A stretch of DNA of 64,000 nt, taken from Hyaloscypha bicolor E (Eukaryota; Ascomycota; Leotiomycetes; Helotiales; Hyaloscyphaceae). The notes beneath the pieces are model-generated. The model ran no database searches. It had not been told where the DNA came from and worked only from the letters and a program-made list of their open reading frames with translations. Positions 1 to 64,000 of this stretch are shown here, piece by piece. The translations under genes and the position numbers were made by a program. Location: contig NW_020194631.1 in NCBI RefSeq assembly GCF_002865645.1, positions 186,001 to 250,000 of the forward strand, in the 5' to 3' direction. Position 1 is the first letter of the stretch. Each line of letters begins with the position of its first letter.

Positions 1-254
1 TACGATCTGTCGACGTGCGCCACTGTCTTACTTTCAAACCAAAGTGTGTTGTCTTGCGTTTCAGACACAGCAAATACCCTGGATTCAAACTCATATCCGA
101 GATCAATTGAGAATTTTTACCATGTTTGTCCATTATCACAGTTGGGTTGTGCAGGAGTGAGGATATTGCTATGTTTATATACCGTGGTGGTCCCCTATAT
201 GTCTCCTTAGGTGCTCCCCATTGCAAAACCAATTTCAAAAACCAAGCTCTAGTC

Positions 255-469
255 ATGATGACAGTTTTCAGCCTCTTGGCTGTTTGCACTCTGCACAGTA
301 TCGCGCTTGCCAATTCTTGCGATGCAATTGATTGCCTCCTTGGTGAGTGATCTCAAGTCTGATCTTGATCCTCCGAACTGAGGTAGCGCTAATATGGGGC
401 AGAGTTGAAAGGAACAGGAGCACCTTCGGTCGGTGGAACAAGGTAGAGAACTCACGCCTGGAGGAGTGA
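255..469 (+). CDS. Possible small secreted protein, two exons
   Basis: Seen: an ATG at 255 opens a typical signal peptide (MMTVFSLLAVCTLHSIALA, likely cleaved near residue 20) followed by a short stretch with two cysteines. The frame then meets a good donor (GGTGAGTG, intron from 343). An acceptor at 385-386 would give a 44-nt intron and a second exon ending with TGA at 467-469, for 56 aa in all. No family is recognised. The second exon is basic and has no cysteine, so the downstream model is weak; other acceptors are possible. Inference: a candidate secreted peptide, or the remnant of one, beside another broken secreted gene. Confidence 0.35.
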
Positions 470-730
470 AATCACATTGAGGGTAAAGTGGTTGTGGATC
501 GTTGGATTTTCTGCACAGCGATGTGTTTTTAATGCACTTATATTGAACTTCTAATATGTCTAAAAGCGCTCTGCCAACGGTGACTGACTTGTGAAGAACA
601 AGACCTCCCAAATCCTCAACTTCTAGAAACAATAGATGCCCATAAATCAACTTCATATTAGACGAAGGATGCTTTGCGACTGAGGAGATGCTCGTCAATG
701 CCCACGTCCGCCGTCGAGATCATCGATTGT

Positions 731-1518
731 TTATGGTGTACATTTTGGGCAGACCAACATCCCCGAAAACCAACTGAAGAACCCATTTGAGATATCCGCG
801 CATCCTTCGAGTGGAAAGGGTTGCAAAGGTGGCGCAGCACCATAAGTGCAACCAAAAGGTTGCTCATACAAAATATAACAATCAGCAGCTGTAGCCTTGC
901 AGCTCCCAGTGTAGAAAGATTCGAAACTTATAATGACGGAGAAAGGGAGGTTGACGCACTTGCCCCGTTCGAAGAGAATTGTGGATGGGAAATCGTTCCC
1001 GATCTCCTGTGAGCACGTGACATCTACCCATTGGTGGGCCATGAATATTGGGAGATCGTATTCCGCTATGTTGGTCTTCGTTGCTGTTGCCATTGTCGTT
1101 ATCTTGGGCGGAAGAGTGGTGGTGGCTGCTTTGGCCCCGATGCGGAAACAGGCACTTGAGTAACGCGAGATTCCTGGGCAGACAGATTCACAGTCTGGCG
1201 TGTCAGAGAAAAATGCCGTCTGCTGTCGAGCTTCAAGGAGATTGGTGCTGCGTTTGAAAGGGTCGGGTATGTAGGAGACATTTGGAGTAAGATCCGTCGT
1301 GGTAGTTACTAGTCGTGGTTACGGTCTTTGCTTTTGTCTTAGCGACGGTACTGAGTTTCATAAATCAGCAATCATTTGGTTATAATGGATCTACTCACCT
1401 CACAACTGATGGTGTGACAGTAGCCTTGAGATAGGAAGAGCAATAGGCTGGCCCGTGTCTTGTCGGGAAGCCTGAAACTAAGGTTATGGCAGCCGTGCAG
1501 GAAAATAGCCAAATTCAT
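731..1518 (-). pseudogene. Broken secreted cysteine-rich protein gene
   Basis: Seen on the minus strand: ATG at 1518 begins MNLAIFL, a signal-peptide start; within about 20 nt the coding sense moves to another frame (AAITLVSGFPTRHG, then PAYCSSYLKATVTP), which runs to a donor GAG|GTGAGT at about 1398. After an acceptor near 1356 comes a Thr/Lys-rich linker (TVAKTKAKTVTTTS). The sense then shifts frame again near 1308 and stays open to the stop at 731, with a cysteine-rich domain (CESVCPG, YSSACFRIG, VDVTCSQ, TGSCKATAADC, CTYGAAP, LVCPKC). A leader, a CSSYL head, a Thr-rich linker and a Cys-rich end are common in secreted fungal proteins. At least two frame breaks suggest a pseudogene, but sequence errors or unseen introns could also explain them. 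Function unknown. Confidence 0.5.
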
Positions 1519-1625
1519 CACTTGACCATCTCACCCGCTTGGAAAGATACCCTTCGCTGTCCTGGAGGAATCACACCAGGCAATATTGTCCCACGAGATA
1601 TGGGACATTAAGAATTGCGAGGTCT

Positions 1626-2162
1626 TCAGAAGGTAACAGCAAGAGGGCTTCCAGCCCGCTTCAACCATTCCATATCGCGTTTTATCTCGGCCACACTCTG
1701 ATCCCTCGTAGTGGATGCAACTATACAAGGTCCTCTCTGCCCATCTTCACCCTGATCCATGCTTGCATAGTTGTCTGTACTGTTGCCATCTTTGCTTAGC
1801 GCCTCGTTGACGTCACTACAAAGGTCTCTAGCACCTTTGTAGCTCTCACGGTGGGGAAAGGCATTCATAATAGCTCTGCCTTCCTCCAAATATCCAGCGG
1901 CCGTATTAGCTGCGGCGTACTGTTTTTGTGCCGAATCTGCTGATTGCTCAGTTTCGCCAGATCGAGGAGGAATGGTAAATACAAAGTGCCAGGCAGATGA
2001 GGTGAAGGTGCTCCGAAGAATGCCGAAGCATTCTGTTGATAGGAACTGATTTGATGAGGAATTGGGCAATCGAGTTGAAGTGGAACATGGAGAGAGTAAG
2101 CGCTTGAGGACGATCACGGCATCTGTACCACATGGTCGGCTAAAATTAAGAAAAGAAAACAT
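1626..2162 (-). CDS. Uncertain reading frame, hypothetical
   Basis: This is a 178-codon open frame. Its second half (from about residue 75) is rich in Glu, Ala, Asp and Lys and reads like a soluble helical protein, ending EIKRDMEWLKRAGSPLAVTF. The first half is less convincing: a polypyrimidine/TTTTAG acceptor-like stretch near 2140 suggests that the real gene may have an upstream exon and a different frame there. No signal peptide, domain or motif is recognised. It could equally be a non-coding open frame next to the broken secreted gene downstream. Confidence 0.25.
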   Translation of the reverse strand: MFSFLNFSRPCGTDAVIVLKRLLSPCSTSTRLPNSSSNQFLSTECFGILRSTFTSSAWHFVFTIPPRSGETEQSADSAQKQYAAANTAAGYLEEGRAIMNAFPHRESYKGARDLCSDVNEALSKDGNSTDNYASMDQGEDGQRGPCIVASTTRDQSVAEIKRDMEWLKRAGSPLAVTF

Positions 2163-2385
2163 GCCAATTCACATTTGCAATCGCAGAAAAGAAACAAAAG
2201 ATATGGAGAGACATTCTGTGCTTTTCTTTGCTGCAAAGGTATTTCACACACCAACCAGGAAATCTTAGTCATCGAATGATGTGTCCAAAGCAACAGCTTT
2301 CCCTAATCCCCTGATATCCACTGAGACGCTGGAAATACTGAACCAAAGGAGTCACCGTCTTGTTGCGCCTCTAGGACAGGAAAAT

Positions 2386-3214
2386 CTAAGCGACCTCCTC
2401 AATCTTGGAAGATGCGGGTTTCTCGCTGCTGCTCGCCTCGTCCTCCTCGAGCTCGGGCATGTCTTCATCTTCGTCGTCTTCTTCCCCTTCCTCCTCACCC
2501 TCCTCACCGCCCATGCCTCCACCAAGCTTGGAGAAGTCGATGCCACCGAAGTCGCCTCCTGCTCCTCCCATCATTGAGCTCATGTCACCCATACCTGGCA
2601 TGCCACCCATTCCGCCCATGTTTCCTAATCCAGCCTGTCAGCTTCCTGGGTTCTAAAAATAGTAGAGCAACTTGCCTAGATCGTCCTCAGGGGCCTCGTC
2701 TTGCTCATCCTCGTCAACCCACTTGTCAAAGTCGGTCTTCAAGAAGTGAACCTTCTTGGCATCCTTCAAGAGCCGGGGCCAGAATTCCTCCTTCAGCTCC
2801 TTCTTTCTCAGGACGATCTCAATGTTCTTAGCGGTGTGGTTGATCTTGCTCTCCTCCTTGTCAATCTCAGCATAGAACTCGAGCTCGAGGTGGTAGTCTC
2901 TCTTGAGCGAGTCTGAGTGACCGGAGAAGGCGAGGGATTGTGGCTTCAGGTCAAGCTTGAGATGTGAAGGCTGGACATCCGGTACGGAGATGGTGAGGTA
3001 GATGAAATTCTTTGCCGCATCGGTCTTGTTGGATCGTTGAGCCCAAAGGACTGTTGAACAATTAGCTATGTTTACTGAGCAGAATTGAGGAGCAAAGCGT
3101 CAAAATTGGTGGTTGCTTTGCTTCTTCTGCGGCAGGCTGAAGCCTAGGAGGTGAAGTAGCTCCATGGTGCGGATCGCAGTTGAGCTTACCTTCTGGCGTT
3201 GCGGGGGCAGACAT
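2386..3214 (-). CDS. sba1: p23/Sba1-family Hsp90 co-chaperone
   Basis: Three exons (3214-3190, 3050-2676, 2624-2386) encode 212 aa. The CS (p23) domain covers about residues 5-125, with the diagnostic EVLWAQRS start, an NFIYLTISVPD strand and the conserved DFDKWVDEDEQDE motif. The tail is Gly/Met-rich (repeats of GGM, then SKLGGG) and ends in a Glu/Asp-rich, Ser-rich stretch, as in fungal Wos2/Sba1. Family knowledge: p23 binds ATP-bound, closed Hsp90 and slows its ATPase, stabilising client proteins in cytosol and nucleus. Intron 1 (3189-3051) is normal; intron 2 (2675-2625) begins with GC rather than GT, and only this choice joins DDL to GNMGGM in frame. It diverges from VPS24. Confident on identity and good on exon structure. 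Confidence 0.93.
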
Positions 3215-3852
3215 GATTGCGACGATTGACGAGAGGAATCAAGAGTCAGTGGGAAAGGTCTCAAGGACGGAGTGTTGATGTTCGGTTTGGAGAGTGGTTG
3301 GTAGAAGATGAGGGAGAGAAAAATGTGGAGTGCAGGATTGTCTTGTAGGTAGGCACGGTAGGGCGGAAGTTCGAGGAGTGCTAACGAAAGGTTTGGTGTG
3401 CGCAGATCACAGCCAGCTGCAGCACCAGCAGGGAGACGAGGCTGGATGGAAACGAGAAGAAGATGAGCGACGCAGGGCTGGCAAGCAACCTTGCACGCCG
3501 CTGGCGGTCCTGTGCGCCGAACAACTAACTACGCATTTACAGTCACGAGAGGCTGAAGCAATCGCGAGTGGCACCCTTTGTACTTTTTGCTTTCGAAGTA
3601 GAATTTTGGACTTGGACCCCTAGAGGCGCGGTGATTACAAAGTCAAATAATTGTCTTCGAGCCCCACGTTCTGCGGCTCTTTCTCTTGTACGAGTCGCCC
3701 AACGTCACTGGGCAGGGCAAATACGATAGTCGATCCTGGATCAGGCTTCCCGCGTGAAACCCCCTCAACCACAACTCCTGCCTAAGACCAAACAACACCA
3801 TTCTGCAGATTCTGTTTGGCACCGGATTCTTGCAACTTTACGCTTCTTCAAC
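3215..3852. promoter_or_regulatory. Shared divergent promoter of sba1 and vps24
   Basis: The 638 bp between the two start codons hold no convincing gene. The 97-codon plus-strand frame at 3330-3623 looks like chance. Both promoters and both 5' leaders must lie here. I see no clear heat-shock element array. Confidence 0.5.
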
Positions 3853-4587
3853 ATGGAGGCCATCAGAGGGGTCTTCTTCCGACCGGACCCTCAAGCACAG
3901 GTCTGCAGCCGCGTCAGCCCAAGGCAATCACAACTGACTCCTGTCTAGGTCAGGAAATGCAATCAGCTCATACGCCAGAATACCCGCAAGCTTGACCGGG
4001 ACATTGCGAACATGAAAATCGCGGAGAACAAAGCCAAAACCTTCATAGTCCAAGCAAACCGACGAGCGCAACGAAACCCCTCCCAGGCTAAGCAGGCTGA
4101 GAAGGATATCCGGGTCTTTGCCAGAGAGCTTGTACGGTCACGAAAACAGACTCAGAGACTTGTCACATCCAAGGCGCAGCTGAACAGCGTTGCTATGCAG
4201 GTTACGGAGGCATTTGCAGTGCGCAAGATTGAGGGAAGCATTCGGTCGAGCGTGGGAATCATGAAAGACGTCAATAGCCTCGTACGGCTGCCAGAATTGA
4301 CGGGCACCATGCGAGAATTGAGTCAAGAATTAGTCAAAGCAGGCATAATTGAGGAAATGGTTGGGGACAGCCTTCCAGATGAATTAGAGGAAGAGGACGA
4401 CGAGGTAGAGACTGAGGTCGACAAGGTGCTTGGGGAGATTCTACAAGATAAGATGTCCAAGGTTGGGGCTACTCCTACGACTCCTAAACCGGTACAACAA
4501 GAACCCGTCGCAGAAGACGAAGACGAAGAGGATGCGGAGGCTATGTTAGATCAGATGCGTGGCCGCTTGGAGGCTCTGAAGAGCTAG
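3853..4587 (+). CDS. vps24: ESCRT-III subunit Vps24 (CHMP3)
   Basis: Two exons (3853-3900 and 3949-4587; 48-nt intron with a CTGAC branch) encode 228 aa, the usual Vps24 length. Exon 1 gives the short N-terminal helix; exon 2 begins VRKCNQLIRQNTRKLDRDI, the basic first helix of Snf7-like proteins. The core shows SRKQTQRL, SKAQLNSV and TMRELSQELVKAGIIEEM, all close to CHMP3/Vps24. The tail is acidic and ends EAMLDQMRGRLEALKS, a C-terminal MIM-type helix that binds Vps4. Family knowledge: it co-polymerises with Vps2 and Snf7 on endosomal membranes to form multivesicular bodies. The long frame in the track starts at an internal Met (4012); the true start was chosen because exon 1 supplies the conserved N-terminus. 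Confidence 0.93.
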
Positions 4588-5081
4588 AGCAGAGCCAGAG
4601 GTTAATAACGGCTTTCTGTTTTTGTATGCCTGGAGTTTGGTTGGGCTGGACGTCATTAAGGCACAATTTCGAGCTTTGAGAGAATTGATTTGGCTCCATG
4701 GAGCATATCAGAAACAAACCACGGTTGGAAACCTGATGGCCTTACTCTTACCACGGGAATCAGATCGCTCCCCTTGATTTAAGGTGCATCTCTTCCTTTT
4801 CCATTCATTGTATCGACCCAAGGGTAGTAGACCTATTCTAGTACCCAATCCAGTCCCAGACACAATTACTTAGTGGGAGACATTGCCTGGGTTCCCGCTC
4901 ATAGCCCGTATTTCGATCTGGACTGAACCACATTTTCAATGGCCCTACAAGCGCCTGGGTCATATCTTCTGCTCTTTGCTCTTCAAATTTTTCATTCTCT
5001 CAAATCTTTACACAAATTCTCAAGCAGCTTCAATCTTCTCCAGTTCCCCCCTTTCCGATCAAGGAAACCATAGTTTGCAAG
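4588..5081. other. Intergenic, no gene seen
   Basis: This is the vps24 3' region followed by the promoter and leader of the next gene. It is rich in CT towards 5081, as fungal leaders often are. The 106-codon frame from 4883 overlaps the next gene's start and is not supported. Confidence 0.5.
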
Positions 5082-6194
5082 ATGAAGTCTTCCTCCACCA
5101 CCACTGCTATCATTGGCGGTATTTTGGCTGTCACAGGCAGCGCAATACCTATCTCTCAAAACCCAGCCAGTGCCGCTGTCAGCACGCCCTCCTTCAGCCC
5201 TGAGGACAGCAATGTCGCTGGGACGTTCACAGCTATTGCTGGACGCTCGCCAGCCACCACCCCAGTCTCTTCGAGTGCATTCGCCTTCTTGGGCGGGTCT
5301 GCAGTTCCCATCTTGGACTTAGGTCCTGGCCATGAAGTTCTTGATTCTGGCATTCCAGAAATCTTAACCACACTCTCCACCTCCACCGTTGGAACTCCAA
5401 TAAAGACAAGTGTTACTAGCTCTGCCACGGCAAGTCTTTTCCCAGGCTTCCATCCTCACTTCGGTCATGGACCCGCCGTACCCGGAAGAGGACTCAATTC
5501 CTCTCGTAAGGCTGGCCGAAAGCCAAAAAACCGCCATCCACACTCCCGCCACGGGACCGTCGTGCACGGAGAAGGCTTCAACCACAACAGCCTGACTTCC
5601 AACTCGACTGCGCCAAAGCTCACGTCCGCAACGGCTTACCTGACCTTCGATGACTTAGTCAACCCTAAATTCTTGCCCCACACCGGCTACAACTATTCCT
5701 CCATGCGTTCCATGTGCGAGAAATATATGTCCATGGAAAAGTGGCGCCGTTGGCGCTTCTCCGACGAGAAGCACTCTTCCGACAAGGTTCATCACAACTC
5801 CATCCATGGCCGCGACCTACCCAATGCCGTAGTAAGCCCTTATCGCGAGCTCTATCCTGACTCCAGGCCCGCCAAAGACTCTGCCAATTCCGCACCAGCA
5901 CCCGCAGCCCCGAAAGTCATCGACATCGCTTGTGCCAGACGCGAGCTTGATGAGAAGATCCAAGAGCAAAATAACATGATCGATTACTACAAGCACTTAA
6001 TCGCCGAGATGGAGGATGATATCAAGGACGTTAAGAAGCATAAGAGTAAGAACCATGGCAGCAGTGAGAAGGCATCTTACATCCACAACGCTGAAATCCG
6101 CATGGCTCATAAGATGGAGGAACTGAAGAAAGTTAAGGTTGAGAAGGAAAAGTTGGTGAAGGAGAGAAAGCTGCTTGGTGACATACCGCCTTAG
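5082..6194 (+). CDS. Secreted protein with Ser/Thr-rich stalk and coiled-coil end
   Basis: A single exon of 370 codons. Residues 1-20 form a signal peptide (MKSSSTTTAIIGGILAVTGS, with AIP after it). Residues 25-190 are rich in Ser, Thr and Pro with many potential O-glycosylation sites and some basic His/Arg-rich stretches. Residues 195-245 hold a short region with Tyr, Cys and Trp (SMCEKYMSMEKWRRWRF). Residues 285-365 form a strongly charged coiled coil (ELDEKIQEQNN, MAHKMEELKKVKVEKEKL). There is no transmembrane segment or GPI signal at the C-terminus. I do not recognise the family. Inference: an extracellular or wall-associated protein of unknown role. The coding sense is convincing because of codon regularity and the leader. 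Confidence 0.75.
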   Translation: MKSSSTTTAIIGGILAVTGSAIPISQNPASAAVSTPSFSPEDSNVAGTFTAIAGRSPATTPVSSSAFAFLGGSAVPILDLGPGHEVLDSGIPEILTTLSTSTVGTPIKTSVTSSATASLFPGFHPHFGHGPAVPGRGLNSSRKAGRKPKNRHPHSRHGTVVHGEGFNHNSLTSNSTAPKLTSATAYLTFDDLVNPKFLPHTGYNYSSMRSMCEKYMSMEKWRRWRFSDEKHSSDKVHHNSIHGRDLPNAVVSPYRELYPDSRPAKDSANSAPAPAAPKVIDIACARRELDEKIQEQNNMIDYYKHLIAEMEDDIKDVKKHKSKNHGSSEKASYIHNAEIRMAHKMEELKKVKVEKEKLVKERKLLGDIPP

Positions 6195-7019
6195 GTGATG
6201 GGATTCAAGCAAGAATAGTTCTGCAGTGATCACTGGCACTGCGTAATCAGGCTGGTTTTGCTGGATACTGGCCATGAAAATTTCCCTCTTTCTTTGGTTT
6301 GAGTTTGGAAATTTTTAGTGAACAGTGTTTATCATTTTGGACCTTATTTGCACCCATCTGAGTGTTAATGCTACCTTTCCGTCGAAGGACGAAGCATAGC
6401 GTAGCCAAAAAGGACAGTTGGATTTGGACGCTTACATATACCTGTCCACATGTTTGTCCTGCTATTTAGTTCAGCATAGCGCAGCTAGGAAGAGATTTGG
6501 CAGCGCAATGAAAAAGCTGTTTGATTTTACCCCCCTGATCCAGACAATGTCAAAGTCGTTCCGATTCAGTTCCACAATCTTAGAATGCAACCATCTCCAA
6601 AATTCATGCGAAATTGGGCATCCAGCAACGCAGCCGAGCATGGATATACTAAACTCACACATACGGTGCTTTATTCGCATAAATCGTCGCCCAAATCTAT
6701 CTTGGTAGTCTTGACATACCTGAAGATCACGTGCGAATATCACATCGAGGAAGCCAAGCAATCAGGGTGTACCCTCTGTATTGGCCAGAGAAGAAGAAAG
6801 AATCATCTCTCCATCTTCTCATCCATAAAACGGCCTTAACGAAAGACAATAAAACGTCTCTTGGGCCAGTCCACCCAGATAGTGCCAAAGCACATTCTCA
6901 ACTCTCCCAAACTGCTGTAATTACCCTTCAATGTTGGATCCCATATGCCACTTTTCTTATCACGTTCTGAATGCTCTATGTGTATCTGATGAATAAAGAA
7001 TCCAAGCCTTGCTCCCAAT
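6195..7019. other. Intergenic between convergent genes
   Basis: This is the 3' region of the secreted-protein gene and of the phosphate regulator, which converge here. Short frames on both strands (up to 96 codons) read as chance, and no RNA gene was seen. Confidence 0.5.
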
Positions 7020-10000
7020 CTAAACGACAGCGGTCTCATTCACGCCATTAACTCCATTAACCTGTTGACTTGCTTCCATAGACGCTGCTGTAGCCTTGGC
7101 ATTTTTTGTCAAACCATTTCGAATCTTGAGGACGCTGTCTACAATAACCGCATCGATGCCTTCTTGTACTTGTTGCTGCATAAAATTACTTGGTGCTCTT
7201 GCTCTTGAAGAGGGCTAAAACGTACCTGTACTTTTTCGGGATTGTTGTTCAGTGACCCGTAGCTGACACACACCAAGCCATTTTCCTTTACCACCCTTAC
7301 CAACCTCGGGCTATTGCAGAAGGGCTCAGCCGAGCTAACTATGCCCAGGAGATTCCAGCGACTTGCAAAGCGAATAGCCTCTTGTAAACTACTGGCTCGA
7401 ATGTCGCCAACTGGACATATGCCTCCATCTGTCAAGAACAGAACCGGAATGCTGGGCTGCTTGAAACTTAACAGCAGGCATATGTCCGGATTAAAACTGC
7501 TGAAAATGATCTTTCGCTCCTTGCCCAACTCATATACCTTTGTGAGAACCGTATCCACAAAGTTGTTGAGTTCGACGGCGGTGCTGTCCATTTCTTGCTC
7601 TTCTGTCTCGTGCAACATAGGATATTTCATCTCGATGTTGAAGCCAACATTCTCTGGGATCTTGAGAAACATTTCCTCTAAGGTCGTAAAGGGGGCTTGG
7701 ATGAAATTTCCTCGCGAGTTTGCCTTAAATCCCTTTGCCTTGAAGTCGCGAGTATGTTTCATCCTCTCTGCCATGTCGTAGTCGGGAAGTTCGTGGCCAA
7801 GAGAGAGTGACCGCTGACGATCCATCCCTCGAACAACATTGAGCTTTGGATCTCTTGGTGGGGAAGGAGGTCGTGAGGCACGTGGAGTAGAATCGTTGAC
7901 GTGAAGAAATTGCTCTAAGGTCAGAGTATGCACAGGTGCATCAATCCCGGTCTCGCTGACCAGGAAATCGTGATATATGACCGGAACATGATCTTTAGTG
8001 AGTTGGACATCAAACTCGACATAGTTGGCACCGAGGTTGGCCGCAGCAATGAATGATTGCAATGTATTTTCGCCAAGTTGGAGGGATTTGTTGGAGGTCG
8101 CATTCTTCCCCAATCCTCTATGCCCGATTAACATTGTTGAGGTCATCTTTCTCCAGTACGTGTGTTCAGTTGAAATTCCCATGTTCGGGTGAGAAAATGG
8201 AGTGATAACAAGAAAGTTGAAATTGACAACACCAATGACCTCGAGATCCGTGCTCATTATCGGAACACTAACATCGCCTTGTAGGTTCATCCTTTTCAAG
8301 CCAATCGCCTGCTTTATCGTGGAAAGAATCGCCACGCCGCGCCCGACTTTATGCTCGTCACTACCAGAATATGTGGGAACGATGTCGAAGTAAAGCTTCA
8401 CTTTCGAAACATCCGCGGTAGTGAAGACCATCGGCTCGGTGGATATGTTATCCTGTACTGGGAGATCGATTATGGTTGGCTCTCCTTGAGCACCTTTGGC
8501 ACTCACAATAACAGACAGCGCTGTATCAAGTTGGGTAGAGTGTGCTTCTGCGATTGGAATTCTATCCAGTTTAACAGCTGGAACGGCCTTCCTCATGTCC
8601 ATTGACCCGAGACTGACAAGGACCATGCTTTCGTTGGTAAGATATCGGTGCCCAAAGGTTTTGACCGGTTCGGTGGTTCGAGTTGGCATCTGCGAGCGAG
8701 ATGCTTCCATTGAGGACATGACTGGTGGAGATGATGCAGCCGTGCTTCCGGAGTCTTCAGATCCAGAGGCAGAGCTAGAACTCTCCACGGCTGCCACTTC
8801 TAAAACCTTGGCAATATCCATGTGCCCTCTCAAAGCAGCATGCTCTCTAGCTGTCCAACCCGAAGCGTCAGGCTTGTTGATATCCGCTCCAGCAGCAACA
8901 AGTAAGTCAACAATGGAGAGGTGCCCATCTACACAGGCAACGTGCAATGGTGTCCAAGAAAATGTCTTTTCCGTGAGTTCCAAGTCAGCTCTCTGATCTT
9001 TGGTACCTTCCAGGAGAGTCTTCGCGCAATCTTCGTTTCCGAAGCGAGCAGCAATATGTAGCGCAGAATCTCCTATCTCGTCCTGCCAATTGATATCGAC
9101 TCCAGCATCCACAAGCAACTTGACAATCTGAGTGAAATTCGACTTTGTCGCAAGTGCGAGGACTGCGCTAGACTTTGAGATATCTCTTCTCATAGCCGCT
9201 TTATTGTCACTGCGCCCTTTCCAGTTTTCCCCAGTCAGGAGAGCCTGTGTTGTCAACGGATGACCTCCAATCACACTCAGATGCAAAGGTGCAAGACCTT
9301 CGTTATCTTGCCACTCCGGTGCATCGATGCCGTTCTCCACATTAAATTGGCCCCAATCTTGCATGTACTTCATGACCAGCTCACAAATTACCACGAACCC
9401 AAATTGAGCAGCGTAATGGAGAGGCAAACGTCCATACGAGTCTTCACTATTCAAAGCAGGACGTTGTTGCGGCTCCAACTGTTCCAGGACATAAGCCAAA
9501 AGCTGCACAGATTCATCGGCTAGACTCAGGAGACTGGACTCCTTCAGGCTGCTCCGGCCCGGCCCAAGAGGGGGGGATTCTGCCGGGGTGAGATAACGCA
9601 GTTCATCAGAACTCATAGACGCGACGATATCAATGGTTGAAACTCCCATCTTCGCCGATTTTGAACGTCCAATAGATATGACGAGGCGGTGGAGGCAATT
9701 ACGATGGTTGATATCGTCTGCTTCGTCCAGAGATTTGATATCCTTGAGAAGGTAACCAATCGACTTATTGGATCTGCATGAAATTGACCGCTGCAACAGA
9801 TTGATAAAGAGTTGCTGCATTCCTGGGTCACTTGATTCGAATTCGACCTCTGCCAAAGTCTCTTTCAATATCGGAACATCGTCATTCCTGATAGCTTGGT
9901 CCACGGTATCTAGAAGACCATTTGGCAAATTCAGAATGGATCTCGAGGACACTCTTTTGACGGAGTGGGCCGAATGAACGGACGGAGCATCGTCTTTATT

Positions 10001-10657
10001 CCTTGTGTTCCCCAAGTTTGAAAGCCAATCGTTGAGGTCCTTCAGCGCTGCAACGAGGGATGTACTTGTTGCGAAAGGCGTGAGGAATACCTTCGAAGCA
10101 AGGTATCGCTGCTGTGTGCAAACGTTCGGAACTTTCTTGTCCAGTTTCTTTGTAATCTTAACAAAGCCTTTCCTGTTCACTTCGCCAAACCATTGTAGCT
10201 TCCTCAGCTGGCTTCGTAGCTCCAGCAGAGCTCCCATGAGCTCGTCAATTTCATTGCGATCCAAAGCCTCCAGAGCTTGTTTTGATGTGCCATATCGATC
10301 TTCAAGTAGCTTCAATCGTCGCGAGGCATCCCCAAACTTCTTATTGTAAAATTCGTCCACATCTTCGAGATTGCGATCCAGGGAGAAGAAAAACTCTGCG
10401 AAGAACAATCAGTTTAAGTTGGTACCGTCTGTTGCAAGCAGAACTATCTTACCCGCGAGGTCGGGGTCTCTGCCAGTTTTTGCAGTAGCAGCAGCGGCCT
10501 TAATCAGCTTCTTCAACCCTTTATAATTGATATACGACGATGACCATTCCGGGATTTGGTACTGCGGGAGTCTGAAGCAATGTCATTAGCAAAAACTCGG
10601 ATGGATCTGAAGGAAAGTGTCGGCCAAGGAAAAGACATACGTCCTGCCGAACTTCAT
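7020..10657 (-). CDS. pho81: Phosphate-sensing CDK inhibitor Pho81/NUC-2 (SPX-ankyrin-GDPD)
   Basis: Four exons (10657-10641, 10571-10453, 10395-7226, 7175-7020; introns of 69, 57 and 50 nt) encode 1153 aa. The N-terminal SPX domain begins MKFGRTLPQYQIPEWSSSYI and includes the lysine-rich INYKGLKKLIK helix that binds inositol pyrophosphates. Ankyrin repeats lie at about 355-575 (LPLHYAAQFG, LAPLHLSVIGGHP, SALHIAARFGNE, TPLHVACVDGH). The C-terminal glycerophosphodiester phosphodiesterase-like domain starts at about 805 (GHRGLGKN, GENTLQSF, EFDVQLTKD, PVIYHDF). Family knowledge: in yeast and Neurospora this protein inhibits the Pho80-Pho85 type kinase when phosphate is low, freeing the Pho4/NUC-1 activator; whether the GDPD part is enzymatic is unclear in Pho81 types. 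A CACGTG site lies about 590 bp upstream. Only spliced exon 4 gives the natural C-terminus, ending ETAVV. Confidence 0.93.
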
Positions 10658-11248
10658 CTTGGCCACGTATAATTGGACTCTCCTTGCCTCGTTTTTGCTC
10701 TCCTCCGAGGTCGAATAGAGCCGCAGAGACTGACTTCACCGCCCAAGCTCTCAGACGGAAAATCTCCCACTGTATCTCTGAGATCTTGATTCGCAGCTGG
10801 TTACTGCGCAAAAATTGAAATGGAACTTCGTTGGTCGAATAGGAGCTTGCTTGGAGAAGCCATTTATGGCAGGGTCGGTATCGTTTCAGTGCTGGGATGC
10901 GAAGATGTTTTGCGACTGCGGTGAGAGATTTATCAATTGCTGTATGTCGTACAGTGAATTGCAGGATTTAACGGGTAAGTAGAGCTTCTGCTGTCGAGAG
11001 AGATGGAGCGTGGAGGCAGAGACAGCTGCTATTGGCAGAAAAGCTGTCTCGAAAGTTCAGGGCCGTAAAAGGCGCTTAGCGTCATGCTGAGAGAATGGTC
11101 CCAGCAAAGCCCAAAATGTGGAGTTGAGAGTTTCAAGAAATCCTTGCTCGAGGCAAGAAAGCTCTTTATAGATGGATGTGGTCCCGGCTTTACGAAAGCC
11201 ATAATTAAGTGCTGTCCTTTGTTCTCAAGTGAAAAGAGCCATCCATCA

Positions 11249-11256
11249 TCACGTGA
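11249..11256. promoter_or_regulatory. TCACGTGA E-box upstream of pho81
   Basis: The palindromic octamer TCACGTGA holds a CACGTG core about 590 bp before the pho81 start codon. Family knowledge: Pho4/NUC-1 bHLH activators bind CACGTG in promoters of phosphate genes. That it acts on pho81 is inference; other bHLH proteins (Cbf1 type) bind the same core. Confidence 0.4.
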
Positions 11257-11553
11257 GCCGATGACAGGGGTCGGCTCTTGAAGCTCACCGCCCTGAGAGG
11301 CGGCCGCTCGGCTTTACAGATCAGCAGGTACAGAAGACCACGATAGCTTCAAAATTTCTCAGCTCCTTCGAGTCAATGTCTCTTCTTGGCCTGTCATCTG
11401 ATGCGAAGGAAAAGCCGACATGAGGGGAGCTTCATCCAAAACGCAGTCAATTCGAGAGCTCAATGGTCTCCATATACATGATTCCATGTGGGATTGGCGC
11501 CGGGACCGGGCCGACTGTGATATCAACTTCAGGTTACACGACCTGGAGCTTCA

Positions 11554-11847
11554 TCAGAAGGCGAAGGGTACTGCAGACAGATGGACCATGTGTCGAGGAC
11601 GACCAAAGTAGCGTCCGTCTTCGGTGCTCGGGGCCACAAACCCGTTCTGGACCCAATCCTCGCGGGTTAGCTTCCTCCGCAGCAAAACACAGCTATTAGC
11701 TTTCCAAGGAGGTAAAACTGACTTTACCTTGTCGAAGACAATCCAGTGACCCGCAAGAAGCCGAGAACTCCATGGTAATTGTGATTTCGAGATATCAAGA
11801 CAGCAGATGCTTCGACCAATTGCAACGCTCAGGGGTATCTTGAAATA
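11554..11847 (-). pseudogene. Gene fragment or short spliced reading frame
   Basis: Seen: a minus-strand frame open from 11847 to 11728 ends in GHWIVFDK at a GTAAAG donor. After a 57-nt intron (11727-11671, with a GCTAAT branch) it continues in frame as LTREDWVQNGFVAP, STEDGRYFGRPRH and MVHLSAVPFAF, then stops at 11554. The joined sense is strongly protein-like and crosses the intron cleanly. However, no ATG is present in frame before an upstream stop at about 11850, and only about 30 bp separate it from the DBR1 stop codon. It may be the last exons of a truncated gene, or a small gene whose start I have not found. The family is not recognised. Confidence 0.4.
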
Positions 11848-11881
11848 TCAATATCAACATCGACGCCATTTTTCCAATCCC

Positions 11882-13719
11882 CTACCAACCCCTTCCTCTG
11901 CCCCATACTCTACCACGACTTCCTCTTCCTCCGCCCCGACCACCGCCTCTGCCTCTTCGGCCGAAACCACCGCCTCGCCTCGCTTCAGCAGGAGCAGGAC
12001 CACTTCTCATTCTCTCATCACGTTCCTCTTGTGTGGCGAAGAATTTATTCTCGATGCCAACCAGCTCACAGAATTGCCCCATTTGCGGATTGCTGTATTC
12101 CAATGGCCCGTCGTTGACGATTTCGGGACACCCAACGATGAAGGCAGGTGCTGTAAGCACGAAATTCTCTGGAATCTCCAATTTTCCCTTCTTCACAACG
12201 TTTTCGTCAATCCATAATTGCTCCTTTTCAATTAAAGGCCGATAATGATCTTCTCCTAGACTTTGAGGTAGTTTGGCACTCTTGTCCCCAAGGACCAAGT
12301 CAGAAGCGAAGACTCGAGTAATGGCTAGCCACTCCGGATCATATTCGAATTTTGGCTTTGGCCGGGAAGAGGGTGCCTCGGAAAAAGTAGATTGAGTCTC
12401 GGGCTGCGCATATGGCGTGACCTCAAGAAGTTGCAAAAACTTGCGGCTAGGTAAGCACTTATCGAGGGCAAGGAATCGAACAGTCTTGTTCGTCACATCG
12501 GGCGGCGTAGGTTGGCCAGGCTGTTGCCGTTGAGACGGAGGGGCAGGTCTTGAAAAGGTTGAAGGTAACTGAGCTCGAAGATCTTCGGGGACGGCTGATA
12601 GAGCAGGCCCACCACCAACTGGCTCGTCTTCATCTAAGCTTATTTCATCTTGGTTTTTCAAGACTGATGTACCGTTTGTTGCTACAGTCTGTTTGGGGAC
12701 CGCTTCATCGTCATCTATATCAAGGTCAATTTCATCCGTATTATGAATATCTGCAGGCTCGATGGATTCTTTGGCAGTCGACCCATTTGTATCAGCAATA
12801 TTGGTAGTCGAAATGTCTTTGGCTACTGTTGTATCCTCGTACGTCTTGGTTGCGGCAAACTTGCAGTGCATATGAGCAGCAAACCAGTATGGAGGTCTTA
12901 GACGATCCATAACATATGCTGCAGCTTGACTCCCCAGAGTGCCATCCTTTGATTCCTGTTCAAAGTCCGGTTTCATGTTGAATAGGGCTCTTGAATTTCC
13001 GTGATTTTCAATTGCCCTCGGCCAATCGTGGCTGATGCCAATATCCACTTGCGTCCTCAGCTGGAGCAACTTTCTCGTGTCAAGTTCTCGTACATGGTAT
13101 ATCGACTTGACATCATCCTCGTTGTACGGTAGTCGTTCATGATGCGGTTTGTTGAAGTTGTACCCTTTCCAGATTCCAGACATGCCAGCAATCCTAACAC
13201 CACCAAGTCGGACAACATTTGCAGCTCCCATGTAGTAAATGTTTGGGGCAACCCATCCTCCGTAGTAGAGTTCCCACAAATGACTGCTTGCTTCATGGTT
13301 GCCTCCGACAAAGATTGTAAGGTAAGGAGCTTTGGCCGAACCGCCATAGTATGAATGGAAGTCACCAATCTCGCGATACTTCACGGGGCAGGACATCACA
13401 GTGAGGTCCTGAGCATTGCGAACCGCCTGGGCTTGTTAGACACAAATTCAAGAGTACAACGGAACCATGCCTGAAAGTCCCCCCCAATAATGAGCAAATC
13501 AACACCATCCCAACCTCGAACTTCGCATGATTTTTTCACGGATGCGTAAATTGCATGCAGCGTGCCATGACCCTGTTTGGAATCAGACGTGCCCATTTGA
13601 TCTGGGGAAGTCACTTGAACATACACAGCCTTCAACGGCAATTCGCAAGCCGTGCGAGGCGTGGAGGACAGGCTCCATTCTGGGCTAACAGGTTTATCAA
13701 GAAGACAGAGGACTTTCAT
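11882..13719 (-). CDS. dbr1: RNA lariat debranching enzyme Dbr1
   Basis: Exons 13719-13471 and 13426-11882 encode 597 aa. The metallophosphoesterase core shows GHGTLHAIYAS, DLLIIGGDFQ joined across the intron to AVRNAQDLTVMSCP, then IFVGGNHEAS, YMGAANVVRLGGVRIAGMSG, DIGISHDWP and WFAAHMHCKF, the metal-binding and substrate loops of DBR1. The DBR1 C-terminal domain follows (TRFLALDKCLP-like), and the tail is an RGG-type stretch. Family knowledge: it cleaves the 2'-5' bond of intron lariats so that they can be degraded. The intron (13470-13427, 44 nt) starts with GC and is required to keep DFQAVRN intact. The stretch VTSPDQMGTSDSKQ (about residues 36-49) may itself be a 42-nt in-frame intron, because it interrupts the first conserved motif. 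It diverges from the Rpr2-type gene. Confidence 0.93.
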
Positions 13720-13915
13720 GAGGGGTCCATTGTGCGGATGGAGGTTGCTGGACTGCTGGTTGAGATGTTGTAGGCAGTTTAAGTTTTGCGCTTGGGAAAG
13801 GGTTCTTCAGCCTCGCTTGTCCCTTCCCCGCAACTTCAATTTTTATCTTACACCCTTCTCACAAAACGCGCACCCTTTTCAAACCCCTCTAACGACCGGA
13901 CTCGATGGTTCAAAT
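13720..13915. promoter_or_regulatory. 196-bp divergent promoter of dbr1 and rpr2-like gene
   Basis: Only 196 bp separate the two start codons, so the two RNA-processing genes must share this promoter. It is CT-rich on the plus strand near the Rpr2-type start. No specific motif is claimed. Confidence 0.5.
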
Positions 13916-14488
13916 ATGTCGTCTCCAGAATTATCGGCGCGTCTACGATACTTGAACGACTCTGCACACCTTCTAGCAAACACTGCTCCCTCAACCTCAA
14001 GACAGCTTCGATCACGGTGCGATGTACTGATGTCCGAGAACGACCTGGGCCCCTCAGACGCACATAGGCAGGATGCATGTGGGGCCTGTGGTACCATCAT
14101 GGTATTGGGGTGGGCGGGCACAATGAAGACTGGACCACAGCCATCTCGACGAAGAAAACCGCGACCGGACGGCCAAGCTATTAAGCAGACGAAAGCCCTG
14201 ATCTACGAGTGCAAGACCTGCCACAGAAAGACTCGATTCCCTCTCAGCGAACCACCTCCAGCCACCAGATACAAAAAAGCATCGTCAACCTCGAGATTAT
14301 TGTCGACATCTCAGTCTCTTACCAAGCCCATGCCTAGCTCTTTGGTCCCAGAGGCAAGATCGAATAGCAAAAAGCGGGCGAAGGCGCGAAAACGGGGTGG
14401 ATTGGAGGCTCTCTTGACCGCCAAAAAGGCAGGTCCTGAAGCTTCGGGCTTCGGACTCGATTTAATGGATTTTATGAAGAAATCGTGA
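13916..14488 (+). CDS. RNase P/MRP subunit, Rpr2/Rpp21/Snm1 family
   Basis: A single exon of 190 aa starting MSSPELSARLRYLN. The N-terminal helix (about 1-45) is followed by a zinc ribbon formed by CGAC (about residue 57) and CKTC (about 100), with a Trp-Gly-Thr segment and a basic RRRKPRPDG loop between, as in the Rpr2 domain. The C-terminal half is basic and Ser-rich and ends LMDFMKKS. Family knowledge: these zinc-binding subunits belong to nuclear RNase P, which trims tRNA 5' ends, or to RNase MRP in rRNA processing; the sequence alone does not say which. The start was chosen because it has the conserved N-terminus; the open frame extends further upstream into the promoter without similarity. 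Confidence 0.8.
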   Translation: MSSPELSARLRYLNDSAHLLANTAPSTSRQLRSRCDVLMSENDLGPSDAHRQDACGACGTIMVLGWAGTMKTGPQPSRRRKPRPDGQAIKQTKALIYECKTCHRKTRFPLSEPPPATRYKKASSTSRLLSTSQSLTKPMPSSLVPEARSNSKKRAKARKRGGLEALLTAKKAGPEASGFGLDLMDFMKKS

Positions 14489-15322
14489 AGCTGCGGAGTA
14501 GATTTCTATGTCTGGAAGAGACGTGGGACTTTTGTCGCCAACAACACGCCCGAACCATTGCAGAACCCTGGACCCTAGACTGGACTGGAACATCTACGTT
14601 GGCTTGCTCGAAAACGAGTTCACAGATATCTGATTCTGGGGGAAATCATAATATGGAATTTCTAGTCCTTGGCTTGTTAGGTCCAAACGAACAGACAATG
14701 AGGCATGACACGCAAGAGGCCAAACGAAACAAGAAATGTTGCCAGGATTTCTCCTAATTTTGTCAGGCAGGCCACATTATTCCGGGGGCGAACTCCAAAT
14801 CCAATGTAAGAAAAAGAACTAAGATGCAGATATGAGCTAACAGCCCCCGAGAAAGGACAAGACCCAACTCTTGGGTATATAATATGGTTATGTGAGCACT
14901 CTAGCAAGGATAGGATCGAAGGGGTGGGAAGGCGGGAGACGGGATTAGCAGATGGGACTACTGAGAAGAAGGTTTTAGTTTGGATCATAGTGGATGTGAG
15001 CAGAGAAATATGGGATGAATATGAAACACACAGAGCTGTTCTAGACTGTCCAATCCTGACTTTAGTGAATTTCATATGGAGGTTGAGTATCCATATCTCT
15101 GCCTTGAGTGATACAAGTTGATACTTTTCTCCTTGCGCTACTCTACAATCATATCCTGAAATTTCCCCATGAACGAACTTTGTCCTTCCACAGCCTTCTT
15201 CAGCCTCGCACCCCACATCGTACTTGGCCAGTGGTTGGTCAGCCTTGCCAGGCAAAAAATATTTGAACCCCTTCGATGACAACATCCCATACATTCCTCC
15301 AAAATAAACATTACACAACAAG
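14489..15322. other. Intergenic, no supported gene
   Basis: This is the 3' region of the Rpr2-type gene and the promoter of ZPR1. A 214-codon open frame lies on the minus strand (14677-15321) but covers the ZPR1 leader, shows no domain and has irregular composition, so I do not call it. Confidence 0.5.
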
Positions 15323-16916
15323 ATGGCGACTGACTCTCAAAAAGATCCCAAGCCGGATGGAGCCGCCTTTGATGATTTCTTCGAGAGCCTAGGCAAGAAA
15401 GCAGAGCATCTCACGATCGACGAACGAAATGGCAAAAAAGACCCCGCCACCAACAGCACAGCGTCCCTGAATACCGCTCCAAAAGAGCAAGAAGATGATG
15501 AAAATGAGCTGCAAATAGTAGACGAGATTGAAAGTCTCTGTATGAACTGCCACGAGAATGTATGGGTTTCCTAATCCTCAAGTATCGACCTTTACTAACA
15601 GTTGATTTCAGGGAATTACACGCCTCCTCCTCACACGCATCCCCTTCTTCCGCGAAATAATAATAATGTCTTTCTTCTGCCCCCATTGCAACTTCAAGAA
15701 CTCCGAGATCCAATCTGCAGGCGAGATCCAACAAAAAGGTTCCAGATACGAACTCCGTCTGACAGACCAGGCCGACTTTGCACGACAGGTCGTGAAGTCC
15801 GATACCTGCACCGTCAAGTTCATCGAGTTGGATATTGAGGTCCCGGCTGGGAGAGGGCAATTGACAAATGTGGAGGGACTACTCAGCATGATTCTCGAAG
15901 ACCTTGAACTACAGCAGCCAGAACGCAAAAAACAGATGCCTGAAGTGTGGGCGAAGATAGAAGAGGTCGTAACCAAAGGGCGAAAGATGATTGTAGGAGA
16001 GAGCTTCCCTTTCCGTGTTGATCTCGATGATCCTGCAGGGAACTCGTGGATTGAGCCAGATCAGAAAGATGGTGTAGGAAAGTGGTCGAAAGTCGACTAT
16101 GCAAGAACGCCAGAGCAAAATGAAGCATTGGGACTCGGTGCCGGGGATGAGGAAGAAACTCCAGCCGGAACAACAGGACAGCCTACAGCAGCAACCTTTG
16201 AGGATGATGATATTATTCCCAACGAAGTGTATTCTTTCCCTGCGACTTGCCCTGGATGTACCAAAAGTTGCGTGACTCATATGAAGATGGTCGAGATCCC
16301 GCATTTCAAGCAAGTGGTTATTATGAGTACTGTTTGCGATCACTGTGGTTATCGATCAAACGAAGTAAAGACTGGAGGAGAGGTCCCTGAAAAGGGAAAG
16401 AAGATCACGCTCAAAGTTGAAGGGCCTACAGATCTCGCACGAGATATATTAAAATCCGAATCTTGCGCCATGGAATGTCCGGAGCTGAATTTATCTGTCA
16501 ATCCTGGCACCCTTGGAGGTAGATTCACGACAGTAGAGGGCCTGCTGACACAAGTCAGAGATGATTTGCATCAGCAGATCTTTGATGTTGGAGATGGTAG
16601 TGGTGCAGGAGGTGACTCGCTGCCTTCTGAAGCAAAGCAGACTTGGAAATCTTTCTTCGATGGTCTCAACGAGGCAATTAAAGGGGGAAGAAAATTCACG
16701 GTTGTGTTAAAAGATCCTCTGGCTAGTAGTTATGTTCAGAATCTCTGCTTGCCCGACAGTGATCCACAGATCGAGACCGAGGAGTATGAGAGGACAGCAG
16801 AGGAAGAGGAAGACTTGGGCTTGAGTGATATGAAGACAGAAGGCTATGTTGATGAAGTTGGCATTGAGAAGAGGAAGCTAGAGGAGGAGAAGACAACAGA
16901 GGAGAGTAATGGTTGA
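15323..16916 (+). CDS. zpr1: Zinc-finger protein Zpr1
   Basis: Exons 15323-15559 and 15612-16916 (52-nt intron) encode 513 aa. Two C4 zinc fingers of the ZPR1 type are visible: the first is split by the intron (CMNC, then GITRLLLTRIPFFRE and CPHC), the second at about 235-275 has CPGC, a KMVEIPHFKQVVIMS helix and CDHCGYR. Each is followed by an alpha/beta module with the matching motifs GRGQLTNVEGLL and GGRFTTVEGLL. The tail is acidic. Family knowledge: Zpr1 is a conserved eukaryotic protein that binds eEF1A and helps it fold, and it moves to the nucleus with growth signals. The intron is certain because it joins the halves of the first finger. Confidence 0.95.
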
Positions 16917-17318
16917 TATCACTAGTCAGCAAAGGATACATGAAACAGTTGTTTGCATTGATTTCCTATTGTACAAGCCAATCGATGTGTCCAAAAGTCA
17001 AACTTTTGCACATAATGAGTATCCTAAGATGGGAGCAACAGCGCTAAAGCATGCAAAGCAGCCGAGCCTCCCATGATTCCGCGAAAGAGCGAAGATATGG
17101 AACATGAAAAGCAGCAGAGAGGCAGATTATTGCCACCGCAGCATTTTGGGTAAGAATCAGATCCGCTGTCAGTCCACGAGAAATAACGACATAAGTCTCT
17201 CATCGAGCAAGTTTTGCTTACGAGCGCTTGTCCAGACATAAAAGTTTCGTCCATGCTTCCGTCGTCAATGGCATCTCGAATATCTTTGTGAGGGAAACGT
17301 CAGTGTTGGGTCCCAGAC
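16917..17318. other. Convergent 3' region
   Basis: About 400 bp lie between the ZPR1 stop and the stop of the next, oppositely oriented gene. It should hold both 3' untranslated regions. No other feature is seen. Confidence 0.5.
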
Positions 17319-19250
17319 TTAGATGCCGTAATAGCCTTTCTCCTTAAGCTTCTTAAGAGCGGTCCATTTGAAGAACAGTCTGCCTTCAGATTGAACCAGC
17401 AAATCCGGCTCAGTGATCTGAACAAATTGCTCCACATCTCCGTCCATTATTTGCGTGAAGGACATCCCATCGTGTTCAAAAGTGCGCCCGCTCTGTTGGC
17501 CAGGAACTTGAATCTTGCACGGGAGTAGGAAGACCCTCTCTTCGTACTCATTTCCATCTATCATTGTGACCCGTGCTTGCTTCTCACGTAACATTCCGCC
17601 ATTCTCCATCTCCCGAGGGATAGTTCCGAAATGGCGAGGTTCAATCTCAAAGTTCTGGACAGCAAGAGCTGGCGGAGCCATCAGGCGAGTGGCTATTTGT
17701 GCTTGCAGCTGAGATATAGTAGCTCTCAAGCCAGTGATCTCTTGGGCTTGGTCTCTGTTGGCCTTTTGAAGCTTCTCAATCTTGGCGTGGCTGTCGGAAG
17801 CAAGTTTCTCCAGGGACGAAACCTCATTAACGAAATCGTCGAAACTATTGGCGACCTTTTCCGCATGTTGCACTATTGTACTCTTGCAGCGTTGTACAGA
17901 GCTGACGTTTTGGGATCCAACTCTCAATGGTTGTTCCTCAAGTCCATCGTCCAATTCAGTCGCTCCCTCATCATGATCTTGCTGCTCCTGGACAATCTTT
18001 GGAGTCTGTCGAGTGGGCTGAGGACGTCCAGCTACAGTTGGTACTTTCTTCAAGTTAGCGTCTTGCACATCGAGTCACGCAATGTTCCGGTAAGTGGGGA
18101 TTTGAACTTACCTTCCGACTCGGAGATCTTCGCTAGATCGTATTCGACTTCTTTTCTGGATTCCTCGAGGTTTCCTCTGACGTATTTCTCTATGTACTTG
18201 ACGTCCTTATAACTAACCAGCCGATTCTTAAAACTGACAGTGCTCTTTTCTGCGTCGGACTTGCGAACGTTGAATGTGGGGTATGTTATGCCGTTGGGCT
18301 TCAGTAGTTGGTAGGCATAAACGGGGACCTTGGGGTCTTCTTTGTGAAATCCGACGTGTATTTCCAGGGATCTGTTAGGCAATTCTTCTAGTTTCATCTC
18401 ACGCCTGTCCCTCTTTGCCTCTAGGTATTCCTTGAGCCGAGCAAGCACCGTTCTTTTGTCAGCTCCATCGAGATTCCCAAGTGATAATGGAAGAAGATCC
18501 TTGTCAATGGCTATCTTATCTGAGGATACTTGAGAACCACTTGGAACTAGTATGGCCCAACGCTGAAGAACATCTGGAGGAGCGTGCTCCTTGAGCGTGT
18601 GGAATACTAATTGGTTTGAATTGTTCAATGATGTAGAAATTGGGAGTCTTGGCTCATCGATATGACAGCCAATAAGGAACCGTTCCTGCATATCGAGTTG
18701 GACTCTTTTTCGAGCTCGCTTTCTTGGGCCTTGCTCCGTCTCGCTATCGGTTGGCGAGTCAATTGAATCATGGGCTCTCTGGATGCTCTGTCGCGAGAGG
18801 ACGCTGTGTGCTCTCTTCACTGGCTGACCTTGAACATCGTTGGCGAATGCGGACTTGATCCGGGGATGCGGGTTCGCATGGCTGGCAGGCAATACTGAGC
18901 TAGGGCGAGATATTTCCCTTTGGGGAGATATTGGATTTTTGGATTGGCGTTGAGCAGAACTGCCGGCACCACTGGCATCAGAAAAGTTACCAGGCGTCAA
19001 GCCATTGGAGTTCATACTAATCAAGACTCAGGTGTCAGTATATTTGTAGTCGTTCTTCTTACCATTGCTAGGAGTAGGGCTCGCATTTCTCTCCCGCTTG
19101 TGCCTCGAGTTGACTCCAATTTAGGATCACGATAGAGATCTGTTCTCTGTGCGGAAGGGAATTTATTTGGAGGCAGGGGGGTACGTACCTTCCGAGTGTC
19201 GTGTTTGTGGGTAGACCGAATGGTCGAGGAGTGTTGGGAAGGTTCGACAT
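17319..19250 (-). CDS. Hypothetical protein with central coiled coil
   Basis: Three exons (19250-19189, 19016-18112, 18061-17319; introns of 172 and 50 nt) encode 569 aa; total length and frame agree exactly. Residues 1-120 are Ser/Pro-rich and likely disordered, with a basic GPRKRARKRVQ patch that could be a nuclear signal. Residues 125-310 are a folded region (ERFLIGCHIDEPRLP, VLQRWAILVPSG, LEIHVGFHKEDPKVPVYAY). Residues 395-455 form a coiled coil (FVNEVSSLEKLAS, KIEKLQKANRDQAQEITGL). The C-terminal 110 residues look globular and end TALKKLKEKGYYGI. I do not recognise the family. The start was chosen because exon 1 splices in frame and its Pro-rich opening matches the following disordered region. 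The first intron is long for this window. Confidence 0.7.
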
Positions 19251-21469
19251 TGTGTCAACAGAGAAGTCTCAAACTTGCTGACTGACTCTTTCAATACATC
19301 AGAGCAGGAAACAGCGAAGGCTCTAGAGTCTCCTAAGTAACCTATATTAGATTCATTAGATAGTAGCTCATGGTTGGGGGAATAGGAAGGCATTTACGTA
19401 GTCGATGAAAAGGCGATCCGCGACGCGATGCGACTGACTCGACGCGTTGGCTTGAGCTGTTCTCGCCGCGAAAGTGCTAAGAAGACCGTGAATTGAACGC
19501 GCCAGATCTTGCTAAACCAAGAGACTCAAATTTGAGGACGCGGTACGCGCCAAGATAGAGAAACAATTCGATGGTTGCGCGAGAGACAGGTGTTGGTGGT
19601 TCAAGGAGGAAGGTTGTAGCGAGGCTGCCGGGAAGAGTTCGAGGACCTACGTAGCAGGCCTCGAAACCCGAAAGCGAGTGCACGTGGATTGCAAAGGCGA
19701 AGGGGAGGTGCTCCACGCAGAAGCTTCCTTGCACGAAGAGGAAAATAAGTGTCAAGCCTCGAATATTATGAAAGTGCAATCACACGGAAAGTGGAGGAAG
19801 AACCACAAGACAGGTGCAGAAAGCAGGCAAGAAAACAATTGCCTTTGAGCTGGACTTACCCGTCTTTCAAGTTGATAGAGATAACTCTAAATGTACAATA
19901 TCTCGAGGGAACATTTATTGGAGAGCTATCTACATTGGCTAAGCTTGATCTGATTTGATAGAGTGGAGATGTATTCCTCCTACTCCCCAGAAACCACACA
20001 GAAATATCCGTCTATCCGTCTATTCTACGATAGCTATGCTTAACAAAACGGCAAAGGACCCACAAACACCAATGCAGCTTCGACGCCTCCAATCCTCAAG
20101 TCGAACTGAATGTGCAATCCCGAAGTTGTACATTGGAAGAGAAGGAGCGGGGAATATGACCCTCTTTCTCTACTTCAGGACAAGTCAACGGATATAATTG
20201 CAGAATCGCTTCTCCAATCATGCATACGGCATTCAGTCTTCCCAAGCATACTATTACTCCCTTGAAGACCAAGGCAACTGCGTTCAAGTACTTCTCTCAC
20301 AGAGGCCTTCTAATGCAACAGCGCTTTCACAACCATCTTTGCCTTCTCCACCAATCCACCTCTTGCCTCACCTTATTCCATTGGTACTGCCCGTAATGCA
20401 ATCCTCAACTCCCCTTCACTGTCTTCATAAGAATGTGAGCAATTTAATTCGACTCGATTTTTCGCCTCAGAAAGTCGTCTCCTTCAATTCACCTTTCTGG
20501 TGCTGTCATAACGACTTTACTTCGCAAATTCAAAGGTCACCGCCACAACACATCATTGTATCCTCATGCACAAGACAATAAACTGACTATTCGACACTTA
20601 CAGACCTTTTGGGATGTTGTCTTTGAAAGGGGCTTAAACGAGATACGCTAACGACGCGAGACATTGTGTGAGTGGACACAGATCCGAGAAAAACGCACCG
20701 TGCACAATATGAACTTTGGGAACCTCCCTCCCAAGGAGGTTTGCCGAAATTATTCCGCAAGAGTTGGGGAGACTCCAGAGGCACGGTTCAGTGATTGTCA
20801 GGTGCTGTTTTACGCTGAATTATGGGCTGTTTGATTGCGCTATTACAGAGGATTGTCGACATCATCTTGCACTTTTTGTTCACCTTGCAGCTATTTGCTT
20901 TAGGTCGAGGATACTTGAGGACAAGCAGGATGGTCCACCTCAAGACAGCGATCTGGCCAGCACTTCGCGAGCTGGAGCAACTGCAGATGCCAATCTTCAC
21001 ATGTCGAGATGGCTTGTTGGACAGGTGTACAGAGCAATAGAGCTGCTGCGAGCACTATCGAGGCTTTGTCCAACCTTGGCAGCGAAGACAAAACGGCTGC
21101 AGGAGCAGGCTGAAGTACCAAATCATGATTCAAGACGGAAAGTGTGAATTATTTTGTAGATGTCTTTATTGACTACTACAGTCTGGTGGTAATGCTTCCA
21201 GACTATTAGTCTAAGACGCAATCTAATGCAATAAAGCACAATAGCCAGCCATGCTCATACTTCATCAAGAAGCAACATTCTTTTCTCATCCGTAAACAAA
21301 GTCCTTTGGAAACGCGCTTTGCTGCAGCGATTAATGCAATGTGCGCCAGTTACAAGAATCCAGAGCAAATAATCAAACAAGCACGATAAATCTTACAAGA
21401 GTACAATCTGGGTAAGAGGAAGAGGGGTGTACCAATCTAGCAATATCGTCAACGGATACTTTGACCACC
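19251..21469. other. 2.2-kb intergenic region
   Basis: This holds the promoter of the 569-aa protein gene and the 3' region of the duplicated-domain gene. One weak two-exon candidate at 20709-21040 is listed separately. Other frames (for example 127 codons at 20198) show chance composition. No RNA gene was seen. Confidence 0.4.
20709..21040 (+). CDS. Weak two-exon candidate, 94 aa
   Basis: ATG at 20709 opens MNFGNLPPKEVCRNYSARVG and reads to a GTGCTG donor at 20802. An acceptor at 20847-20848 gives a 47-nt intron and continues in frame through a hydrophobic helix (RIVDIILHFLFTLQLFALG) to a stop at 21040. The donor is weak and the only branch-like site is far from the acceptor, so the model may be wrong. 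No family is recognised; a single membrane helix would be the only feature. Confidence 0.25.
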
Positions 21470-23122
21470 TCAGAAGAACGACGGCTTCGTCAACACCCGG
21501 TATTCTACGTAATCCTCCCCATCAATGCTAAAAATCTGAGGCTGGCTGACAAGCTTCCCTTGGAATGGGCCGTTTTGCTTTCTCTCGTATTTGATGCCGT
21601 TGTAGTACTTGACTTCTTGTTGGTCCTGAACGTGGCCGAGGCCACCAGCATTCGGGGCCGTCGCAGCCTGTTGGGCAACCCACACCTTGTTGAGTTTCTT
21701 GAGGTTGTTCTTCAGCTCCATCTGTGCAGCCTCCTGAATAACAGCCTCGGCCATGGCAACCTCCTTTCTGGCCTTCTCATTCTGTCTCTCTCTTGCGTCG
21801 GCTTTCTCCTGTCTCATCCTCTCGGCAGTGGCATCGGCCTCAACTTGGGCTCTCGATGACATTCTGGGCTCAGATCTAGCGCTGTGACGAGTCTCCAGCA
21901 TCTCCGGACCGGGCCCGCCTTGATCGACACCGTTGTTCAACCCTTCTGACGCAACAATAGCCTTCGCATCACGAACAGCTCTCAACTCGTTGGCTTTGCG
22001 CTCCTTCTCAGATTCTCTGGCCTCGATATCTCGTTGACGAATCCGGCAGTATTCCTTGACTTCGGGTCGGGTCAAGGAGGCCAAGTGGGGCTCAAGGACA
22101 ACCTTGTCGTAGTGAAGCCAAAGTGCTCCAGCGCCAATGGGGAAGTTGCCATCAACATAGCGTCCATCGCGGGTGACTCGCTGGACCTTGACTCGGAAGC
22201 AGTCAGTTCCACTTAGGACACCGAAAACAGCATGCTTGTCCTCCTCACGCGGCTCATCCGAATCTGCCCAATAACCCAACAGAACACCATGTGGTTTGCC
22301 ATCGCTGAAAGGGGAGGCTTTCGGAGTCTGGATATCAACAGCGTTGACAGCCTGAAAGCTTGGTGTCTTGTGAATTGCCTGGCGGGGAAGAGAATGACGA
22401 CCGTTGAGTGATTGCCGACCAAGAGACTGGCGATGAGCAACAGGTTTACCTCCCGGCGATGCAGCCTCTTGCTGAGCAACAATGGCCTTTGCTTTCAAGA
22501 CGGCTTTGCCATCGGCTTCTTGTCGCTCTTCGGCGGTTGCCTCTGGCTTAGTCTCTGAGCGAATCTTAACGTATTCCTTGATTTCGGCAGAACTCAGGCC
22601 CTTGAGATGCGAGTCAAAAATCACTCGCTCGAAAGTAACCCAGCATCCGCCAGCTCCAGTGGGGACATTGGCAATAAGCTCCTCTCCTTTGCGATTCATG
22701 CCATAAATTCTGGTTCGAAGCCTGTCGTGAATGTCAATGAAACCGTAGATGACATGCTTGTCAGCGTCGTCGGGTTGATCAGAGTCGCGCCAAACGCCGA
22801 TGATAACTCCTCGAATTTTTTGCGACTGCTTTGAACGCTTGAGCGGAGGCTCAACGTTGGGGCTGCCTCGGGCAATTTTGCTATAATTGACTTCATCTAA
22901 GTTGTAATTGATGATGGACGTGCGCTTTCTCTTGTGGAACGGCGTGACCACCTCGCCATCTTCATCGTCTTCGCCGTTGGCAACCATCAAAGCGGACGAG
23001 TCGGCGATCTCAATGGTGGATGGAGCATCGACGACGATACCCTTTTCTGTATCTGTGCTCAGCGCGTTGTGCGCATCGTTCAATGGTGTGTCAGATCTGT
23101 AAGAGTGATTCATTTTTAGCAA
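21470..23122 (-). CDS. Protein with two tandem copies of an unknown domain
   Basis: A single exon of 550 aa, starting MLKMNHSYRSD (the Met at residue 4 is an alternative start). Residues 1-100 are acidic and Ser-rich with KRKRTS and KRSKQS basic patches. Two copies of a domain of about 90 residues follow: copy A (about 103-195) has GVIIGVWRDSDQPDDADKH, then VPTGAGGCWVTFERVIFD and EIKEYVKIR; copy B (about 280-370) has GVLLGYWADSDEPREEDKH, then FPIGAGALWLHYDKVVLE and EVKEYCRIR. A charged coiled coil (about 425-490, with a REAKADARERQNEKA-like run) and a short globular end follow. Family not recognised. Basic patches and acidic stretches suggest a nuclear protein, but that is inference. Confidence 0.8.
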   Translation of the reverse strand: MLKMNHSYRSDTPLNDAHNALSTDTEKGIVVDAPSTIEIADSSALMVANGEDDEDGEVVTPFHKRKRTSIINYNLDEVNYSKIARGSPNVEPPLKRSKQSQKIRGVIIGVWRDSDQPDDADKHVIYGFIDIHDRLRTRIYGMNRKGEELIANVPTGAGGCWVTFERVIFDSHLKGLSSAEIKEYVKIRSETKPEATAEERQEADGKAVLKAKAIVAQQEAASPGGKPVAHRQSLGRQSLNGRHSLPRQAIHKTPSFQAVNAVDIQTPKASPFSDGKPHGVLLGYWADSDEPREEDKHAVFGVLSGTDCFRVKVQRVTRDGRYVDGNFPIGAGALWLHYDKVVLEPHLASLTRPEVKEYCRIRQRDIEARESEKERKANELRAVRDAKAIVASEGLNNGVDQGGPGPEMLETRHSARSEPRMSSRAQVEADATAERMRQEKADARERQNEKARKEVAMAEAVIQEAAQMELKNNLKKLNKVWVAQQAATAPNAGGLGHVQDQQEVKYYNGIKYERKQNGPFQGKLVSQPQIFSIDGEDYVEYRVLTKPSFF

Positions 23123-24174
23123 GTAATCTTATGGGTTCAATTAAAGCTTAGGTAACAGGTACCCGACGGGCCAAAAAGCAACAGAGTCTAAACACGTGGC
23201 ACTGGCAAGCACGCCCAACAATCCAACACCGCCCTTCGGTAACTTTTTTGATTTGGAATTTGGAAATCACGACCAAATACAGGATGCAAGGCGTTGGAAG
23301 GAGAGCGGAATAGAGGTCGCTTAGTTCCACGCGTCACTCGGATGCAAGGCGCAGTAATTGAAAATGAATGACGCGACATGTCGGGAACAGCAGAAATGAA
23401 AGGAAGCGAACTCGGGAACAACTCGTTAGAACGCAAGATCTTGTGCAGACTCGCGATGCAATGGCAATACGAGGATTGATGCGGAAGAACAGACCCCTGC
23501 CGAAGGCACTCTGCAGAGGCCCTTGACGAGGACTAAAGAACTGACTGACCTTGGTGGCGACCCCAGTGCGCTGAGAGCGTCGTTGTCCACGCTTTCGGTG
23601 CTCCCGCTCGTCAACGACTCGGAACTCGAGGACGGGGGCGGCTCCATTGGCGTGGGATGCGTGCTGAGCAGGCCAGGCAAAGGAAGAGATGCTGCTGTAG
23701 ATGCGTGTGGGACGCGGGCAGAACGGAGGGACCTGAGGTGTGCAGAAGAAAGAGAAAAAGTATTTATTAGAGAAGAGAGGAGAAGTGCTGAGACGAGCGA
23801 AAGCCAGCAAGACTTATTTAAAACCGCTTAATCGTGGCGCTAAAAGGCGCTGATTCGCTCCCTCCGTATCGGGAGCTTTATCACTTTGAGTGCTGATAAG
23901 TCAGGTCTGGCGGAACTACGCACAGGCTATTATGCTTTAATTCGGCCTGCGAGCCTTTTTGTTTGCCAACCTGCACCAGCTGCACGCAACCGGCGCGCCT
24001 CGTCTCTCTCGTCTCCCAGACCTGAGGCCTTTCTAACTTTAAGCAGACCAGGCCAGCCAGCTGCCAGCTGCCAACTGCCAACTACCCAGGCGCGCCGTGC
24101 CCATGCCCAAGGCCCAAGGCCCAATAAGCCCACCCCCCGTCCCATACAATCCAGGCTGCTTTATTAATCTAACA
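23123..24174. other. Promoter region with short repeats
   Basis: This 1-kb gap holds the promoter of the duplicated-domain gene and the 3' region of SEN54. Near 24053-24085 a CCAGCTG/CCAACTG unit is repeated several times. Open frames on both strands here (up to 158 codons) lack any domain and I do not call them. Confidence 0.4.
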
Positions 24175-25605
24175 CTATTGACCATTCTCCACGCAATCCA
24201 ACGAGCACTCCCTAATTGCGGGCCCCCCTCTCCCTCTCCCTCTGCCTCCTCTGCCTCTCCCACGCCCGCCTGTGCCACGCTGTGCACCCCCCACCCCTCG
24301 CTTCGCACCTTGGGAGCTGCCTCCGTCAAACCTCTCGTACATTTGTTCTTCTCCAAAAGCAGCTTCGCCTAGCTGCAAGTAGCTGATAACCCCTTGGTCA
24401 TTGACGGCCAAGACCACATTTCGCCAACCATGTTTCAACCTTCCGTAACTCTTAGCATTGCCTTCCCAATCGGGATTTGGGGGGTCCCATGGCGTGCTCT
24501 CCAGCAAAGAGGTGATTTGCGTGAGGGTTGGGACAGAGCTTGAACGAGCATCGGCAATTGCAACACGGAAGTCGGGCGCTCCAGGGTTGCTCTTGGCAAA
24601 AGTCGCAAGCTTACTAGCCCTCCATAAGAAGTAGGCAACACGAAATGGCTCCTCTGGCGACGGCGCGGGTTCCGGAGGCACTACGCAAGGTTTGTGACGC
24701 GGAATGATTGCAATTTGTCGGTAGATCGTATTGTACGATCTGTACATACCTGGTCGTACCAGCGGACCGTACAAAGGGCGCTCCCTCCCCCTCTCAGCAA
24801 AACGCCCGAAAAGCCAAGTGATGAGACTTGGGGACTCTGCTGTTCGTTGAATAATGGTTGGACTGTTGTGGTCGACATCTGTGCTGGAACCCAAATCTGG
24901 CGCTCTGGCGATTGCATAGCCCGTCCGCTTGAGATTCGCATAGACAGTGTATCTTTCCAGGCTGACTTTGCCTCTCTCTCCATCCTTGCCGATCAACATA
25001 GCGTATGCAGCTTGTAAACTCATAGGCACACCGAGGTCTTCTTCTGCCTGGTCGTCCGTCTCCGTTGATTTTCGACTGCCCTGAATGCCTTCATGCACGC
25101 TCGCGAATGAGGACCTTGTAGGCCACCAAAGATCAAGATTCCCTCGCTCAACTAGATAAAGCGCCTCCTCTGGCAAGAGCCATATGCTTCCATACTTGTG
25201 ACCCTGTGTAGTCTTGCCCATTGTCTTGAAGTGTGGGCCTTTCGATGATTCTACGACGACAATATGGTCCTCATCTAAGCCCCGTCTCAACTCCTCTGCG
25301 ATAACTTCGTCTCGATTCAGGCCGTCCTCACCATAATAGTAGCCCCGCAAATACGCCTTTGGTGGATGAACCCTCGTATGCGATAAGGCATCATGCATTG
25401 CCTGCCTGCTTGCCTCCAAGATCCCCCCTTGATGTTTCGTGCCATGTGGTTCGAAGTCTTTCTCTCCTCGTTTCGGGAGCTTAGCAGATTTCGAGGATAA
25501 GGATGCAAGGAACCGGAAATCAGGCAGATCGTCGACTAGGTCGTTGTCATCGTTCGATTGGTCTTGTAGAGTAACCGCCGTAATATCATCATCCAAGTCC
25601 GCCAT
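24175..25605 (-). CDS. sen54: tRNA-splicing endonuclease subunit Sen54
   Basis: A single exon of 476 aa starting MADLDDDITAVTL. The conserved Sen54 N-terminal domain spans about 45-240: YYYGEDGLNRDEV, GHKYGSIWLLPEEALYLVERG, LDLWWP, then PMSLQAAYAMLIG and YTVYANLKRTGYAI. The C-terminal part (about 375-440) holds RVAIADARSSSVPTL and a GRLKHGWRNVVLAV strand, followed by an RG-rich basic tail. Family knowledge: Sen54 is a structural subunit of the four-part endonuclease (Sen2, Sen34, Sen15, Sen54) that cuts the canonical intron from pre-tRNAs. The start was placed at the internal Met because that is where the conserved acidic N-terminus begins; the open frame continues 32 codons upstream. An intron-bearing tRNA gene lies about 2 kb away. 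Confidence 0.88.
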   Translation of the reverse strand: MADLDDDITAVTLQDQSNDDNDLVDDLPDFRFLASLSSKSAKLPKRGEKDFEPHGTKHQGGILEASRQAMHDALSHTRVHPPKAYLRGYYYGEDGLNRDEVIAEELRRGLDEDHIVVVESSKGPHFKTMGKTTQGHKYGSIWLLPEEALYLVERGNLDLWWPTRSSFASVHEGIQGSRKSTETDDQAEEDLGVPMSLQAAYAMLIGKDGERGKVSLERYTVYANLKRTGYAIARAPDLGSSTDVDHNSPTIIQRTAESPSLITWLFGRFAERGRERPLYGPLVRPGMYRSYNTIYRQIAIIPRHKPCVVPPEPAPSPEEPFRVAYFLWRASKLATFAKSNPGAPDFRVAIADARSSSVPTLTQITSLLESTPWDPPNPDWEGNAKSYGRLKHGWRNVVLAVNDQGVISYLQLGEAAFGEEQMYERFDGGSSQGAKRGVGGAQRGTGGRGRGRGGRGRGRGGPAIRECSLDCVENGQ

Positions 25606-26289
25606 TGTGGGTTGTTTGTTGAGTTTGTGGGAGTTCGCGAACTTGGCATGAGATATTTGAATTTCTGACTCTTCTTGCAAACACAACTCAGCCTCGTGCA
25701 AGGGCCATCCGCTGCAGCCACGGCAGCCTCGCTAACGGATTCTTGGGACCACATTTTATCAATTGTTTTCATATTGAAATAAGCCGCCATCGGAGTTCGC
25801 CGGGAAGTCCTCTGTTATGCCGAGTAAATATTCCAGACCGGGTGAATTATCAGGGTGTGACAAGAGTTCGGGGGTATATCACATGTGAAATTATAAAACT
25901 AGTCACGTGAGCCGACAATGTTCTAGGTACGTGACCAAATAATTTTCGCTACTTCAGAGGCTTCATTTTATTGCCTCACAAACAAATTCCTCTTCTTTAA
26001 CAATTCAATACGACGTCGATGATGTCCATCCTTTGATCAATCACGTAGTTAGAAACTCTCTGTTGATCGGGTCACTCCCCGACCCGCTCTGGTTGTACAT
26101 GCCAGAGAGTGAGTAACCAAACTGAACAAGAAGCAAGCAAAGATCAATGTTGAGTCTGGGGACCGATTGCGCAGCCAACAAGACAATCACAGATTTGTCC
26201 TCGATTGCTCGAAATGATGGCCCTCACATGCTTGACGCCAATTCGCGAATCGCTAGTACCCGCTGCTATCACGCCCCGGCTGCTATTTG
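25606..26289. other. sen54 promoter region
   Basis: No gene is seen on either strand. The palindromic octamer TCACGTGA sits at 25903-25910, about 300 bp before the sen54 start. The plus-strand frame at 26205-26699 is antisense to the small gene described next. Confidence 0.45.
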
Positions 26290-26981
26290 TCAGCACTGTT
26301 CGGGAATTGGGAAGCAGTTTAAGAAAGCCTGAGTGGGCGCATCGGGGCTCCATTTGGAATATGGCAGAGTACCATCCATCTCAGGAGCTGCAAGGGCGGT
26401 CCGGTGGCTTTCGACTCCCAGTAATGGGGCGTCCTCAACGTCAGGTTCCTCGATGCAGCTCCATGGACAAAGGTAGCCAACCCACGCAGTCTTCTTCAAC
26501 ATCCGTATGGCCGCTGGCGTCTTGTGGCCCCCTCCGTAGTTCGCTTTGCGAGATATCTCGTAAAAGGACTTCCAGTGGATCAGCCGGAACGGGGCTTCCG
26601 TCGAGCCACTTTCGATTGCAGCCAACAGCATCAACGAGCTTTCTTCGAAGCGGCGATGTTCATCGATATGAAATGCGCAGCTTTCGCCCAGTCCTTTAGT
26701 CGTGCAGTGATGATACGACCTTTCAGGTTACCCGTGAGAAGATCCCTCATTTGAAAAAGTCTAGAGTATCTGATCTAACCTGAGAACTTGTTGTCTGGCG
26801 ATAGAAGAGCGATGCCTTCCTGGATTGTGTTGGATTCGAGGGTCTGAAAGCTCACGAGATCACCAACTCTGGGAGGACGATGGTTATCTGTGAATTTGGC
26901 GGGTACAACTAAAAGAATTTAAGTAGGTACGCAAGCCTAAGCGCTTGAATACTTACGCCAGAATAGGAATTGAAAAGCCAT
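26290..26981 (-). CDS. Small three-exon hypothetical protein
   Basis: Three exons (26981-26957, 26908-26780, 26693-26290; introns of 48 and 86 nt) give exactly 186 codons (185 aa). Exon 1 begins MAFQFLFW; exon 2 reads VPAKFTDNHRPPRVGDLVSF and ALLSPDNKFSG; exon 3 reads LGESCAFHIDEHRRFEESS, FYEISRKANYGGGHKTPAA, VGYLCPWSCIEEPD and ends CFPIPEQC. Donors are GTAAGT and GTTAGA, with acceptors TTTTAG and AAAG. The second intron is the least certain part, since shorter alternatives all run into stops. Not recognised as any family; no transmembrane segment beyond a hydrophobic N-terminus, which could be a weak signal. Only the last exon is an obvious open frame. Confidence 0.6.
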
Positions 26982-27449
26982 TCTCGAAGTAGTTGTATGC
27001 GATCTTGTCATATGGTTGACGTGGATTTGATGGTAGATACGCTTGCTGTATCTTCAATATCTATTGAAGCATTTTGCTCACTTCACTTAATAAATACAAC
27101 CTTGGAGATGTAACATTGGAGACAGTTGACCTTGAAAGGTGGGAAATTGCTCTAGGGAAAGCTTCAAAGCTTCGTCCTTCGGGAGTCAGTAAGCTTAATT
27201 CCATTCTCTTCTACTTGCTCGTGTCGTACTCTTTCCTAATAAAGATATAACCACTGAAAAATGAAAGCAATTTTTGCGATATATTACTTGATACTAGATT
27301 TCAATGACATTTTGGGGAGTTTTGAGCTCTTTACAGAGTCCTTCATTTTTCTTCTAGAGTTGTGGCAGTTGAAGTTTGCGGGTGGGTTAGCTGGGGCAAA
27401 AAGAAGGCAGTCAAATATCAAATAGTAACAAACACCAAAAGATGTGAAT

Positions 27450-27610
27450 TGAACACTGAGAGATTCGAACTCTCGCGATTTCTCACTGCGGATCGTTTTA
27501 GTAGGCTTTCACCCAACCTAAACACAGCGCCTTAACCACTCCTTCCAGGAGGTTAGAATTATTTGAATATTCGATTTGGGATGTCAAAAGTCACTTACGG
27601 CCAAGTGTCC
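27450..27610 (-). tRNA. tRNA-Leu(UAG) with two introns, one spliceosomal-like
   Basis: Reading the minus strand, GGACACT (27610-27604) pairs fully with AGTGTTC (27457-27451; six Watson-Crick pairs and one G-U), with discriminator A at 27450. TG and GCC follow, then a 57-nt insertion (27598-27542). After it come GAGTGGTTAA, GGC, G, the anticodon stem CTGTG, and the loop TTTAGG holding anticodon UAG. Then comes a canonical intron of about 25 nt whose CCTA can pair with the anticodon, the other stem strand CGCAG, a variable arm, GAGAG, TTCGAAT and CTCTC. Long variable arm, UAG and discriminator A fit leucine. TTTT at 27440-27437 is a fitting Pol III terminator and the B box (GTTCGAATC) is intact. 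Without removal of the 57 nt the D arm and A box are broken. A pseudogene is the main alternative. Confidence 0.8.
27542..27598 (-). other. Spliceosomal-type intron inside the tRNA D arm
   Basis: The 57-nt insertion starts GTAAGT, has TCTAAC with its branch adenosine about 11 nt before the end, and ends GGAAG. These match the protein-gene introns of this window in length and signals. It lies between tRNA positions 12 and 13; excising it joins TGGCC to GAGTGG, the consensus tRNA-Leu A box and D arm. The boundary could slide by one G without changing the product. It does not resemble a canonical tRNA intron, which sits after position 37. Confidence 0.7.
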
Positions 27611-28092
27611 TTTTTTCAACTTAGTCGGAAATTTTTCTTATTTTGGATTATTAAGCCCATCAGATTTTATCATTGGGTTCCAGGGGCTTTCACGTGACAC
27701 ACACTTCCGAAATGCCCCGTGCCCCCCCTATCATACCCCTTTGTCTTCACCTAGTTTGGAATATTTACTCCGCAAGGCTAAAAGAGTTCGGCCGGTACGC
27801 GTCGCTCCCTTAAAACCTCCGAAACATTATCACTAATGGATGCTATAGAGTGGTTGAGGTGCTGTGTTTGGGCATCCGAAAGGAACCCAAAACGTCCGAA
27901 GGGGGTACGTAAAGTCCTAAAAATCTATCTATACCTAGGCTGTAGAAATGTTTCTTTTTTTGCTATTTTCACTCGAATCAGGCAGGTTCAACACCAAAGA
28001 GCTCCAAGACAAAGAAACGAAATGGCTCCTCTCGAATTTTGCTACCTTGTCTCTTGTATAACTGTAGGACCCTAGGCAAAGACCTTTTATAA

Positions 28093-28381
28093 TGTTCCTC
28101 TCTTAGCGAGTACTTTGAAAACCGAACGCCCTCAATTGTCCCATATGTCGTGAGTACACTGAGAACTGAATGCCGTTACTTGTTTTAAGTGTAGCAAGTA
28201 CATTGCAAAGCAAATGCCTCAGATGTTCCCCTATGCATGAGGTACAATGTCCACCGAGCGCTTCCAAAAGCTCACCTCGTCAAGTGGAACTTCAAACCCA
28301 ACGCATCTCAAGTGTTCCATGTGCAGCAGGTACAGTTATAACTGAAGAGTTGTTGTAAATGTTCCTTGTTCGAAAGGTACG
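28093..28381 (+). repeat. Decayed tandem repeat, about 44 bp unit
   Basis: A diverged unit of the form TGTTCC (about 12 nt) AGGTAC recurs at 28093, 28137, 28181, 28224, (a very worn copy near 28268), 28313 and 28360, so at steps of 43-47 bp. In one frame the copies would encode Cys-x-x-Cys followed two or three residues later by Tyr (CPICREY, CFKCSKY, CSMCSRY), but stops and length changes break the frame. This looks like the ruin of a gene for a short zinc-binding repeat; a non-coding repeat is the alternative. Confidence 0.5.
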
Positions 28382-28612
28382 TCGGTTTCAACTGCTCTGC
28401 AACAAACAAAACTATCATTGCATGGTAGTAAAGGCCTTCCAATTCAGTACCACACAGCGCTTACCATAGTCATCCTCGCAACACCATGCTCAAGATTCTG
28501 ATTTCCTTCATAGAATGGCTTTTGCGCCAAGCATAAAACATCTAGTCTTCGGGGTCAGCGTGCAACAACGCTAGTCTTGTGGTGGAAAGAAAGTGGCGCT
28601 CATCCTTCAGAT

Positions 28613-28916
28613 ATGCCAGTCACATTGGCCGTTCAACATAACGTGGACGAGGAGGACAAGGACTTGATTGTTATAAAACTTCCGGGACACCCGAAGGGGG
28701 TAGAGTCGGAGTAGACGATAAGTCGATGGAACAGTCGGAGAAGGAGCAGCCAATGAAAAGTTCAACTGGACATGGCATATTGAGATCACACACGAATCTC
28801 GTCCCGATGACGAGTTTGACGATTTAAATTTTCTTCTCTTTCTGTTCCTCGTCTCTCCGTCTCCAGAGGACTTGGAGGTTCTGTGGCCTTTTGACTCTAA
28901 GACAAACTCTTGCTGA
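28613..28916 (+). pseudogene. Possible broken gene fragment
   Basis: ATG at 28613 opens MPVTLAVQHNVDEEDKDLIV and IKLPGHPKGVESE, then a stop. Another frame of the same strand takes over with GEGAANEKFNWTWHIEITHE, SRPDDEFDDLNFLLFLF and a stop at 28914-28916. Both parts read like protein, so a frame break is suspected. It may continue the repeat-bearing remnant just upstream. No family is recognised. Confidence 0.25.
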
Positions 28917-29010
28917 AGCCCTTCATAGGGGTCAGGGGACTGGAATGTTCTATAGATGAACCATGGGTATCGTGTCCGAGGTATTCAATTCAGAAAGTCC
29001 CCGATATCCT

Positions 29011-29553
29011 TCAGCCAGCCAGAGGATTTGCATGTATTGTAACCCTCTCAATTTTGATCTCCTCCTTCGGCCGATTCTTTTTGTCCACCTCGCTACCCTC
29101 CATTTTCGACAGTATTGCCAGGCTATCATCCCCCAAGACATGACCAAAGACTGTGTTCTTCCCATCCAGATGCGGTGCCTTTTCAAAGCATATAAAGAAT
29201 TGGCTACCATTCGTCGCAGGTCCTTTGTTGGCCATACTGACAATGCCTCGAGCGTTGTGCCGCAATGAAGGTCGAATCTCGTCTTCGAAAGGTTCTTCCC
29301 AGATAGATACGCCGCCTTTCGGTTGAGAGGGAGGAGCTCCAGTTTGGATCATGAAATGCGGTATGAGGCGGTGAAAGAGAGAGCCATCGTAGTAACCCGA
29401 GGCGCAAAGGGCAAGGAAGTTCTAGAAGCTGGTAAATGATATGTTTCAAACTTGTGGGGAATATGAGATACCTACCTCTGCTGTCTTGGGCACACTCTCA
29501 CAGAAGACCTCGATCTTGATGTCACCGAGATTCGTATGCAGAGTGACAGACAT
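29011..29553 (-). CDS. cyp10: Cyclophilin, PPIL3/Cyp10 type peptidyl-prolyl isomerase
   Basis: Exons 29553-29476 and 29421-29011 (54-nt intron) encode 162 aa, a single cyclophilin domain. It begins MSVTLHTNLGDIKIEVFCE, with the active-site segment FHRLIPHFMIQTG, then GIVSMANKGPATNGSQFF, the DGKNTVFGHV loop and a VTIHANPLAG end. The Trp that binds cyclosporin in CypA is replaced by His (APHLDGKN), as in PPIL3-type proteins, so drug binding should be weak. Family knowledge: PPIL3 is a spliceosome-associated nuclear isomerase. Assignment to PPIL3 rather than PPIL1 rests on the N-terminal sequence and the ITIHANP-like end. It diverges from the arrestin-like gene. Confidence 0.92.
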
Positions 29554-30085
29554 GGTGAACGGATGAGGTTCTCGAACGCAGCATCGTTGTTGGATGTTCA
29601 GTTGTTGTAGGGCTGAAGCTTCAAGACGGCGGGACTTTTTCCTCGCACGGCCCCCCGCAAGTTTATCAGCCCGCTAGCCAATTATTGTTGACGGTCTCCG
29701 AAAGCAGCCATCGAGTAAGCGACCATCCATGCTCTGCCTGGCCTCGACAGCCGCCCTCGAACATTCACCGCAGGCCGAGAACAAAGGACCACGGCTTCTT
29801 AGACAACGGAGCCTCATGCAATTCACGTCTTCAAACAAAGAGCTTCACTACGATCGAGCCTTGACGACTCGCTATTCCCATAGCGCTGGAGTATCAACAA
29901 ACGAGCAGAGCCTTGCTTATGGTGACGACGAGCTCCCCCCAAATCAGCCCTAGCATCTCAGCATACAATATTGCAACGTCGCAACCCATATGATCCCACG
30001 GTCGCTGCAATACCGCCCGGTCTGTCGACACCGCAATCATCTTGGCGCAAACCGCGAGGTAGCGCCAGCGTGAGCCCGAGACAAG
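29554..30085. promoter_or_regulatory. Divergent promoter of cyp10 and arrestin-like gene
   Basis: 532 bp separate the two start codons. A 74-codon frame (29729-29953) on the plus strand may be an upstream frame in the arrestin-like leader, but it shows no similarity that I recognise. Confidence 0.45.
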
Positions 30086-31393
30086 ATGGCAGCCTTCGTC
30101 AGAGTCTCGGGGCCGCCAAATAGCAATTTTCTTGTTGGATATCCGGGAATCTCTGCGACTCTGGTAAGCTAGCTGTCAGAGTGGCTCTATAGCTCGTGTT
30201 TGTTAACAGAATCGCCTCCCAGCCTCGAATAGAAGGGAAGGTTGAAATCAGGCCCCTGACCGGTATATCCGCACCTGTTGCGATATCTCTCGTACGGATA
30301 TGCCTCCAACGACGAGAAACGATACATCCTTCGGCGGAGTCAATCGCAAAGAAGCATTTAGGGACACCCAGAAGAGAGACAACCGATGTTGTGGGGAAAG
30401 AGTTACTATTATTCAGGTGTCCGGCTGGAAGAGAGTCAGAGAGCGTGGTGTTAATGGATCTTCCCTTCGTCCTTTTTATACCATTTGGAAGAAGGGGCGA
30501 AGAGATAAACAGGCGGATACCACCCGCGTCATTACAACTTCCAAGTCGTATAGCGGAGACATTCTATGAGTTGGTGGTGACGGTTCAACAAGGCCAGGAG
30601 CAGAAGAAGTTTGCATTTCCAGTGCCGATACAAAGATATGATACCCTGTCGACTTTCGGGATGTATAACCGACCCGAGGCTGCAGAGAAAACATCAGATC
30701 ATCTAGTTACCCTCGGCATCTCATTACCACGGTGGTCCTACGGCCCTTTGGATCCTGTGAGCGTCTACATCAAGCTATCACCGAATCCGGACTGGATGAA
30801 CAAGGCAAAGAAGGTCATGATACAAAAGATTACCATTGGCATAGAAGAGGAGATTACGTTTAATCCCGAGGGTGATGAACCAACGAAGAAGGTCAACCGA
30901 ATAGCGAAGCATACCCAGCAAGTCGGGGTGAAGATGCCAGAGGCTGGATATTTCACAAATCTAGGTTTAGTGTTTCCTTCCAAGGAGTTGCGAGATCCAG
31001 AAGGTATTATTCGTCGAGGAAAGGCTGCATTTCCAATGTATGCGGTCAACTCTTTCACCACCACAGGGACGCTCTACAAGATTGAGTTCTTCCTGATTAT
31101 TAAGGTAATATTGTCATTGATCAAATTCAAACCATAGCTAAACTCTTCAGGCGCACATGTCAGCAGCAAGAGACATTGTACTGAGGCAACCAATAGTGGT
31201 TTGTCCACTTGATCAGCAAGATTGTAAGGAGGAAATGGACGCGATAGAGCAAGCTGCTAAAGACGCTGCCCATGTGGACCCGCATAACCCCATGTTACCA
31301 GCCTGCACGATAATACGAGCGAACGATAAGGATGCATTAAGAGCATTAGGATGGACCATGGCTGGAGGGCAAAGGAAGATGGTGATCGAATGA
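30086..31393 (+). CDS. Arrestin-like protein
   Basis: Three exons (30086-30163, 30223-31104, 31151-31393; introns of 59 and 46 nt) encode 400 aa. It starts MAAFVRVSGPPNSNFLVGYP; the exon 1-2 join gives SATLPRIEGKVEIRP, which fixes the acceptor at 30222 over the nearer AACAG. The arrestin N-lobe follows (VAISLVRICLQRRETIHP, LPFVLFIPFG, FYELVVTVQQG), then the C-lobe (LVTLGISLPRWSYGPLDP, VSVYIKLSPNPDW, MIQKITIGIEEEITF). The C-terminus is globular (GWTMAGGQRKMVIE). Family knowledge: fungal alpha-arrestins recruit ubiquitin ligases of the Rsp5 type to membrane proteins. No PPxY motif is seen, so a different mode of action is likely. Confidence 0.75.
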
Positions 31394-32787
31394 AGAACAC
31401 CATCTCACAAATATATCAGGCCGATTCTACGGAATCACATAAACGACGAATCCCTACAAACTGGACCGGTTTTGTCTCGAGGAGACACAATCTGATATCG
31501 GATCCATTGCGTCGGGGTTCCATCACGTCAAGGGAGAGGAAATATAATGCATCGGCGTCACAGGCGGAGGCGGCCGTCGTGCCATATTTGGAGCCGGTGT
31601 TTGGATAGCGCGGAAATCCAGGATAATACTGGGGCATTTCAGGGCGTTAGAACCTCTTCTTTATGTTGGAAATGGTGGATGAAACATGGCCATGAGAGTA
31701 AGACCATTGTTGTACGACATAGTTCAATTGATAATGAAAGCTACGATGATACCATCTCCGATTCCTTGCAGTGGCAGAGTTACTGGTGTTGGGTGATGTG
31801 ATACGGCTGTTTATCAGGAGCTGAAAGTCCGGGTTGGGGCTGGGAACGAGATGTTCTGTGAAGCTGGCTAATTCGGAATGAGCGTCGTAATGCCTCCCAA
31901 TCGGGGGGTTTGAGGCCGAAGACTACGACACCTGAAATATTTCAATAGTTTCCAGCTTCCTTCTGTATATTGTCGAATTTGTCATGTTGTCAAGATCACG
32001 TATGATTCTGGTAGCGGATCCTGATTGAGCTGGTATGTGCTTTGCTGTTCTCGTAAGCGTGCGGTGCTACTTACGACGTAAAATGTCCCACTCATGCCGA
32101 GACATTCGTAAGACATGTGTTCTTTCACTGGAACTAAGTCGTTTATAGAACTAAAACGCCTTGTAGGGCTTTCGTTTTCAAAATCAGTGCTCACCCCTGG
32201 ACGAGATTTCAGATTTGGTCTGTGGCTGGAGAGCTGTCTGCAACCGATGTCGGATACAGGGGTTTTCAATACTCTCAGATCCTACAGGGCTGATTTCTCT
32301 TTTTTACTCGCTGCGACTAATACAGTTGTAAGACATCGTGACAAGGGTTGTTCAGTAACTGGTTCTACACTCTGGCGCTGCACATGTCAGCAGCAACCTA
32401 CCGATGACTCTAGACTGCATCGAGGCGAGAAAAAAAGCCGACGTTCTTCAATCCAATGCAACCAATATTACCGTGATTCGCTTTGCAATCAGCCCGAAAT
32501 GGGAGGTGATTGCAATTTTGAAGATCCGTTCTTGGCTGGATGGTGGGGATGGAGGGGTTATTTTACACCCACTCCCAAGTTTCTAGAGCCACGACCGCCC
32601 CGCATCTCTATCACCCCTCTATCATCTGATAAAAACGCCGACGACTTGCTTCTTCTCTTGTAAAGCCATCAAATTATACCACGAGGAGTTCCCTCTCAAA
32701 CCATTGGCAGAAGCTTGAAATCAACGATAACCCCTGACAGACTCTTACCTCTCTATCTTTCTTCAACAGTTTGTTAATGACCCCATT
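31394..32787. other. 1.4-kb intergenic region
   Basis: This is the 3' region of the arrestin-like gene and the promoter of the C-N hydrolase. A 182-codon plus-strand frame at 32115-32663 was examined; its composition is uneven and shows no domain, so it is not called. Confidence 0.4.
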
Positions 32788-34489
32788 ATGGCGCCAATTT
32801 ACAAGATTGCTGTCATACAACTCTATCCCAAAGTACGTACCATAGGATAGTTTTGTGATCGTCTTCAGTTCTTTCCCGTATTACTTGGTTCGAGTTGTTT
32901 CAGCTAGGGGCTTCCTATGTACCAGAACACAGTCATTCGTATCCAAGCCATGAATCCCAGATCAACCAATGTAGACAAAGGAAGCAGCTCCTCTGATACC
33001 TTCGGCTATATATGGCGTCGAATCTTGGGGCAAATCTGGCATCTCTATGTGTATCAAGCGCCTCCTTTTACTATTGATTCTGACGGCTCTCTCTCTCTTG
33101 CACTCCCACCATCGTCCCGAGTGCCGTCGAGTGTCACTGCACAGCTCCTGAGATGTTTGCTTTCTTCTCACTGTTGTTGGGCGTATCGCGCGGTCAAATA
33201 TAAAGTCTATCACATTGAGCTCTTGATTGCGTACGCAAATGTTTCTCAAGTCTCGTGATCGCGAACGAGGAGGCCAATGGCTTGGAGGAAGTGACGCCTC
33301 ATAACCTCCACCATTTTACAAGATGCTCGAGCTAGAATGTTATGTCCCCCAGATCTTTTACACAAAAGATAAGAACTATGTCCTTGATTTATTGATCAGC
33401 GAGTTCCCGTTGAGCTCAAATCAGCTTAGTCTAGTGACTGCAAATTGGGCATAGCCTTCGAGCCTCTCCCTGAGTCGTCATCCCCCAACTGCTCAATGTC
33501 CCGAAGCTCACCAATGTCCTAGCCCCTGGCCATAGAAGCCAACCACGCGAAAGCCGTATCCTATATACGTGGTGCAGCCTCTCAAGATTGCCATCTCGCT
33601 GTCCTCCCAGAATACCACCTCACGAACTGTTAGTGTCTGGGAAGAAATTCCTTCTATTTCTGACCTTCTAATGAACTCTACCATACAATTTCCCACTCCC
33701 TACAAATAATACCATCGAGCAATTGCTGAACTTCCCCATCCATCAGGGCTCCCCGATGACCCAAAATTTGCCTCGCTTTGTGCCCAATACCAAACATACC
33801 TCGACGCCTACTGCGTCCTCGCCGCCGAGCTCAACATCTGCATCGTCCCGGGCACCATCGTCGAAAAGCATGGCTCTTCCCTCTTGAACATAGCAACCTT
33901 CATCTCCAACGATGGCACCATCCTCGGGCAATACCAAAAGAAAAACCTCTGGCACCCTGAACGGCCTCACCTGACCTCGTCCCTCCACGACCCGCATGTG
34001 GCATTTGACACCCCGTTAGGCAAAGTCGGAATGCTGATCTGCTGGGACCTCGCCTTCCCCGAAGCATTCCGCCAACTGATAGCCGGGGGCGCGAAGATGA
34101 TCATCATTCCGACGTTTTGGAATCTGAGCGATTGTACCCCGGCAGGCCTTGCGCATAACCCGCTGTCCGAGAAGCTGTTTTTGGAGAGTACGCTGGTGGC
34201 GAGAACTTTTGAGAACACGTGTATGGTTGTTTTTGCCAATACTGGGGGGCCGAGGGGCAAGGCGACGAAGGGTGCGTATGCGGGGCTGAGTCAGGTGGCG
34301 GTTCCGTTTAAGGGGGCATTGGGGAAGATGGGCGAGGAGGAGGGGATGAGTCTTGTGGAGGTTGATATGCAGATTTTGGAGGATGCGGAGGAGAATTATA
34401 AGGTAAGAGAGGATCTGGGGAAGGAGGGATGGCATTATGACTATTCTTTGACGAGGACTGCGAAAGGAGAGGGGAAGAGTAAGTTATAG
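32788..34489 (+). CDS. Carbon-nitrogen hydrolase (nitrilase superfamily)
   Basis: Three exons (32788-32832, 33523-33628, 33747-34489) give exactly 298 codons (297 aa), the usual length. Exon 1 codes the first strand MAPIYKIAVIQLYPK; exon 2 continues PLAIEANHAKAVSYIRGAA and LAVLPEYHLTNW; exon 3 has the rest. The catalytic triad is visible: Glu in LPEYH, Lys in YQKKNLWHPE and Cys in MLICWDLAFPE. Other marks are CIVPGTIVEK, IPTFWNLSD and FANTGGPRG. Family knowledge: such enzymes hydrolyse small amides or nitriles; the substrate cannot be read from the sequence. Intron 1 is 690 nt, more than ten times the local norm. The Trp codon is split by intron 2 (118 nt). Confidence 0.88.
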
Positions 34490-35141
34490 TTGAAGTATTA
34501 AGTTGCCTCGAACTTTCAGGGGTGCGTGTATTGGAATTATGTTGAGTAGAATGATTCAAGCACGAGTTATACATTCTGTACCCTTGAAATCTATTCTGGT
34601 CTGCCTTAGCCAGTAGACAGACACAGTGTGATGCTTTATTTGAGCCATTGGGAGAGGTCCAAAGCCTGTACTACAGCTCATACCACACGCCCTTCCTCCT
34701 CTCTTCTCGTTGAAGGGAAGGTAATAATTGACGATTGAGTATTCTTAGCCTGCACCTAGTCACACGAGATTGGGCGATGGCTTGATTTTCAGTTGTTTTC
34801 TATTCCTCCCAATCAGGAACTTTTATAGTGGTACAGAGTATATAAGTATGGCTCCCTCGATGCTTCATGCTCCAAATACAGTCCCATACCGGCATCGCGC
34901 TGCCTGTGACTGGATTTCCAGACTCCCAACTCCAATATCAACCACTATGCACCAGATATGCCAGTCGTGCCGATGTACCAAAAAAAGGAGCCCATAAATC
35001 GGGCCTGGATTTTCGTTTCCCCGCACACATTTTTTCCCCGCACAGATAAACTCATACAATGTCAGGGAGGGGTATACCAAAATAAGGCTACGAGATCCCC
35101 CAAAATCAAGGGGATCGCATCTCGCGTGCCGCGATGGGGGA
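34490..35141. other. Convergent 3' region, no gene seen
   Basis: This lies between the C-N hydrolase stop and the stop of the Zn2Cys6 regulator on the other strand. It holds both 3' ends. Only short chance frames were found. Confidence 0.5.
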
Positions 35142-37543
35142 TCAACGGCCCGACTCGCCGCTCAAAGCTCTCAGATAACCGTTCTTCATGATCTCCTCGA
35201 AGTTCGGGTGAACTTTGTTATGCATGCCGGCGGATTTTGCACTGAATATTTCTCCTTCACTTCTGCTCTCTCCCATGGCAACGTCTCGACCTTCCTCATT
35301 AGCTGTTGCAAGCTCGGCCAGATGTTGTAAGCCTTGAGCGGCCGTCGAAACATGCTTGCTCTCAGCGCTGCCCGGAACCCCCGCCTGCTTCCTATTGGAG
35401 ATCATGTCCCGAACTGTGGAGTCCCAAGCCGAAGGAGCAATCCGATTTTCCATCAATATCTTCAAGCCGCTTTCTGCCTCGGACCTCACGCCGTCGTACT
35501 TTGATAACTTGACCAAGATCAATGTTGCAAGGATGGTAGAGTGGCAGGTCAAGGGAGTGACGAGGTTTGAATTGTGGGTGAGCTGCGTGACAATTTTCAT
35601 TGCCGATGTTAAGAGGCTGGAAGGGTCTGGGTCGGCTTGTTTGAGTTCAAGGGTAATGCGGATATACCAGAAGCAAAGATGAATAAGAGGAGAGTTGAAC
35701 AACGAGTCAGGCAAAACTTCGCGCCATCTTTCTAGCTCGCCGCGTAAGAGCGTACCGTAAACAGCGAAAGGGGGAACACCAAGAGATGGGATCTCTGTGG
35801 ATGTCGTAGGGACGGACAAATAGTGTCCGAGGATGATGGAAAGGCCTGGATTATCAGCATAGGTATCAGCAAGAAGATAGGCGTTCTTACGAGTGAGGTG
35901 GAAAAGAGACTCCCCCAGCAAAGATTGATCCTCTGGCATCAAGACGAGCGCGTTGTCGGAAACCAAGAGGGGAGTCGACATGCCTGCAGCGTGCCATCTA
36001 TCCATAATCACCAAGCTCCACCAAATTCTTCTTCCGAGTCTCTCATCTGAATCCGGGTCGTCCGTGAGTGGCGCCTTATACTCATACAGCTTCATCTCAT
36101 ACGCCAAGCCAACAGCATTTCCTAGCCAGACTGATTGCGAAGGCGCGGCTTGTCCTCCCGCAGCACCTGGAACTCGATTTCCTGCTTCGATCGCGAGAAG
36201 GAGCAGGATTTGTAGGTAGGCCAGATTTGTAGCAAAGGATCGCGAAGCTGGGGCCTCTAACTGAGCTGTGAACCATAGCTGCATCCCTTTCCGACTGCTT
36301 TTGTTTTCTGGAAGTGGAGTAGCCGACGGGAAAGAATTGACAGCAGAATGGAGAGCGCTGTATAGGGCATCCCTCAAAGTGACTGGATAACTGGACCACC
36401 TGCTGCTCAACCTAGCCTTAGACTGTGAAAGCAAGGGAAGGGTTGGGTGCATGATCTTGTAATAGCTGTTCAAAGTCAACATCAAGACCCTCGTTTGGGA
36501 AGCAGCGCGTTTCCATACCTGTCCACCGTCGTGTCATCCCACTCCAAAGGCGACTCGGAAGGGGCTCGATCTTGAATCGCATTTTCAAAAGCTGCACTCT
36601 GGTGGTGAGGAGGTTCCGGAGTAGTCTTCCATTGAGGAAGAGGGGCAAGACCGTTAGGGGAATATATAGGATCTCTGAAGGCTTGAGAAGTAACAGGAGG
36701 TAAAGGTGTAGCCGCAAAACCGGAGACAGGGGCAGGTAGATGACGTGGGCTTTCATGGGTAGGCCAGGCTGATACCGATCTATGAGCTAGATAAGGGGTC
36801 CCGAACTCGCTGCCGGAGACGGAGGAATATGTTCTCTTCTTGGGATGATGTTCCTGGCTAGGAGGCGGGGAGAAATCCTCTGATCCACGGCGTTGCAGAG
36901 GACTATCATGCATATAAGTCGGGACGGGCATTTCGCTTGCCTGCATTGCTCCCTCCAGTTGGCCTAGGCGATCAGCAAGTTCTTTGATGTATCTGAAGTT
37001 TGCGTCAGTGAGCTCTCCGTATATACGAATCCCCTCAGCGTACCCTTTGCTAGGTCCCCGCTTCATCGGTACTCTACTGAACTGGCAAGTTGTTCCCACA
37101 CGCTTGCAGCTTGTGCACGAATCCTCGCCCGATTCAGTCGTCGCATCACACCTGATTTTCTTCCGCCGACATTCATCGCATGCCCTCGACACCTTTGATC
37201 TCTTTCTCGGTGCCATTGAGCCATCTGGAGTGCCATACTGTCCCGCCACCTCATCCACCGAGCTCTGTCTGCCTTGTACATGTGAAGCTTGGGCGTGGGA
37301 ATCTTGCGGGTGGTCATACTGGTGGTTGATGCTTGCTTGACTCTGGGTCCTGTGGTCTTGGCTTTCAGACATGGCTCCACCGTGGCCAGCACTCATGTTG
37401 GGCGCAAGGCCGCGCGACAGCTGTGCGGTGATCTGAAGCTCATCGGGGTTGGGCAGGACCGACTGCTGCTGAGCGGACGAGGCGTAGAAGGGGTTGTTCC
37501 CGGTGTCACCAGCACGCTCACTGGGAGAACCATAGGACTGCAT
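35142..37543 (-). CDS. Zn2Cys6 transcription factor, Rgt1-like
   Basis: Four exons (37543-37044, 36992-36519, 36465-35891, 35845-35142; introns of 51, 53 and 45 nt) encode 750 aa. Two introns are multiples of three without stops, so they hide inside open frames; I called them because splicing restores GPSKGYIKELADR and FHLTRLSIILGHY. The Zn2Cys6 finger (about 118-150) reads RACDECRRKKIRCD, then SCTSCKRVGTTCQF, followed by SRVPMKRGPSKG and a coiled-coil helix. The fungal middle homology region (about 345-560) begins SYYKIMHPTLPLLSQ. The N-terminal 110 residues are Gln/Ser/His-rich. Family knowledge: Rgt1 represses glucose transporter genes without glucose. Assignment to the Rgt1 branch rests on the finger and linker. 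Confidence 0.88.
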
Positions 37544-38536
37544 ATTGGGCGCGTCGATCTGTCGGGAATTTTAACTGTTCGTCATGGGCACGGTCGCGCG
37601 GGGTTTCTGCAGGACAGCAAGTTGTCAGTGTTGAGTTGATATTGAAAGGTGACGTGCCGTACCCTACTTTGTTGTTGTGGCTCGGTAGAAAGCAGTCATG
37701 GACGGCGCATACTGCGAGCTCTCACGCCACGAATTCTGCCTCAATGGACTCACTTTCAAGACAAGCAGCCGGAGCACAGCAACGCGACCCCGGGGACACC
37801 TGTTTGGACGGCGCAGTTCGGGCTCAAATAGGGCTCGCCAGCCAGTTGGAGTCGCGGGCGCAATGGAGCTGATGGTGTTGGTGCTGTTGCTGGTGCTGGA
37901 AGGCCCGGAAGATTGTTAATGCGTGATGGTGAGGGCGGAGGTTTTGGGGGATGAGGTTGGGGTCTGTCGACGAATGAGAGAGACGCTCTTCTCGCTGGCG
38001 CAGATCTCCAAGCGAATGGCGCTAGTTGGGTTTAGTTTTAGAGCTGTTTCCTCGGCCCGTCTTGTTCCCAGCGCCGTGGTCGAGTCCGTGGTCGAGTCTT
38101 GGGCAACGGCTTGCGTTCTTGAGGCACAAGAAGGCGTTGCGGCGAGTTTGCTGATGCACAGCGCTGTGAACTCAGCTCGGGAGCAGCTGTGCCTCTGCCC
38201 TCTACCCTCTGCCTCCTCTGCTGCGGCTGGGCCGACCGCCGGGAAATTGGGCACTCGGCACTCCGTGATGCTGTGCGACGGTCGGGAACATACGAGGCGC
38301 GGCTGTGGCAGGAAATGCATGGCTGGTCGAATCGGGCAAAACCTCCTCTTCCGGGATGGGAGTCGGGCTGCTGGGAAGGAGGCTGGCGTCTGATCACGGG
38401 AAGGGAAACTCCAGCCTCTCGGAGCTTTCCAGTCGTCATTTTGATGACAATGCCTGCACCTGACGAAAATCATCGACAACCAGGTTCAGCTCCGCGACCT
38501 TGGCGGCTCGGCGCGGATTGGGCAATCGAATTCCCC
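37544..38536. promoter_or_regulatory. Upstream region of the Rgt1-like gene
   Basis: About 1 kb contains the promoter and leader of the regulator. Open frames on both strands (up to 187 codons) exist because stops are rare in this GC-rich stretch; none shows a domain. Confidence 0.35.
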
Positions 38537-39101
38537 CTAATTGGGTGAGGCACCCGTTCTGGCGGCCTCTTCTGGAGACGAGCACATCCCTCCAGGGCCT
38601 CCACACACCGCTTGGAATACTTCGCGGAGCTGGTTCGCCCCGTCGACTACGCCAGGCCTCTGCATGAGCCTAAAGAAACGTCCCATCCGGATCAGTATCA
38701 GTTCTGCCGTCGACAGCAGCCTGTTCTTCCGGATGAAGCCCTTTGGCTCTTCCGTGGGGGCGACGTAAATCGGCTTACTGAGAGGGCGAGGGCCCTGCAC
38801 AGTGGGCCCTAGGAGAGGGCGTTTCCGGCGGGGAATTTATACTGTATCTTTCAATATCAGATTCAAATGTTTCTGGACTTGGCATCGGGAGCGTTTGTAG
38901 GGAGTATGGAGAACTGTTCTCGGCGACCCAGTAGTACCATAGTTCCGTCTGCAGGGCACCGGAGGAATTCGGACGAAGTTTTCTCCGCTGATCGAACAAG
39001 CTTTTTAGGGATAACTGGTGCGTATCAAAGCGGATGGTATGGTGTTCCGTCAGCACCATCTCGTGAGTTTCCTCGTCGAGATCTTGGTAGCGTGAAACCA
39101 A
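38537..39101 (-). CDS. Uncertain gene in two overlapping frames
   Basis: A minus-strand frame from 39101 to 38775 reads MVSRYQDLDEETHEMVLTEH, IRFDTHQLSLKSLFDQRRKL and ends in Pro/Ser-rich sequence. A second frame, open from 38800 to 38537, continues with PRPLSKPIYVAPTEEPKG, ELILIRMGRFFRLMQRPG and REVFQAVCGGPGG. The two overlap by about 25 nt and both read like protein. A frame break or an unseen intron could join them into a protein of about 190 aa. No family is recognised, so the call is weak. Confidence 0.3.
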
Positions 39102-39842
39102 CTAGCATAAGTGGGGAAAATGTTGTCCCACCACTGAAAGCCACCATCGGCCTAGCCGTCTAATATAGGTTCCGGGGCGAAGGTAGCAGTACAGCATATG
39201 CATATCATTTGACCGGAAAACATCCATGGGCATGCTCGAAAGTAGTGGCATATTAGTCAAGTAGGCCAAAGAGGCAAATCAGCAGTCAAAGATGTGGACA
39301 TCGAGGTATAGGGGAATTATGTTATATGATATAATTGGACATCGAAGGGAGGCTGGGCAGTGGAGGGTTCGAGTGAAGTTTAATATTTTCATGGCAAGAC
39401 TGTTGGGAGATACGGAGTACCAAGTTGAGCTTCAGGGTAGGTGGATCTTGGTTATTCATGTTAAAGTTGGACACTCAAGGGGTGGGGGTTATTGCCAGCT
39501 TGGGGGTCCGCCTTGGATTGGTTTTGACAGTGTAACGGACTTGGATGTTCAAGAAACGCAGTCGATTGAATTGTGGGTTGTTGAAAATCCATCACCGACG
39601 CCTGGAGGCTGTGAGGGGTAGAAAGGAATGTACCCATGTATACGAAATTGGAGAGTAGACAGAGGATCAACAAGATATCAGAGCTTATGTAATTTGTATT
39701 GCAATATGTAACATTTGAAATCTAGAACATCCTCAACTCTTCACATAAATCGGTACCGTGAACCAAAGAAGTCATCGAGTCGTCGGCGGATACATCCAGA
39801 AAGAGAATAATTCGTCGAAGGCCTGCTGCCTTTCCGCAAATG
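39102..39842. other. Intergenic, no supported gene
   Basis: This is the 3' side of the copper-fist gene. A 109-codon plus-strand frame (39292-39621) lacks any recognised motif. Confidence 0.4.
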
Positions 39843-41358
39843 TTATTGAGCCCAAACATTTTCTTCAACCAATTCATTTCGACTGTTATTGATCGCGTTG
39901 GTTGCAAAATTGTTCATCCAAAAGTTATCATTCTCATCCTCAGGCGAAAGTAGTTGGAAGGCTGCTTCATCGAAGGCAGGTGACGACTGCATCATCTTGG
40001 TAGTCTCCGCATAACTAGACGTCGGGAGGCCGTGATGTACAGCGTAGCCATTTGAAGTTGGTACGCCTTTCAAAAATGCATCCACGTCAAGATCTTCCAC
40101 GTTACTGCCAGCTAGCATCTGGGCCTGAGGCAGGCCAATATAAGACGACGCGGCACTAAGACGATACCCATCAATGTCTCCACCAAAATCTGAGTTGTCA
40201 AAATCCGATCCATATTGGTTGGTCAGCAATGTTGGTCGAGTCCCATTGGTGTCTCCCAAGCCGAAGTCTTCAACTTCCGAGATCTCACCAGAGGTAGATG
40301 TGGTGGTGAGGGCTGGCTGATCTATGCTGCTGAAGTCGAACCCGGCGAAGGAGGGAGCTTGGCTGTATGAAGAGGCCGCAAAGTTTTCGTTGTTGAAGTC
40401 GAGGCCGTCATAATGAGACCAATCGATCGAAGCCGAGGATAAGCCTGCGGAAAACATGGGCTGCTCGTGGTCTGGAATACTCGAGAAACCGTCCACGTTT
40501 TGCATAAAATTGCAATCCCCGGTAATGTTGGAGAAGTCCAGGGGTGGAAGGAGACCGTTCAATTGATCTAGGGTCGATGATGGGCTCAAGAGGGGCGACC
40601 CATGCTCAGACTTGACCTTCCGCTGCTCTTGCTGAGCACTCACCATCGAGTCCTTGATATGAGACTCACTGTGCAAGGCATCGATGGTACTGGTGTGCGG
40701 TAAGTTGTCCACAGACCTGTTAGCCATCCCAGAAGGCGACGGTCCATGAATTGAGTGCGCTCTTGGTACTACGTAAGGAAGACCGCATTTGTGAGCCATG
40801 TTGTTGTGCTTATGTACGGGTTTATGATGGCCGTTAGTGAATATGGTCAAGCCGCCCTCAGAATTGGCTGTCAGGGCTCGAGGTCTGCGTTTCTCATTGC
40901 TTGGGGTTGAAGAGGAGGAGGCTTCGTCGGAGTCGGATTCTGGCACAGGATCCAAGTGCTCTTTCTTGAGGGCACAGGAGCAACGGCCCCCGTGGCTGCA
41001 ACAGCAGTTGTCTGCTGTATTAATGATCAGAAACTGCTGCTGTGATGCCTCAGATATCCCGTGAAAAGCTCACCCTGTGTATCGCCTTCTTGAGGGCAAG
41101 CTCCTTTTGAGTGTGCCTTCTCGCCGCCGCAGTCGCAACGAACATGGGCGGAACGAGACTTGCGGAGGGTTCGACAATGAGTGCACTGCGATACGGGACG
41201 ACCCTGCGCAAGGTAGGTGAGCATGATACCACTGGAGAGATGGAGAGGCATACCTTTTTATTGATGTGCTGCAATGGCCTATCGGAGTGCTGGCAGTTGC
41301 TAACACGATGGCCTCTTACACATGCCTCGCAGGCATACTTCTCGCCCTTGATCAACAT
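39843..41358 (-). CDS. Copper-fist transcription factor (Cuf1/Grisea/Mac1 type)
   Basis: Three exons (41358-41254, 41203-41074, 41014-39843; introns of 50 and 59 nt) encode 468 aa. Residues 1-40 form the copper-fist DNA-binding domain: MLIKGEKYACEACVRGHRV, SNCQHSDRPLQHINKK joined to GRPVSQCTHCR, giving the Cys-x2-Cys, Cys-x-His zinc site and the KGRP minor-groove hook. A basic segment (RTLRKSRSAHVRCDCGGEK) follows. At about 80-90 lies a cysteine cluster CCCSHGGRCSC, a candidate copper-sensing site. The remaining 370 residues are Ser/Asp-rich with an acidic, aromatic C-terminal part fit for activation. Family knowledge: Cuf1/Grisea proteins switch on copper uptake genes when copper is scarce, while Ace1 types respond to excess; the single cluster fits the first better. 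Confidence 0.92.
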
Positions 41359-41961
41359 CTTGACTCGACTCGACTTGAGGGTGATGTTGGAGAGAACGGA
41401 GAATGGGTGGCGAGGTGCCGGACGACCGTAAACGGCCGACGCGGTCTACCAAAAGAAATAAAGCACCTTCAAGATGTAAGATTTTTGAATTGTGGGGGCA
41501 GCCACGAGGACTGCAGAGTCGAGAAATGGAGTCGCAGAAGGTAGAACAGAACAATGGATATATAATCGAGGATATGAACGCTGCAGCCGTGGTATATGCC
41601 AATTACTCCAAATCGAGATCCAACGCCAGAGATGCCTGAGAAGCCAGAGGAAAGAGGACGACGAGGAGGAGAGGATAGGAGATGAGAGGAGCGAGGAGGA
41701 ACGCCTTGCACCGTAACGGCGCCGGCTGGAGGAGCGGGACACCGACTGCCGGTATGGGCGACCAAAACAGGAGGGGATTCCCTTTGTCTCTGCACGTTGA
41801 AAGAGGACTGTGAACAGTCGGCAAAGTGGGCGACGGGTTTGGAATTATACGTGGAATACGGTGGCCGAATGGGCGGGGCAGGGCAAGACGCCTGGGAGGG
41901 CAGCTCGGTGTGCGCCTTGGCCTGGTGGCTCGAGGGGGGGAGGGGGGGGGGTGGAGGGGGT

Positions 41962-42015
41962 TTGGAGCTGTGGAGCTGGAGCTGGAGCTGGTGCTGGTGC
42001 TGGTGCTGGAACTGC
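41962..42015 (+). repeat. Hexamer repeat GGAGCT/GGTGCT
   Basis: GGAGCT and then GGTGCT units follow one another about nine times and lead into GCTGCTGGTGTGTG. It is a simple repeat in the region upstream of the copper-fist gene. Confidence 0.7.
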
Positions 42016-42187
42016 TGCTGGTGTGTGTGTGGGTGGCCGAACGAGGTCGGGAGGGCGGTCGGCGGTCGCTGGTTTCGAGCACCTTGCGACAGGGGGCTGT
42101 GAGGAAAAAAAAGGGAGGAAGCCTGCAGCTACGGGCGGCCGCACGGCTCGAGTCGCAGATTCGTTCGTAGATTCGCGGATTGTCAGG

Positions 42188-42219
42188 ATTTCAGATTTTC
42201 AGATTTTCAGATTTTCAGT
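42188..42219 (+). repeat. 8-bp tandem repeat TTTTCAGA
   Basis: About four copies of TTTTCAGA stand head to tail. On the plus strand each copy carries TTTTCAG, which resembles a 3' splice site. Confidence 0.8.
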
Positions 42220-42349
42220 ATTTCCTTTCCACACCGGCCTCAGCCTGCACGATGCAGCGACCTCCCTCCCTCTCCGACTTCGATGCTGCACGCCTGGACA
42301 GTGGGGTGCAGACAGCGCCAGCGGGAACGGACGTGAAAGTTTTCCGCCA

Positions 42350-42412
42350 GCAAGCAAGCAAGCAAGCAGGCAGGCGAGAGGCAAGCAGGCAAGCAAGAAA
42401 GCGAGGCAGGCC
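42350..42412 (+). repeat. GCAA/GCAG tetramer repeat
   Basis: This is an imperfect run of CAAG, CAGG and GCAA tetramers. Confidence 0.7.
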
Positions 42413-43511
42413 ACAAATAATTTGATCTGCATGCGGGACCAGCGCTTCTGCTTTTTATGGGCCAACGCGATGCGCCCACCGATTTGACGGTACTACTGTA
42501 CAGTACTGTACTATTTTGCCATTTACGAGCCGACCGTCTCACTACACTTGTAATCCCACACAAATTACAACCGAGAGGGCAACCCCCAAATCCGGGCGGC
42601 CAGCAGAGATCTCGGGAGAAGGACGGGCAGAGCAGGGTGGCGCAACTGCACCCAGTCCCAGTTGCCTGCCCTCTCCTGTGCCATCAGCAGCAGCAGCAGC
42701 ATCAGCAGCCTTGGTAAAATGCACCGTCTGAGACGAATGATCCGGATCAAGCACTTGACCGTGATCCAAGCAAGCCCCAAGAACAACACGCCTCCGCTGC
42801 ACCATCCACGCACGACTCAGCCCCAAAGCGTTGCCCGATCGATTACCGTCCTTCCCAACCAGGTTCTCCAGGATCAACGCCGGCTTGATACTCCGTGTGA
42901 ATCCAGGCACTCGCCAGCGGCCAGTGTCAACGCTGCCCTCGAGTCTCGATCCTCTCCCATGGAGCAATAACCCTTTTAGTGCAAATCACAGTTACCAGAC
43001 TTCCAACTCCCGAGGTCAGGCCCTCTTGCTCGAGAATGAATGGTCGAATCCACCGTTATCCGTAACCCCCAACCTTCGACAACTGCATGGACGCTTTGTG
43101 CAGTCCATCTGGCTGGGATCGCATCGACAATTTGACGGAGAATGCTCAGCAAGCGCCTGCAGCATGCACGGCTAGGCTGGCACCCTTTGGAGCTTGCTGC
43201 ATCCAACACCAAAAACTCGAGAGTCGAGACAGATCAGATTCACAAGGAATCCAGAGATGGCCGCCCCCCGGGGATTCGGAGGCCGCTGGCGGTTCCAGCC
43301 GTGCTGTGCTGTGCCATTGCTGCTGCTGCCGCTGCCTCGCCTCTCGCCTCTCGCCTGAACTTTCTGAACTTCCTGAAGATGCTGTTTTTCTTACCTACTA
43401 CTCAAGCCACGGATATCCTTCACCCCAACGGCCCAAGATTTGCCCCACGTGCGGCCTCGCAAAGGACGACTGGACGACGATGCTCCAAACCCAGATTTTT
43501 CCAAGCGCGTC

Positions 43512-43533
43512 ATGATCATGATCATGATCATCT
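43512..43533 (+). repeat. ATGATC hexamer repeat
   Basis: About three and a half copies of ATGATC, which is itself rich in GATC palindromes. Confidence 0.7.
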
Positions 43534-44890
43534 GCCTCCCCAAACCCCACAGCCCACTAAACTCGAGAATTATACGGGTCCTCCAGACTGTAACACAAGA
43601 TTGCAATTTGCAACCCATCTGTTATGTCAGAGGATGTTACTGATTATTACACTTTTTCCGGCCGGTAGGTGCAACACAGGGTTACCTCTCACCTTGCCCC
43701 TACATTGCCCCTCCAGAGCCTCCACCAACCAGCGAGTCGCGCTCGCTTTTCTCGATGTGCCATCACAGTCGCGGCATCTGCCAGAAGGACGCCAGTCCAG
43801 CGCCTGTAGAGTCATGCCGTGGACAAGCCAGGGCTAATGTGCACTGATCGCGAGCGCAAGCGGCAACACATAGAGTGCTATCTCGGAATAGGGCTGTCTG
43901 GCACCAAAGCTCAGCAGTGAGCACCCCCACACCTTCCCACTGACTATCGTCGATTGACAACCCGGCGCTCTGTCTTTCTCCAGCGGAATGACTTATTACC
44001 TGCATCTGAAGCTAATGAGATCCCCACGCTTGACACTTCACATTCACCGCCAGAAAGAGATTTCATTTGCGCAGGGCGGACGGCAGTCAAATGGCATAAA
44101 TCCCTCATATCACGTGATGAACACTTCCCCTTCTCATGCTCGCCGTCGACCGGAATACTGCCGGTTTGAACGTAATGAGTTTTATTCCGGAGAGGTCATG
44201 AGTATCAAGATAAAGAAAGGCCCTACATATTAACAAGGGAAGCCAAGCATCTACCGACTTTTTAGGAGCAGCGATCCCCAGCCCTAGATGAGCAACTACT
44301 CCGTATATTTGTTCCGGCCAGAGGGTTGGGACGGTCAGTCTTTCATCCATGGAAGATCGCGCTGACTTGCCAAGTTCCTTCTGTCTTGGATTTCAAGATA
44401 TTGAGAAAATTGATGAAAAGAAGCCGGAGTAGCGTCCGGGTGAGATGATGGCAAGAGAGGCTCTTCATAGTTGAGGGCCAGACCTGTGGAATTCTGATAT
44501 CGTCCGTCCGAGATAAGCGTTTCGATACGTCGTATCACATGACCACCCTATTACACGTCGTTTTAAGCATCCGTCATGGTAATGCTTCCTACCATATCAA
44601 AAGATCCTCATAGAAGAAGCAGTCATGAGTACTCCCCAAGCGTAGACGCTCACATGATCTGCTCCGCGGGGGACAACGAGCTGCTTTGGGAGAGTCACAG
44701 GTTTTGGGAACATCAGAACGTAGGACAATCAATTTGCCTAATCATTGATTGCATTTGCTATTGTGGTATCTATCTAGTCCTCCATTCGCTATCATCCACC
44801 GCCGGCGCAAGTCCGTCGAGACCAAGGTCCATCATTACTTCCTGATCCGTTTCTCCAAGTTTCCTCTCTTTACTCCACAACCCCTCTTTC

Positions 44891-45259
44891 TTAATTGACC
44901 TTCTTGTTCTTCCCCGGTGCTGCAGTAATCGGGCGACCGTTTCGTTGTTGATAAACTCCATACAAGAACAGAGCGGCAACAATTCCCCCAATAACGACAA
45001 TGTTGCCTGCAATCGCGGTATTAGTAAAGGGCCCAACGGTGGGGAGGCGTAACTTACTCAAAAAGAACTTCACCAAACCCTCAAATGTCTGCGCCAGACC
45101 AGATACCATGATACCAACAGCAGCGAAAGCGGTCGAGATAATATCCCAGATGGTGCTGACCAGAGATTGGAAGACGGCCAGGATTGAGCTCAGGACAGCG
45201 GTGATGGCACCGAAGATCGAAGAGATGAAGCTGCCAAGGGAGTCGATGAGGGAAGGCAT
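44891..45259 (-). CDS. Small membrane protein, 105 aa
   Basis: Exons 45259-45058 and 45006-44891 (51-nt intron, in frame, with a TACTAAT branch) encode 105 aa. The intron is called because splicing changes FFLSKLRLP to FFLSNIVVIGG, and both junctions fit consensus. Residues 5-60 are a long hydrophobic and amphipathic region (SLGSFISSIFGAITAVLSSI, DIISTAFAAVGIMVSGL); residues 68-84 are a clear transmembrane helix (NIVVIGGIVAALFLYGV) followed by a basic tail (QQRNGRPITAAPGKNKKVN). Family not recognised. Inference: a tail-anchored or two-helix membrane protein with its basic end in the cytosol. Confidence 0.75.
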   Translation of the reverse strand: MPSLIDSLGSFISSIFGAITAVLSSILAVFQSLVSTIWDIISTAFAAVGIMVSGLAQTFEGLVKFFLSKLRLPTVGPFTNTAIAGNIVVIGGIVAALFLYGVYQQRNGRPITAAPGKNKKVN

Positions 45260-46196
45260 GATCGCGGTGGGTTTGTTTGTGAGGTTCCTGGTTTGGTGTC
45301 TGAATTGTGGTCAATGTCAAGAAGGAGGCGGAAGGATGATGGACTAGACCCACGACTTAGGATTTGAATCTCAAGATATCTGCTCTCAAGTTCGAAGCTG
45401 ATGTTTCTGACGTTGGTATCGATTCACTTGCTGGCAAGCACGAGAGGCAAGAGATGTGGCTGTGAATTTATGCCCCATACGTTTCCATGTCGAGCACTTT
45501 CGGATGACCTCACAATGCTCACATGCTGGGCAACCCAATCACAATCGTGAGATCTTCAACGTCAGCCCTATCAAGCCCCTGTCACTTTCATCCCGATGCG
45601 GTTGCGTCACCGGCAAAAGCAAATCGTATCCATTGGTTCCTTGATACCGGTTCCCAGTGACGAACTATATGACATGACATTTCGCAGAGGACGAGTTCAC
45701 ACGTCAATAATACCTGAAACGGCCATGCTGCTGCCATTGAATTTTGACATTTCGATGAGGTCGGAGGTTCCTCCATCGATCATTAGCACTCGTCAGTGGC
45801 GGTTTTTGAACAGGGGCGCTGTGGGCACGGTCACCCCGCATCGATCCGAAAAGCTTGGCATATCCACAGTGTCAAGATGAAAACTTGACCGCTTGGGAAT
45901 GGCTTCGTTTTGGTGATTCGAGTGTCTAAAGCCACCACATTTCATATTTTGGACAGCAATTTGCAATCTGGGCCGAGGTCTTCGCAGATGTGCTGTCCCG
46001 GCTAGAACCCGCCACTTTCCTTCTCTCTTCAATGAATTTTCGTGCTTCTCTTGAGATCGGTTCAGGGCGTGTTTATTGTTCTCTCAAGGTCGACTGAGCC
46101 TACAACCCGCTTCGAAGCCCTTCACGCACCATCGAGGGGGAATTTACCCTGTCTCTAGAACCTATATACCGAGGACCGTTCTGCCTCTGTCCAGAA
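45260..46196. other. Intergenic, divergent promoters
   Basis: About 940 bp lie between the small membrane protein and the SET gene, which point away from each other. No further gene is seen. Confidence 0.5.
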
Positions 46197-46835
46197 ATGC
46201 CGCCAAACTCCTCGCCCATTCCAAAGAACTGGCCTCCTACTCTCCCCTTCCTAACCACACCATCCTATTCTCCAACCACCACACCCTCCCTCCTCGCCTC
46301 CCTACGATCGCGTCCAAAAGATGCCCTCTCCACCCCAGCAAATACGCCCAAAAGGCCCTCTCTCGTCAAAATCACGCCAATCACCACGCCTTCTCACCCA
46401 GCAAATGGACAGCACGGACTCTTCGCGAGCAGAGATCTGAAACCAGGGACTTTCATCTTGCAATACTTGGGCGAAATCCATGCTGCGGTGGGAAGGGGAG
46501 AGCATGGAGAGCATGGAGAAGAGAAGGACCCGCACGCTGATTCGGACTATGATTTGAGTCTTGATAGGGAGATGGGGATTGGTATTGATGCAGATAGGAA
46601 GGGGAATGAGGCGAGGTTTATCAATGATTACAGAGGGATCGCCGAGAAGCCGAATGCGGAGTTTAAGGAGTTGTGGGATGAGAAGAGCGGAGAGAGGGGC
46701 ATGGGTGTTTGGGTTCTGCCTGAGGGCAGGAGTGGGAAGGGGAAGGGGATTAGGAAGGGTGAGGAGATTTTGGTGAGTTATGGAAGGGGGTTTTGGGGGG
46801 CGAGGAGGGGGGCGAGGAGGGGGGAGGGAGGGTGA
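46197..46835 (+). CDS. SET-domain protein
   Basis: A single exon of 212 aa. The first 70 residues are Pro/Ser/Thr-rich. The SET core begins GQHGLFASRDLKPGTFILQY (about 71), continues DYDLSLD, then GNEARFINDYRGIAEKPNAE, where the canonical NHSC is replaced by NDYRG, and ends KGIRKGEEILVSYGRGFW with the catalytic-type tyrosine. The tail is an Arg/Gly run (ARRGARRGEGG). Family knowledge: SET domains transfer methyl groups from SAM to lysine. Small fungal proteins of this kind lack pre-SET and post-SET modules, so the substrate is unknown. The coding strand becomes very G-rich near the 3' end, unlike the C-rich 5' part. Confidence 0.8.
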   Translation: MPPNSSPIPKNWPPTLPFLTTPSYSPTTTPSLLASLRSRPKDALSTPANTPKRPSLVKITPITTPSHPANGQHGLFASRDLKPGTFILQYLGEIHAAVGRGEHGEHGEEKDPHADSDYDLSLDREMGIGIDADRKGNEARFINDYRGIAEKPNAEFKELWDEKSGERGMGVWVLPEGRSGKGKGIRKGEEILVSYGRGFWGARRGARRGEGG

Positions 46836-47058
46836 AGGTGGTTTAAGATGGATTATTGCATGATGAAGAGTCGCGGAAATCAGGGCATTTTGAAGCTCTC
46901 ACTGGGTGACCGCAGCAGCAGGCAACTCGTCGAGTCTGTATTCGTGAACCAAGACCACATCATCGTCACGACAACTTCCAATTCTCGTCCACCGAATTAG
47001 ACCCTAACACCACCTTCTCAACATTCACAAATCGCCCGCCAAAAACTGCGCCCTGCCC

Positions 47059-47704
47059 ATGCCAAATCTTCAATCTTCCTTCTCATTCTTCGAACAACTT
47101 ATAATCAAATCCATCTCGGGCACGCTACAGTCCCTCTCCAGCTTCCTCTGTACTCCGCATACAGCGTATTCGCTATTGCCTTGGCCAAAGGAAGATGCTG
47201 AGGCACTGAACAGCACTGCGCCTGTCAAACTGTTGTATAGCTACCCAACTTGGAAATTGCCTGCTCCTGAACCGGAGGACAGCGCTCATCCAGAGTGTGA
47301 GGAGTTGAAATCTGTTACATACATACGAGCGATCAACGGAGTGGATTATTCATGTCTCCCAGCAGCAGAACATCAAGAAGTCATTAAACCTGCTCCGACC
47401 CCTAGAGAAAAAAGACTGGCTCGCACATACAGTTCAATCCATTCAAGCCGCTAGGATTCACTTTCTGGATTCAGGAGAGAATGCTCGGATATGGACTTCT
47501 GAGGCCTATGCCTGGACAACCCCATTGGCCGAGGTGCACAATTACCCTCACTTCAACTACCACGCTTAGCAAAGCATCCTCAGCGCAGATGATCTTGCTG
47601 AAATAGAAAGATGGAATGAGACTAGGGAAGTAGCCCGTGATTCGAGGAGGTTAGGTCCATTATTAGCGCAGCATAGGAAGGAAATGGAGGACTACAGGAT
47701 TTAG
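47059..47704 (+). pseudogene. Broken gene: one frameshift and one internal stop
   Basis: ATG at 47059 opens a convincing protein (FFEQLIIKSISGTLQSLSSF, LLYSYPTWKLPAPEPED, VTYIRAINGVDYSC). Near 47380-47410, around AAACCTGCTCC and a run of six A, the sense moves to another frame. That frame reads NLLRPLEKKDWLAHTVQSIQ, RIHFLDSGENARIWTSEAY and NYPHFNYHA, then meets TAG at 47567-47569, yet coding sense continues behind it (ILSADDLAEIERWNETREVA, LLAQHRKEMEDYRI) to the final TAG at 47702-47704. The whole would be about 215 aa. Two independent breaks suggest a recent pseudogene. No family recognised. A sequencing indel could explain the first break but not the stop. Confidence 0.6.
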
Positions 47705-48192
47705 TCTCAACACAGTCGTCTCGAATATGTATCTTGGAATTTCTGTCATGTCAACATCATCCACACAACCGAAGACATGTTGTTTAACTTCTCCGGGGCT
47801 GTACCACGGTGTTGGTGTTTTCGATTTGCGTCGTCGGTTCTTTCCAGTTCTTCGGCCGATTCTTGTCTATATAGATTTTCAAGCAGTATTGTTCAAGCTT
47901 CCCAATCTCTCCTTGGGGATTGGCATTGCTTCTCAAAAAAAGACCTGTTAATTTTCTTTGGAAGGATTAAAGAGATAATTATGGCATTGCCAAACGAACA
48001 ATGGAAAATATGGCAAGTTGAAGAAAAAAAAACAGTTGCTGAACAAAGAAAACGAAGAAGATAAAGTCATTGTTCTAAGAACAATGAGCCGCCGGAATGT
48101 CATATTGATCGTTCTCGCTTTGCCTCAAGATCAGCAGTAATCAATCATACAGCCGCTCATCCCAAAATTTCCAGAACAACACCATCATCATT
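47705..48192. other. Intergenic, no gene seen
   Basis: This is the 3' side of the broken gene and the leader of the next. The plus-strand frame at 47777-48064 ends in Lys/Arg repeats from A-rich sequence and is not called. Confidence 0.4.
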
Positions 48193-48990
48193 ATGTCCTA
48201 TATTAACTATGACACCGAATCACTCTTGGGCATTAGCGTGGCTGAAAGCGGAAGCACACCGTGCTACTCTGAAGACAGTCAGCCACGGATCTGCTTCGAT
48301 GAGTATTGCACTTTTCCGATGGGAAACATGTGTAAGGCTTGTAGGCTAGATCGTGTCGTTCGAAAAAAGAGAGTCAGGAAACATTCGAGAGTCCAACGAG
48401 CCAGAGAATGGGTTCACGAAATTAACGTCCAAAAATACATCACGAATTACAGCGGCGAGGTGTTCCTCGGTGGGGCTGTGGATCGTGATGAACTTGAAGA
48501 GAATGATGGGCACAATGGAGGTCTCGATTCCGACGGGGGTGAAGCTGAATATGAAGAAGTCCAATCTTATGGATCGGATGAAGAAGACGATTGCTATGAT
48601 TCAGACGAAATAATCCAAGCAAATGAGGCTGAACAAGAGAAACATCCCGGTCTCTGTGATCTCATACCAAAGTCGTTCGGGTCTGATTGGGACACTCATC
48701 CCAAACTTTCATCGAACTCCGAAAGAACATCTTCATTGACAATAGTCTCTTCTAGGCTATCCATTCGCTCTGATCTAAGTGCACATCTGGAACTGTGGGT
48801 GTCCGATATTTTCGATCGTACGCTCGAAGGACAGATGAAAGACACTATCTTCATTGGAGGCGCGGAGGACGACCGGATACTCTGTCCCTTATGCCGAAAT
48901 CCCATAGGTGATCCCAAATACCAGCATTTGCTCCAATGTCAATTTGCCCAGGATGAGCAAGAACGGATGAGAGTAATGTGGAGAAGGTAG
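48193..48990 (+). CDS. Acidic protein with C-terminal C2HC-like zinc site, unknown
   Basis: A single exon of 265 aa. An N-terminal Cys-rich patch (residues 24-51: PCYSED, RICFDEYCTF, MCKACRLDRVVRKKRVRKH) runs into a basic stretch. Residues 95-155 are strongly acidic (GGEAEYEEVQSYGSDEEDD). The C-terminus (about 230-258) has CPLCRNPIGDPKYQHLLQC, a likely C2HC zinc finger. No known domain is recognised. Regular codon use, an ATG with a plain context and a motif near each end favour a real gene. Inference: a nuclear protein of narrow distribution. Confidence 0.6.
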   Translation: MSYINYDTESLLGISVAESGSTPCYSEDSQPRICFDEYCTFPMGNMCKACRLDRVVRKKRVRKHSRVQRAREWVHEINVQKYITNYSGEVFLGGAVDRDELEENDGHNGGLDSDGGEAEYEEVQSYGSDEEDDCYDSDEIIQANEAEQEKHPGLCDLIPKSFGSDWDTHPKLSSNSERTSSLTIVSSRLSIRSDLSAHLELWVSDIFDRTLEGQMKDTIFIGGAEDDRILCPLCRNPIGDPKYQHLLQCQFAQDEQERMRVMWRR

Positions 48991-49788
48991 AGGAAGAGGC
49001 CTGTCAATTTTCAGTAGCAGTGCCCATTAATATGAACCTTTCACACCACACCATGTATCATGCTTCATAACTTGAAATCCTAGAAACCATAGGATTCAAA
49101 TCAGAAAGATCGTCAATGAAATTTGAGCTGCAAGGTGATGATGCTTGCACACCGCCAAAAGGAAACGCCTGACTAAACAACAAATATGCGGGTCAATCTC
49201 CGATGCCAATAAGAACACATCCCTCGGGCCTAATCTTGCAATCATCCTCTCGTCCCATCGGTATTCTGAAGACTTCATCTGCAACAGAGCACTTGCTTGT
49301 GACCATGAGAGTTTGGTGTCTAGAGGTAAGAAGTCTGATGAGCCGGTGCCGCCCTATCGCGCACCTTTGACACGAACCCCCTAATCGGCATGTGATTGGC
49401 TGCAACCGCGACGCACAATTGGCTTCGCGATTACTTGATCTTGAACCTCGTTGGTGACTCCCCTCTTCACTAACCATTGACCGCAGCAATTCTTCCAGGT
49501 ACCTGTTTGAAACCCATTCAGATCGATTAATCTACCGTACCTTCGTTGAAGAATCCGAAGTTCACATAGCAACCACTTCCTCAGCTCTCACCGCCGTCGC
49601 ATAAGCTCAACGAACAATTACCTCGCAATCGCCTGGCAGCCCTCGACGAACCTCCGTTCTTTCCTTCTCTTTCTTCTTCAGGAATCTTCCTGCACTTCGC
49701 CACACCTTTAAAAACGCCGTGTCCCACTGAGGTCACAGCGAGGTGTACTTTGAAGTGACTGGCAGATTCCTTGCCACCTTCGCGACAC
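48991..49788. other. Intergenic, promoter of the IBtk-like gene
   Basis: No gene is supported in these 800 bp. Several short frames overlap on the minus strand, but none shows a motif. Confidence 0.45.
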
Positions 49789-52700
49789 ATGAGCAATCTT
49801 CTCTGGCGATACTACCATAATGGGGAAGTCGATAGATTTCGGCACCTCCTTTCAAATGGGAGTCATAGTACCCAATATACACCGAAGAACTATGGGGCAG
49901 GGCTGGGGGCGCATACCGTATGTGGATCCGTAGGAAGCCCCAGTGGATTTGCGACCTCTCCCAGAGCTGTGGTGAAGGGTAGGAAAGTCTCTGGTCAAGC
50001 GGGAAACTTTGGCGCCGGAAAAGTAGGCAATTCCGGACTGGGTCGAGCAGAGGTCAACAGTAGAGACCATGCCGGACTTACTATACTTCACCGAGCTGTG
50101 TCCTCACCGTCTGAAAGTGCGATAAGCTTCGCCATAGCACTCCTCGAGCATCCTACTATCGATTTGTACATTCAAGATACGGAGAATGGATGGACTGCTT
50201 TGCACAGAGCTTTATACTTCGGGAATATCACGATGGCTCATGCTATTATCGAGAAAGATATTCGGGATCCAGGCAGCCAAGGAAGCTCTGTGATTAAGGT
50301 CAAAGATTACGAAGGGAACAGCCCATTTGACGTTTATAATGCGACGATTGCAAGGCGTAATCTTCAACTCACTGGTGACGGGACAGAATCTGATGATGGT
50401 TCCAACGATGACACTGAATTCGTCCAAGCTGAGTCTTGCTCCGATCCGAATTCAATGCAGACTTCGATCGATGGTGATGAGGTCTTCACCTGGGGTAGTA
50501 GTCGCAACCATGGACTGGGCTTTAAGGATCAGGATGATCGACAGCATCCAGAGAAAATTACCCTGAGGCGGCCGGATCACCTACTCTTCCGGTTCTATCG
50601 AGAGCATCTAGAATCCAACGGTGCTGCGAACTCAGCAAATGATACTTCGTTGTCATTGCCAAAATCGGTGTCGGAACTTCCGACTCTCATCGCAAATCGA
50701 CCTATTATCATCCAAGACGTTGCTCTCTCAAAGCTGCATAGCGCCATATTGACCACCGATCCAGAATCCAATTTATACATATGTGGATTTGGTCCAGGTG
50801 GACGATTAGGGACGCGGGATGAGATGACTAGGTTTTCCTACGTTCCTATCGAGGGAGGTGCACTCGCTGGTAAAAAGGTAACGAAAATTGCACTTGGGCA
50901 AAATCATTCTTTGGCCGTAACGTCCGAAGGATCGCTCTTGTCCTGGGGAACCAATACGTTTGGTCAACTAGGTTACACTTTGCCTCGACCAGCGCTGAAG
51001 GATGAAGAGCCCATCTGTGCTACACCACGTCAAATTTTCGGTCCTCTGAAGAGAGAATTTATCGTAGGAGCAGCTGCATCAGCTCTACACTCTGTTGCTC
51101 ATACGTCAACGTCTCTGTTCACGTGGGGAAAGAATGAAGGCCAGCTTGGGTTGATGGACTCAGACTCGCGCAGTCTTGAGGTGCAGAGCGTTCCTCGAAA
51201 GGTTGCAGCATCTCTGTTCAAAGCCTCCATCACTATGGTCTCAGCTATAAACTCAGCAACAATTGTCCTTTTGGCGAACCATACGGTCTGCGTATTCACA
51301 CATTACGGTTACAACATCGTCAAATTTCCATTAGACGAAGGCTTTACGAACTATCACCTGAAGAGTAATCCTCTGACCACGAGGTATGATACGGTATCCA
51401 ACCATATTTCCCAGGTCACGGCTGGGGGAGACACAATAGCGGCGATATCGACCAGGGGCGACTTATACACTTTGACTGTTCGAAAGCATGATAACACCTC
51501 GGCGACAAGCACCACCAATCCGTCCAAAATTAAGGATTCGCTATCTACTCCGGAACGAGTTTGGGCCCTCCGAAAAGGTAATTGGGATGGCATCAAATCA
51601 GCCGGCATTACCGAAAATGGGTCCGTAATAGTGTGTACACAGGCAGGTGCCGTTTGGCATCGAGTCAAGAGAGCAAAGATCAAGGATGCATTTACAGGGT
51701 CAAGGTCGTTCAATCGTAAAGACTTCAAGTTTCAGCGTATTCCGGGTCTCACCAAGGTAGCCGCTATACGCAGCACCGCATTTGGGGTTTATGCTGCGAT
51801 TCGAAAGGACTGCGACGTGACAAAGACCCAGATTGCAGTGGAGCAACGAAGTCTCTGGGAGGACATCGCTCCTCTGCTTAGTCTTCGAGGCTTGGAGGCA
51901 TCTAAGCCACTTCTCGACGACGAAGATACAGAAACTCCCAGATCCTGGACGCCAGTGCTGCCAAAGGACCTGTTTGACCCCATGAAACGCGCTGTTCTTA
52001 CGTCTCCAGATCTTGACGCTGATATTGCCCGCCATTTACTTGGCCAAGACCTGGACGGCTATGACATTGATATCTGCACGACGACTTCGGATGTGAGGAT
52101 TCCAACTCATGGCTTTATTCTTGCTAGAAGTCCAGTCATGAGAAACGCATTGAGCCAATTTCGTCGGTCTGGGGCTGCTTCCATTCCAGATGTCCTCTCA
52201 ATTAGCAGTGGCTCTGTTGAAGGCCGCACAGAAATTGGCGCAGGCGACCCAAAGCCAAGGATCATGTTTCAAGGCTTGGATCTCATTGTTGTCGTGAATT
52301 TGATCATATATCTGTACGAAGATACTATCATTGATGTCTGGCATTTCACTCGGCACTGTCCGAGCATGGCTTTCAGATACCGCCAGGTACGAATTGAGCT
52401 CATGAAGACTGCAGGTCATCTCAAGTTGAACAAGCTAGAGGCGGCTGTGCGTCTCATGACTGAGCCTGAAAGGCAGTTGAATGTTGATCTCAACCGAGCT
52501 ACGCATGATCCAAGATTCTTTGACGATGGAGATGCTATTATTGAGCTAGACGGTTCAGAGCTGCGGGTCCATAGCGCCCTTCTTTGCCAGAGATGCCCAT
52601 TCTTCGAGGGTATGTTCAATGGTCGGGCTGCTGGTCAATGGCTAGCTAGTCGACGCGAAGACATCTCGGAGGCTGTCCGAATCGATTTGAAGCACATTGA

Positions 52701-54562
52701 ACCGGAAACCTTCAGGCTCGTCCTACGCTTCCTGTATGCCGATGTTGGTCCGGAACTTTTCGATGATGTGGTTTCCGCTGATATCGACGAGTTCTCTGAA
52801 CTCCTTCTGGATGTTATGGCGGCTAGCAATGAGTTGATGCTGAACCGACTGTCACAGATCTGTCAACAAGTGATTGGTCGTTTTGGTAAGTCTCTTTGAT
52901 TGTGTTACGCATCTTTCAGTGCCATAAAGTGCTAACCATCGCCCAGTCAGTACTCGTAACGTGTGCAGCCTACTCAATGTTATTTCTCCTTGCTCTGTGA
53001 AGCTGTTTAAAGACTCGGCTCTCGAATATGTTTGCTTGCAATTGGAATCGATGTTAGAGAATCACCTACTCAACGACTTGGATGAGGAGCTTCTCTTGGA
53101 ACTCAGCAATGTTGTCCGTGCGAACCAACTCAATTGCCTTCCGTTTGCAAAGAGCGGCAGAGCTGAGCTTCTCCTACACGAGCGACATCCCAGTTTAGCG
53201 GAAGACATCCACGAGGAGAAACAGCGCCGACTACGAGACATGACTTTCAGGGCAAACCTCAAGGATGATGACAGTCGATTATCGTCTTCGTTCCGCACCC
53301 GAGTTGGAAGCCTTGACGATATGATGTCCTTCTCTCCTAGCCAAGACAAGGCAGGGCGAAAGTCAAAAGCTGCTCGGAATGCACCGTTTAGCCCTAGTAT
53401 TAGGCCGAAGGACTCTACGGTTGATTTGATGTTTGACATGGATGACGAAGATCCCCTGGGAAGTCCCAAGTCTCCCCTCCTGAACGCTACCACAGAAGTG
53501 GCATCTCCTCATCAGACGGATTCTACAGGTCCTAAGCTTCCTTGGAATGAGCTGGAGTCCCGATCGGTCCCTGATCAGGAGCTTTCGTTGCCCTTTTCAA
53601 ATACGCCAGGGTTGGGCATTCAGAACATGCCTGAGAATGCACCTCCAAGTACCAAAACATGGTCGTCGCCAGCACTGCCGTCATCGAAGTTGGATATGCG
53701 GGAGATCATGGCCCAGGCCTCCTCGACCAGGATTTCAGCCTTGTCGATGAGTCTCTCTGCCCAGAAGAGCAAGGAGGCAGCTGCAAGTAAGCAATCGACA
53801 CCCAAGCTCTCTCAGAAGGAGCGCAAGAAACAGCAGCAACAAGCTATGCGGTTATCAATGAATCAACCTCGAATAGAGCTATTTGATCACAAGGTCGACG
53901 GCAAGACATCGTCTCCTTGGCAAGTAGCAAGTTCTGGACCAAAGATGTCGCTTAAGGATGTCCTGAACCAGCCCATACATTCATCACCACCTGTTCACAA
54001 CAAGAACCTGGGCCCTCCGATTCCGTCTAAACCCATGACAACTCGGCGAACAGCTTCTCCAGACACTCGATTTTCCGGGCAAAATCGCAGTGCCAGCAAC
54101 AAAAACATTACCAAAATGCAACCGCGATCAGTTGGACCATCCAAGGCCGCAACTCCTCCCCCTTCGTCAAAATCTATGCCAATTATTCCACATTCGAAGA
54201 GTTACACTCAGCCTGCTGGAAAAGCGGAGCCATCCCTTCAACTATCCATGGCTGATATCATCGGCCAGCAGCGGAGAGAACAAGAAGTGGTTCGCGAGGC
54301 CGTCGCCAAGCGAAGCCTGCAGGAGATTCAAGAGGAACAAGCGTTTCAAGAGTGGTGGGATCAGGAGAGCAGAAGAGCCCAAGAAGAAGAGGCTGCAAAA
54401 GCAAATAATAGTACTTCTAGTTTACGCAGAGGAGGAAAGACGCGTGGTGGGTCGAGAGGCAAAAGTGGGGGTAGAGAGCGGGGAGGCAGAGGAAGAGGGG
54501 ATGACAGGGCGGGCCGGGGTCGTGGGAGGGGTCAAGAGAAGACTTCGAATGTAATGCAATGA
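49789..54562 (+). CDS. Ankyrin-RCC1-double BTB protein, IBtk/Btb3-like
   Basis: Two exons (49789-52885 and 52947-54562; 61-nt intron with a GCTAAC branch) encode 1570 aa. Ankyrin repeats lie at about 95-190 (GLTILHRAVSSPSES, NGWTALHRALYFGNITMA). An RCC1-type propeller follows at about 225-660 (VFTWGSSRNHGLGF, KIALGQNHSLAVTSEGS, LLSWGTNTFGQLGY, LFTWGKNEGQLGL). The first BTB is at about 755-880 (DIDICTTTSDVRIPTHGFIL), the second at about 915-1030 (AIIELDGSELRVHSALLCQR). The rest is disordered, with a helical KERKKQQQQAM stretch and an RG-rich end. Family knowledge: IBtk proteins act as Cullin-3 substrate receptors and fission yeast Btb3 is related. The start was set at 49789, the first ATG before the conserved LLWRYYHNG. 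Confidence 0.9.
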
Positions 54563-55950
54563 TCGTTTATACGCTTACATACTGGGCAGGCGTTTTAAGA
54601 GGGGATGGCATGAAGCTCAGCACATGATCGCGAGCAGGCGTTTATTCCAATACAGTAATTCATCGGAGTTTTGCTCATCTGAAAGTTACTGAATAAGTTA
54701 CTGGCAGCTGCTGCACAAATCAGATCAGGACATTGATTCTCAGACGTAAATTGTCTTCGCTATATCGACGATGGTCATGCGTATCTCACGTGCTGTACTC
54801 TGTAGCACTCGAGTCATTGGCAGCATTACGCTAGCTGATCGCGTTATCCATGAGTCTCGATACCCCGAGAATGACAAAAGTCGAAAATACAGGAAAAGAT
54901 CCTATCTTTGAGCCACGGTACAGTATATTAGGGACTTACCCCTCAGATAGGCTGGCACGTAGGACTAGTACCATGGCATCCATCCAGACCTCACTTACAC
55001 CTAAAGCAAAACTCGGCATTGCAACAAAATCCGGGATTGGAGAAGGCTAATAGCAATGAACGGTTAATGGCCAGAGCGAGACTTCACGGTCTACGAGATT
55101 GGGCTGCGAAAATCGGAACAACCTGGGCCGTCACATGCTTCTACATGCTTCAGAGTCCTGAGTTGTTCGGCTCACGTACACAACAGGCACGCGGTCAGGT
55201 TGGTGTGGCAGCCATCAAGAAAGTGCACCAAGTCTTATCGTGATGAATGACTAAGCCGCTGAAACAATGGGTTGATTGACGGGAGCAGCTTCAAAGCTCA
55301 TATCTCTGCATACCACGCCTTTACACTTTTGTTTGCTTGTCAATTCCGCAGAGAGGGTTGCCAACTCCAAGCATCCCAGCCTCAATTGCATCCCCAGCCT
55401 CGATCAAGGTCAGGCCAGGCTTCGTGGTTCCGTCCGCCATAAGCGCTGCGATCACGAGGCGGTTTCTGGAGCATGACTCTCGACATCTGAGCTTCCTCGT
55501 CACACGAAAATTGCCTTTTGCAAAGCCCGCCATCATCACCTCGTAGCAAAATCGCAACAGCGACCTTCGACATCTTGCATTGTATCTTCTCGACTCCACG
55601 ATCACTGTCAGCGCCTTCTCAACAAAATGCCCCGTGCCTGAGTTGCCTTCTCTAGGCCCCAGCTACCCCAGTTGTCAACCTGATTGGGCTCACCGGAAGG
55701 AACCTACCATCCCCCACCACTGGTGCAGTCCTTTCGGCACATAGAAGTGCAAGACCAATTTCAAATTGTGACTAGACTACGATGGATGTCCAAATAATGT
55801 GGTATCTTTTAGGGTTCGACAACTAGCCTTACGACAGCTGCCGTTGAGCTTCTGGGAGGACGGGATTCTTGCATATACTAGCAGACCGTCCCACAACTCT
55901 ACAACGACAGCTTTCTCAGACTCGACGGACACGTCAATAAGATTCACAAA
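54563..55950. other. 1.4-kb intergenic region with weak candidates
   Basis: Two plus-strand frames (54850-55050 and 55019-55243) overlap, and the second reads fairly protein-like (ARLHGLRDWAAKIGTTWAV). They could be parts of a broken gene, but no start, splice or domain supports it. A minus-strand candidate is listed separately. Confidence 0.35.
55321..55605 (-). CDS. Weak minus-strand candidate, 94 aa
   Basis: The C-terminal half reads like protein (RLVIAALMADGTTKPGLTLI, AGMLGVGNPLCGIDKQTKV). The N-terminal half is basic and Cys-rich and may belong to another exon arrangement, since another frame starts MSKVAVAILLRG at a possible GTGATG donor. No family recognised. Confidence 0.25.
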   Translation of the reverse strand: MIVESRRYNARCRRSLLRFCYEVMMAGFAKGNFRVTRKLRCRESCSRNRLVIAALMADGTTKPGLTLIEAGDAIEAGMLGVGNPLCGIDKQTKV

Positions 55951-58950
55951 ATGCATCAGCATCCCAGGCCACCGCCAGTAACGGCTTCCCCAGCCTCATC
56001 GCCTCGAACGAACCCAACCAGAACCAACAACCCAAGAGAAGAAGGCTCCAGCCCGCATACAAGATCAACATCCGATATGCCTGGGTATAACGACGCTGAT
56101 GAAGGTAGTGGGGATAGTGGGGTTATACAATCTGGTGGTCCAAGTAAGGATGCTGTCAAGAAATTGGATCAGATTATACAGGTATTGCAAATCACCACTA
56201 CGGATATTCCAAAGTCTTCGAAAAACTAATTTGTTCTTCGACAGAACTTCCACACTAAAGCTGCTGTTGTGGTCCTACAATCTCGAGTTTCCCTACCTGT
56301 GGTCATCTTAAAGGACGGTTCCAAGAAAGTCAACAAATGGGTAAGCCTTGCAAATACTCCACCTCCAAAAGAGGAAGCCTAATGCTAACTGTTGGCACAG
56401 TTTCAAATTGAGACCGACGACACAACGTCCTTTCGAGAAGAGTTGAGTCAGTGGCGGACTTGCGGCAGCTTCCAGAATCGACCACCACCCCTCCTAATCG
56501 AAACATACCTCGACACCTCCGAATTAACAAATAGCCAGAGTCTTGTTATCCTGGATGATGAAGGGAAGCGATGGGATGTATTGGAGGCACTCAATTCCAG
56601 CGGATCGAGTGATGGAGGTTCTCGTCTGCGAAGACGAAATAAGGAAGTAATATTGGAGCGTTGGAGAATCGAACTCAAAGATAGTCCAGGGGAACGGGCA
56701 TACGACTTTGGTACATCACTGCCAACAGTCTACAAGAAGTGCATTGTCTTCTTTCGCTCGTTGTATGCGACCACCAAATTTGTGCCAACCTGGAGATTTG
56801 TAAAGAACTTGGCGAAAACTGGATCAGCGAACAGTTCCCTGCGGATCAACTGTCGAATCTTGAACAACGACGTTCAGCCCAGTCGATTTGATGCGCTTAC
56901 TCACCCTCTTTATGAGACTGGAGGTCCTGTCACAACCGACTATTTCCTGGGATCGACAGACACTCCAGTGGGACAATTCTGCGCCGAAGTCGTGTATCGA
57001 AATGATTGTAACTTCCGTGTTGATGACTCTGAAGCCCTTCTAAGCTCGAGATTTATGGGAGCAGATGAGCACTTTTTCCAGCCTTCGTTAGGGATAACGA
57101 CTGATAACCGACGCCAATCATCACGGGCCGTTGAAGTTGGCTCTTTACCAGCACACCGGCAGCAAACCGAAGACTCCGAGCCAATTCAAGCTTATGGCAG
57201 CTTGTCAACATTTCATGGCGACGCACCTCCAAGGGGTTCCAGCCCCATCTCCGCCCTTCGAGCAGCCAAAACCATGGGATCAGAGACGAATTCTCCACCC
57301 ATGGGCTCCGTACCTAAATCTAGACCCATACAGACCTCTAGAGCTTCTTTGATCTCATTAGAAGGTATCAATATGGCAAGAAGGCCATCTGTATCATTTC
57401 AGCCTTTCAAAGCTGGGTCCCTTTCCTCCTCTCCTGGCCGTAGCACTCCGTTACATCACGCCAGTGATATGCTTCCACCTCAGTCACCACAATCGCTTCC
57501 TCGAACCTCTGGTATTAGTACTCTAGCTCAAGCCCGGAACCGCTCGTCTCTCACAGCTGGCATGCCAGCGTCTTTAAGGGGTGGCCCGCTCGCGCCAGAT
57601 AATGTAGTCTCGTCCTCTGCATCAAGTTCACCGAAACCTGCTCCTATAAATCGTTATAGCAGCAGCTTTACCCACCGCCGGGGGCGGTCTTCGTTTGGCG
57701 GCACAAGCAAGATTGTCGACGATGATCAACATAGCAGCGGCAAGCAAAGCTTATCTTCGTCCTCTGCACAACCTGGTTCTGGTATCCTCGCCGAAGCAGG
57801 TACCGGGGCAAGTTCAGGATCTCTGCAGACTGATGATGACAATATCTCAGAGTTCCTGAAGCTGCTGGATAGTAAGAAGACTCTGCAAAGTTTCGAGCAG
57901 TCGGGAGAAGCGTCTGCCAAGCGGACAAGTGCACAGCTCTCGAAATTCCAGTCAATGCGTGACTCCAACAATGCGTTGACCGAATCGATGTCATCTTCTA
58001 CGTTGTTACATCGGTCTTCAAGCTCATCAAGTCGACAACTATCTAGTGTCCCGCCAATGGTTGCGGCTACATCGATGTCGGCATCATCGTCGCCTGGAAA
58101 GCCTGTATCACCTCACACTCCGCACACGCCCGCCGTGCCTTCACGTCTGAGTGCAAATTCTATTGCAGAGTATTCAGAGCCTCGCAGATTGCCTCATCGC
58201 AGCAGGACAGCTGCTGATGCGGCCCTTGAGGATGTTGCTGACGATGATGCCCCATCGAACGAGCTTGGTACTAATGCAATCGATATCCCGACATCTCCGA
58301 GGACATACTTCCCACATGCTCGGCGATCAAGCTCTGTTGCTCAGCAACACAGGTCTCTCGCCGTTGAGGATGATCTGGGGGACCTGCCATTTGGCATTCA
58401 TCGGAGTATCAGTTTGGGAGCCGATGACCGCGAGCCACCTAGTTTGAGTGCACTACTTGGGCCGGGTCACACCACCGAGAATGTGGCTTCTACATCGTCA
58501 CCCTCCCAACGTGGTCTCCGACCAGCTCCCCATATCTCGGAGACTCCGATGTCCCTTGAGGCACATGAGTCAGAACCTCAGCAAGTATCGCGTGTGCTCT
58601 CTGCTGGCTCTATGAACTCACCGTACCGCCCGAGACTGGGGAGAACTGGAGGACGTGGTGTAACTCCTCCGCAAACAGGCTCTAACTCCAGCTTGATAGA
58701 AAGAGGAAGTGGCAGTGGTAGTGAGAGGGCAAGTGGCAGATACAGCTTTACGAGACCGGCGGGCACATACGAAGCTGATGACGAACCACTGCTCTTCCAA
58801 ATGAGTGAGATAGGAAGAGACAACTCGGGACGAAGAAGTCTTGAGGAGCCCAGGGGAGGGGGGAATATAGGCCCCACCGAACGAGGAGGATTTGAGCCTA
58901 GGGGAGGGGAGTCGGGCTCGAGTAGCAGAAGGGGCAGCCGACGCTGGTAA
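55951..58950 (+). CDS. atg13: Autophagy protein Atg13
   Basis: Three exons (55951-56181, 56245-56340, 56401-58950; introns of 63 and 60 nt) encode 958 aa. The N-terminus MHQHPRPPPVTASPASSPRT is that of filamentous-fungal Atg13. The HORMA domain starts DAVKKLDQIIQ and runs through exon 2 (NFHTKAAVVVLQSRVSLPVV) to about residue 340, with KKCIVFFRSLYATTKFVPTW and the EVVYRNDCNFRVDDSE end. The remaining 600 residues are Ser/Pro-rich and disordered, with TORC1-type Ser sites and Atg1/Atg17 binding segments expected there (DNISEFLKLLDSKKTLQSF). Family knowledge: Atg13 activates the Atg1 kinase to start autophagy and is phosphorylated by TORC1 in rich medium. All junctions are in frame and consensus. 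Confidence 0.95.
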
Positions 58951-60209
58951 GAGTATTCAAATCCTGCGAGCAGGTTCGAGTCGATCAGACAGGCATCCTC
59001 GAAATACGTTCACCATTGATGCATTATACGCCATTTACGATTTCCTCAAATTCGCAGGAGCGCAGACGACCTTTTTGTTTGTCACTGGATCATGGAGTCT
59101 GGGGAACAAACCGTTCCGGCGGCATTTTACGTTCTTTGTTTTTGGCGCATCCGAGGATAGGATGGCATGCATTTGGGCATTAGGGACATTTATAAATTGA
59201 ATTGGATTGAAGGATTTGATATCCGGAGTTCCAGAGGTTGTATAGGAGAATATTGAGATAAATGAGATGAGATAATGCACATTTTCGATGAGTAGATTCG
59301 TGATACAAGTCGTGAGCTTGTCGAACTTCTTTTTCGTGCTTTCATGGTTGAATACGGGTTTCGATACTAGTACCCCTCAAAGCAGAGTCGCATTTGGCGT
59401 CGAGCATGCGCCCCTCACATCAACAATCTCGGTCAAAAAGGGGCACTCGGCTAATGCAATACTTCGCAGTATTGCCTTAAAGACTTGTCCTCCTCGTCCG
59501 TAAGCTTCTTATTCTGCCCCCCCCTATCCTTATATGTGGTTTGTAGGTCTTCCGTGAGAGCGGGCGATTAAAAGGTTATAGTCGACATAATAGTACCTTG
59601 CAGCTTGCGGAAAGGTATTGATTTGACTAGTACGGATAGCTTTGAGAGCTTTGCTATATTCGTCTTTCGACGCTTGCAGAAGGGGTAGGCATTTTTGATC
59701 AAATCTATCGCGGAGAAATGGGTTAAGGTCACTTTGTAATAGTAATGCAGGCAATTTCCATCAAACAACTTGTGTTTCGCTGAAATTTGCTTATCGGCGT
59801 ACCTCGCCTATTTTTAGGGAAATAGGTGAAATTGGTGGAAACCTCGCGATTAATGAGTATTGCTTCTTAAATGTTGGTGAATTTGTTGAAGTGAGTGGCC
59901 TTAGAAAAGATACTCAGCCCTGAAGCTTTGAGATTTGGTTGATATGGAAGAGAGAAAATGCAAGGGGATAAGTGGGTTTCAATGCGCGGCTGCTCCCGTT
60001 TTGGCGTGCGGTAGCGCCTATAATATAATACTCAAAGAGGGTCAGGACTTTGTCTATTCAGGCTAACGCCAAATCTCTAAAGCTCCGTCGCTATCTTTGA
60101 TGGCCGATTTTCATGCCCCTCTTTCTCTTGGAAAACACTCTTCGTCTTTCCGACAATTTTCTTACCACACGAAGCTGATAACAACGCTTTTTGTTCCTAA
60201 GCACAATAT
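58951..60209. other. Convergent 3' region, no gene seen
   Basis: About 1.26 kb lie between the stops of atg13 and the methyltransferase gene. Short frames of under 105 codons show no sense, and the DNA is AT-richer than its flanks. Confidence 0.45.
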
Positions 60210-61900
60210 TTACTTCGGGAAAGTCGCTTTTCCGGCAGCGCGACTCGCAGCAAGAGCGCCAGAAAGGGCGAACTGGGACGCAAAACCGTTGATGCGGTGA
60301 GTGGCATTCAGATTCTTGACCACGACCATCTGGAAGCAGGTAGCACTGCCCTGACGCGAGGCGATAGTGGACCAGGCTAGGAAGAGTTCCCAGATACGGT
60401 ACCAGCGCGAGCCGTACTTGGCCTTGATGGTCTCGGCATTGCCGAGCCAGTTGCGATACCAGCGCCAGATGGTGCCCGAGTAATGGACGCCGACCGTATC
60501 GATGCTGGGGTTGGGATTAGTATGTATAACGAGTTCGTGTTGTTACTTGTGCTCACCTCTTGATCTCCCATCCGGCGCTCTCAAGACAGCCAACGTAATT
60601 AGCAAGCGGGGTTGAGGCGTCGGCGCCAGGAAAGATGTATTTGTTCAAGAAAAGCCCCCAGATGAAGTCCTCATATTGCCACGCCTTACGCAGACCAGAG
60701 AGCTGGACATACATGGCGCCGTCGTCCTCAAGCATATCATAGCACTGGCGGAAGAAGGTCGTAAGTCTGCGAATGCCCACATGCTCACCCATCTCGAGCT
60801 GAGAGATTTTGTTAAATTTTCGCGTCGGTATGTCACGGTAGTCCATACACAAGAGGTTGCTTTGGCTCTCGGGGATACCCGCGCGGCGGAGAGCGTCATT
60901 TCCCCAGGCGGCCTGGTTATGGGCAAGGGTAGCACCAGTGACGTGGGCACCGTAGTTGACGCTGGCGAACTTGGCGAGGGTGCCCCAGCCACAGCCGATG
61001 TCTAAAAGTGATTCTCCCTCCTTGAGAGCGAGCTTCTCACAGACGATGGCCATCTTGTTGTCCTGCATCTCCTCCAGCGTCTCTTCGCGGGTGGGATCGG
61101 AGAAGATGCCGCTCGTGTAGACCATGCGGGGGCCGAGAAACCACGAGTAATGGTCGTTGCCACGATCGTAATTGGGGCGGATCTGCTCCTCGTCCTGCTT
61201 GCGCGAGTGGAAGAGCACATCTGGGAAGAAGGTGAAGAGGATGAAATGGAAGAGAGCCCGTGTGAAGGAGAAGTTGGCCCAGTCATGGCGGTACTCCATA
61301 ATATCGAGGCAGTCGCCATTGAACTCCACGTCACCGTCGAAGTACATCTCGTAGAATGTCTTCATTGGGATCTTGTTATGGCCCCTCCATCGCTGGCGGT
61401 CTTCTTCCTTCTTGAAAGTTATGTAGTGCTCGACGGGGCGGCCGGGGAGCTTGACTTTGTCGTTGATGTTTGGCGAGTAGGCCGAAGTTATGGTCCAGAA
61501 GCCGATCAAAATGGGCAGGAAGAAGACCAGAACGAAAAAGATGGTGGTCTTGAAGCCGCCACCGAGGCTGCGAGAGACAATGGTCGGGACGCCGAGCACC
61601 AGAGCTCCGAGGAGGTAATTCGAGAAGGACTCAGAGCCGGGTCCCTCGGCGGGTAGGGGAGCATTATGGATGGCGGGAAACTTAAGTAGGCGTTAGTTTG
61701 GGTGAGTAAGTAGCCAATTGGTGTCAATTGATGTCAATTGACGTGGTACAGGGAGCTCAATGGAGCTCAATGGGACTCACAGTGGTGACTTGGACGCCAC
61801 AGTCCTCGCCCGTCGCAAATTTTGAGGGCACAGCTACGGGAGTCGCGATGAAGGTGATATCGCCCTCGAGCTCCTCGCCCTGGCGTTTCTGCGAAGACAT
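60210..61900 (-). CDS. Sphingolipid C9-methyltransferase
   Basis: Three exons (61900-61781, 61680-60557, 60504-60210; introns of 100 and 52 nt) encode 512 aa, typical length. The N-terminal cytosolic part is followed by two hydrophobic helices (SNYLLGALVLGVPTIV and TIFFVLVFFLPILIGFW). The SAM-binding fold begins GESLLDIGCGWGTLAKFAS, after the FLGPRMVYTSGIF motif of the cyclopropane-synthase family, and continues TGATLAHNQ, QLEMGEHVGIRRL and SIDTVGVHYSGTIWRWYRNW. The C-terminus ends AGKATFPK. Family knowledge: it methylates C9 of the sphingoid base in fungal glucosylceramides at the ER or Golgi, acting after the delta8-desaturase, and matters for hyphal growth. Intron 1 carries two small direct repeats. 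Confidence 0.93.
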
Positions 61901-63066
61901 GATTGTTGTGGCGGTTTATTGAAACCTTCTCAGCTCTTGGGTCGGTGTTGTGAGCTATCTTGAAGTATTCGTAAGTTTTTGCGGGTGAGGAAATTACGGG
62001 TACGATTAAAATGGCAGCGATTCGCATAAAATTTTCAGTGCATACGGAGGTAAATTTACATCCCATAAAGATAGTAATAGCACTAGCAAGGGAACCCCTA
62101 GGCTGGAGAAGGACTTGACTTAATCGGGTATTAAATCCCTCATTCGGCTTGTTTTGTTTACTCACTTTGGCAAGGCGACATTGAAAAGTGTACGTGCGCA
62201 AGAAACCCTTGCTAGTGCTACGAGTATTACTATCTTTATGGGCTGTACCTCTGTAATTTAGCCACGTACTACTACCTAGTCTCAATTAAGCTTAGTTTTG
62301 GTCCGAGCCTTACCGCTAGCTAGTATCAAATATTAGCCAATTATATAAGTTATGGGCAAAGCATTACTAAAGGTCGAGGCATTCTTCCCTTCTTTGCTCT
62401 CTAGCTTAGTATTTTCAATACATGAGATTCATTGAACTTTGAGCCTTCGACCATTGCATTGATCCTGCCGTCACAGCTAGCGTAAGTCGAATCTGTCGAG
62501 TTTCTACAATACTGTACTATTCGTTAGCACTGCCGTTCCGTAGGGCTTAGGAGCGAAGCGAGAGCAATGTGGAGGCCCGTGCCCTTGACCGCTATCTAAC
62601 GCCGACGACCTGCTGTGCTGTTCTTCTTAGTCAATATAAATGGCGAAGGCATTCAGCCCTCAGAGCTCTAGCCATAATGGCTGAAAACCAATAGGTAAGG
62701 TAGGGTGAGCGATGGTAGGTAGAGAGGTCTGATCTGTCCCCTCCAGGGCATTGCCTGGGATACTGTAACGACAAGGGGAAAGGAGTCAGGCTAACCCTCG
62801 GAACCACAAGCAACCAACCAGATACTACTGTATTGCTTACAACTGATCGAATCAGGGAACGGAAGCTTTTGAATCTACGAAATCTAGCTCTAACGGGTCT
62901 CAACCGGGCGATGTTAATACTCACACCTTTTACTACTGGATAGAGGAAGTCCAACGTCTATGAAGCCGATAAGTACAACACCGGAGATCCAAATGGATGG
63001 AAAAACAAGTCAGGAGCCATCTCACCCATCTCGACACCTATAACCACTCGTATTTCACCTTCTCAC
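61901..63066. other. Intergenic, repeat-bearing region
   Basis: This gap holds the methyltransferase promoter and the 3' side of the polyketide synthase. It includes the inverted repeat described next and AT-rich sequence around 62270-62420. No gene is supported; the 172-codon minus frame crosses the inverted repeat. Confidence 0.45.
62062..62242. repeat. Inverted repeat, 32- and 37-nt arms
   Basis: The left arm (62062-62093) reads CCCATAAAGATAGTAATA, then CACTAGCAAGGG; the right arm (62206-62242) is its reverse complement except for a 5-nt insertion. The arms enclose about 110 bp with no coding sense. It could be a miniature inverted-repeat element or a strong hairpin. I see no clear target-site duplication. 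Confidence 0.65.
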
Positions 63067-64000
63067 TCATTTCCCATTCACCGATACACCCATCCTCGCA
63101 ATCATCTTTTCACACAGAGCCACCAAGCTCACTGCATTCATCACCTCCAAGGTGGTTAGCTCTACCCCTATCGTCCCCCGAACCCAATTCCTCAACTCCA
63201 CCGCTGCCAGCGAGTCCATGCCGTAGGCGCCGAGCGGCCGCGCCGGGTCCATGGGACTGTTTAGACTCAGCAGCTTGGAAAACTGGGCTGACATGGCCGC
63301 CACTCCAGCTGAGAGGAGTACTGTAGGATCAGGACTCGAGGACTGGGCGACAAGGAGGAAGCTCTGGACTTCTTTGTCCTTTTGCGTAGCCGCAGTGTTT
63401 TGTGTGCTAGCTTGAGAGGATGTGTGCAGACCAGAGAAGCGCACGTCGTTCAAAAGCGGGCTGTCTGCGGGCTGCGGCACTTTGATGCCCGTGATCAACT
63501 GTGTCTCCCCGGTGTTGCTCAACCGCTGCTCCGGATCGCTCAGCTGCTGCAAAAGAGCATAGTCGAGGATCCGTCGCAACAGGATCCCGTTAATACCCTT
63601 CCAAAACCTATCGTCGAATCTGCCCTGGAGACTCTCGTTCTCGTTAATCACACCAACATCCTCGACCGGTCCCAAGTTGACGCTGATGGCTGGCAAGCCT
63701 AGTCCACGTCGGTAAGCAGCAAGAGCGTCCTGGAACACGTTGCCGCCGGCGTAGTTGGCTTGCCCTTTCAGGCCGACGAGGCCGGATACAGACGACAGTG
63801 TAACAAAGGAGGTTATCGGTTGCCGGGTTTCGAGGGAGACAGTATGGAGGTTCCAAGTTCCTTGCACTTTGCATGCGAGAGCTTCAGTAAATTCGGCATG
63901 GGACATGGAGGCAAAAGTACGGTCCTAGAACTCAGTCAGAATAGCAGGGGATGGGAGCTGGGAGAACTTCAACCCACTCTGAGGACCATTGCACCCTGAA
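63067..64000 (-). CDS. Polyketide synthase, C-terminal KR-ACP part (cut by window edge)
   Basis: The gene enters from the right edge: 64000-63978 (partial exon), 53-nt intron (63977-63925), then 63924-63067, which ends the protein with 285 residues. The join gives QGAMVLR then DRTFASMSHAEF, the usual ketoreductase sequence. The KR active-site region follows (TSFVTLSSVSGLVG with its Ser, QANYAGGNVFQDAL with its Tyr and Asn). The acyl carrier domain (about 215-270) has GAYGMDSLAAVELRNW with the phosphopantetheine Ser. The protein ends ARMGVSVNGK after the ACP, so there is no thioesterase or reductase release domain. Family knowledge: KR then terminal ACP is typical of highly reducing fungal type I PKS, with product release in trans. 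The product cannot be told from this part. Confidence 0.92.

What the first reader, a model, noticed from the sequence alone, without database searches (positions are those of the whole stretch)
27450..27610. tRNA-Leu(UAG) gene apparently interrupted by a spliceosomal intron
Minus strand: a perfect 7-bp acceptor stem, the D, anticodon and T arms and discriminator A are all present, but the D arm is split between positions 12 and 13 by 57 nt that begin GTAAGT, contain TCTAAC about 11 nt from the end and end in AG. Excision gives a standard tRNA-Leu. mRNA-type introns are known in U6 snRNA genes and in some fungal rRNA genes; I know of no accepted case in a tRNA gene, though I cannot search. Meanwhile the gene keeps its canonical intron at 37/38, so two unrelated splicing machineries would act on one RNA.
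Basis: partly seen in the sequence, partly recalled or inferred. Interest (0 to 1): 0.9.

Follow-up and report, generated by a model that had tools for sequence, protein, structure and literature searches.

The report
Messenger-type introns in fungal tRNA genes
In the genome of a root-associated fungus, a leucine transfer-RNA gene is cut in two by an intron of the kind normally found in messenger RNA, and a dozen other transfer-RNA genes of the same genome look the same, so that making these basic RNAs would need the mRNA-splicing machine.

Summary
Confirmed and enlarged. Window 27610-27450 (minus) is a tRNA-Leu(UAG) gene split at 12/13 by 57 nt, GTAAGT..TCTAAC..AG, besides a canonical 25-nt intron at 37/38. 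When every 30-120-nt segment is removed blindly, the GT-AG product is the single best tRNA. Twelve more tRNA genes of the genome read as tRNAs only (Arg-UCU: better) after removal of one or two such segments. The 17 introns are 48-57 nt, lie anywhere from 6/7 to 71/72, and 16 of 17 have a CTAAC-like branch site with 9-13 nt to the end; a U6 gene has another. With a mirrored-motif control no parse reaches the lowest accepted score (106.7 against 107.8). Bulge-helix-bulge geometry is at background, the introns are not alike, and no intact copy of six tested tRNAs was found. The host is Hyaloscypha bicolor or a relative. Best reading: U2-type spliceosomal introns, gained repeatedly in tRNA genes and removed by the spliceosome, while the tRNA endonuclease takes the 37/38 intron. 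No RNA evidence was available; splicing is inferred. Ten searches of an open-access library listed no published case.

The parts
27599..27610 (-). tRNA-Leu(UAG) exon 1: acceptor 5' strand to position 12
27542..27598 (-). 57-nt mRNA-type intron, GTAAGT..AG, at 12/13
27552..27557 (-). branch-site motif TCTAAC (branch A 27553, inferred)
27517..27541 (-). exon 2: rest of D arm to position 37, anticodon TAG
27492..27516 (-). canonical 25-nt tRNA intron at 37/38
   Evidence: ARAGORN i(38,25)
27450..27491 (-). exon 3: anticodon stem 3' strand, variable arm, T arm, acceptor 3' strand, discriminator A
27637..27642 (-). upstream AATAAG element, 32 nt before the tRNA start
   Evidence: ATAAG upstream of 18 of 22 genes, background 7.8%
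27437..27440 (-). TTTT, possible Pol III terminator
   Evidence: by eye only
27838..27902 (+). decayed, inverted partial tRNA-Leu copy without a 57-nt insert in its D arm; 22 of 25 bases match in the best part

Best explanation
The 57 nt are a U2-type spliceosomal intron inside a working nuclear tRNA-Leu(UAG) gene. The gene is transcribed, probably by Pol III from an upstream AATAAG element and the B box since the A box is split; the spliceosome removes the GU..AG intron as a lariat and joins C12 to G13; the tRNA splicing endonuclease and ligase remove the 25-nt intron at 37/38; RNase P, RNase Z and CCA addition finish the tRNA. It is one of many: this genome has gained such introns repeatedly in tRNA genes (at least 17 in 13 genes) and in a U6 gene. 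Shown: anatomy, splice signals, recurrence, specificity against a control, no intact copy for six tested tRNAs. Inferred: transcription, spliceosomal removal, polymerase, order of steps, function of the products.
For: Blind excision: GT-AG product best or tied best in 7 of 9 loci. Parser: spliced reading best at 13 places with the real rule, 1 with the mirrored control; without the branch requirement 15 against 6, 12 accepted loci at 107.8 or more, best control 106.7. 18 introns of one uniform make-up, with donor base 6 and the 9-13-nt branch distance not selected for. Acceptor pairs across the introns 91 of 91, T stem 63 of 65. No intact copy of six tRNAs. Upstream ATAAG in 11 of 13 interrupted and 7 of 8 uninterrupted tRNA genes. 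Two coding introns of the window look alike. Yeast removes spliceosomal introns from Pol I rRNA (PMC8527467, passages).
Against: No RNA evidence. Two of nine loci fail the blind test (Ala-AGC L026, Gln-UUG L188), and the weakest accepted loci (Lys-CUU 107.8, His 108.1) lie close above the best control. Arg-CCG was read by eye and not by the parser. An uninterrupted Lys-CUU gene exists (L003). GT/GC, base-5 G, AG and mostly the branch motif were search criteria. A review holds that D- and T-arm insertions in eukaryotic tRNA genes are mostly pseudogenes (PMC4090602, passages). The census is incomplete.
Confidence: 0.86

Rival explanations
1. Dead copies: introns or other insertions landed in surplus tRNA genes, and intact genes elsewhere make the tRNAs.
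For: A decayed Leu copy lies next to the gene and a decayed Glu-like copy with its own GT..AG insert exists (L193); an uninterrupted Lys-CUU gene exists (L003); L188 lacks the upstream element and has discriminator C. PMC4090602 (passages) treats such insertions as mostly pseudogenic.
Against: No intact copy of six tested tRNAs nor of the Leu exon; stems intact in 13 genes; insertions are uniform introns with sharp splice signals, not random decay. Seven of the 13 genes were not tested for intact copies.
Confidence: 0.07
2. Ectopic tRNA introns cut by the tRNA endonuclease at bulge-helix-bulge (BHB) motifs, as in archaea, nucleomorphs and Cyanidioschyzon; the GT..AG look would be accidental.
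For: Non-canonical positions and several introns per gene are known for that class (PMC4090602, passages).
Against: BHB geometry at background: mean 4.17 of 8 pairs against 4.05 for random places, central helix complete in 1 of 18 against 6.4% (one simple geometry tested). GT..AG with branch site in nearly all.
Confidence: 0.03
3. Chance or parser artefact: the removed segments only happen to leave tRNA-like sequence.
For: The permissive parser gave 6 control places, and 3 of its 15 real-rule places were discarded as doubtful.
Against: All control parses score 106.7 or less, 12 real ones 107.8-122.5; blind test; the strict signal occurs at 2 of 127,880 positions.
Confidence: 0.02

Closest known systems
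mRNA-type introns in fungal U6 snRNA genes (e.g. Schizosaccharomyces pombe; recalled)
   Same: U2-type intron in a short Pol III transcript; a U6 gene of this genome reads with one.
   Different: Host is the tRNA gene family, many genes, many positions; U6 sits in the spliceosome itself, tRNA does not.
Spliceosomal introns in nuclear rDNA of lichen-forming and other ascomycetes (Bhattacharya et al. 2000, seen as cited in PMC8527467)
   Same: Short spliceosomal introns in a non-Pol II, non-coding transcript of ascomycetes.
   Different: Pol I rRNA, not tRNA. rDNA introns of Meliniomyces isolates are reported as group I (PMC7959364, passages).
Canonical eukaryotic tRNA intron at 37/38 (endonuclease and ligase)
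   Same: The window gene has one as well, at 27516-27492.
   Different: The 57-nt intron has another position, mRNA-type signals and no BHB-like geometry.
Non-canonical tRNA introns of archaea, nucleomorphs and Cyanidioschyzon merolae (PMC4090602, passages)
   Same: Introns in D and T arms, several per gene, together with canonical ones.
   Different: Those are BHB-type or very short (3-24 nt in Guillardia); these are uniform 48-57-nt GT-AG introns with branch sites.

Membership tests
U2-type spliceosomal intron | GT(GC)..AG borders with GTRNGY-like donor | tested here: met
   18 of 18, one of them GC; GT/GC, base-5 G and AG were search criteria, base 6 (T14, C4) was not; blind test
U2-type spliceosomal intron | branch-site motif at a fixed short distance from AG | tested here: met
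   17 of 18, 9-13 nt; window TCTAAC with 11 nt
U2-type spliceosomal intron | like the coding-gene introns of the same genome | tested here: inconclusive
   two coding introns read by eye look alike; too few for a test
U2-type spliceosomal intron | removed as a lariat by the spliceosome | not testable with these tools
   no RNA reads held
BHB-type tRNA intron (endonuclease) | position 37/38 | tested here: not met
   12/13; the other 16 lie from 6/7 to 71/72, none read at 37/38
BHB-type tRNA intron (endonuclease) | bulge-helix-bulge at the borders | tested here: not met
   background level for one simple geometry
group I intron | catalytic core, usually some 200 nt or more (recalled) | tested here: not met
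   48-57 nt; no Rfam intron family in 25000-30000 up to E=1
introner (mobile intron family) | copies share sequence | tested here: not met
   longest shared stretch 9 nt, shuffled maxima 7-10
nuclear tRNA-Leu(UAG) gene | cloverleaf stems, class II variable arm, discriminator A, anticodon TAG | tested here: met
   the energy fold alone does not give the anticodon stem
nuclear tRNA-Leu(UAG) gene | expressed and charged | not testable with these tools
   upstream AATAAG element present; no RNA data

The most novel reading that the evidence does not exclude
In this fungus U2-type introns have spread through a large part, perhaps most, of the nuclear tRNA genes, so that translation depends on the spliceosome for the tRNAs themselves: introns at almost any position, two per gene in at least four genes, exons of 3 and 6 nt, and in tRNA-Arg(CCG) an intron between positions 71 and 72. 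Pol III transcripts would be routine spliceosome substrates, with the tRNA endonuclease acting on the same RNAs.
Probability: 0.72. Interest if true: 0.96.

Novelty: new variant of a known kind. Interest (0 to 1): 0.92.

Why it matters
Nuclear tRNA introns are held to be removed by the tRNA endonuclease and ligase alone, and spliceosomes to act on Pol II transcripts, with U6 and some rDNA as odd exceptions. A genome in which many tRNA genes need the spliceosome would show that this machine can serve short, highly folded transcripts, would tie mRNA splicing to decoding, and is a natural experiment on intron gain: in a molecule of known structure each insertion site and its intron-free state can be read. 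It would also mean that standard tools miss such genes: cmscan at E up to 0.05 found a tRNA in 5 of 10 interrupted loci given to it, and other genomes may hide the same.

Tried and rejected
A DNA query of 26 concatenated yeast tRNAs found nothing, not even the genome's own tRNA-Gly genes, so it says nothing. Introner idea rejected. BHB idea rejected. Avoidance of Pol III terminators inside the introns: one run of four or more T against 3.3 in shuffles, P about 0.13, not significant. Parses dropped as doubtful: L159 and L016; L159, L112 and L150. A pattern for unsplit Leu/Ser D arms gave one match, L194, which by eye is no tRNA; without a positive control this is weak. rDNA introns of Meliniomyces are reported as group I (PMC7959364, passages). 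Relatives' genomes could not be searched (the tool states that this genome has none), and no RNA reads are held.

Full report
Observation. On the minus strand, 27610-27450, lie the parts of a tRNA-Leu(UAG): exon 1 (12 nt), a 57-nt insertion GTAAGT..TCTAAC..TGGAAG, exon 2 (25 nt), a 25-nt canonical intron at 37/38, and exon 3 (42 nt) with discriminator A. After removal of the insertion ARAGORN calls tRNA-Leu(tag) with intron i(38,25), score 109.9; for the same stretch uncut it gives no call. The seven acceptor pairs and five T-stem pairs are standard. The strict signal (GTAAGT, CTRAY near the end, AG, 57 nt) occurs at 2 of 127,880 start positions of the window, as expected for this site in two registers. 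An energy fold of the joined exons gives acceptor, T and variable arms, z-score -2.0, but not the cloverleaf anticodon stem.

Blind test. For nine loci with one insertion I removed every segment of 30-120 nt and scored the products with ARAGORN, without regard to splice signals. The GT-AG product is the single best in four (window gene, 75 distinct products; Glu-CUC, 965; Thr-AGU, 444; His-GUG, 44), tied best in three (Arg-UCU, 2 tied; Arg-ACG, 9 tied; Lys-CUU, 2 tied), and not best in two (Ala-AGC, 14 higher; Gln-UUG L188, 6 higher).

Recurrence. The window lies in a genome of 82.0 Mb and 76 contigs. tRNA-like places came from an Rfam tRNA search that scored 63 of 3058 candidates, with 28 matches, from exon and D-arm patterns, and from a B-box pattern with 195 matches, of which 100 were listed and 88 newly fetched. 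A parser that removes one or two GT/GC..AG segments and asks ARAGORN was run on 356 stranded sequences. With a branch motif required, a spliced reading was best at 13 places with the real rule and at 1 with a mirrored-motif control. Without it, 15 against 6: twelve accepted loci score 107.8-122.5, the best control 106.7. Dropped as doubtful: L159 and L016, L159, L112 and L150.

The thirteen genes, with the number of mature nucleotides before each intron, counted from nt 1: Leu-UAG 12 (window); Ala-AGC 50 (L026); Arg-UCU 7 (L002; its uncut form also scores, 116.3 against 122.0); Glu-CUC 6 (L024); Thr-AGU 52 (L007); Arg-ACG 16 (L123); Arg-UCG 7 and 10, leaving a 3-nt exon TGG (L018); Gln-CUG 7 and 13, leaving a 6-nt exon (L103); Gln-UUG 26 and in the variable region (L071); Gln-UUG 18 (L188, the weakest); His-GUG 12 (L116); Lys-CUU 8 (L035); Arg-CCG 23 and between positions 71 and 72 (L133 with L192; read by eye from the sequence printed, introns placed, not scored by the parser). 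In my reading Leu, both Gln-UUG, His, Lys and Arg-CCG also keep an intron in the anticodon loop. Eight genes read as free of mRNA-type introns: Ala-UGC (L001), Lys-CUU (L003), two Gly-GCC (L005, L006), two Asp-GUC (L077, L089), Val-UAC (L008), Phe-GAA (L020); for L077 and L008 ARAGORN names another amino acid and the assignment is mine. The census is incomplete and leans to genes with a readable D arm or B box.

Intron type. Seventeen tRNA introns and one U6 intron: 48-57 nt, mean 52; donor G18, T17/C1, A15/G2/T1, A14/C3/T1, G18, T14/C4; AG in all; YTRAY in 17 of 18 with 9-13 nt to the end. GT/GC, the base-5 G, AG and mostly the branch motif were search criteria; donor base 6 and the narrow branch distance were not. 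Two coding introns of the window, found with fungal proteins and read by eye, look the same (GTGAGC..ACTAAT..CAG, GTAAGT..GCTAAC..CAG). BHB geometry is at background (4.17 of 8 pairs against 4.05 at random places). The introns share no sequence beyond chance (longest shared stretch 9 nt, shuffled maxima 7-10). Positions differ between isoacceptors of one amino acid, mostly, which suggests separate gains (inference).

Are the genes alive? A 24-mer of the Leu exon with up to 3 mismatches finds the gene and one decayed inverted copy at 27838-27902. Six joined tRNAs (Leu-UAG, Ala-AGC, Glu-CUC, Thr-AGU, Arg-UCG, Gln-CUG) as a query gave ten pieces: nine are exons at their own places, one (C54, 93%) is a decayed Glu-like copy with GTAAGG..ACTAAT..AG in its own T loop (L193). 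The other seven genes were not tested so, and diverged copies could be missed. ATAAG stands within 75 nt upstream of 18 of 22 genes (11 of 13 interrupted tRNA genes, 7 of 8 others, not U6), against 7.8% of random stretches. Three window ORFs hold 17 CUA codons.

U6. The search gave four matches over the cut-off. In L189 I read GTTCTTCGGAACAT^gtacgt..cactaac..atag^TTGGTCAATTTGAAACGATACAGAG; in L190 and L191 I saw no such insert; the fourth was not read.

Host. A methyltransferase ORF of the window (348 aa) matches a Hyaloscypha bicolor E protein at 100%; the nearest cluster representatives of two other proteins, at 92% and 97%, bear no species name (the database is clustered at 90%). Taxonomy: Leotiomycetes, Helotiales. 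I take the host as H. bicolor or a near relative, known to me as a mycorrhizal fungus with a genome of about this size (recalled).

Mechanism. Shown: exons, signals, recurrence, specificity. Inferred: transcription from an upstream element plus B box, U1/U2 recognition, lariat removal, then endonuclease and ligase at 37/38. The 3-nt and 6-nt exons would need one intron to leave before the other. That a yeast spliceosome removes spliceosomal introns from a non-Pol II transcript is reported for rRNA (PMC8527467, passages).

Literature. Ten searches of the held open-access library (seven of them aimed at tRNA, the others at host and U6) listed no report of mRNA-type introns in tRNA genes, judged from titles, abstract starts and the passages named here. 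A 2014 review (PMC4090602, passages) names nucleomorphs and C. merolae for non-canonical eukaryotic introns, holds D- and T-arm insertions elsewhere to be mostly pseudogenic, and has no word beginning spliceosom. A 2026 review (PMC13149111, passages) describes tRNA splicing as independent of the spliceosome. Passages of two nucleomorph papers (PMC4035089, PMC6461891) gave no such case. Subscription papers and preprints were not searchable.

Verdict. RNA evidence is the missing step.

Noticed in passing
L189 (C36:940325-940429 -): U6 snRNA gene with an mRNA-type intron after GTTCTTCGGAACAT; two other U6-like genes (L190, L191) showed none by eye.
   Followed up: partly
L004, L019, L112, L146, L147: tRNA-like genes in which ARAGORN places an intron of 17-92 nt at loop positions 30-34 instead of 37/38; no GT..AG seen; nature unknown.
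   Followed up: no
L012-L017, L021-L023, L025, L028-L031: Fourteen AT-rich tRNA-Ala(AGC)-like repeats with shared flanks, most near contig ends; C-to-T differences look like repeat-induced point mutation (by eye).
   Followed up: no
L193 (C54:486840-487130): Decayed second tRNA-Glu(CUC)-like copy with GTAAGG..ACTAAT..AG in the T loop.
   Followed up: partly
upstream of 18 of 22 genes, e.g. window 27642-27637 (-): Shared AATAAG element, mostly 24-50 nt before the tRNA start; maybe a TATA-like Pol III element.
   Followed up: partly
L027/L032 (C1:324305-324374 -): Short tRNA-like sequence that ARAGORN names Ser(aga) although it has no long variable arm.
   Followed up: no
window 11882-13399 (-): ORF that looks like the lariat debranching enzyme Dbr1 (recognised from recall; no family search run; one search lists the ORF).
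   Followed up: no
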